Below are positions 1 to 32,719 of a DNA stretch of 32,719 nt, piece after piece. Numbering within the stretch: the first letter of the stretch is position 1; the number at the start of each line of letters is the position of its first letter. The stretch is taken from positions 1 through 32,719 of the forward strand of contig JAKIUC010000054.1 in the NCBI GenBank assembly GCA_021647785.1, given 5' to 3'. Source of the DNA: Melioribacteraceae bacterium. GTDB taxonomy: Bacteria; Bacteroidota; Ignavibacteria; Ignavibacteriales; Melioribacteraceae. The translations under genes and the position numbers were made by a program. The notes under the pieces are model-generated. The model searched no databases and was not told the origin of the DNA. It saw only the letters and a list, made by a program, of their open reading frames with translations.

Positions 1-1451
1 GCATCGCCCCAAGATTCGAATGAATGATTTATTGGAAGTGTGTAAGTATCTTGAGATGTTGATTCATTATATTCTTCAACAAGTGATACAACAAAATTAA
101 TGTTGCTTAAAGCCTCTTCATATTTTAATGATTTTGGAAAATGAAAGAGAGGATTAACGTCATAATGAATAACAGCAGCAACTTCATTGTTGTTCATCGA
201 AGCAATTAATTTTTCAATATCTGGGAAGTGTAATTGTTTTCCGGTATTTACATAAGCTGTTTCAAAATTATAAAGTTTGCTATTTCCGAGAACCTCGTTC
301 AGTAAATTAACTGCAATATGAACATCACTCGATAAAACATCACCGGCATATACAATCGATTTTCCCTTGTTTGCAATTAAATCTTCAACAAGATAATTTA
401 GCTTAATTGAATCAAGTCCATTTTTACTTGCAACTTCATCCAAAGAATATTTGCTTAACTTACCTTTAACTCCAGAGTCTATAACTATTTGAGATGCACC
501 TTTCTTAATTACTTCATTTAAAAGAGCCATCACAAAATCGTATTGTGCTTCTGGTTTCAATCTTAATCTATAATCAGAGTTAGCACCAGTTAAACTAAGC
601 CCAGCTTCAACAACATAGAGTCTGTTAAAACTATCAACATTTTTAAAATCTCTTTTTGAACTGAATAATCTTGTATTCTCTATATAATTCCCTTCCTTCG
701 CAAGAAAATCTCCTTCAAGAGAGAGAACTATATTTGCTTCATCCCATTTAATTGATGGTAGGTCTGCATTTCCGTAACTTTTGTACCATCCATATTTTCT
801 GTTGCAATTATTAAATAAATCGAACGTATGAATTTCAGTTGATGGATACCGCTGCTTAAATTCATCCAACATCTTTTTTTCTGTTGGAGAGTTAATTGGG
901 TTTGTAAGTAAAATAATTTTTTTATCCGATTGTGCAACAGCATCTAATCTTTTCACAATATCCGAATCAACATCAGTCCATTTTATTTCTTTTTTTAACT
1001 TTATTGGGTTTTGCAATCTCGATGGATCAAATAAATTGTAAATTGAGGATTGCCCGATAGCACAGATTTTCCCTTTGTTTATAGGGTGTTCATCATTTCC
1101 ATCAACTTTTATTGGTCTTCCCTCTCGTGTTTTAATTAAAATTCCACAAGCCTCATTACATCCACTACAAGTTGAAGCATAAAAATTTGGCTTACCTGGT
1201 AAAATGCTTTCCGGACGGTTTGTGTATGGAACAATCTCCTTCTGATCATGATAATCTGTACATGCAGTAGCAGCAATAGCTGTGGATGCAGAAAGGAGTC
1301 CTAAAAATTTCCTTCTTGATAAACCACTCATACTTTTAATGTTGAACTCGTCCGTAACACCTTCCATAAATTCATCATTATTATTTTCAGAAGATACATT
1401 ACTCTCAAGTTCGTTTAGGCTCTTCCAATATTTCTTGTTTTTTTCTAACAT
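1..1451 (-). CDS. actB: Alternative complex III iron-sulfur subunit ActB, N-terminal part
   Basis: Runs off the left edge; the first 483 codons are present, read in one frame from ATG at 1451 with spot checks finding no break. The N-terminus has a twin-arginine signal (SRRKFLGLL, Arg46-Arg47) followed by a possible lipobox Cys at residue 64 (ATAC). A Cys-X2-Cys-X3-Cys-X27-Cys motif at residues 95-130 matches the N-terminal 4Fe-4S pattern of molybdopterin oxidoreductases, the family from which ActB1 derives. Further on, SIVYAGDVLSSDVH and HSFESWGD fit ActB. In the family ActB sits on the periplasmic face and carries electrons from quinol toward the cytochrome subunits; its C-terminal ferredoxin domain would lie outside the window. 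No Shine-Dalgarno sequence is visible before the ATG. It follows actA and a small Tat protein on the same strand. Confidence 0.9.
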   Translation of the reverse strand, partial: MLEKNKKYWKSLNELESNVSSENNNDEFMEGVTDEFNIKSMSGLSRRKFLGLLSASTAIAATACTDYHDQKEIVPYTNRPESILPGKPNFYASTCSGCNEACGILIKTREGRPIKVDGNDEHPINKGKICAIGQSSIYNLFDPSRLQNPIKLKKEIKWTDVDSDIVKRLDAVAQSDKKIILLTNPINSPTEKKMLDEFKQRYPSTEIHTFDLFNNCNRKYGWYKSYGNADLPSIKWDEANIVLSLEGDFLAKEGNYIENTRLFSSKRDFKNVDSFNRLYVVEAGLSLTGANSDYRLRLKPEAQYDFVMALLNEVIKKGASQIVIDSGVKGKLSKYSLDEVASKNGLDSIKLNYLVEDLIANKGKSIVYAGDVLSSDVHIAVNLLNEVLGNSKLYNFETAYVNTGKQLHFPDIEKLIASMNNNEVAAVIHYDVNPLFHFPKSLKYEEALSNINFVVSLVEEYNESTSQDTYTLPINHSFESWGD

Positions 1452-1534
1452 AATTTATTTTATACATTTATTTTTTTTAGATTTTCTATTATCAGCATTC
1501 TACTATCTGCTATTTAGCCTGTCTCACTCGCTGC

Positions 1535-1569
1535 TATCGAGATACCGGTTATCGAGCTTGTCGAGATAC
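1535..1569. repeat. Short direct/inverted repeat at the end of the small Tat gene
   Basis: TCGAGATAC occurs at 1537-1545 and again at 1561-1569, with TATCGAG copies between them. The block covers the last codons and stop of the 59-residue Tat protein and extends into the gap before actB. It looks like an inserted intergenic repeat unit. The rest of the gap to actB (1452-1534) is AT-rich with nothing recognisable. Confidence 0.5.
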
Positions 1570-1728
1570 TGCTTGTTTATGAATATTGATCTTTTTTAGT
1601 TTTCTATATTTTGTAGATGCTAAAAGTTTAATCGGGAAAGCCGACAACAACATAGCTCCAAGAGTACCCTTTCCAGCAAGTGAAAAGAAATTACGTCTAT
1701 CTGTTTTATTTTGGATAAAATTTTGCAA
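1549..1728 (-). CDS. Small twin-arginine signal protein inside the ACIII operon
   Basis: A 59-codon frame lies between actA and actB on the same strand. I place the start at TTG (1728-1726), preceded by GGAG about eight bases upstream; no ATG precedes the signal sequence. The product has a twin-arginine motif (DRRNFFSLAGKG, residues 10-21), a hydrophobic stretch (residues 22-33, LGAMLLSAFPIK) and a short basic tail. Its place, strand and tight spacing (14 bases after the actA stop) make it a likely operon member. From memory, small Tat proteins occur beside actA/actB in related bacteria, but I cannot confirm this here. It may be a small exported subunit or assembly factor. The last codons run into a local repeat, so the C-terminus may differ from relatives. 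Confidence 0.68.
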   Translation of the reverse strand: MQNFIQNKTDRRNFFSLAGKGTLGAMLLSAFPIKLLASTKYRKLKKINIHKQAVSRQAR

Positions 1729-1742
1729 AATAATTTTCTCCT

Positions 1743-2312
1743 TTATCTATGACAAGCCGCACAGTAGCGCGGACCTTGTTTAACATTTTCAATGTATGGT
1801 AAAAATTTCTCTGGCTCTTTGTGGCAATCTAAACAAGCAGACATTGTAAATGATTTTACTTGTTTTATTACATCCATCTCTCTTACGTTTCCGTGGCAGC
1901 TTTCACAATCAATTCCGGTATTTACATGAACGCTATGATTAAAGTATGCATACTCGGGAACTTTATGAACCCTCTTCCATGGTAATATTTTTCCTGAATC
2001 ATAATACTTCTTAAGTTTAATTATTTCCGGTCTATCTTTCCTTGATATTGTATGGCAGTTCATGCAAATATTTGTAGATGGAATTAGAGCTTGCTTGCCT
2101 TTTGTAACACCCGTATGGCAATACTGACAATCGATGCCCAAATCACCTGCATGAAGTTTGTGCGAATAGTCTATTGGTTGTATGGGCTGATAACCAACTC
2201 CATCCCTCTCCTGACGAGAAACGTAGAAAGTTGTTAAAAAGGAAACTGCAATAACAAAGATAATTAATGGGATACGTACTTTAAGAGTATAATCAAGTAT
2301 AGTTTTCTTCAT
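1743..2312 (-). CDS. actA: Alternative complex III pentaheme cytochrome c subunit ActA
   Basis: 189 residues with a single N-terminal membrane segment (about residues 13-30, IPLIIFVIAVSFLTTFYV) acting as anchor or uncleaved signal. Five CxxCH heme c sites follow at residues 62-66, 83-87, 136-140, 160-164 and 184-188; additional His residues (for example 51, 54, 116, 126, 129) could be axial ligands. Five hemes and this length match ActA of quinol-oxidising alternative complex III, where the subunit passes electrons out toward a cytochrome c or a terminal oxidase. It is the first ACIII gene in the window, with about 400 bases of non-coding DNA upstream, so the operon promoter is probably between 2313 and 2490. 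A short Tat gene and actB follow. Confidence 0.93.
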   Translation of the reverse strand: MKKTILDYTLKVRIPLIIFVIAVSFLTTFYVSRQERDGVGYQPIQPIDYSHKLHAGDLGIDCQYCHTGVTKGKQALIPSTNICMNCHTISRKDRPEIIKLKKYYDSGKILPWKRVHKVPEYAYFNHSVHVNTGIDCESCHGNVREMDVIKQVKSFTMSACLDCHKEPEKFLPYIENVKQGPRYCAACHR

Positions 2313-2489
2313 TTCTCTCCTATAAACAGAACCTAAATGAAATTTTAATTTTTAAAGTTTAATTTGATTTACAGTATTATTAAGACACGCTATTCTATTT
2401 ATAATAACTGAAATAGCAAGTTAATCTTTTTTCAATAAAATGACAAAAATAATTTTAAATATTTTTGCTTCTGTTTTATTTGGGAAAAC

Positions 2490-2582
2490 AAAACCCAACT
2501 TTTGCTTTATTTAAGTAACTTCTTTTGAACTCATTATTTTTGTATTCTAAAAATATTTAACGTCCCATAAAAGTTGGGTTTT
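2490..2582. repeat. Perfect 14-bp inverted repeat with 65-base spacer
   Basis: AAAACCCAACTTTT at 2490-2503 is the exact reverse complement of AAAAGTTGGGTTTT at 2569-2582. The 65 bases between contain no gene. It could be the ends of a small non-autonomous element, a long-stem transcript, or a distant terminator pair. The remainder of 2313-2489 is AT-rich upstream DNA of actA with no motif I can defend. Confidence 0.55.
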
Positions 2583-2622
2583 TTCTGGAATAAATATCAC
2601 CATAATATAGCTCCTCTGGAGC

Positions 2623-2713
2623 TTTTAGTAGCGTAGGTACGATCCGCCACCACGGATTATGGTAAATAAAATCATAAAGATAACACCATTCTTCAGTCCG
2701 CCGTGGCGGATTA
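2623..2713. repeat. Palindromic repeat block (AGCTCC/GGAGCT and TCCGCC/GGCGGA)
   Basis: Contains an AGCTCC...GGAGCT hairpin near 2623-2637, a degenerate palindrome ATCCG..CGGAT at 2642-2657 and an intact TCCGCC-GT-GGCGGA palindrome at 2697-2710 that abuts the stop codon of the downstream helix-turn-helix gene. The intact copy matches the palindrome at 4283-4302. This is a REP-like intergenic repeat of unknown origin. Confidence 0.65.
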
Positions 2714-3016
2714 TCTGTTACTCAAATAGTAATAATTAGTATCTAAAACTACAGAAGGGTGTTTATCTGCAATATTTAAGAGAACTTTTGCAGGTCCTTC
2801 AGGTTTTCTTCTACCTTGTTCCCAATTCTGTAGTGTTGAGTGGCTAATACCTAATAACTGTGCAAATTTAATTTGAGATAAACCTAAACGTGTTCTTATC
2901 TCTTTAGGGTTAGGAGCAATATAAATAAATTCTCTCTCTGCCTCTTTTTCCCCTTTTAATATTTTTCCACCCTCTTTTATGCTTTGTTGAAGCTCTTCAA
3001 ATAATTCATCTTTCAT
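2711..3016 (-). CDS. NadS-like helix-turn-helix antitoxin
   Basis: 101 residues. Residues 1-35 (LFEELQQSIKEGGKILKGE...) followed by an XRE-type helix-turn-helix (about 39-80, RLGLSQIKFAQLLGISHSTL, then NWEQGRRKPEGPAKVLL) fit the NadS/HigA-type antitoxins of RelE-like toxins. In intact modules the toxin is encoded just upstream and overlaps the antitoxin start as ATGA. Here that overlap is kept (TGA at 3015-3013) but the toxin is reduced to fragments. The antitoxin probably binds the inverted repeat at 3094-3123. The last residues (TNYYYLSNR) replace the usual family ending, and the TAA stop lies in a palindromic repeat. It may now act only as an autonomous regulator, or be decaying. Confidence 0.82.
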   Translation of the reverse strand: MKDELFEELQQSIKEGGKILKGEKEAEREFIYIAPNPKEIRTRLGLSQIKFAQLLGISHSTLQNWEQGRRKPEGPAKVLLNIADKHPSVVLDTNYYYLSNR

Positions 3017-3073
3017 TTTAATTCCTCCTCAACTAACCTTTTTAGTAAATATTGTTGTTTCAATAATTTTCAT
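3013..3073 (-). pseudogene. RelE/HigB-type toxin with its middle deleted
   Basis: Reading from ATG at 3073 gives MKIIETTIFTKKVS then TGA at 3031-3029. The start closely resembles the N-terminus of RelE-type toxins paired with NadS. In the next frame the same bases read KRLVEEELK and stop at TGA overlapping the antitoxin ATG, which is how these toxins normally end. The sequence thus keeps about 11 N-terminal and 9 C-terminal codons, out of frame, with the roughly 90 central codons gone. Toxicity is therefore lost. The likeness to family ends is from memory of the family; the coding pattern is directly visible. Confidence 0.7.
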
Positions 3074-3078
3074 GATGC

Positions 3079-3123
3079 AACATACGCCATTGACTGATGT
3101 TTGTCAATATTTTAAAACATCAG
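3079..3123 (-). promoter_or_regulatory. Promoter and operator of the NadS-like module
   Basis: On the minus strand, TTGACA (3107-3102) and TATGTT (3084-3079) are separated by 17 bases, a good sigma-70-type pair. A perfect 9-bp inverted repeat, CTGATGTTT at 3094-3102 and AAACATCAG at 3115-3123 with a 12-base spacer, overlaps the -35 box and is a natural binding site for the antitoxin. The -10 box lies only five bases before the toxin ATG, so the transcript would be almost leaderless at that start. Confidence 0.6.
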
Positions 3124-3445
3124 GAGTTACACCAAAAAGCTACACAAACGAGAGTTAAGTCCTTTTCTGTATGAATCAGTTAAAGAGGAAAAGAAGTGGA
3201 AAAGAAAAAATGGGGTAACTTTTTTATTGTTTTTGGGTAAACCTATTCTATGACTCTTCAGTTGCCTACTTTGCTTATTCGGTTGCCTTGGTCATAGTAT
3301 TTGTTAAAGAATGGTCCTCGACAGCAAACGAAATATATTGATAATACTTCACTTTTAACTATTATCCACGCTTTTTCAAATAGTGCGGAAAACAGGAAAA
3401 TATTTTTGCGAATTAAGAGAGCAGCAAGATTTATCGTTGTGTATA

Positions 3446-3504
3446 AACCAGTAAACTGGTTACAATTTCTTTATTCTTTTATTTCCCACTGATGAATCAG
3501 TGGG
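3446..3504. repeat. Two perfect short palindromes in a gene-free stretch
   Basis: AACCAGT-AA-ACTGGTT at 3446-3461 and CCCACTGAT-GA-ATCAGTGGG at 3485-3504. Neither is followed by a T run, so they are not typical terminators. The gap 3124-3646 otherwise shows only short unlikely frames. Confidence 0.5.
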
Positions 3505-3646
3505 TTAGTAAGAACAATTATTTTGGATAGATATGGTTTGAAAAATATTTTTCTTCTGTTTCGTATATTTTATAATTTGGAAAGTGTTCTTTTCTTATTA
3601 AATTAAATATGGTTTTGCCAACAACAAATTAAACTTATTGTGAAAT

Positions 3647-4084
3647 ATGAAAATATATTTGGACAACTGTTCTTTTAATAGACCATTTGATGACCAATCA
3701 TTTATGCGTATAAAACTTGAAACAGAAGCAAAGTTATTTATTCAAAAAAACATTCTGACTGGAAAGTTGCAATTAGTCTGGTCACATATTCTATAATTTG
3801 AAAATATGCAAAATCCATTTATTGAAAGAAAAAATACTATAATTGAATGGAAAAAAATAGCAACTGAGAAAATTGTGGAGAATAAGAATATTATCAACAA
3901 AGCATCCGAAATAACACGTTTTAGAGTTAAACCCAAAGATGCACTTCATGTTGCCTGTGCTATAGAAGGAAGAGCAGAGTATTTTTTAACAACAGATGAT
4001 AAACTTTTGAAGAAACTGGCAAAAGCCAGAGAACTTATCGTAATTAACCCTGTTAATTTTATTCCTATTTTGGAGAATTTATAA
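3647..4084 (+). pseudogene. PIN-domain toxin interrupted by one in-frame stop
   Basis: From ATG at 3647 the frame reads MKIYLDNCSFNRPFDDQSF..., a PIN-domain N-terminus with the first acidic residue Asp6. It is halted by TAA at 3794-3796 (codon 50) in the context SHIL*FEN, then continues in the same frame to TAA at 4084 with the conserved RFRVKPKDALHVACAIEG and YFLTTDDKLL segments that hold the remaining acidic residues. The reconstructed length is about 145 codons, normal for this PIN family. Relatives, as I recall them, have Glu or Asp at the stop position, and GAA to TAA needs a single base change. The C-terminal piece alone can be read from ATG at 3806 but would lack the first active-site residue. 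Confidence 0.8.
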
Positions 4085-4285
4085 TGATTACTGATACAGA
4101 AATAAAAAAAAGAGGAATTAAAGCATTAATTTAATGACCTTGGCAACGTAGAAGCAGAACGTTTCATATCTCTAATAATTAGAGAACCTTTTGATTACAC
4201 ACAGTGGCAAAGAGAACTTTGGAGAGATGAATCTGTAGAAGAACTCAGCAAAAAAGCCATGAACGCAACAAAAATATTACCATAA
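4084..4285 (+). pseudogene. Partner gene of the PIN toxin, broken by a one-base insertion
   Basis: ATG at 4084 overlaps the PIN stop by one base (TAATG). The frame reads MITDTEIKKRGIKALI and meets TAA at 4132. One frame over, the protein continues DLGNVEAERFISLIIREP and on through FDYTQWQRELW and VEELSKKAM to TAA at 4283. Removing one T from the TTT at 4130-4132 joins the halves as ...KALINDLGNVEAERF..., giving 66 residues. I recognise the pattern as the small protein often encoded next to such PIN genes, probably the antitoxin, but cannot name a family. The stop codon is part of a palindromic repeat. Confidence 0.68.
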
Positions 4286-4316
4286 TCCGCCGTGGCGGAT
4301 TATCCGCCATTGCGGA
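4283..4316. repeat. Tandem palindromes of the TCCGCC/GGCGGA family
   Basis: TAATCCGCC-GT-GGCGGATTA at 4283-4302 is a perfect 20-base palindrome; a second, TCCGC-CATT-GCGGA, follows at 4303-4316. The outer TAA of the first palindrome is the stop of the plus-strand partner gene on the left, and on the other strand the stop of the minus-strand lipoprotein. The second palindrome encodes that lipoprotein's last residues. It may also fold as a terminator-like structure between the convergent genes. Confidence 0.75.
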
Positions 4317-5313
4317 AATCCATCCCCAATAACGAATCAAGGTATTTTTCAAACCCAATAATAAATTCCTTTGTTAGTGCTTTATTTGCAGAGTACTTTG
4401 CACGAGAGTAAACAGCCGATTCGCTCATTCCACCCTCTCTACCACTTTTATCAAAGTTAAAGATTATTTCATTATTAGAATCGGTTAGTTCAATATTCAT
4501 AAACCAGTTATAAAATATCTCTTTTCGCCCTAAATCTACTTCCTCATATTTAAGAGAAGAGGAAATTAAAAAATCTCCATTAGCTGCTATTTTGAAACCC
4601 TTTGAAGTAATAATACTTGACAAACTATTTTTAATATCTTCACTACTATCAGAAACAACAAATGTAATACTATTTGCTGCTTCCCCTTTTTTTCGATAAA
4701 TAGAATTATATGCTGCAACTTTATCGGAAAAATCCGGATTATATGGAGAAATTATTGTTTGCTGCTGCATCAAACTAAGATTTTCATTCATAAGTTTTGA
4801 AGCTCTATTTAATGCAGCATATTTTTTAATCTTTGAATTAGCATTATCCGCATTTGCCTCCAATGAGAGAATTGAGGAATTTAAATTCTCAATCTTTTCA
4901 TCATAAATAGCAGCCGTTTCTCGTCTATTTATATATGCTACAATATAATTATTCCCAACTTCATCAACGCTATGTTTACCATATTTTACATTCAATAATT
5001 TTTGATTTGATGAAACGTTTGTTCTTTTTTTTGTTGTCGATTCATAAGTTAACGATGAACCTTCAGCATCGGAGAATTCCGAGTAGTGTTCATTTAGGGT
5101 TTGGCTCATATCAATCTTTGATTCAAAAATTAATGCGAGTTTGCCCATTGCATTTTTCTCGGCATCCTTTCTGGTATCCCCTTCTCCAACAGCCGATAAA
5201 TATTTTGATTCGGGATAATCTTTTTCAAGACTCTGATATAGATTGCTCGAAGTTTGTGCAGAGCAACTTGAAATTATAAAAAAAACGAAAAAAGAAATAA
5301 TTTTTAGATACAT
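4300..5313 (-). CDS. LPP20-domain-containing lipoprotein
   Basis: 337 residues. A signal peptide with lipobox ISSC gives a predicted lipidated Cys17. Residues about 35-75 (YPESKYLSAVGEGDTRKDAE, then KNAMGKLALIFESKI) match the LPP20/FlgO-like domain typical of such lipoproteins, followed by a charged region with a likely coiled coil (about 135-180) and a C-terminal alpha/beta region of unknown family. Its N-terminal domain resembles that of the last gene of the divergent lpoB operon, suggesting a related envelope role, but no function is known. The final residues FRNGG and the stop come from a palindromic repeat, so the original C-terminus may have been overwritten. It starts 136 bases from lpoB in the opposite direction. 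Confidence 0.75.
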   Translation of the reverse strand: MYLKIISFFVFFIISSCSAQTSSNLYQSLEKDYPESKYLSAVGEGDTRKDAEKNAMGKLALIFESKIDMSQTLNEHYSEFSDAEGSSLTYESTTKKRTNVSSNQKLLNVKYGKHSVDEVGNNYIVAYINRRETAAIYDEKIENLNSSILSLEANADNANSKIKKYAALNRASKLMNENLSLMQQQTIISPYNPDFSDKVAAYNSIYRKKGEAANSITFVVSDSSEDIKNSLSSIITSKGFKIAANGDFLISSSLKYEEVDLGRKEIFYNWFMNIELTDSNNEIIFNFDKSGREGGMSESAVYSRAKYSANKALTKEFIIGFEKYLDSLLGMDFRNGG

Positions 5314-5341
5314 CTTTTTGACCCCTTGATTTGTTTAACAC

Positions 5342-5359
5342 AAAATAATGCATTATTTT
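5342..5359. promoter_or_regulatory. 18-bp perfect palindrome between divergent lipoprotein genes
   Basis: AAAATAATG-CATTATTTT lies in the 136-base gap between the two divergent gene starts (5313 and 5450). Position and symmetry suit a regulator-binding site, but the sequence is AT-rich and chance is possible. Confidence 0.3.
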
Positions 5360-5449
5360 TTATTATCAAAAACTATTAAGATTTTTATTATATATTTATA
5401 AATCAAGTTTAGATAATTTAATTTTAAGCTAAAAAAATATGAGGCTGCT

Positions 5450-6055
5450 ATGAAAAACTTACTTACATTTATTTTTATTACTTCACTTATTTTATTTCTT
5501 GCCGGATGCGGCTCTTCACGTACTGTACAAAGGACTTCTTCCGATACTACTGTTGACCTTAGCGGCAGATGGAATGATACCGACTCGAGACTTACTGCAA
5601 AAAAAATGGTAGATGGTCTTTTAGATAGCCGTTGGATTACTAATTTCAAAAAAGAGAACGATAGAAGACCCGTAGTTATTGTTGGAAATATTAAAAACAA
5701 TTCTTCCGAGCATATTCAAACAAAAATATTCTCGAAAGATATTGAACGAGAATTAATAAATAGTGGTGAAGTAAAATTTGTTGCCTCTTCTGCCGAGCGT
5801 GCCGAGATTAGAGATGAAAGATCAGAGCAACAGCAGTATTCATCAATGGAAACAGCTAAAAGGTTAGCCAACGAAACAGGTGCAGATTTTATGCTTAAAG
5901 GTGTAATTAGTACTCAGAACGATTCGTTTGATGGCGAAGCTGTAAAATTTTATCAAGTTGATTTAGAAATGATAAATCTTGAAACAAATGAAAAAGTTTG
6001 GATGGATTCAAAAAAAATCAAAAAACTTGTTGACCAAGCTGGTTACAAATTTTAA
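5450..6055 (+). CDS. lpoB: LpoB-like penicillin-binding protein activator lipoprotein
   Basis: 201 residues with signal peptide and lipobox LAGC (Cys20). The region from about residue 37 to 198 (VDLSGRWNDTDSRL, RRPVVIVGNIKNNSSEHI, ETGADFMLKGVI, KVWMDSKKIKK) follows the LpoB family pattern. In enterobacteria LpoB is an outer-membrane lipoprotein that activates a class A penicillin-binding protein; whether that holds in this lineage is not known. The start ATG is preceded by TGAGG. It leads a three-gene operon with a COG3014-type lipoprotein nine bases on and an LPP20 protein after that, a grouping seen in other bacteria. Confidence 0.88.
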   Translation: MKNLLTFIFITSLILFLAGCGSSRTVQRTSSDTTVDLSGRWNDTDSRLTAKKMVDGLLDSRWITNFKKENDRRPVVIVGNIKNNSSEHIQTKIFSKDIERELINSGEVKFVASSAERAEIRDERSEQQQYSSMETAKRLANETGADFMLKGVISTQNDSFDGEAVKFYQVDLEMINLETNEKVWMDSKKIKKLVDQAGYKF

Positions 6056-6066
6056 TTTTTACTTTG

Positions 6067-7449
6067 ATGATTAGCATTCGTAATATAATCACACTACTAC
6101 TTTTACTTACTCTCATTGGATGTTCGAGCATCAGTACATCCAAAGAGCAATATAAAGAGATAGACAACTTTGTAAACCTCGAATTATTTTCTGAAGCAGT
6201 TGCATCGTTAGAAAAAAGTAAGGAAGAACATTACGATGAAAAAGACCGCGTTCTTTTTTGGATTGATTTAGGTTTGCTCCAACACTACGCCTACCAAGAC
6301 TCGCTGGCTATTACCAATTTAACTCGGGCTGATTTTGCAATTGAAGAACTCTACACTAAAAGCATCTCAAAAGGTGTAACCTCAATGTTACTTAATGATA
6401 ATGCACTTGATTACTCTGGCGAAGATTATGAAAATCTCTACATCAATGTTTTCAAGGCTCTCGCCTATTATCGTGAAGGTATGCGAGGCTCTGCTTTAGT
6501 TGAGATACGCAGGTTAATAGAGAAATTTGTTACACTTGAGCAGAAGTACGAGCAAGAGTTTAGTTCGTTAAAAAATTCGGATGAAATTAAAACAGAGGTT
6601 GAAGAAATTCCAGTAAATTTTTATAGCTCAGCCTTAGCCCACTATATTAGTATGATTCTTTTTATTAGTGATGGTGAATATGATGATGCTCGAATTTCAA
6701 GAGATAAATTTTATGATGCATTTGATAATCAAAGAGAACTTTATACTTTCCCCAAACCGAAATTAGATAACTTTTTAACTTTTTCGGATAAAACAAAAAT
6801 ATCCTTTATTACATTTACTGGTCGTGCCCCACTTAAGTACGAGTATATATTTCAAATAGATACATTCAAAAATTTAATTGTAATTTCAATTTTAGAAAAT
6901 GGAATTTGGAAAGAGCTTAATACAATTCCTTGGTATGGTGTTGAAGGTGGAATTCATGCTAAGTTTGCTGTTCCCAAATTAAAAAAGCGCGGAAGCATTG
7001 TGCATACTGTTCAAGTATTTGTGGATGGTAAACATAAAAAGAATTTATTTAAAATTGAGAGCCTTGAAGATATAGCTTTTGAAACTTTTAAGAGAGAGGA
7101 AGGAATTATCTATTTGAAAAGTTTAGCCAGAACAGTCTCGAAAGCAATTGCAAATGAAGCATTAAATAAAGAGTTAGATAAAAAAACTGGTGGAGGTGAT
7201 TGGGGTGGTTTAACTCGCTTACTTTCAGGTGCTTTAATTAATGCTACAGAGAATGCCGATTTAAGAATTGCCCACTACTTCCCAAGTTTTGCTTATGGCG
7301 GCGAAATTGAAATTGAACCTGGAATTCATAATATAGAGATTGTATATAAGGATAGAAATAACCAGACTATTGCAGTAGATAAATTTGAGAACTATGAAGT
7401 TTCAAAATATAAAAATATTGAATTATTAGAGACAGTCTTTTTACAATAA
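6067..7449 (+). CDS. COG3014-family lipoprotein with helical repeat domain
   Basis: 460 residues from ATG at 6067; a TTG directly before it (6064) is an alternative start. Signal peptide with lipobox LIGC (Cys19 from the ATG) indicates a lipoprotein. Residues about 30-230 are rich in paired helices like tetratricopeptide repeats (LFSEAVASLEKSKEEHYDEK, ALAYYREGMRGSALVEIRRL). The C-terminal half has the GRAPLKYE and NADLRIAHYFPSFAYGG segments I associate with COG3014. No catalytic motif is visible; a scaffold or tether role next to LpoB is only inference. It begins 11 bases after the lpoB stop with a weak ribosome binding site, and the LPP20 gene follows 16 bases later. Confidence 0.8.
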   Translation: MISIRNIITLLLLLTLIGCSSISTSKEQYKEIDNFVNLELFSEAVASLEKSKEEHYDEKDRVLFWIDLGLLQHYAYQDSLAITNLTRADFAIEELYTKSISKGVTSMLLNDNALDYSGEDYENLYINVFKALAYYREGMRGSALVEIRRLIEKFVTLEQKYEQEFSSLKNSDEIKTEVEEIPVNFYSSALAHYISMILFISDGEYDDARISRDKFYDAFDNQRELYTFPKPKLDNFLTFSDKTKISFITFTGRAPLKYEYIFQIDTFKNLIVISILENGIWKELNTIPWYGVEGGIHAKFAVPKLKKRGSIVHTVQVFVDGKHKKNLFKIESLEDIAFETFKREEGIIYLKSLARTVSKAIANEALNKELDKKTGGGDWGGLTRLLSGALINATENADLRIAHYFPSFAYGGEIEIEPGIHNIEIVYKDRNNQTIAVDKFENYEVSKYKNIELLETVFLQ

Positions 7450-7465
7450 TTAACATGAGGATAGT

Positions 7466-8035
7466 ATGAAAAAGAACATTTTTTTAACATTAACAGTACT
7501 TACAATTTCATTATTAATGATTTCGTGCGGCGGTTCAAAATCTCTTTCAGAAACCGATACCGGTGATATTCCGGAATGGTATTTGAATACACCCACAGCC
7601 GAGAACTACATTTACGAAGCTGCATCAGCTACTTCTCGCGATATGGATTTAGCATTGAACAAAGCTGAAACAGAAGCGAGAGCAAAAGTTGGTAGAACAA
7701 TGGAAGTTAAAGTGAACAGCATGCAAAAGAAATTTGAAGAAGAAGTTGGTGAAGGTGAAAATTCAGAATTTCTTTCTCAATTTACGCAAGCTACAAAAGT
7801 TATTGTCTCTACCGAGCTTACCGGAAGCAGAGTTAAAGAGAAGATGTTTGTAAAGGATGGTTCAAATTGGAGATGTTATGTATTGATGGAGTACCCAATT
7901 GGCTCTGCTCAAAAAGCTTTCCTCAACAAAATTAAATCGAACGATGCACTTTACACCCGCTTCCGCTCAAGTGATGCTATGAAGGAGATGGAAAAAGATG
8001 TAGAAAAATATGAAGAGTGGAAAAAGAATAATTAG
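7466..8035 (+). CDS. LPP20 family lipoprotein
   Basis: 189 residues. Lipobox MISC places the lipidated Cys at 21. The mature part (IPEWYLNTPTAENYIYEAAS, LALNKAETEARAKVGRTME, WRCYVLMEYP) matches the LPP20 lipoprotein family, and the C-terminus is a charged helix. Members are outer-membrane lipoproteins of unclear function, often encoded with COG3014 and LpoB as here. A GAGG ribosome binding site precedes the ATG. It is the last gene of the operon; the hairpin after it is a terminator for the opposite strand. Confidence 0.85.
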   Translation: MKKNIFLTLTVLTISLLMISCGGSKSLSETDTGDIPEWYLNTPTAENYIYEAASATSRDMDLALNKAETEARAKVGRTMEVKVNSMQKKFEEEVGEGENSEFLSQFTQATKVIVSTELTGSRVKEKMFVKDGSNWRCYVLMEYPIGSAQKAFLNKIKSNDALYTRFRSSDAMKEMEKDVEKYEEWKKNN

Positions 8036-8062
8036 ATAGTGGCATTTGAATATCTAAAACCA

Positions 8063-8096
8063 CAAAAAAAACCCATCCCGAATAGTGGGATGGGTT
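8063..8096 (-). terminator. Rho-independent terminator of the TonB receptor operon
   Basis: A 10-bp stem, AACCCATCCC (8070-8079) and GGGATGGGTT (8087-8096), with a 7-base loop. On the minus strand it is followed by a run of eight Ts, 13 bases after the PorV-like stop codon. The core TCCC..GGGA resembles the repeat palindromes found elsewhere in the window. Confidence 0.88.
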
Positions 8097-8108
8097 CAAG
8101 AAATAGAA

Positions 8109-9113
8109 CTAAAAAAATACACCAACAGAGAAATGTTGTGTGTCTTTTAAAACTCCAAATTGCTGGTAGGCATAATCAATTGATAGACCAAGAGATGGAG
8201 TAAAATCGTATTTAAGTCCAAATCCAAGAGTTAAACCTTCTTCCGAATTATCTAAGAATAGAGATTTATAACCGGCTCGTAATGCAATCATATTAAAAAC
8301 TTCATACTCCATTCCAACATTCATAGCTTGATCATTATCACTGGGGTTCAAAGCATCTGCAGCAATAGTAACTCTATGATCTCGCATCTCTATCAATTCC
8401 ATTGCAAGACCAATTTTAAATGTTAAAGGTAGTGGCCATTTATCCGTATCTAATGTTGCAAGTATTTGGTCGTTATTTCCATAAATTGTTCTATCAATAT
8501 CATGCTGAATATTTAAATCACTTCCGGATATCTGCATATCACCACCAAGATTAGTAATAGCAGCACCAATACGCAAACCATAAATATCAGAATGGAAAAG
8601 AACACCGAGATCTACAGCAATGGTTGATGCAGAAGAATTCCAGATGTTTTGTGAAATATATTTTACACTACCCCCTATCGAAAATCTATCAGTAAGATTT
8701 TTTGCATAAGTAATTGCAATTGACATATCATTAGCAGTAAAAGTTCCACCAGTTCCTTCTGGTTCACTTAGGGTTGTGAGTTCCATATCTCCATAATCAA
8801 GATTAGTAACAGAGATGCCAATAACTCCAGCATCATCCATATTTACAACTGTACCAGCCCAATTGTAATCGATATCTGCAAACCACTTTGAGTGAGCAAA
8901 TAAAGCCCCACTTTTATTCATACGTGCTGCACCGGCTGGGTTCCAATAAATTGATGAAACATCATCAGCAGTTGCTACAAATGCTCCACCCATAGCAATA
9001 GAGCGAGGTCCAATTCCAATATTTAAAAACGGTGCAGCAGTTGAGCCAGTTTTAGATTGCCCAAATAAACTCACCGAAAAAGTTATCATTATGATTAATA
9101 ATTTTATTCTCAT
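8109..9113 (-). CDS. PorV/PorQ family outer-membrane barrel protein
   Basis: 334 residues. A signal peptide ends near residue 19 (SLFGQS). The mature start with FLNIGIGPRSIAMGGAFVAT and ADDVSSIYWNPAGAA (about 29-61) is the hallmark of the PorV/PorQ (UPF0164) family, a FadL-like barrel. The protein ends in Phe (VGVFF), typical of outer-membrane barrels. PorV proper shuttles cargo of the type IX secretion system; family members without known roles are common in this phylum. It is the third gene of a minus-strand operon, 12 bases after a large exported protein with a C-terminal sorting-like tail. That pairing suggests it could serve the cargo directly, but this is inference. Confidence 0.9.
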   Translation of the reverse strand: MRIKLLIIMITFSVSLFGQSKTGSTAAPFLNIGIGPRSIAMGGAFVATADDVSSIYWNPAGAARMNKSGALFAHSKWFADIDYNWAGTVVNMDDAGVIGISVTNLDYGDMELTTLSEPEGTGGTFTANDMSIAITYAKNLTDRFSIGGSVKYISQNIWNSSASTIAVDLGVLFHSDIYGLRIGAAITNLGGDMQISGSDLNIQHDIDRTIYGNNDQILATLDTDKWPLPLTFKIGLAMELIEMRDHRVTIAADALNPSDNDQAMNVGMEYEVFNMIALRAGYKSLFLDNSEEGLTLGFGLKYDFTPSLGLSIDYAYQQFGVLKDTQHFSVGVFF

Positions 9114-9125
9114 TATCTTTCTCCG

Positions 9126-12100
9126 TTACTTTAACAAGGCAAATTTGCCGATTTTCTTTTCACCATTTTCAGTTTCAACAACAAAAATATAAACACCATA
9201 AGCTGCATCAAGATTTTCTTCGGTTCGTAAGTTCCAATAAACATTACCAACAAAAAGTTCATCCTGAGTAAGTGTACGAATTTTATCGCCGCGAACAGTA
9301 AATATTGAGATTTTAGAACCAGGCGGAACACGAGTAAATCTTATTTCTCTCTCTCCACGTCCACTTGTTTGGCTGCTTAATAATGCTGCTTCACCTCTAT
9401 GTGTAACTACGTAGGGGTTAGGAACAACTTTAATTAAATCGAGATTAGTTGCGTTACCAGATTCATCCATACTAGGACCTTTAACTTTAAAGGTAACAAC
9501 ATCCGCTCTGCTAAAGGGTTTCGTTGTAGTAAGCATCAACTTACCTTTAGTCTCTAAAGGAATATCTGGTTCCAAGTAATTTATAACAACTTTCCATGTT
9601 CTAACGTAACTTCCTCCAATATGTTCTTTAAACCAAATATTATAAAAAGTGGTTAAACTACCACCAGAGAGATAAACATAATCAACCTCTTTTCCAGTAG
9701 TTTTACTGAGTACTTTTATATTGGTTTCAGTAGCTGGAATTCTTGTTAAGCCAGCAAGACCTATTGAATCGGGAACAGACATTCCAACATTAGAATCGAA
9801 AAATTGGATTTCATAATCATTAGGAAATGCAATACCATTATCTTTTGGCCAAGAACCATTTGTAAATACCTCAAATGTATAATTTGCGTTAGATGTATCT
9901 GGTATATCAATAAATCCTGAGTAGGATGTATCTAACTTAATCTCCCAATCGTTATAGATTTGCAATCTAAAGCCTTGAACAATATCTGTATTTCCAATAA
10001 ATGTAGTATCCCTATTTATCAGCGTATCATAAGGTGCTACATAATAGTCGGAATTTACTTCAACGAGTTTTCCATTTACATAAACCGTATCTGTTCCTGT
10101 TGGCACTTGAATAGAATCACCAGGGTTAACTATTTCAGTATTATTAGATAGTGGAATATAAACAGTATCAGGAGTTTGTAAATCTATCAAAGTATAATCT
10201 TGAGTATAACCTTGTAGAGCAGTATCACGAAATGTAAGCTGGTACGAATAGTTATTGTTAATAGCTGCATCATCAATCATTTCAACAACAATCTCTCCAG
10301 TAGCTTTGTATGTATCATTCTTATCAAAGCTAAGCAAATCGGCTTTGTCATATCCGGTAGGTCTTCTACCTGGAGTAATGTATCCTGTGTTATCATCTGT
10401 TATAATATTTCCGGAGGCTTCGCGGAAAATAAATTTAGAATTTTCGGAAGGGAATATCTCTAAATCCTCTTCACCAGAATCATAAGCACAAACTGCATAA
10501 TAATAAGTTATACCTGGCGTAACTGTCGAATCAATAAATCTATTAATAATACCAGTGTTATCACCGAGATAGTAAGTAGTACCTCCAACTTGCTCTAACA
10601 TAGAAGCACTGGGATAGTAAAAGCCGCTAATTGAATCTGCAATATCATATTGTGCAATTGGTTTATCGAATGATAACACACCGAAAGCATTAGTTATTGA
10701 ACGTGCATCACGGAAACCGGCATCAGTAGTTCTGTAAATTTTATAACCTTGGAAATCTTTTTTCTTTGTTATAAAATCTTTTGAACGCTCAGTAGGTCCA
10801 TTATCCCAATAGAGAACTACATCACCATCAGCTTGTGTAATAGTAATCTTAGGTTTTCTTGGGGGCTGCGGAAACTTATATCCTGAATTGTATATCTGCT
10901 GTACAATTTTCTGGTTACTTTGAATATCTTTTAAATCTTCACCAAATAATAATGCTTCAGAAAAGCGTTCAATTGTTTGCGACATCAGAGGAAAGTACCC
11001 CGATGCATAAATAAAATCACCGTCCTGAGGAATTGGAGGAATTTCATCAAACCTTCCAGGAGTCATTCTTGCCCATAAAAGAGAATCGTTCGACATATCT
11101 GGAGAAGCAGCAATTCCAAAAAAATTGAATGCTGTTAAACCAATTTGGTCAGATTCATCAGGGTCTGTTCTACCAAAGTTTGGCTCACCTTGTGTAGGTA
11201 CTCCATCACCTTCACCAGCATCTGGTCCTGGATAATTTTCATCATCTGGTCCTAAACCATCTTGTCCTAAATCATCCGAGTCAGGAGCCCAATCGCCATC
11301 TTCGTCAATATCATTATCCCTTCTTTCATCAATTAATAAATCATTAACTCCCTCGCCTGTAAGAAAATTTATATATTTTACCGGTTCTTGATTGTTAACC
11401 TCTCTCGAAGATATATGTAAAGATTCATTTTCATCAATCAAACCATCCAAATCATTATCAATTCCGTCATAAGCAGTAGAGTCGGGAATTGCAACACCAT
11501 TTATAACCTTTCCAATATGCCCTTCTCTCAAAGGAACACCATCTTCAACAACAGTCATTTCTCCAAGAGAATAAACAGTATCGGGTAATGACCCAAGTGT
11601 ATAGATTGTTCTTTTGTAAGTATCTTTTTCTATGAGTACAACTTTATCACCAGCAGATAAATTTCTCTCAAGAAAATCTGGGAAACTAAACATTGGTGAT
11701 GAAGGGTCTTTTGAATCACCATCATTATCAATTCCATCAAAAGGATTACCTGGTGATTCTAAATAGGCATAACCAACATAACCAACTTTTTGCCCCTTGT
11801 TTCCAATTCCATCACTATCCCAAGAATAAGTAATTGATCTTTTAGTATCAAAAAAACCAAGATCATCACCACTATCACCATCGCCACCAGCAAGTGTACC
11901 AACAACTGTACCAAAATCTGCACGTCTATAATTTTCAGTACCTTCATTTCTAATATCCATCAACCAGAAAACAACATCTTCTGCGAGAAAACTTGCCCAT
12001 TGAAATCCTCTTTGGATATATTGCAAACCCATTCCTTGACGCAATAAATCTGTGCTATCTGGAATCCAAAGCGTGGCTTCGTTAGCTTCATTAACTCCAT

Positions 12101-12686
12101 TAAATTCATCATCATTTTGATCATCAGCAATAAAGTAACTCTCTTGATCTGCCTGCATTAACCCACGCCCAAAATAGCCCCACCATTCTGTATTGCCATC
12201 TGCATCAACATAATTAACTACATCAGGAAAACCACCAGGGTCTGCCCATCCGCCAATTGGCCACGAATCTTGTAAATGACTCATAGCCACAGATTCACCA
12301 TTAGGATTTAGAAACCCAGGAATTGGGTCCCATCCCCAGAAGTAACCGGCAGTTGGATGCCGCTCATTACCTTGCCTATATCGAGGACCACGTGAGATTG
12401 TAACTGATTGAAGTGTTTTACCATTTGTATTAGTAAACTCAACACCAATTAATGGCGTAACATCACCAATATAGTTTTCGCCTGAACCGAGTGGCCACTC
12501 ACCTCTAATATCAACTCCTTGACGGAAACCAGTTATTGCACCATCATTATAGAAAGAAATTCCAACTCTGTTTCCTGTATGAAATCCAATTTTTCTAAGA
12601 GTTGCATCTCCCTTACCTTGTGCAGCAATTTGCAGAGAAACAACAAATGAAAGCACAATAAAAATTTTGAATATTTTAAATATCAT
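9126..12686 (-). CDS. Large exported protein with type IX-like C-terminal sorting tail
   Basis: 1186 residues with a signal peptide (FIVLSFVVSLQIAAQG). I do not recognise the N-terminal half, which is rich in aromatic residues and glycine. Acidic loops of the DNDGD kind occur at about residues 315-323, 405-417 and 456-497 (DGIDNDLDGLIDEN, DNDIDEDGDWAPDSDD), resembling calcium-binding thrombospondin type 3 or dockerin loops. A fibronectin type III-like segment starts near 609 (VVLYWDNGPTE...GYKIYRTTDAG). The last 90 residues (NPYVVTHRG ... SIFTVRGDKIRTL ... YGVYIFVVET ... KIGKFALLK) match type A sorting domains of type IX cargo. It lies 18 bases after the receptor gene and 12 before the PorV-like gene, so it is probably surface-bound or secreted and works with both. 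Confidence 0.8.
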   Translation of the reverse strand: MIFKIFKIFIVLSFVVSLQIAAQGKGDATLRKIGFHTGNRVGISFYNDGAITGFRQGVDIRGEWPLGSGENYIGDVTPLIGVEFTNTNGKTLQSVTISRGPRYRQGNERHPTAGYFWGWDPIPGFLNPNGESVAMSHLQDSWPIGGWADPGGFPDVVNYVDADGNTEWWGYFGRGLMQADQESYFIADDQNDDEFNGVNEANEATLWIPDSTDLLRQGMGLQYIQRGFQWASFLAEDVVFWLMDIRNEGTENYRRADFGTVVGTLAGGDGDSGDDLGFFDTKRSITYSWDSDGIGNKGQKVGYVGYAYLESPGNPFDGIDNDGDSKDPSSPMFSFPDFLERNLSAGDKVVLIEKDTYKRTIYTLGSLPDTVYSLGEMTVVEDGVPLREGHIGKVINGVAIPDSTAYDGIDNDLDGLIDENESLHISSREVNNQEPVKYINFLTGEGVNDLLIDERRDNDIDEDGDWAPDSDDLGQDGLGPDDENYPGPDAGEGDGVPTQGEPNFGRTDPDESDQIGLTAFNFFGIAASPDMSNDSLLWARMTPGRFDEIPPIPQDGDFIYASGYFPLMSQTIERFSEALLFGEDLKDIQSNQKIVQQIYNSGYKFPQPPRKPKITITQADGDVVLYWDNGPTERSKDFITKKKDFQGYKIYRTTDAGFRDARSITNAFGVLSFDKPIAQYDIADSISGFYYPSASMLEQVGGTTYYLGDNTGIINRFIDSTVTPGITYYYAVCAYDSGEEDLEIFPSENSKFIFREASGNIITDDNTGYITPGRRPTGYDKADLLSFDKNDTYKATGEIVVEMIDDAAINNNYSYQLTFRDTALQGYTQDYTLIDLQTPDTVYIPLSNNTEIVNPGDSIQVPTGTDTVYVNGKLVEVNSDYYVAPYDTLINRDTTFIGNTDIVQGFRLQIYNDWEIKLDTSYSGFIDIPDTSNANYTFEVFTNGSWPKDNGIAFPNDYEIQFFDSNVGMSVPDSIGLAGLTRIPATETNIKVLSKTTGKEVDYVYLSGGSLTTFYNIWFKEHIGGSYVRTWKVVINYLEPDIPLETKGKLMLTTTKPFSRADVVTFKVKGPSMDESGNATNLDLIKVVPNPYVVTHRGEAALLSSQTSGRGEREIRFTRVPPGSKISIFTVRGDKIRTLTQDELFVGNVYWNLRTEENLDAAYGVYIFVVETENGEKKIGKFALLK

Positions 12687-12704
12687 TTTTATACCTGAAT
12701 ATTT

Positions 12705-15557
12705 TTAAAAATTATATGATAAACCTAATTCAACTCGTCTTGGTTGAGAAAAGAAAGTAGGGTTAGTAAATTTTTCATCTAATGTATTATAATACATGTT
12801 CGGATTAATACGTGCAGCCTCGGTACTTGAAATAGTATAATAAGGGTCTCCAGTATCACCATAAACACCAGTAGGGTTTTCCCAATCGAGCAAGTTCATA
12901 ATACGAACAAAAACTGAAATATAATTTTTACCAATTACAAAATCTTTATAAGCTCGCACGTCTATATTAAAATTAGTTGGTTTTGTATCACTATTTCTTG
13001 GATATGCATTTTGCGTTACACGTGTAAATTTGTTTACACCTGGGGTATAAGGTTGCCCTGTAAAGAAGTTGCTAATTATTGAGAACCCCCATTCGCGCGG
13101 TTTTGCATAAATAACAGAAACATTCAAAGTATGAGTTTGGTCCCAATCGAGGGGAGCAATAATTGTTTCTGGTAATGCACCACCAAGTACTGCATTACGA
13201 GCATCGGCTGGGTTTGAAGCATTACCTTTTGTCTCTGCAAATGTGTAATCTAGATTAACTGCCAACCCACCAGTAATACGCTGCGAGTATTTTAATGCAA
13301 ATCCTTTCGAGAATCCAAAATCGGAATTTGCATAGCGACTATAACTTTGTGCTCTACCAAATACAAGTATTTCGTCAGATTGAGTTCCTGTTAAATCTCT
13401 AAAATCTTCAAAGAAAACAGTTACATCAATAGCAGAAAACTCTCCAATTTGCTGTTGAAGACCAATCTCACCTTTTACAGTTTTTTGCGGTCTTAAGTCA
13501 GCATTGCCAAATAGAGCCGAGTTTCCAGAGCCAACTCCTAACTCAAATTCCGGATTTGAATATAGAAACTCATATCTCGGCAATTGGAAGAAGTGACCGT
13601 ATGAAAAGTGAATTACTCCTTTATCTGTAATAGGAAAAGCAAGACCAATACGGGGTGATATTTGTGTTTTTATTGTAGCATCATTATACCAGTACGCCAA
13701 TCTATCGGCATCTGTTTTAATAGTTTCACCTGGGTCAATAATACCATTGCCATTATCATCATTAAATTTATTGCTTGGTCTTAATGGGTTTTTATAATTA
13801 GGGTCTGTTGGGTCGGCAAGTACAACACCATCCGGATTAAACAAATCAAACCTTAACCCTGCGTTGATAATCATATTAAAAGCTTCAATTTTAACTTGAG
13901 CATACCCAGAAAATTCAGTAGGATTATGAAGATACTCGTTGTTATCAACAGAAGATATTGGAGGAATTTCAACATTGTAAGGGAAAGCTCTTTGCCCATT
14001 TTCATCCAACTTTGCTACCAAATTTATATCGTGAAAATAGATTTCCTGCATTTTATAATCAGTACCAAATTGAAGATTTACTTGCCTGGTTAACTGCGAA
14101 ACCCAATCAAATTTAGCTAAATATGTTTTTGTATATCTTTCAAATCTGCTATTGTCTGTGCCGCCAACATTATAACTATAAGCTGGAGTTTGCCGAAAAG
14201 TATTATCCACATATTCAGTTGGTTTATTCGGATTTCCAGTATAAATATTTTCAAAAAGATAGTGTTTGTATCTTTTATCAAAATAACTAACATTAATAGT
14301 ATAGAAACTACTGCTTGAAATAGCATGATTAAAACTTAAGATTTGTGTGCTAGCATCTCTAAAGCGTTGTAAATTATTACCAGGTGTTAATTTTGCCCCC
14401 TCATTATAATCTTTATACCTCTGTCTATCACCAATAAAATTATAACTTAACTTCATCCCACTGCCAATTATATAGGTCAACTTCAATTGTCCAAAATATT
14501 TTCTAAATGGATTTAGAGAGACATACTTATCTGTTATGGCTGAGTCTAACTGATAAAAAGAACCATCAGCATTTTCACCAATAAACCAATAATCAGCACC
14601 ACCAGAATTAGGTACTTCAGCAGCAAAGTCAGTAACAGCAAATTGGTCTCTACCATATAAATATCCAAGATTTTGATAATATCTTATGTTGGTATAGAAA
14701 TACAATTTATCTTTCAGAATTGGTCCACTTAAACTACCTTCAATATTGCCCACAGTAATGGGAGAGAATTCATCAATATTCCAAAACACATCCGTTCTGT
14801 TTGAAATATAATCACCGCTATAGGCTTGAATAGAACCGGAGAAATTATTAGAACCATCTTTGGTAACAAGATTGATTACACCAGAAAGCGCCTGCCCATA
14901 CTCAGCATTAAATGCACCACTAATAACTTGCATCTCTTTCACAGCATTTTGGTTTACTTCAACAACACTGCTGCCATCATAGGAGTCGGTTACAGGTACA
15001 CCATCAATTTGGTATGCAACTTGCCCTGCTCTACCACCTCTAATGTGTATTCCACCATCGTTCCCAATTACTATACCTGCTTGAAGTGCAAGCACATCGC
15101 CCAAGTCAGTTACAGGTAACTCTCTAATTATATCATCACCAATAACAGCAGTAGAAGCCGTTAAATCTTTCTGGATAAGTGGTCTTGTAGCAATAACAAC
15201 AACGTCTTCTGAAAGTGAAACAGAAGTTTCAGTAAGGGTAATATCTATATTTGTTGTTAAATCAATTGAAACTCTTACATTTTTTACAAGGGTTGAATTA
15301 AATCCAATAGCCGAGGCTTTAACTTCATAAGTACCAGGTGGTATATTAAGAATTGAATAATAACCATCAATATCTGATGCAGCACCGTAGTTTGTACCCA
15401 TTACTATGATGTTTACAAAAGGAAGTGCATCTCCAGTTGCAGCATCAGTAATGCGTCCTGCAATTTTACCAGTAGTGGCAAGGTCGTAATCAGCCGAAAT
15501 ACTTGATACAGATAGTGATAAAAAAAGAAGAATTAGAACAAATAAACTTTTCCTCAT
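12705..15557 (-). CDS. TonB-dependent receptor with carboxypeptidase-like N-terminal domain
   Basis: 950 residues from ATG at 15557, chosen because GGGAGG lies just before it; a frame-extending TTG at 15569 overlaps that site. After the signal peptide comes a CarboxypepD_reg-like domain (about 27-110, GKIAGRITDAATGDALPFVN, PPGTYEVKASAIGF), a plug (about 130-235, ELPVTDLGDVLALQAGI, VAYQIDGVPVTD, EYGQALSGVINLVTK) and a large beta barrel ending in Phe (VELGLSYNF). One extracellular loop near residues 597-610 has an EF-hand-like acidic run (DDNGNGIIDPGE). Such receptors import ligands with energy from TonB. No SusD gene is present; instead a large exported protein and a PorV-like barrel follow in the operon. 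The substrate cannot be inferred. Confidence 0.92.
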   Translation of the reverse strand: MRKSLFVLILLFLSLSVSSISADYDLATTGKIAGRITDAATGDALPFVNIIVMGTNYGAASDIDGYYSILNIPPGTYEVKASAIGFNSTLVKNVRVSIDLTTNIDITLTETSVSLSEDVVVIATRPLIQKDLTASTAVIGDDIIRELPVTDLGDVLALQAGIVIGNDGGIHIRGGRAGQVAYQIDGVPVTDSYDGSSVVEVNQNAVKEMQVISGAFNAEYGQALSGVINLVTKDGSNNFSGSIQAYSGDYISNRTDVFWNIDEFSPITVGNIEGSLSGPILKDKLYFYTNIRYYQNLGYLYGRDQFAVTDFAAEVPNSGGADYWFIGENADGSFYQLDSAITDKYVSLNPFRKYFGQLKLTYIIGSGMKLSYNFIGDRQRYKDYNEGAKLTPGNNLQRFRDASTQILSFNHAISSSSFYTINVSYFDKRYKHYLFENIYTGNPNKPTEYVDNTFRQTPAYSYNVGGTDNSRFERYTKTYLAKFDWVSQLTRQVNLQFGTDYKMQEIYFHDINLVAKLDENGQRAFPYNVEIPPISSVDNNEYLHNPTEFSGYAQVKIEAFNMIINAGLRFDLFNPDGVVLADPTDPNYKNPLRPSNKFNDDNGNGIIDPGETIKTDADRLAYWYNDATIKTQISPRIGLAFPITDKGVIHFSYGHFFQLPRYEFLYSNPEFELGVGSGNSALFGNADLRPQKTVKGEIGLQQQIGEFSAIDVTVFFEDFRDLTGTQSDEILVFGRAQSYSRYANSDFGFSKGFALKYSQRITGGLAVNLDYTFAETKGNASNPADARNAVLGGALPETIIAPLDWDQTHTLNVSVIYAKPREWGFSIISNFFTGQPYTPGVNKFTRVTQNAYPRNSDTKPTNFNIDVRAYKDFVIGKNYISVFVRIMNLLDWENPTGVYGDTGDPYYTISSTEAARINPNMYYNTLDEKFTNPTFFSQPRRVELGLSYNF

Positions 15558-15666
15558 AGTACCTCCCAATATTCAAAGGAATCATTTTAAAATAATTGCG
15601 AAAGTTAGGTAAATTAGTAAAAATATGAAAACACTAATTTTTATCTGTTTATAATTCATAAAAGCC

Positions 15667-15787
15667 TGTCATTCCCTTCCCGCCTTGCGGGATTAGCAGG
15701 AATCTTTCACATCTCTGTAGAAGTCTCACAGACATCCCCTTTGCCAAAGGCATTCCTTTGGAAGTGTGCAAAAATCAATAATGACGG
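15667..15787. repeat. TGTCATTCC-type intergenic element, copy 1
   Basis: Starts with TGTCATTCCC (15667-15676), contains the hairpin TCCCGC-CTT-GCGGGA (15678-15692), then GCAGGAATCT, a GTCTCACAGAC segment (15723-15733), and ends near ATGACGG (15781-15787). The same words in the same order occur at 22045-22151, so the two are probably copies of one non-autonomous element. The rest of 15558-15876 is AT-rich upstream DNA of the receptor operon and downstream DNA of the hydrolase gene. Confidence 0.6.
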
Positions 15788-15876
15788 TTTCATATTGCGG
15801 TAAACTGTAAGTGAAATGTGAACAATAACTGCGGATTATTCGTTATCTATTTGTACTTCGCTACGGCAAATTATTC

Positions 15877-17061
15877 CTATTGTTTAATTGGGATTAAATA
15901 ATCTGCAATAAATTTTTCAATATCAGGTTCGTCATAATTATTTTTTGTATCAGAAGTTACAACTAAAACAATATCCATTTTAGGAATAAGAATTATAAAC
16001 TGACCGCCGTACCCCCAAGCCATTTTAATTTCATATCCATTTATTTCGCGCAGCCACCAATAATAACCGTATGAATATATATCATCCACTCTTATCTGTT
16101 TTTTTAGAGAACTGCTAACCCAATCTAATGGAATAACTTTTGTACCGTTTAATTCACCTCCATTTAAATACAATTGCCCAAAGCGTGCTAATTCCCTTGG
16201 CGTTATGTAAAAATTATATCCACCAGAAGATATTTTCTGCGGGTCTCTACCCCAATGCTCCGTAGTTATATATAAATGATTAAAGAGATACTCGTGTGCA
16301 AATTCGCATAGATTTAGCCCTGTTGCTTTAGTTAAAACTGCTGCAAGCGTGTGCGATAATCCAGTACTATAATTAAAATTTTCACCAGGTAAACTAACAA
16401 GTTGTTGCTCTAAAATAGCTCTTACCCAGTTTTCACAATTTTCAATTAAATATTCTGTATCATCTTCAATCCAAAATAGACCGGCAGACATAGTAAGAAG
16501 ATGTTTTAAAGTGATATCCAATTTCCTCGAATCATCCTCCGCATTAAAATACTCAGGTAAAATGTGTGAAACCTTTACATCTAAATTTTCAATAAAACCC
16601 TCACGTATAGCAATTCCAAACAGAGCTGAAAGCATACTCTTAGATGCAGAATGTACGTTGTTACTTTGCTGCGGACCGCTATCATTAAAATACTTTTCAA
16701 CAACAATTTTATTTTTCCTAATAATAATAAGGCTAAATATTGAAGAAGATTTTTCAAGCGATGCAATTCCTGACGAAAGCAAAGCTGTATCAAGATTTTC
16801 CTCGTGAGGTGTTGATATCTGCCAAAACCATGAATCATCATAAGTATCAAAGTACGTTGGGTTAGTTTCATAAAAAGTTGTTTCTCCATCATCCCTTTGA
16901 TAAAGACTATCACAATTAGGACGCTCGTAAACTGGAGATATTTCGGCTATTACTGGTTCGGTTTCATTGCATGAAAACAACAAAAACAATGCAGGGAATA
17001 AGAAACAACTATTTTTAAGGAGTATATATTTTATTTCCAATTTATTTTTACCACTTATCAT
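15877..17061 (-). CDS. Serine hydrolase lipoprotein, class C beta-lactamase fold
   Basis: 394 residues. Lipobox LFSC predicts a lipidated Cys31. The beta-lactamase/transpeptidase-like domain covers about 95-390. The SxxK motif is Ser138-Ala-Ser-Lys141 in VHSASKSML, the Tyr-x-Asn-like motif is YST in GENFNYSTGLSHTL (about 234), and the third element is GYGGQ near 350 in place of KTG or HTG. This matches the broad 'serine hydrolase' family (DUF/EstB-like esterases and peptidases), not a proven antibiotic-degrading enzyme. It probably acts on ester or peptide bonds in the periplasm. It stands alone between two repeat-containing gaps and has no clear operon partner. Confidence 0.87.
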   Translation of the reverse strand: MISGKNKLEIKYILLKNSCFLFPALFLLFSCNETEPVIAEISPVYERPNCDSLYQRDDGETTFYETNPTYFDTYDDSWFWQISTPHEENLDTALLSSGIASLEKSSSIFSLIIIRKNKIVVEKYFNDSGPQQSNNVHSASKSMLSALFGIAIREGFIENLDVKVSHILPEYFNAEDDSRKLDITLKHLLTMSAGLFWIEDDTEYLIENCENWVRAILEQQLVSLPGENFNYSTGLSHTLAAVLTKATGLNLCEFAHEYLFNHLYITTEHWGRDPQKISSGGYNFYITPRELARFGQLYLNGGELNGTKVIPLDWVSSSLKKQIRVDDIYSYGYYWWLREINGYEIKMAWGYGGQFIILIPKMDIVLVVTSDTKNNYDEPDIEKFIADYLIPIKQ

Positions 17062-17179
17062 TTTTTTAAGTAGAATATATAGATATAGTGTTGATTGTCA
17101 AATTCCCCGCAGTACTGGATAACAGCGTGTTTTTAAAAAAGATATTTTTAAACAAAAATTCTTTTCTTGAAAAATAAAA

Positions 17180-17298
17180 AATGCGATAAGTCAATAATAA
17201 TAAAAAGTCTGTGAGACTCTCACAGATATTTCATTGTCGGTATAACTACAATGTTTTCACGTTTTACATTTGCCTTTTCACGTGCGATTTATCGCATT
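17180..17298. repeat. Nested palindromic element between hydrolase and rnhC
   Basis: AATGCGATAA (17180-17189) and TTATCGCATT (17289-17298) form a perfect 10-bp inverted repeat 99 bases apart. Within it is the hairpin TCTGTGAG-ACT-CTCACAGA (17208-17226), whose sequence recurs near 15721 and 21984. A local palindrome GCGAT-TT-ATCGC (17284-17295) overlaps the right end. Size and ends suggest a small non-autonomous element. The rest of 17062-17430 is AT-rich and featureless. Confidence 0.55.
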
Positions 17299-17430
17299 AG
17301 GGTTTACTTAAATATTGTTTTTTACTTTATAAAACATACTGAAAACAATAATAAAAATCTCTTTAGTAACCTAAAACTAAAAGCATTATTCTTTGTATAT
17401 TTACTTTTTTAATAAATTAAACTGAAAAGA

Positions 17431-18333
17431 TTGGATATAAAAAATATTTCATATAATAGAATTAGTTCAATTAAAACTGAATTAGTTGAGTGCAAAATTA
17501 GCTGCACAGAAATTGATGAGAAGCAATACAACTATGAGTTTACTGCATCCAGCGATAGAGATAAAATAAAGATACAAGCCTATTTTGGAAAAAAAGGGGT
17601 GAAAGTTGTTCTTCAAGGAAACAGAGATTCTTTGTTATATACTGAAATAAATCAGATTATTTTTGAGCAGCATCAACTTGATTTTATGAATAAAAAAAAT
17701 GATGAGCCAAAATCATATATTGGTAGTGATGAATCTGGCAAGGGTGATGTTTTTGGTCCGTTAGTTACGACGGCTTTTTATGTTGATGAAAAAGTAAAAA
17801 TTAAACTAACACAGTTAGGAGTAAGGGATAGTAAGGATTTAAGTGAAGTTCAAATTACTAAAATTGCAAAAATGATTAGAACTGAATTCCCAAATAACTT
17901 TGAAACTATTCCACTATATCCTGAAAAATACAATGAACTTTACAACAAATTCAATAATTTAAATGCACTGCTCACTTGGACTCATTCAAAAGCAATCTCA
18001 AACTTGCTTAATAAATTTGCTTGCAATAATGTAATAGTAGATAAGTTTAGCAACAGACCAATAAACATTTCAAGTAATAGTTCCGATAATAATATTGATA
18101 TTTTACAAATACCAAAAGCTGAAAGTTATATTGGAGTTGCTGCAGCATCTATTATTGCAAGAGATACATTTAATTGGTGGTTTATTAAAATGAAAAATAA
18201 TCTATTCGATTTTCCCAAAGGTGCTTCTAACAATGTTGAGCAGACTGTGAAGTTCTTCATTAAAAAATACTCGTTTGAAGAGATAAAAAAAGTTTCTAAA
18301 ATTCATTTTAAAACAGTTCAAAAATACATTTAA
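17431..18333 (+). CDS. rnhC: Ribonuclease HIII
   Basis: 300 residues from TTG at 17431, the only plausible start before an in-frame TAA at 17413. The N-terminal ~90 residues are the TBP-like substrate-binding domain of RNase HIII. The catalytic domain begins with IGSDESGKGDVFGPLV (Asp100, Glu101), then GVRDSKDLSE (Asp133), VIVDKF (an acidic residue near 203) and AESYIGVAAASIIARD. The GSDESGKGD form and the extra N-terminal domain separate RNase HIII from HII. It cleaves RNA in RNA-DNA hybrids such as R-loops and primers. A phosphofructokinase gene follows after 29 bases, probably in the same transcript. Confidence 0.92.
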   Translation: MDIKNISYNRISSIKTELVECKISCTEIDEKQYNYEFTASSDRDKIKIQAYFGKKGVKVVLQGNRDSLLYTEINQIIFEQHQLDFMNKKNDEPKSYIGSDESGKGDVFGPLVTTAFYVDEKVKIKLTQLGVRDSKDLSEVQITKIAKMIRTEFPNNFETIPLYPEKYNELYNKFNNLNALLTWTHSKAISNLLNKFACNNVIVDKFSNRPINISSNSSDNNIDILQIPKAESYIGVAAASIIARDTFNWWFIKMKNNLFDFPKGASNNVEQTVKFFIKKYSFEEIKKVSKIHFKTVQKYI

Positions 18334-18362
18334 TAAATAGTTAGAACATTAGTGAGGATTTT

Positions 18363-19469
18363 ATGCCGAGGAGAAAGCAAATAAAGCGTATCGGAATTTT
18401 AACAGGTGGTGGTGATTGTCCAGGGTTAAATGCGGTAATCCGTGGTGTTACCAAGCCAGCATTAGACCATGGGTTAAAAGTAATGGGAATTCTTGATGGT
18501 TTTGAAGGACTTGTAATTGGTAAAGCAATTCAACTTTACGATAAAGACGTTTCAGGAATTCTTTCCATCGGTGGAACAATTCTTGGCTCATCAAATAAAG
18601 GCGACCCCTTCCATTGGCCTGTGGAAGTTGAAGGCAAAATTAAAATTACTGATAAATCGAAAGAGGCTATTGAACATTATGACGCATGGGGGCTTGATGC
18701 ACTTATAGCAATTGGCGGCGATGGAACAATGCACATTTCAAAAGGTCTATCTGAACTTGGAATGAATGTAGTTGGAGTTCCAAAAACAATTGATAACGAT
18801 TTGGAAGCTACAGATTTAACATTCGGTCACGACTCAGCAGTTTATGTTATTACAGAAGCTATCGATAGATTGAGAACTACTGCATCCGCACATCATAGAG
18901 TGATGGTAATAGAAACAATGGGAAGATATGCCGGGTGGCTTGCACTTAATGGCGGATTAGCTGGCGGTGCCGATATAATTCTACTTCCGGAAATGCCATT
19001 TGATTGGGATGCAGTTTATGAGAAAGTAAAACGCCGCTCAATGATGGGGAAAAAATATAGCATTGTTTGTGTTGCCGAAGGTGCAAAGCCCAAAGGTGGT
19101 AAACTTGTAGTAATGAAAACAGATGCAAAAAGAACAGACCCAATTCAGCTTGGTGGAGTGGCGGCTGTTGTTGCTAAAAACATTGAAGATAACACTGGAT
19201 TAGAGACTCGCTACACAATTTTAGGACATCTGCAGCGTGGAGGCGGACCTACAGCATTTGATAGAATTCTATCTACTAAATTTGGAACGTATGCAATTGA
19301 TTTAGTAATAAAAAAGAAATTTGGACGTATGGTTGCCCTTAAAGGAAATGAAGTAAAAAGTGTAACTATTGAAAATGCAATTAAACATCAGAAATTAGTA
19401 AAACCAACTGACCAAGCTGTTCTCGCTGCTAAAGCAGTGGGAGTCTGTTTTGGTACAAAAGAGTTGTAA
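18363..19469 (+). CDS. pfkA: 6-phosphofructokinase, group III type
   Basis: 368 residues. GILTGGGDCPGLNAVIRG (11-28) is the nucleotide or diphosphate loop, IGGDGT (117-122) and PKTIDND (140-146, with the catalytic Asp) follow, and METMGR-type IETMGRYAGW and GHLQRGGGPTAFDR complete the fructose-6-phosphate site. It converts fructose 6-phosphate to the 1,6-bisphosphate in glycolysis. Gly121 corresponds to E. coli Gly104, where diphosphate-dependent enzymes have Asp, while Lys141 sits where ATP enzymes such as E. coli's have Gly. Gly plus Lys is the pattern of the group III ATP-using enzymes, so ATP is the likelier donor. GAGG precedes the ATG. Confidence 0.92.
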   Translation: MPRRKQIKRIGILTGGGDCPGLNAVIRGVTKPALDHGLKVMGILDGFEGLVIGKAIQLYDKDVSGILSIGGTILGSSNKGDPFHWPVEVEGKIKITDKSKEAIEHYDAWGLDALIAIGGDGTMHISKGLSELGMNVVGVPKTIDNDLEATDLTFGHDSAVYVITEAIDRLRTTASAHHRVMVIETMGRYAGWLALNGGLAGGADIILLPEMPFDWDAVYEKVKRRSMMGKKYSIVCVAEGAKPKGGKLVVMKTDAKRTDPIQLGGVAAVVAKNIEDNTGLETRYTILGHLQRGGGPTAFDRILSTKFGTYAIDLVIKKKFGRMVALKGNEVKSVTIENAIKHQKLVKPTDQAVLAAKAVGVCFGTKEL

Positions 19470-19542
19470 ACTTTTATTTGCATAGAAATAAAAAATGTTT
19501 GTAATTTTATATTCGTTCTTTTTGAAATTTGAAGTTAGTATT

Positions 19543-19625
19543 GGGGTCGTAGCTCAGTTTGGTTAGAGCGCCTGCCTGTCACGCAGGAGGTCGTCCCGAT
19601 GTTGCGGGAAGTCTCGTTGTTTTTG
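19543..19625 (+). pseudogene. tRNA-Asp(GTC) with disrupted T arm and acceptor 3' strand
   Basis: The 5' part is a normal tRNA-Asp: acceptor GGGGTCG, D arm, anticodon arm CCTGC-CTGTCAC-GCAGG (anticodon GTC at 19578-19580) and variable loop AGGTCG. The expected T arm with TTCGA is absent. In its place is the palindrome TCCCG-ATGTTG-CGGGA (19594-19609), followed by AGTCTCGT, which looks like the end of a normal T arm, and TGTTTTT, which pairs with the acceptor only through G-T wobble and one C-G pair. No CCA follows. The gene is most likely inactivated by a repeat replacing the T loop. A terminator follows directly. Confidence refers to the tRNA-Asp origin and the damage. Confidence 0.75.
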
Positions 19626-19657
19626 CAAAAAAAAGAAGTTTTTGACTTCCTTTTTTA
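19626..19657 (+). terminator. Terminator after the tRNA-Asp gene
   Basis: An A-rich left side with GAAGT, a TTTTG loop, ACTTC, and then CTTTTTT form a hairpin with a T run one base after the tRNA-like sequence ends. It supports that this site was once a transcribed tRNA unit. Confidence 0.65.
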
Positions 19658-19766
19658 GTTTTAAATTTGAGGGTGTAATGTATAATGATTATAAAAATAG
19701 TTTTCAAAAAAAATGCACTCATGAATTTACTTCCAAGTAGATTACTAAAATTAAAGAACTAAGGTT

Positions 19767-20096
19767 ATGGATAAAAAGCATAAGTGCACATATATATTAT
19801 TTAGCAAAGAATAATCCCAATTTGCTTAAAGCATACCTGTTTGCCTCTTATAATAAAAAAAACAATTCCATAGTGATATTGATTTAGAATTAGTGATAAA
19901 TAATTTAGAGGATGACAAACGTTTCGACTTACAAGTTAAACTAACGTTACTTGCTTCTGATTTTGATTTAGGAATAGAACCACATCCAATATCTAACAAA
20001 GATTTTAATTATAACAATCCTTTTGTAGCAGAAATAATTAAGACTGGAATTGAAATTGAACCTCAATCGCCAAATATGTGGCATACTAACCACTGA
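19767..20096 (+). pseudogene. Minimal nucleotidyltransferase (MNT) remnant
   Basis: Two frames together give an MNT-like protein: from about 19777, SISAHIYYLAKNNPNLLKAY and then LFASYNKKNNS, and from 19872, SDIDLELVINNLEDDKRFDL with LLASDFDLGIEPHPI further on, ending at TGA 20096. One base is missing between TCC (19869) and AGT (19872), which would restore the Asp before SDID. The nucleotide-binding Gly-Ser motif reads Ala-Ser (LFAS), so the active site is also altered. A third frame change near 19775 would connect an ATG at 19767. Intact MNT proteins usually pair with a HEPN protein as a toxin-antitoxin system; no partner is visible. The remaining parts of 19658-20186 hold nothing recognisable. 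Confidence 0.68.
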
Positions 20097-20186
20097 AAAC
20101 AGAGTTGAGCAGAATTATCTTTTGCCTTAAAAATATTTTATTAGATGTAACTATATTACATAACATTTTAAAATATTATAGTAGTT

Positions 20187-21842
20187 ATGTCAAATCAAAT
20201 AGAAAACATCTCAACATCTGAAACTGAATTTGCAGTACTCGATTTTGAAACAACAGGTGGTTCGGGTAAAAAAAACCGTGTAATTGAAATAGGAATTGTT
20301 CACGTAAAGAATTTGGAAATTGTAGATTCCTATCAAACCTTTATTAATCCTGGACTTCTTGTTCCATATTATATAACAAAAATTACTGGCATTACTGATG
20401 CAGATCTTCACGACGCTCCTTTTTTTGAAGATATAACTTCTGAGGTGCTTGATTTTATTGGGGATTCTGTACTTGTGGCACACAACCTCCCATTCGATTT
20501 TAGTTTTTTAAAACACGAGTTTATACGGGCTGATATTCTTCTTCCAAAAATGAATAGCTTATGTACATTAAAACTTGCACGAAAAATGTATCCTGAATTA
20601 AAAAGCAAATCGCTCGGAAATCTTGTTAAACATTTTGGGATACAACATAAGAATGTACATAGGGCTTTGGGAGATGCAATGGTTACTGCAAAGTTGTTAA
20701 TTAAAATGATTACTCAACTAAAGAAGGACCAAAACATTTCAACTTTGGATCAGTTGCTTGCCTACCAATCAGTTGCTCCTATAAAATCTAACCTAAGAAT
20801 TATTAAAAAGAAACTCGTAGTTGATTTTGCAAAAGCTCCCTTAACTCCTGGAGTCTATCTATTCAAAGATGCAAAAGGGAAAATTATTTATATCGGGAAA
20901 GCTAAAATAATTAAGAAGCGAGTAGCAAACTATTTTTCAAATACTGCTACAAGGAAGGCAAAACAGATTGTTCGTAAAGCATCCAGCTTGGAGTACATCC
21001 AAACAAATTCTGAATTAAGTGCTTTAATTTTGGAGGGTGAACTAATTAAAAAGCACAAACCCCCTATGAACACTATGCTTAAGAAATATCCACAGCAATA
21101 TTTCATTAAAGTAAAACAGACGCACGACTACCCACACTTATCTTCTGTTTCTAAAATAGAGTTTGATGGGAACGATTACTTTGGACCATACAGCAATAGA
21201 GAGACTTCCAAAAATTTGATTGATATTGTAAACAAAACATACCAATTGCGTGAGTGTTCCGATAAAGAATTGAAGCGTGGGAAAAAATGTTATTTGCTTG
21301 ACATTAAAAGGTGTGTTGCCCCTTGTATTTACCCGTGTAATGCAGATTACAGAAACGAGCTAACCTCTGCATACACTTTTCTATCTGGTGAAAATCAAGA
21401 AGCTGTAAATAAACTTCTCCGTAAAATGAAATCACTATCGGAGCAACAAAAATATGAAGAGGCTGCGGAGATAAGAGATATCACAAATCAGATTTTGAAT
21501 CAACTAAATCGTGCATCCATTATTGCAGAACCAGTGAACAAAGCAAATGCACTTATTAAAATTACATCTAACTCTAACTTCGATTTTATTCTTTTTATTG
21601 ATGGCAAATTATTAATTAAAAATTTGCCTTGCGAAAATGAAAATATTTTTGAGTTATCTATTGTAGATTATTATAATAATCAATCACACATTGATGAAAA
21701 CCCTACTGCAAAAGATTTGGGAAGAATGAAGATAACCCTTAGCTGGCTTGTAAATAATAGGAACTCATTTAAGATTTTCTATTTAAAAGATTTTAATTCC
21801 GCTGATGATGTTTTTAAGAAAACACTTTTAATGGGTATGTAA
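20187..21842 (+). CDS. DEDDh exonuclease fused to UvrC-like GIY-YIG nuclease
   Basis: 551 residues. Residues 14-180 are a DnaQ-type 3'-5' exonuclease with Asp19 and Glu21 (VLDFETTGG), Asp104 (HNLPFDFSFL), and His158 with Asp163 (HRALGDAM). Residues 218-300 are a GIY-YIG domain (TPGVYLFKD, YIGKAK, Arg245, Glu283 in ILEGELIKKHKP). A UvrC-like cysteine set follows (Cys357, 368, 376, 380, with an extra Cys384), in UvrC a likely iron-sulfur site, and then a UVR motif (about 415-435, SEQQKYEEAAEIRD). The C-terminal ~110 residues are unassigned; the UvrC RNase H-like nuclease is absent. Fusions of this type are known and are thought to act in DNA repair, with one incision like Cho. It stands alone on its strand. 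Confidence 0.88.
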   Translation: MSNQIENISTSETEFAVLDFETTGGSGKKNRVIEIGIVHVKNLEIVDSYQTFINPGLLVPYYITKITGITDADLHDAPFFEDITSEVLDFIGDSVLVAHNLPFDFSFLKHEFIRADILLPKMNSLCTLKLARKMYPELKSKSLGNLVKHFGIQHKNVHRALGDAMVTAKLLIKMITQLKKDQNISTLDQLLAYQSVAPIKSNLRIIKKKLVVDFAKAPLTPGVYLFKDAKGKIIYIGKAKIIKKRVANYFSNTATRKAKQIVRKASSLEYIQTNSELSALILEGELIKKHKPPMNTMLKKYPQQYFIKVKQTHDYPHLSSVSKIEFDGNDYFGPYSNRETSKNLIDIVNKTYQLRECSDKELKRGKKCYLLDIKRCVAPCIYPCNADYRNELTSAYTFLSGENQEAVNKLLRKMKSLSEQQKYEEAAEIRDITNQILNQLNRASIIAEPVNKANALIKITSNSNFDFILFIDGKLLIKNLPCENENIFELSIVDYYNNQSHIDENPTAKDLGRMKITLSWLVNNRNSFKIFYLKDFNSADDVFKKTLLMGM

Positions 21843-21983
21843 TTTTATAAGTTATCCAAGTTTACTACTGTTGCGTTAATTACAAAATGAAGGCTATAAA
21901 TGAAAATCCACGATTAGACCAAACCTTCTTCATTTGTCCATTTTGCACATGAAACATTCATGACTCTTCGAGCCAAACTAGGA

Positions 21984-21998
21984 GATGTCTGTGAGACT
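21984..21998. repeat. TCTGTGAGAC repeat word, third copy
   Basis: GATGTCTGTGAGACT here matches the reverse complement of 15721-15736 and the left hairpin arm at 17208-17218. The word is followed by a C-rich and then A/G-rich stretch. 21843-21983 has nothing else recognisable. Confidence 0.5.
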
Positions 21999-22044
21999 CT
22001 CCCAAGGGGATTCCTACGGAGCTACGGAGATTATAAAAAAAGCA

Positions 22045-22151
22045 TGTCATTCCCCCAAAGGGGCAGGCTGGCAATTTTTTAGCCGGAATCTAAAAAACAA
22101 AGCGAGATTCCCCCGAAGGGGTAAACTGTCTAAAAGCATGACGGAATGACA
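22045..22151. repeat. TGTCATTCC-bounded element, copy 2
   Basis: A perfect 9-bp terminal inverted repeat, TGTCATTCC (22045-22053) and GGAATGACA (22143-22151), encloses 89 bases with CCCC-AAA-GGGG and CCCC-GAA-GGGG hairpins and the words CCGGAATCT and ATGACGG. A related unit is at 15667-15787. The element ends 29 bases before the first recognisable codon of the transposase remnant. Confidence 0.65.
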
Positions 22152-22180
22152 AGTTTTAGGAATTATAAACAGATGAAAAA

Positions 22181-22677
22181 TGGTTTATTAAAGATTACAA
22201 GGGAAGAAGAAAAAAGTATAAATTCCCAGAGTATGTTGAATTTAAAACAAAACCACAGTTGGCAGTTGAAATGCTTGAGTATTATTATATTAGCAACACT
22301 CCGGAAAACACAAAACTGGAAACCTTCGTCTGGTTAAGTGGGCTTAGATGGGCAATAGTATCCCGACTTATCGGGAAAGAAACAAAAAGTGAATTAGGTA
22401 TGGATCAGTATTAGGTCAGAAAATATCCAGGGGTGGAATCATCACATTTTAACTTGTATGCTATCTCACTTTTTTCTTTGGCACCTGAAAATCAGATTGA
22501 AAAAAAAGCACCGTCTATTACTCTGTCGTAGCTTAGAGTTCTACTTGAGGTTGTTTTACCTTTGAGAACTTATGATATTGATGGTGGTAATATCAATAAT
22601 AAGATGGGTACAAATAATGGGAATACATCCTTTTAGAAAAATCATAGAGTTTATCTTTCACATAAAAAAAAGATTTA
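22181..22677 (+). pseudogene. IS701-family transposase, C-terminal remnant
   Basis: An open stretch from 22181 reads WFIKDYKGRRKKYKFPEYVE, YYYISNTPENTKLETFVWLS, GLRWAI and KETKSELGMDQY, then TAG at 22412 where relatives have Glu. Past an extra G in 22430-22433, WNHHILTCMLSHFFLWHLKI continues in another frame, and after the A run at 22496-22507 the frame shifts back (LRVLLEVVLPLRTYDI, with TAG at 22529). HRVYLSHKKK closes the homology near 22677. This order of motifs is that of the last third of IS701-type transposases. A palindrome at 22361-22376 replaces a few codons before ETKSELG, where the catalytic Glu region lies. The N-terminal two thirds are missing. No terminal repeats of the original element were found. 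Confidence 0.75.
22361..22376. repeat. TCCCGA/TCGGGA palindrome inside the transposase remnant
   Basis: TCCCGA-CTTA-TCGGGA, a perfect 6-bp stem with 4-base loop. It interrupts transposase homology (RWAI | ETKSELG). The same kind of unit is in the tRNA-Asp (19594-19609), the element at 15678-15692, and the core of the terminator at 8076-8090. Confidence 0.6.
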
Positions 22678-22808
22678 AGAATATAGTGGAATTATTATAA
22701 ATGTCGTTGTAGGAATATTTTATCTACCCACTAAAATCCATATAGACCCACTTTTTAATTTTATCAAAAGAAGTATTAATTGGTTAAATGGAATTTTATA
22801 AAAATATT

Positions 22809-24017
22809 TTATTTTTCAAGATGTTCTCTTACAATTTTTTCTGTATCAAGAGCAATAACTAATTCTTCATTTGTTGAAATTCTTAAAATCCTTGCTTTAG
22901 AATTTTTTGCAGCTATATCCATATCTTCTCTAACAATTTTATTTTTCTCTAAATCTAATTCCAAACCAAGGTATTCCATATTTGAGCAAACGGCTTTTCT
23001 AACTTCAATAGAATTCTCACCAATTCCGCCAGTAAAAACTAATACATCTAAACCACCCATTGCAGCAATATAAGCACCCACATATTTTTTAATTCTATAA
23101 GTAAAAAGGTCAAATGCCATTTTAGCCCTTCTATCACCCTCAGCAACAGCTTCCTCTAACTCACGCATATCGGAACTTTCGCCGCTAACACCAATCAATC
23201 CGCTGTGCTTATTCAAAAGAGCATTCATTTCCCGCACATCTAAACCTTCCTTTCCCATAACATACGTAATTATTGATGGGTCGAGATCACCACTGCGAGT
23301 TCCCATCAACAATCCTTCTAACGGAGTGAACCCCATTGAAGTATCAACTGAAACTCCTTTATCAATTGCAGCAAGTGAGCCTCCATTACCGAGATGAGCA
23401 GTAATAATTTTCAATTCCTCATAAGGCTTTCCTAATAATTCTGCAGCTTTCTTTGATACAAACCGATGTGAGGTTCCGTGAAATCCGTAACGTCTAATTT
23501 TATAACGCCGATATAGCTCGTACGGTATTCCATAAAGATATGCATACGATGGCATTTTAGCATGAAACGCAGTATCAAAAACTCCAATTTGCGGAGTGTT
23601 TGGCAGATGCGACTGTGCAGCTTTTATACCTTTAATATTTGCTGGATTATGCAGCGGAGCCAACTCGATATTCTCCTTTAAAACTTCCATCACTTTATTT
23701 GTGATTAATACAGAGTCTGAAAAATCTTCACCACCATGAACAACTCTATGCCCAACCGCATCAATCTCCGTTTTATCTTTTATAACTCCATGATTTGGTG
23801 AAAGTAGAACAGCCAAAACATATTCTATAGCAATAGTATGGTCTAAAATTTCACCAACAATTTTTATTTTTTCTTTCCCTTTTGGTATATGAGTTAAAAC
23901 AGCACTACTCATTCCAATTCTTTCAATCTGTCCTTTTGCAAGCACTTCTCTATTGCCAGTATCAATAAATTGATATTTTATAGAAGAGCTTCCCGAATTT
24001 AAAACTAATATTTTCAT
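22809..24017 (-). CDS. ackA: Acetate kinase
   Basis: 402 residues, normal length. The N-terminus MKILVLNSGSSSIKYQ, VGHRVVHGGE (Arg for acetate binding), FDTAFHAKMP, RRYGFHGTSHRFV, ITAHLGNGGSLAAI, DTSMGFTPLEGLLMGTRSGD and FTGGIGENS are the conserved acetate kinase blocks. It converts acetyl phosphate and ADP to acetate and ATP, or the reverse. Its ATG lies directly after the stop of the upstream dehydrogenase gene, whose last codons contain GAGG as ribosome binding site, so the two are translationally linked. No phosphotransacetylase gene is in the window. A butyrate kinase role is less likely from these motifs. No clear terminator follows; 22678-22808 is AT-rich. Confidence 0.95.
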   Translation of the reverse strand: MKILVLNSGSSSIKYQFIDTGNREVLAKGQIERIGMSSAVLTHIPKGKEKIKIVGEILDHTIAIEYVLAVLLSPNHGVIKDKTEIDAVGHRVVHGGEDFSDSVLITNKVMEVLKENIELAPLHNPANIKGIKAAQSHLPNTPQIGVFDTAFHAKMPSYAYLYGIPYELYRRYKIRRYGFHGTSHRFVSKKAAELLGKPYEELKIITAHLGNGGSLAAIDKGVSVDTSMGFTPLEGLLMGTRSGDLDPSIITYVMGKEGLDVREMNALLNKHSGLIGVSGESSDMRELEEAVAEGDRRAKMAFDLFTYRIKKYVGAYIAAMGGLDVLVFTGGIGENSIEVRKAVCSNMEYLGLELDLEKNKIVREDMDIAAKNSKARILRISTNEELVIALDTEKIVREHLEK

Positions 24018-24965
24018 CTAATCCTCAACTGTAATTTTATTTCCATCTTCATCATATTTGAAAAAACCCTCACCACATTTTTTACCAAGTTTCTTATCAC
24101 GAACTTTTTGCCGAAGGATGGGACACGGACGGTAACGTGGTTCTCCAAGTGCATTCCACAACTCTTGCATCCAGTGAAGCAACTCATCAAGACCAATGTT
24201 ATCAGCTAATTCCAAAGGTCCAGTTTGTAAATTGTATCCAAGTTTCATAGCTACTTCAATATCTTCTGCGGATGCAATGCCTTCCAACAAAACATACATA
24301 GCTTCATTTAAATAAGGTACAATTACTCTTGTTGTAACAAACCCCGGATACTCATAAACTTCAATGGGTTTCTTCCCTATTTTCTTTGCAAAAGCTTTTG
24401 TGCGTGCAACTGTATCATCAGAAGTCTCTAATGCTTTTACAACTTCAACTAAGCTTACTTTTGGAACTGGATTTAAAAAGTGCATTCCAATTATTTTTTC
24501 CGGACGTTTTGTTGACTCTGCAATTTTTGTTAAACTTAAAGTAGAAGTATTTGAAACAAGAATTGTATCTGGAGTTGCAACTCTATCAAGAACAGAGAAT
24601 ATCTGTTTTTTCTGTTCAAAGCTCTCCTCAACAGCTTCAATTATAAAATCAGCTTCCCTTACTTCAGTTATATCTAAAGACCATTGTATTCTACTCATTA
24701 TTGATTTCAGTTCGCTCTTTGTCATTGCCCATCGAGAAATCTCATATTCCATATTTCTAATTAAATGCTCTTTTGCCAAATCAACATTTTCTATAGTTTT
24801 CTCAATCATCAAAACATCAATTCCTGATGAAGAAATTGTTTGTGCTATTCCCTGCCCCATAACGCCAGCACCAATTATTGCTACTAACTCAATCTTATCT
24901 ACTTCTTCAGGTTGGGCAAGTTCTCCCAATAAATCATCAAGAGTAACTTCAGTATTTTCAGCCAT
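24018..24965 (-). CDS. 3-hydroxyacyl-CoA dehydrogenase (3-hydroxybutyryl-CoA type)
   Basis: 315 residues. After a 25-residue leader the NAD site IGAGVMGQGIA (31-41) begins a Rossmann domain; SNTSTLSLTKIAE (138-150) and HFLNPVP with His162 and Glu174 give the catalytic pair, and the C-terminal dimerisation domain has ASAEDIEVAMKLGYN and GPLELADNIGLD. It oxidises (S)-3-hydroxyacyl-CoA to 3-ketoacyl-CoA with NAD, in beta-oxidation or short-chain synthesis. The YPGFVTTR segment has Thr where many members have the conserved Asn (FVVNR), a variant I have seen in a subgroup. It precedes ackA with no gap. AAGGA lies before the ATG. Confidence 0.9.
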   Translation of the reverse strand: MAENTEVTLDDLLGELAQPEEVDKIELVAIIGAGVMGQGIAQTISSSGIDVLMIEKTIENVDLAKEHLIRNMEYEISRWAMTKSELKSIMSRIQWSLDITEVREADFIIEAVEESFEQKKQIFSVLDRVATPDTILVSNTSTLSLTKIAESTKRPEKIIGMHFLNPVPKVSLVEVVKALETSDDTVARTKAFAKKIGKKPIEVYEYPGFVTTRVIVPYLNEAMYVLLEGIASAEDIEVAMKLGYNLQTGPLELADNIGLDELLHWMQELWNALGEPRYRPCPILRQKVRDKKLGKKCGEGFFKYDEDGNKITVED

Positions 24966-25054
24966 TTTGTTCCTTTTTAAAATTTTATTTTCTCATTTGA
25001 AACGTAATCAACTTGCAAATTCTATACCATCAAAATCTTTTATTTCCTTCGGTT

Positions 25055-25870
25055 TTAATAATCTTTTTTTCTAAAAATAAAAATACTTAAACCAATTATT
25101 AGAATTATATAAGCGGTTGAAGTAAATAGTGGCAGAGCACTGCTGATATAATTTCCTACAGCTAAATCTGTGTTTATTGATGACAAATCGGAGGTTTGCG
25201 GAACTAAATAATAGAGGAGCGAAAATATTCCGCTAACTATTTTATTATCAACGAAAGCAAATATAGTATCTCGCGAAGATAGAATTGGAGAGAAAATAAA
25301 AAATGTAAGATATGAAATTACCATTGGCAGCATCGAACTTCGGGTAATAATTCCGAGTAAAATAATCACCGAATATAGTGATGCAAATGCTAAAGTTATT
25401 GTAAATGCGGAGAGCAAAAATGAAGCATCCCAAACATTAAATTTTAAACCAATAAGAAGCCACAAGAAAAATATAGCATAAAAAATATTTATGAATACCA
25501 TTGCTATGCCACCAAAAAACTTGCCAAGAATTACTTGGTCGCGAGAGACTGGTTTTGAAAGGATTAAATCGATATTACCCTTTTCAAGTAATGATGGAAT
25601 AAATCCTGAAACTGAGAAAATTGAAATAAATAAACCACCTGCATAAAGTGGATAAATAATAAATAATTTTATTCCGTTTGCAATTGAATTATCAAAACTC
25701 GTAGTTGTACTACTTACAAATCCGTCAGTAAAAGACTCTGGTGAGATGAATGCAAAAAGGAGTGCAAAAACAACAATCACAAAAGTTGAAACTGAAAAGA
25801 AAAAGAGAAATATTTTTTTTGATAGAGCTTCCCTAAACGTAAGCAAAGATAGCGTATAAATGTTTTTCAT
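25055..25870 (-). CDS. ABC-2 type transporter permease
   Basis: 271 residues with about six membrane segments, the first at residues 20-42 (IFLFFFSVSTFVIVVFALLF) and the last near 248-265 (AYIILIIGLSIFIF). The loop ISKPVSRDQVILGKFFGG (seen as LILSKPVSRDQ) is typical of ABC-2 family exporter permeases such as NatB or the NosY-like group. The ATG overlaps the end of the ATPase gene by four bases (ATGA), so translation is coupled. A G8 run sits just before the overlap. The substrate is unknown. 24966-25054 holds no gene. Confidence 0.85.
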   Translation of the reverse strand: MKNIYTLSLLTFREALSKKIFLFFFSVSTFVIVVFALLFAFISPESFTDGFVSSTTTSFDNSIANGIKLFIIYPLYAGGLFISIFSVSGFIPSLLEKGNIDLILSKPVSRDQVILGKFFGGIAMVFINIFYAIFFLWLLIGLKFNVWDASFLLSAFTITLAFASLYSVIILLGIITRSSMLPMVISYLTFFIFSPILSSRDTIFAFVDNKIVSGIFSLLYYLVPQTSDLSSINTDLAVGNYISSALPLFTSTAYIILIIGLSIFIFRKKDY

Positions 25871-26847
25871 TTTGTCCCCCCCCGTTCATCAGTAATTAGT
25901 GAAACAAAAAGTTCTTCCAAAGAGTTCTTTTGAATTGATATGGTTTTAATATTTATTCCATTTTTCCTAAGGTTATCAATAACAAAATTCAACTCTAAAT
26001 TGTCCTTCACGTTTACACTCAACTTAGTACTACTCTCTAATTTAACATTAATATTTTTAAACGAAGTATTAGCAGAGGGAGTATTCATATACTTAGCATT
26101 TACAAAGTCGGAATCAATAGGGTTTGCAGTTTCAATTATGTAGGCTTCTTTTGTTGTAGTTAAGTCTTCCACCCTTCCAACTTTTAGAAGTTTTCCAGAA
26201 TTCATTATTGCCACTCTATCACTAACCAATTCAACTTCCGATAATAAATGACTATTAAGAAATATTGTAGTTCCATTATTTTTTAAGTCAATTAAAATAT
26301 CACGAATCTCTTTTCGCCCAATAGGGTCAACACCATCAGTAGGTTCATCCAAAAATATTAACTCCGGATTGTTCATCATAGCTTGTGCCAAACCAAGACG
26401 CTGCATCATTCCTTTCGAGTATTTACTCACTTTCATCTTCTTCCATTCGCTCATTCGCACTAAGAGCAAGAGTTCATCAATTCGTTTATCAATATTCTTA
26501 GTGCTGTTCCCACCAAGTTGTGAAAAATATTTTAATGTTTCTTCAGCAGTTAAATAATTTGGGAATCTATGATTTTCCGGAAGGAATCCAATTCTATTTT
26601 TTATTTTGTAATTACTTATATCCGAGCCAAGTATTGTAGCAGAGCCAGTTGTTGGAAATACAATACCAAGTAGAGTTTTAATTAAAGTTGTTTTACCAGC
26701 ACCGTTTGGTCCTAACAATCCAAATATTTCACCCTTAGAGATAGAAAGCGAAAAATTGTTTAGTGCTTTAACTTCAATTTTACTTCTACCACCTTTATAT
26801 ATTTTTGTTAGTTCGTTTACTTCTATTGCATTCATATTTAAACTCAT
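25867..26847 (-). CDS. ABC transporter ATP-binding protein
   Basis: 326 residues. Walker A GPNGAGKT (46-53), Q-loop region GFLPENHRF, signature YSKGMMQ (143-149), Walker B LIFLDE (163-168) and H-loop NSH (His200) are intact. The C-terminal ~100 residues form an extra domain as in exporters of the CcmA/NatA class. It powers the permease encoded next, presumably for export. ATG codons at 26847 and 26835 are both possible starts. The C-terminus ERGGTK is coded by a run of eight G just before the ATGA overlap with the permease. The gene is divergent from the MazEF-type module, with 110 bases between. Confidence 0.92.
   Translation of the reverse strand: MSLNMNAIEVNELTKIYKGGRSKIEVKALNNFSLSISKGEIFGLLGPNGAGKTTLIKTLLGIVFPTTGSATILGSDISNYKIKNRIGFLPENHRFPNYLTAEETLKYFSQLGGNSTKNIDKRIDELLLLVRMSEWKKMKVSKYSKGMMQRLGLAQAMMNNPELIFLDEPTDGVDPIGRKEIRDILIDLKNNGTTIFLNSHLLSEVELVSDRVAIMNSGKLLKVGRVEDLTTTKEAYIIETANPIDSDFVNAKYMNTPSANTSFKNINVKLESSTKLSVNVKDNLELNFVIDNLRKNGINIKTISIQKNSLEELFVSLITDERGGTK
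25876..25883 (-). other. G8 homopolymer at the ATPase/permease junction
   Basis: Eight consecutive C on the plus strand (G on the coding strand) in AT-rich DNA, within the last codons of the ATPase (CGG GGG GGG). Gain of one G would change the frame so that it runs into the permease ATG in frame, with no stop between. This is a simple sequence that replication slippage could change. Confidence 0.6.
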
Positions 26848-26889
26848 TTTGAAAATTAAAAATAATAAAAATTACTCTTAATATACACA

Positions 26890-26931
26890 ACACAAAAAGT
26901 ATTGACATTAGTAATACTTTTTGTGTATTAT
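26890..26931 (+). promoter_or_regulatory. Promoter and operator of the MazEF-type module
   Basis: A perfect 14-bp inverted repeat, ACACAAAAAGTATT (26890-26903) and AATACTTTTTGTGT (26913-26926), with a 9-base spacer. TTGACA (26902-26907) and TATTAT (26926-26931, 18-base spacing) overlap it, so a bound ribbon-helix-helix antitoxin would cover the promoter. This fits autoregulation. The antitoxin ATG is 27 bases downstream. Confidence 0.72.
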
Positions 26932-26957
26932 TGATTCATTATAAATTGAGATAAATT

Positions 26958-27200
26958 ATGGCAGTAGCAAAAATTGCAATATCAATTGATGAAGTTATAT
27001 TAAAACAAGTTGATAGATTAGTACAAAAAAAAATATATCCGAGTAGAAGCAGAGCTATTCAAGAAGCTGTTAAAGATAAGATTGAAAGAATTTCAAAAGT
27101 TCGTCTTGCAAACGAATGTGCTAAATTGAATTCTGGAGAAGAAACGAGTTTGGCAGAAGAAGGGATGGATATGGAGATTAAAGAATGGCAAGAATATTAA
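26958..27200 (+). CDS. Ribbon-helix-helix antitoxin (MazE/CopG type)
   Basis: 80 residues. The N-terminal [20 protein letters not shown] and [16 protein letters not shown] form the ribbon-helix-helix DNA-binding fold (about residues 4-45). The acidic C-terminus ([20 protein letters not shown]) is the part that in such antitoxins binds and blocks the toxin. It overlaps the toxin gene by 16 bases, and a strong inverted repeat over the promoter is its probable operator. Length and order antitoxin-toxin are typical for type II modules with MazF/PemK toxins. Confidence 0.87.
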
Positions 27201-27523
27201 GGGGAGATATTTATTGGGCAAATTTGAATCCTACAATTGGCAATGAGCAAACTGGCTTTAGACCAATTTTAATTATCAGTGAAAATATATTTAATGAACG
27301 GTCAGGTACAATAATTGGATTAGCAATTACGAGTCAGGCACAAAAAGCAGGATTTCCACTTACATTTAAACTAACCACACAAGACTTGCCTAAAGAATCA
27401 TGGGTGAAGATTAGCCAAATACGAACTTTATCCATTAAAAGAATTGGTAATTTTATTAGTCATGCAAGCCCTGAAGATTTAAATACTATAATTGCTGGTT
27501 TAAATGAAATTATTGGTAATTAA
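27185..27523 (+). CDS. MazF/PemK-type mRNA endoribonuclease toxin
   Basis: 112 residues, full family length. [20 protein letters not shown] and RPILIIS (6-32) form the first conserved region, with Arg27 in the position of the catalytic Arg. GLAITSQAQ (47-55) carries the conserved Thr/Ser, and [16 protein letters not shown] (73-88) is the third block. MazF toxins cut mRNA at short sequences when the antitoxin is degraded. The reading frame is intact. recQ begins nine bases after the stop with no visible terminator, so a shared transcript is likely. The cleavage sequence cannot be predicted from here. Confidence 0.9.
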
Positions 27524-27532
27524 ATCGTACAA

Positions 27533-30118
27533 ATGCAAAAGATACTACAAAACATATTTGGTTTCAAAGAGTTTCGTCCTGGGCAGGAAGAAATTATTCA
27601 ATCAATAATAAATGGAAATAATGTTCTTGCCGTTCTGCCTACTGGCGGAGGTAAATCACTCTGCTATCAAATTCCAGCATTGCTTGGCGAAACTTTTTCG
27701 ATTGTTATTTCACCCTTGATAGCACTGATGAAAGACCAAGTTGATAGCTTAAATAAAAACGAGATTTTATCTGCATACATAAATAGCACAATGGATTTTC
27801 GAGAAGTTGAGCAAGTATTTCGCGACTTAGAAAATAGAAAATTGAAACTCTTATATATTTCTCCTGAACGGCTCGAAAACATTCAGTTTGCAGAGCGGAT
27901 AAAATTATTAGACCCAAAATATATTTTTGTGGATGAAGCACATTGCATAAGTGAATGGGGACATAGCTTTAGACCAAGTTACAGAAGAATTATTGAATTT
28001 GCTGATAGTATTGGTAATAGCAATATTTCAGCATTCACTGCAACAGCAATACCTGAAGTACGGCGTGATATTGTGGAACATTTTAATTTTAATAATCCTC
28101 GAATATTTATCAAAGGTTTTGAACGAGATAATTTGCGTTTAAATGTATTGCGTACAAGTAGGAAAAAGGAGAAGGTTCTGGAATTGGTTTCAAACAATAG
28201 ATTGCCGGCTGTTATTTATACCTCCACACGTAAAGCTGCTGAAGAGTTATCCGAGTTCCTAAATTTTAATAAACTTAAATCGGCTTATTACCACGCTGGC
28301 ATTAAGCCTGAGCAACGTAGGATGATTCAAGATGATTTTATGAATGATAGAGTAAAGATAATCTGTGCCACAAACGCATTTGGAATGGGTGTTGATAAAT
28401 CGGATATTCGCTTGTTAATACACTACAACATTCCAGCATCACTCGAAAATTATTATCAAGAAATTGGGCGTGCCGGTAGGGATGGTAAAACTGCAAAAGT
28501 ATTTTTATTCTATGAGGATAGGGATTATCACATCCAAGATTATTTCATTAATAATAGTTATCCAACAATTGATGAGATTAAAACAGTTTACAATTCAATA
28601 TGTAACAGTGCAAAAATTGCTGTTGGAAGTAGTTATGATAGAAGAATTTTATTAGATAATAACGTTATCAATATACTCTCGACTAATAAGATTAACCAAA
28701 CAAAGATGAACGCTGCCCTATCTGTACTTGACGAAAACAATCTATTAGATTTTTCTGCCAATAATATTAGCTATTCGTTTATCAAGATTTTATTTGATAA
28801 AGATGACTTACGAACATTCATCGATAAATTTGCACAAGGTTTAAATAAAGACTTACTCATTCAATTGCTGCGAGATTTTAGTAACTCCATTTTTGTGCAA
28901 AAGAAAAGAATAGATATTAGCATTCTATCACAAAAGCTCTCTGTAAATCAAAAAGATATTGTTGAATCTTTAAAGAGGCTTTCCATTCCAGGAGTTATAG
29001 AGTATAGCGTTCCATTAGATAAACCATCGGTAAGACTTGTGGGAGAGCGGATTGCACCAACCAATTTAGTAATTGATGTTGAGCATTTTTACGACTTAAA
29101 AGAGAATGCAAAACTCAAATTAGATTTGATGCGTAACTTTGCTTTCACTGATAATTGTCGTTTCAAATTAATCTTAAATTATTTTGGAGAGGAATTGCCA
29201 GAGTATTCTTGCGGCAAATGTGATAACTGCAAAGATGAAACTTATAAAACCAGACCTCAAATAGAGTACCTTGAAGAGATTGTAATTGATACAATTCACC
29301 AAGCAGGTGGGCGACTTAGGCAAAATGATTTAATCAAGATATTGCTCGGTATTGTTAAGCATTCTATTTTGCAAAACAATCCAAATTATGGAGTTTGTAA
29401 ACATTTCAAAAAAGATGATTTGTTAGATACTATTGATATACTTATCAATAAAGATTTAGCTAAAAAGTTTGACTCTCAATTAGCAATAACAGAACGAGGT
29501 AAAGATATATTTGCTATACCAGAGAATAATAATAAAGAGATAAATAGCAATATTGATAATTATAATTCTCAATTAGAAATATTTAATCTATTAAAAGAGG
29601 TACGAAAAAGAATCGCAAAGAAATTTTCACAATCTGAACAGATTATTTGTAACGATAATATTTTGAGGGAGGTGGCAAAAGAACTTCCAAGCTCACCAAG
29701 TAAATTGTTATCACTTAATGGTTTTACACAATGGATGTTTAATAAAATAGGTGAGGATATTCTCGAAGTGATATTAGAACACAAGTTAAAAAATAAAGAC
29801 CGATATGAAAAAACAAAAGTTAAGAATGAGTTGCCCGAAAGTATTCAAAACACATTTGTTTTACTTCAAAAAAAATACTCGTTAGAGAGTATTGCTACAC
29901 TTTCAAAGCTACCAGAGGCAATAATATCAATGCAAATAGAGACTATCTTAGAATATTTGCCTAAAACCGAAATTACTTCATTACTTAAGAAACATGAAAT
30001 TGAGTTAATTAGAAAAGAGATTCTTGAAGGGAAAACTGAAATAAAGGAGATAAAAGAGAATCTCCCTTCATTCATTAGTTATGGTAAAATTAGAATAGTT
30101 CTTGCAAAAAACAAATAG
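27533..30118 (+). CDS. recQ: ATP-dependent DNA helicase RecQ
   Basis: 861 residues, longer than E. coli RecQ (about 610). The helicase core has the Q-motif FGFKEFRPGQ, Walker A PTGGGKS (36-42), DEAH (134-137) in VDEAHCISEWGHSFRP, and ATNAFGMGVDKSDIR and QEIGRAGRDG in the second RecA domain. The zinc site is Cys542, Cys560, Cys563 and Cys566 (YSCGKCDNC). A winged-helix region follows, an HRDC domain at about 676-755 and a C-terminal helix-turn-helix region (about 766-810, YSLESIATLSKLPEAII) like the RQC-associated HTH_40 domain. It unwinds DNA 3' to 5' in recombination and fork repair. Nine bases separate it from the toxin gene. Being downstream of a repressible promoter, its expression could follow the toxin-antitoxin operon. 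Confidence 0.94.
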   Translation: MQKILQNIFGFKEFRPGQEEIIQSIINGNNVLAVLPTGGGKSLCYQIPALLGETFSIVISPLIALMKDQVDSLNKNEILSAYINSTMDFREVEQVFRDLENRKLKLLYISPERLENIQFAERIKLLDPKYIFVDEAHCISEWGHSFRPSYRRIIEFADSIGNSNISAFTATAIPEVRRDIVEHFNFNNPRIFIKGFERDNLRLNVLRTSRKKEKVLELVSNNRLPAVIYTSTRKAAEELSEFLNFNKLKSAYYHAGIKPEQRRMIQDDFMNDRVKIICATNAFGMGVDKSDIRLLIHYNIPASLENYYQEIGRAGRDGKTAKVFLFYEDRDYHIQDYFINNSYPTIDEIKTVYNSICNSAKIAVGSSYDRRILLDNNVINILSTNKINQTKMNAALSVLDENNLLDFSANNISYSFIKILFDKDDLRTFIDKFAQGLNKDLLIQLLRDFSNSIFVQKKRIDISILSQKLSVNQKDIVESLKRLSIPGVIEYSVPLDKPSVRLVGERIAPTNLVIDVEHFYDLKENAKLKLDLMRNFAFTDNCRFKLILNYFGEELPEYSCGKCDNCKDETYKTRPQIEYLEEIVIDTIHQAGGRLRQNDLIKILLGIVKHSILQNNPNYGVCKHFKKDDLLDTIDILINKDLAKKFDSQLAITERGKDIFAIPENNNKEINSNIDNYNSQLEIFNLLKEVRKRIAKKFSQSEQIICNDNILREVAKELPSSPSKLLSLNGFTQWMFNKIGEDILEVILEHKLKNKDRYEKTKVKNELPESIQNTFVLLQKKYSLESIATLSKLPEAIISMQIETILEYLPKTEITSLLKKHEIELIRKEILEGKTEIKEIKENLPSFISYGKIRIVLAKNK

Positions 30119-30123
30119 GGAAT

Positions 30124-30426
30124 CTATTTTCTTTTCTCTATTGTCCTAAGTGTATCCAAATATTCATCCGCTAAATTGAAAAAAGCATTCCACGTATCTT
30201 CATCGCTTTTATAGTCAGTGAGTGAAGATATATAAACTTCTTCAGTTATGTTATGGAATTTATATAAACTATCAACAGCAATTTTCATTGAATCTATATC
30301 AGTTTTGTAAATCTCCTCGGCAACAATAATATCAACATATAGCTGTGCTACCTCTTTTTGAGAAGGCTGTGTTGTGCCATCACAACTGGTTAAAATAATA
30401 AATAGACTAAATATTATATATTTCAT
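30124..30426 (-). CDS. Small lipoprotein, DUF4296-like
   Basis: 100 residues. A signal peptide with lipobox LTSC gives lipidated Cys15. The mature part (VAQLYVDIIVAEEIYKTDID, VDSLYKFHNITEEVYISSL, WNAFFNLADEYLDTL) is all-helical and resembles the DUF4296 family of small lipoproteins common in Bacteroidota. The function is unknown. It is convergent with recQ with only five bases between the stops, so transcripts probably overlap. The rhomboid gene lies upstream on the same strand. Confidence 0.75.
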   Translation of the reverse strand: MKYIIFSLFIILTSCDGTTQPSQKEVAQLYVDIIVAEEIYKTDIDSMKIAVDSLYKFHNITEEVYISSLTDYKSDEDTWNAFFNLADEYLDTLRTIEKRK

Positions 30427-30510
30427 TTTCTATAGTACCAGATTAAAAGATATCAGACCCATTAATCTTAGTCTTAATCAATTATTTTTAATCTCTTTTT
30501 ATTAAAACTT

Positions 30511-31440
30511 TTACTTCTTTTTACTCGCTTCAAAAAGAATTTTTTTCTCTTCCACAGTTAAGTTCTGATACCCCGACTCACTAATTTTATCAAGTATTCT
30601 ATCTATCTCAGAGGGAGTAGCATTTTGCCTTTTTTTCTTATCACTATTGATATCGTAAAACTCAGCATCTTGTATGTTTTTCTTGCCAAAGTGTATGCCA
30701 CCACTCGGTTTTCTGAAACCTTTGCTACTGTTAGCCGTAAAATTTGATGCACTCTTTTTAACCTTATTAAACAGACTATCAATATTATAGTTGTTTTTCT
30801 TATCAAGCATTATAAATATTAATCCGGTTATTGCGCCGCCAATATGTGCTAAGTGAGCAACTACACTTGTATTGCCAACTGCCATAAAATCCATCAAAAC
30901 GAAAAAAGCAATTATATACTTTGCCTTAACAGGAAAGAGGAAATAGACATAAATTTTTCTATCTGGAAAAAAGAGTGCGAATGCAATCATGATTCCATAT
31001 ACAGCACCAGATGCACCAATAGTATAAGCTAAGTGGCTTGAGAGCAATGGAGCAAGAAGTAGTTGGAAAGCTGCTGCCCCAACTCCTGAAAGGAGATAGA
31101 AGAATAGAAATTTTTTGGAACCCATTATATTTTCTATTTCATTTCCAAACATCCATAGCATAAACATGTTCCAGAATATGTGCATAAATCCACCATGCAT
31201 AAACTGATAAGAAAATATTTGCCAAATTTGAAAATTAAAATCTTGTCCAAATGGATTTAAGGCAAAGTATCTACTCAGAATATACCCACCAGGATAATCA
31301 CCGAACATGATATTTTCAAAAAGTGATTGAATTAAAAAAACTACAATATTTATAATTATAATCTGCTTAATAATTGGCGGCAATAAATTAAACCCGCCAA
31401 ATCCTGCTTGCCTATTATAATCTCGTGATTCGTAACCCAT
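30511..31440 (-). CDS. Rhomboid family intramembrane serine protease
   Basis: 309 residues with about six membrane segments. The catalytic Ser144 is in IGASGAVYG and the His199 in HLAHIGG; Asn91 in HGGFMHIFWNMF is the conserved oxyanion-side residue. These three give the active Ser-His dyad of rhomboids, which cut transmembrane proteins. After the last membrane segment (about residue 212) a basic cytoplasmic tail of about 95 residues has a helical end (SEIDRILDKISESGYQNLTV) seen in many Bacteroidota rhomboids. The N-terminus before the first membrane helix is short. It stands alone in its strand next to the lipoprotein. Confidence 0.92.
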   Translation of the reverse strand: MGYESRDYNRQAGFGGFNLLPPIIKQIIIINIVVFLIQSLFENIMFGDYPGGYILSRYFALNPFGQDFNFQIWQIFSYQFMHGGFMHIFWNMFMLWMFGNEIENIMGSKKFLFFYLLSGVGAAAFQLLLAPLLSSHLAYTIGASGAVYGIMIAFALFFPDRKIYVYFLFPVKAKYIIAFFVLMDFMAVGNTSVVAHLAHIGGAITGLIFIMLDKKNNYNIDSLFNKVKKSASNFTANSSKGFRKPSGGIHFGKKNIQDAEFYDINSDKKKRQNATPSEIDRILDKISESGYQNLTVEEKKILFEASKKK

Positions 31441-31507
31441 AAATAAAACCTTTCTTAAAAAATAATTTTAAAAGTACTCTTTTTTAGAATCCTTTGCAAA
31501 ATTTCAA

Positions 31508-32719
31508 TTAATAATCCAACTCTATAGTTTGGTCATTATGTTCAACTTGTGATAAGAACTCAACATTAGAATTTTTTTCCTGTGCCCTGCTATATGCAAA
31601 TGATGATTCAGCGATAAAAACAAGTTCATCAGTTTTATCAATATAAAGTGAGTTTGAACGAAGTCTTTTTATCTCTTCAATATCTTCCTCATTATCAAAC
31701 TTTAACCAGAAAGCTTTATAGGCATTCATGTGAGAGAATTCTACAGTTGCACCAAACTCTTGTAATAATCTATACTTGATAACATCAAATTGCAATTCCC
31801 CAACAACACCAATTACTTTTCGGTTAGTATCGGGCTGAACAAAGAGTTGGGCTAAGCCTTCATCTGTAAGTTGGTTTAAGCCCTTTTCTAATTGCTTCGA
31901 TTTGAATGGATCTTTATTTTGAACTACTCTAAATATTTCAGGAGAGAATCTTGGAATTCCCTTAAACATAAAATTCTCACCCTCTGTAAGAGTATCTCCA
32001 ATTTTAAATGTTCCGGAATCATATAACCCAATAACATCACCGGGAAACGCTGATTCAACAAGTGATTTGCTTTGAGCCAAAAACGAAGCTGGATTTGGAA
32101 ATTTAATATCACGGTTTAATCGAACATGATGATAATATTTATTACGTTCAAACTTGCCAGAGCATATTCTAATAAACGCCATTCTATCTCTATGCTTAGG
32201 GTCTAAGTTTGCATGAATTTTAAATACAAATCCACTAAACTTATTTTCTGTTGGTTCAATAATTCCCTTAGTAGTTTCGCGAGATACAGGAGTTGGGGCA
32301 ATATCAACAAACGTATCGAGCAGCTCTTTAATTCCAAAATTGTTTAACGCACTTCCAAAAAAGACTGGAGCAAGATTACCAGCAAGATAATCTTCACGTG
32401 AAAACTCATCATAAATACCATCAACAAGTTCAATATCATCTTTTAATTTCGTAGCATCGTCGCCAAAAGTATTAAAAAGTTCCGGGTCATCAAGTCCAGC
32501 AAAAGATTTTATATCTTCCTCTATATATTGTTTGTTTGCTTGATAAAACTGAAACGAATTCTTCATAATATTGTAAACTCCCCTAAAACTAACACCCATA
32601 CCAAACGGATAAGTTAGTGGACGAACTTTGATGGAAAGTTTTTTCTCTATTTCATCTAACAATTCAACCGGTTCTCTACCCTCTCTATCCAATTTATTTA
32701 TTAAAACTATAACTGGAGT
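31508..32719 (-). CDS. prfC: Peptide chain release factor 3, 3' part
   Basis: Runs off the right edge; 403 residues are visible and the start is outside. The first residues TPVIVLINKLDREGREPVEL contain the NKLD G4 motif of a translational GTPase in the form typical of RF3. The sequence then follows RF3 through YPFGMGVSFRGVYN, LAPVFFGSALNNFGIKELLD and GVVGELQFDVIKYRLLQEFG to the end. RF3 is the GTPase that removes RF1 and RF2 from the ribosome after termination. A TTG at 32692 is internal, not the start. The 67-base gap to the rhomboid gene has no clear terminator. Confidence 0.95.
   Translation of the reverse strand, partial: TPVIVLINKLDREGREPVELLDEIEKKLSIKVRPLTYPFGMGVSFRGVYNIMKNSFQFYQANKQYIEEDIKSFAGLDDPELFNTFGDDATKLKDDIELVDGIYDEFSREDYLAGNLAPVFFGSALNNFGIKELLDTFVDIAPTPVSRETTKGIIEPTENKFSGFVFKIHANLDPKHRDRMAFIRICSGKFERNKYYHHVRLNRDIKFPNPASFLAQSKSLVESAFPGDVIGLYDSGTFKIGDTLTEGENFMFKGIPRFSPEIFRVVQNKDPFKSKQLEKGLNQLTDEGLAQLFVQPDTNRKVIGVVGELQFDVIKYRLLQEFGATVEFSHMNAYKAFWLKFDNEEDIEEIKRLRSNSLYIDKTDELVFIAESSFAYSRAQEKNSNVEFLSQVEHNDQTIELDY

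What the first reader, a model, noticed from the sequence alone, without database searches (positions are those of the whole stretch)
19543..19625. tRNA-Asp with its T arm replaced by a palindromic repeat
The sequence is normal through the variable loop, then TCCCG-ATGTTG-CGGGA stands where the TTCGA loop should be. Downstream AGTCTCGT looks like the old T-arm end and the acceptor strand is TGTTTTT instead of CGACCCC. The same palindrome type also interrupts a transposase in this window. Either the gene is dead and another tRNA-Asp exists, or an unusual RNA is made from a tRNA promoter and terminator.
Basis: partly seen in the sequence, partly recalled or inferred. Interest (0 to 1): 0.68.

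Follow-up and report, generated by a model that had tools for sequence, protein, structure and literature searches.

The report
Dead tRNA, relic of selfish element
A bacterium's aspartate tRNA gene has been broken by a short hairpin sequence, and comparison with related genomes suggests that it is the scar of a tiny selfish DNA element that places a DNA-cutting enzyme gene beside tRNA genes and leaves hairpin-marked tRNA fragments behind.

Summary
At 19543-19624 lies a tRNA-Asp(GTC) gene, normal to position 51, in which CGAGTTCG of the T arm is replaced by TCCCGATGTTGCGGGA. The acceptor strand is lost and the RNA folds no better than shuffles. The gene looks dead; one intact tRNA-Asp exists on contig C74.

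The junction GGTCG|hairpin|AGTCTC occurs in 9 of 296 sampled genomes, this one included, and in 26 stretches of genome contigs, one judged a chance match. Of the 26, 19 hold an intact tRNA-Asp or tRNA-Gly and 14 a small GIY-YIG ORF.

In ten genomes, 33 of 56 small GIY-YIG loci lie within 500 bp of a tRNA, all on the same strand, against 0 of 21 UvrC/Cho-type controls. Of the 33, 28 have a tRNA remnant and 23 a significant hairpin insert. The nuclease tree follows the tRNA target.

Best reading: a relic of a tRNA-targeting, homing-like GIY-YIG element resembling yeast WHO elements. Mobility, cutting and the hairpins' role are inferred. Nine full-text searches (capped listings) showed me no description.

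The parts
18363..19469 (+). pfkA (6-phosphofructokinase), conserved upstream neighbour of tRNA-Asp; marks this as the ancestral tRNA-Asp locus
   Evidence: Pfam PF00365 E 1.6e-103; pfkA lies upstream of tRNA-Asp on the same strand in 21 of 38 distinct relative loci examined
19543..19593 (+). tRNA-Asp(GTC) positions 1-51: acceptor 5' strand, D arm, anticodon arm, variable loop, GGTCG
   Evidence: identical to the intact C74 copy, and the local alignment stops at the hairpin boundary
19594..19609 (+). palindromic hairpin TCCCG-ATGTTG-CGGGA replacing CGAGTTCG of the T arm
   Evidence: same junction: 16 matches in 9 of 296 genomes, this one included, and 26 genome contigs stretches, one judged chance
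19610..19619 (+). old 3' side of the T arm (AGTCTCGTTG)
   Evidence: comparison with the C74 and G002 copies
19620..19624 (+). T run where the acceptor 3' strand should be; acceptor stem lost. TTTTTGCAAAAA is a perfect palindrome
19635..19656 (+). native tRNA terminator (GAAGTTTTTGACTTCCTTTTTT), nearly identical in same-genus genome G002
   Evidence: by eye; the pattern scan lists only another weak site at 19604-19617
22361..22376 (+). second palindrome of the same type (TCCCGACTTATCGGGA) inside a decayed transposase-like frame; not part of the tRNA relic
   Evidence: transposase resemblance recalled

Best explanation
The window holds a dead tRNA-Asp gene that is the relic of a tRNA-targeting GIY-YIG element. 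SHOWN in relatives: a unit of about 300-450 bp, made of a small stand-alone GIY-YIG nuclease ORF plus a partial tRNA copy whose arms are swapped for or interrupted by short hairpins, sits beside an intact tRNA gene on the same strand, often in tandem. The nuclease lineage largely follows the tRNA target. INFERRED: the nuclease cuts the tRNA gene; repair from a donor inserts the unit and rebuilds a whole tRNA from the old 5' part and an element-borne 3' part; the old 3' end is pushed downstream behind the hairpin. The hairpin probably breaks the cutting site and the homology of the displaced copy, so that it is not cut, not processed as tRNA and not recombined away. In the window the nuclease ORF and the rebuilt 3' end are gone, most simply by recombination between the GAGGTCG repeats on either side. 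What is left is the 5' half joined through the hairpin to the old 3' end and native terminator. Loss was tolerable because of the intact tRNA-Asp on contig C74.
For: Same junction in 9 of 296 genomes and 26 genome contigs stretches, among them complete CP054675 and single-contig G012 and G037. Of the 26 stretches, 19 hold an ARAGORN tRNA-Asp or tRNA-Gly and 14 a GIY-YIG-type ORF by motif; a profile adds L093, L097 and L099; some stretches end at contig or block ends. PF01541 in 10 genomes: 106 matches, 85 small ones in 56 clusters; 33 of 56 within 500 bp of a tRNA, 33 of 33 same strand, 16 anticodon types; 0 of 21 UvrC/Cho-type controls. Of the 33, 28 have a tRNA remnant and 23 an insert that at most 2 of 100 shuffles match in stability. 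In the five of the ten genomes not known beforehand to hold the Asp junction (G007, G010, G024, G035, G038), tallied by hand: 15 of 21 clusters near a tRNA, 13 of 15 with remnant, 11 of 15 with hairpin. Tree of 64 nucleases: 22 label changes by tRNA type, shuffled mean 40.1, 0 of 200 as low; Asp 19 rows in 3 changes, shuffled 16.6. Y5, Y16, G18, R26, H30, E62 invariant in 14 hand-picked proteins; dN/dS or pN/pS under 0.35 in 13 of 14 hand-picked pairs, three of them saturated at silent sites. At the syntenic pfkA-tRNA-Asp locus 9 of 21 loci carry the ORF downstream and 12 do not. ORF-less remnants like the window's exist at C74, L076, L094 and L088.
Against: No GIY-YIG ORF lies at the window site or at C74, so membership of this copy rests on the shared junction. 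The intact tRNA beside the nuclease has the same T-arm sequence as in loci without the element, so how the donor escapes cutting is unexplained. A chimeric rebuilt 3' half is only weakly hinted at: acceptor wobble or mismatch in 15 of 16 tRNA-Asp with ORF against 12 of 20 without, p 0.026, not corrected for kinship, and two loci were misfiled by my distance cut-off. Twenty-three of 56 small GIY-YIG clusters have no tRNA within 500 bp, 5 of 33 have no remnant, and 10 of 33 no insert passing the test. Ser(GCT) and Ser(TGA) rows do not cluster on the tree. The ten genomes were picked for few contigs after searches had shown the junction in five of them. Many of the 21 pfkA loci came from the hairpin search; in those alone 3 of 14 are filled. 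Palindromes of the same type also sit in non-tRNA relics, so hairpin gain may be partly independent. Filled and empty sites could reflect vertical inheritance with losses. No cutting or movement was observed.
Confidence: 0.64

Rival explanations
1. A dispersed REP-like palindrome inserted into a redundant tRNA-Asp gene by its own mobility, for example by a Y1/RAYT transposase; the GIY-YIG association of relatives is incidental.
For: 45 TCCCGN6CGGGA sites in the genome, control 0; palindromes also occur in non-tRNA places: the decayed frame at 22361 and a group II intron RT-like frame in L013 (both identities recalled). Six Y1_Tnp matches in the genome, two of them adjoining.
Against: The same 8 bases are replaced in many genera. 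Remnants at other tRNAs carry unrelated hairpin sequences. None of the stretches fetched around the six Y1_Tnp matches (up to 1.5 kb each side) holds such a palindrome.
Confidence: 0.18
2. The hairpin-bearing tRNA is a functional small RNA or decoy made from the tRNA promoter.
For: Intact 5' half; window 19500-19593 is 97% identical to C74; terminator kept.
Against: Predicted fold no better than shuffles, z 0.22; acceptor strand decayed; remnants elsewhere are fragments of varied extent, several overlapping the ends of nuclease ORFs.
Confidence: 0.05
3. Direct gene conversion of the chromosomal tRNA-Asp by a hairpin-bearing remnant elsewhere, without an element ever having been at this site.
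For: C74 carries such a remnant just after its intact tRNA; the sequence on both sides of the window hairpin matches the tRNA.
Against: The C74 hairpin has another loop (ATATTT, window ATGTTG) and its 3' part reads AGTCTCATCG, window AGTCTCGTTG.
Confidence: 0.1

Closest known systems
Yeast WHO elements (Coughlan et al. 2020, PMC7282813; abstract, outline and the section on repeated homing read)
   Same: Nuclease gene between a full host gene and displaced fragments of that gene; tandem clusters; each homing event is proposed to replace the host gene's 3' end.
   Different: WHO codes for intein-zinc finger fusion proteins (LAGLIDADG type, recalled) at FBA1 of yeasts; here a minimal GIY-YIG protein at bacterial tRNA genes, and the fragments carry hairpins.
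T-even phage SegB (PMC13096335, passages read)
   Same: Free-standing GIY-YIG nuclease often beside tRNA genes, cuts within tRNA genes, drives segmental amplification.
   Different: Phage-borne; the passages I read mention no hairpin-swapped tRNA remnants. Two viral-contig scans, one with a single nuclease protein and one with the Asp junction, found nothing.
UPF0213 / minimal Slx1-like GIY-YIG proteins (PDB 1zg2, 1ywl)
   Same: Nearest solved sequences, E 1.2e-08 and 1.4e-06; single-domain size.
   Different: In PMC1564403 (passages found by search terms) 'tRNA' occurs three times, once for a methylase fusion and twice in references; no tRNA-gene association appeared there.
REP elements with RAYT transposases; Rickettsia palindromic elements (both recalled; for the latter only a search listing seen)
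   Same: Short palindromes, many copies, found inside genes or relics.
   Different: No palindrome near the Y1_Tnp matches; recurring arm positions in tRNA remnants; diverse hairpin sequences.

Membership tests
Functional tRNA-Asp gene | Complete T arm and acceptor stem | tested here: not met
GIY-YIG homing-type element (relatives) | GIY-YIG domain with conserved catalytic residues | tested here: met
   PF01541 E 1.8e-16; invariant Y, Y, G, R, H, E in 14 proteins; that these are the catalytic ones is recalled
GIY-YIG homing-type element (this window) | Nuclease ORF at the site | tested here: not met
   ORFs of the window; the GIY-YIG domain at 20847-21068 belongs to a 551-aa exonuclease/UvrC-like protein. 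Hence filed as relic only
GIY-YIG homing-type element (relatives) | Nuclease lineage specific for its target | tested here: met
   22 label changes against 40.1 shuffled; the two Ser types are exceptions
GIY-YIG homing-type element (relatives) | Occupied and empty sites at the same locus | tested here: met
   9 of 21 pfkA-tRNA-Asp loci filled; transfer not shown
GIY-YIG homing-type element (relatives) | Insertion destroys the element's own target | tested here: inconclusive
   Remnant broken by hairpin, but the adjacent intact tRNA keeps the T-arm sequence
GIY-YIG homing-type element (relatives) | Cuts target DNA and moves | not testable with these tools
   -
WHO-like element | Chimeric host gene with element-borne end | tested here: inconclusive
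   15 of 16 against 12 of 20, p 0.026, uncorrected
REP/RAYT | Palindromes flanking a Y1 transposase gene | tested here: not met
   none in the stretches around six Y1_Tnp matches
Group I intron or other known RNA | Rfam match at the insert | tested here: not met
   only the tRNA family matched in the window at gathering threshold

The most novel reading that the evidence does not exclude
A widespread, undescribed class of minimal bacterial mobile elements (one GIY-YIG gene of about 80 codons plus a hairpin-marked tRNA fragment) that home into tRNA genes of many types, with the hairpins as a functional part: either they mark displaced copies as immune to cutting, or they are the structure that the nuclease recognises, standing in for tRNA arms extruded from single-stranded DNA.
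Probability: 0.35. Interest if true: 0.87.

Novelty: new variant of a known kind. Interest (0 to 1): 0.74.

Why it matters
If true, chromosomal tRNA genes of Ignavibacteria and related lineages are regular targets of a selfish element smaller than most insertion sequences. It would explain tandem GIY-YIG genes and false tRNA calls in annotation, and would be a bacterial parallel to yeast WHO elements. The nuclease families with matched tRNA targets make target recognition by a domain without an obvious DNA-binding part directly testable.

Tried and rejected
Misassembly: judged unlikely, since both flanks at the window site look native and the same junction recurs in independent assemblies, some complete; reads not available. 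RAYT origin of the palindromes: none near the six Y1_Tnp matches. Known structured RNA or intron: none in the window besides the tRNA. Rfam-type target of five GIY-YIG loci without tRNA (L115, L117, L176, L136, L149): no match. Phage carriage: the protein scan, with one protein and so close relatives only, gave 17 pattern stretches, none a relative; the pattern scan gave 0. Hydrogenimonas match L103: no tRNA flanks, looks protein-coding by eye, taken as chance.

Rows dropped, biases and mended numbers. One search's output was cut; one search lists its inserts of 12-60 nt. (55 unique inserts, 41 with at most 2 of 200 shuffles as stable) is biased, because many of its loci were found through the hairpin. 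One search takes its loci from PF01541 only, but the ten genomes were picked for few contigs and five of them (G000, G012, G020, G033, G037) were already known to hold the Asp junction; the split for the other five is given above. Its search may miss short or decayed remnants; 22 of 86 nuclease rows left out as tandem or near copies by a list I chose; some near copies stayed (L091/L092, two L078 rows); labels used a tRNA within 1900 nt, two (L092, L097) set from the adjacent remnant; few columns, many unresolved forks; most Asp rows were found through the hairpin; 14 loci left out as duplicates, L063 dropped because its T arm did not match my pattern, L086 and L106 counted as 'no ORF' although each has an ORF further on, L088's tRNA called one base off. 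One search lists only part of the tRNA matches and was not used for counts. One search failed through my own faulty pattern and was redone. Literature: ten searches cover open PMC papers only, and I saw listings of the top 8-20 of 22-215 papers each (for WHO elements, 2 of 2).

Full report
WHAT IS THERE. The window is contig C5 of a 4.25 Mb, 99-contig genome, 99.16% complete and 3.51% contaminated by the tool's figures. A same-family genome, G057, has a contig of the same length and content as an Ignavibacteriales MAG record, so the window is probably from Ignavibacteriales (inference). At 19543 a tRNA-Asp(GTC) gene begins 73 bp after pfkA. It is normal to position 51, then TCCCGATGTTGCGGGA (19594-19609) replaces CGAGTTCG, followed by AGTCTCGTTG, TTTTT and the native terminator. 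The acceptor 3' strand is destroyed, Rfam scores it lowest of the 35 tRNA matches listed, and its predicted fold is no better than shuffled sequence, while the intact copy folds as a cloverleaf. The Asp anticodon arm with GGTCG occurs twice in the genome, here and on C74, so C74:8682 is the only working tRNA-Asp gene seen.

THE C74 COPY. C74 shares with the window the last part of pfkA, the spacer and tRNA positions 1-51; the alignment stops at the hairpin boundary. After its intact tRNA come 8 bases and then GAGGTCG|TCCCGATATTTCGGGA|AGTCTCATCG, the same kind of remnant with another loop. Same-genus genomes G001-G004 have pfkA and an intact tRNA-Asp with no such hairpin in the next 700 nt; G002 has nearly the window's terminator. 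The window is therefore most likely the ancestral locus with a dead gene, and C74 a duplicated segment with the live one.

THE SAME JUNCTION ELSEWHERE. GGTCGTCCCGN(4-8)CGGGAAGTCTC occurs 16 times in 9 of 296 genomes of the phylum sample, this genome included, reversed control 0, and in 26 stretches from 23 assemblies in genome contigs. Titles name Ignavibacteria, Melioribacteraceae, Chlorobiota, Kryptoniota, Zixibacteria, Balneolaceae, Rhodothermia, Marivirga atlantica and Hydrogenimonas; the last is judged a chance match. Of the 26 stretches 19 hold an intact tRNA-Asp or tRNA-Gly and 14 a GIY-YIG-type ORF by motif, mostly of 78-88 codons, between the intact tRNA and a remnant; the ORF's last codons and stop often lie inside remnant and hairpin. 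Tandem units occur: in G037 five nucleases at 315-bp spacing, with five remnants that share one hairpin, the last with changed flanks.

GENERALITY. PF01541 was searched in ten genomes picked for few contigs, five of them already known to hold the Asp junction: 106 matches, 85 in frames under 200 codons forming 56 clusters, 21 in long frames. 33 of 56 clusters have an ARAGORN tRNA within 500 bp, all 33 on the same strand (25 with the ORF downstream, 8 upstream or overlapping), 16 anticodon types; 0 of 21 long-frame controls. By my rough arithmetic about 1.5% would be expected by chance. In 28 of the 33 there is a tRNA remnant, and in 23 an insert that at most 2 of 100 shuffles match in stability; several inserts do not pass. 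In the five genomes not known beforehand to hold the junction the figures, tallied by hand, are 15 of 21 clusters, 13 of 15 and 11 of 15. Inserts replace the anticodon arm, sit in the D-loop/anticodon region, or replace or interrupt the T arm; their sequences differ (TCCCG..., TGGCGCC..., CCCGCC..., TCCGTT..., CCATCGCC...). The window's own genome shows the same at tRNA-Gly(TCC), which has two upstream 5' remnants with the anticodon arm swapped and a GIY-YIG ORF just after the intact gene, and at tRNA-Arg(TCT), with two upstream remnants, one with a perfect hairpin, and no PF01541 match on that contig.

THE NUCLEASE. The closest solved sequences are UPF0213 proteins. Key positions are invariant in 14 hand-picked proteins, and 13 of 14 hand-picked pairs show dN/dS or pN/pS under 0.35, so the protein appears to be under selection. 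On a 64-row tree, tRNA-target labels change 22 times against 40.1 when shuffled (0 of 200 as low). Asp rows form few groups, near Gly(GCC), whose T arm has the same sequence; Pro(CGG) and Cys rows from different genera pair up. Ser(GCT) and Ser(TGA) rows do not cluster. Ten loci without tRNA form a separate branch (support 97) and look like a different GIY-YIG family.

MECHANISM. Shown: anatomy, association, largely target-following phylogeny, occupied and unoccupied sites at pfkA-tRNA-Asp (9 and 12 of 21; 3 and 11 of the 14 that came). Inferred: cutting of the tRNA gene, repair-driven insertion, rebuilding of the tRNA, and displacement of the old part, by analogy with the WHO model (PMC7282813, section read). 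The hairpin's most likely role is to break the cutting site and homology in the displaced copy. Why a hairpin rather than any filler is not explained; recognition of hairpins by the nuclease is the bolder alternative. The unsolved point is that the intact tRNA beside the nuclease keeps the T-arm sequence of loci without it. For the window itself, deletion between the two GAGGTCG repeats of a former unit gives the observed structure, but no intermediate was found.

WHAT IS KNOWN. T-even phage SegB is a GIY-YIG homing nuclease that cuts within tRNA genes and is often found near them (PMC13096335, passages). The GIY-YIG superfamily survey (PMC1564403, passages) showed no tRNA-gene association in the passages found. 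Nine full-text searches on related terms listed no paper whose title or abstract start describes hairpin-marked tRNA remnants with GIY-YIG genes in bacterial chromosomes. Only the top 8-20 titles of each were shown, and subscription papers and preprints were not covered, so priority is uncertain.

VERDICT. As a single locus this is a dead tRNA gene. As a pointer it leads to a recurrent and apparently undescribed element type, a new variant of homing-type elements.

Noticed in passing
window 22361-22376: A second TCCCG-N6-CGGGA palindrome lies inside a decayed transposase-like frame that stays open in register on both sides of it (identity recalled, not searched).
   Followed up: partly
L013 1501-1516 and 1569-1586 (own contig C14): Two palindromes sit inside what looks like a group II intron reverse-transcriptase relic (recalled resemblance), so hairpin gain is not confined to tRNA remnants.
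   Followed up: no
L115, L117, L176: Three small GIY-YIG genes from two genomes, one of them on the window's own contig C52, form one branch (support 96) but have no tRNA or Rfam match nearby; their target, if any, is unknown.
   Followed up: partly
window 19620-19631: The acceptor change to TTTTT next to GCAAAAA makes a perfect palindrome TTTTTGCAAAAA, which looks like a template-switch (quasi-palindrome correction) mutation.
   Followed up: no
L159 (G038 tRNA-Met): Six successive 5' tRNA-Met remnants, spaced 72-74 bp, each with a hairpin near or in place of the anticodon arm, upstream of the intact gene.
   Followed up: partly
L156 (G020): Two GIY-YIG genes 6.4 kb apart lie amid eight copies of a GTCATTCCCG..CGGGAATC repeat, with no ARAGORN tRNA in the stretch.
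   Followed up: no
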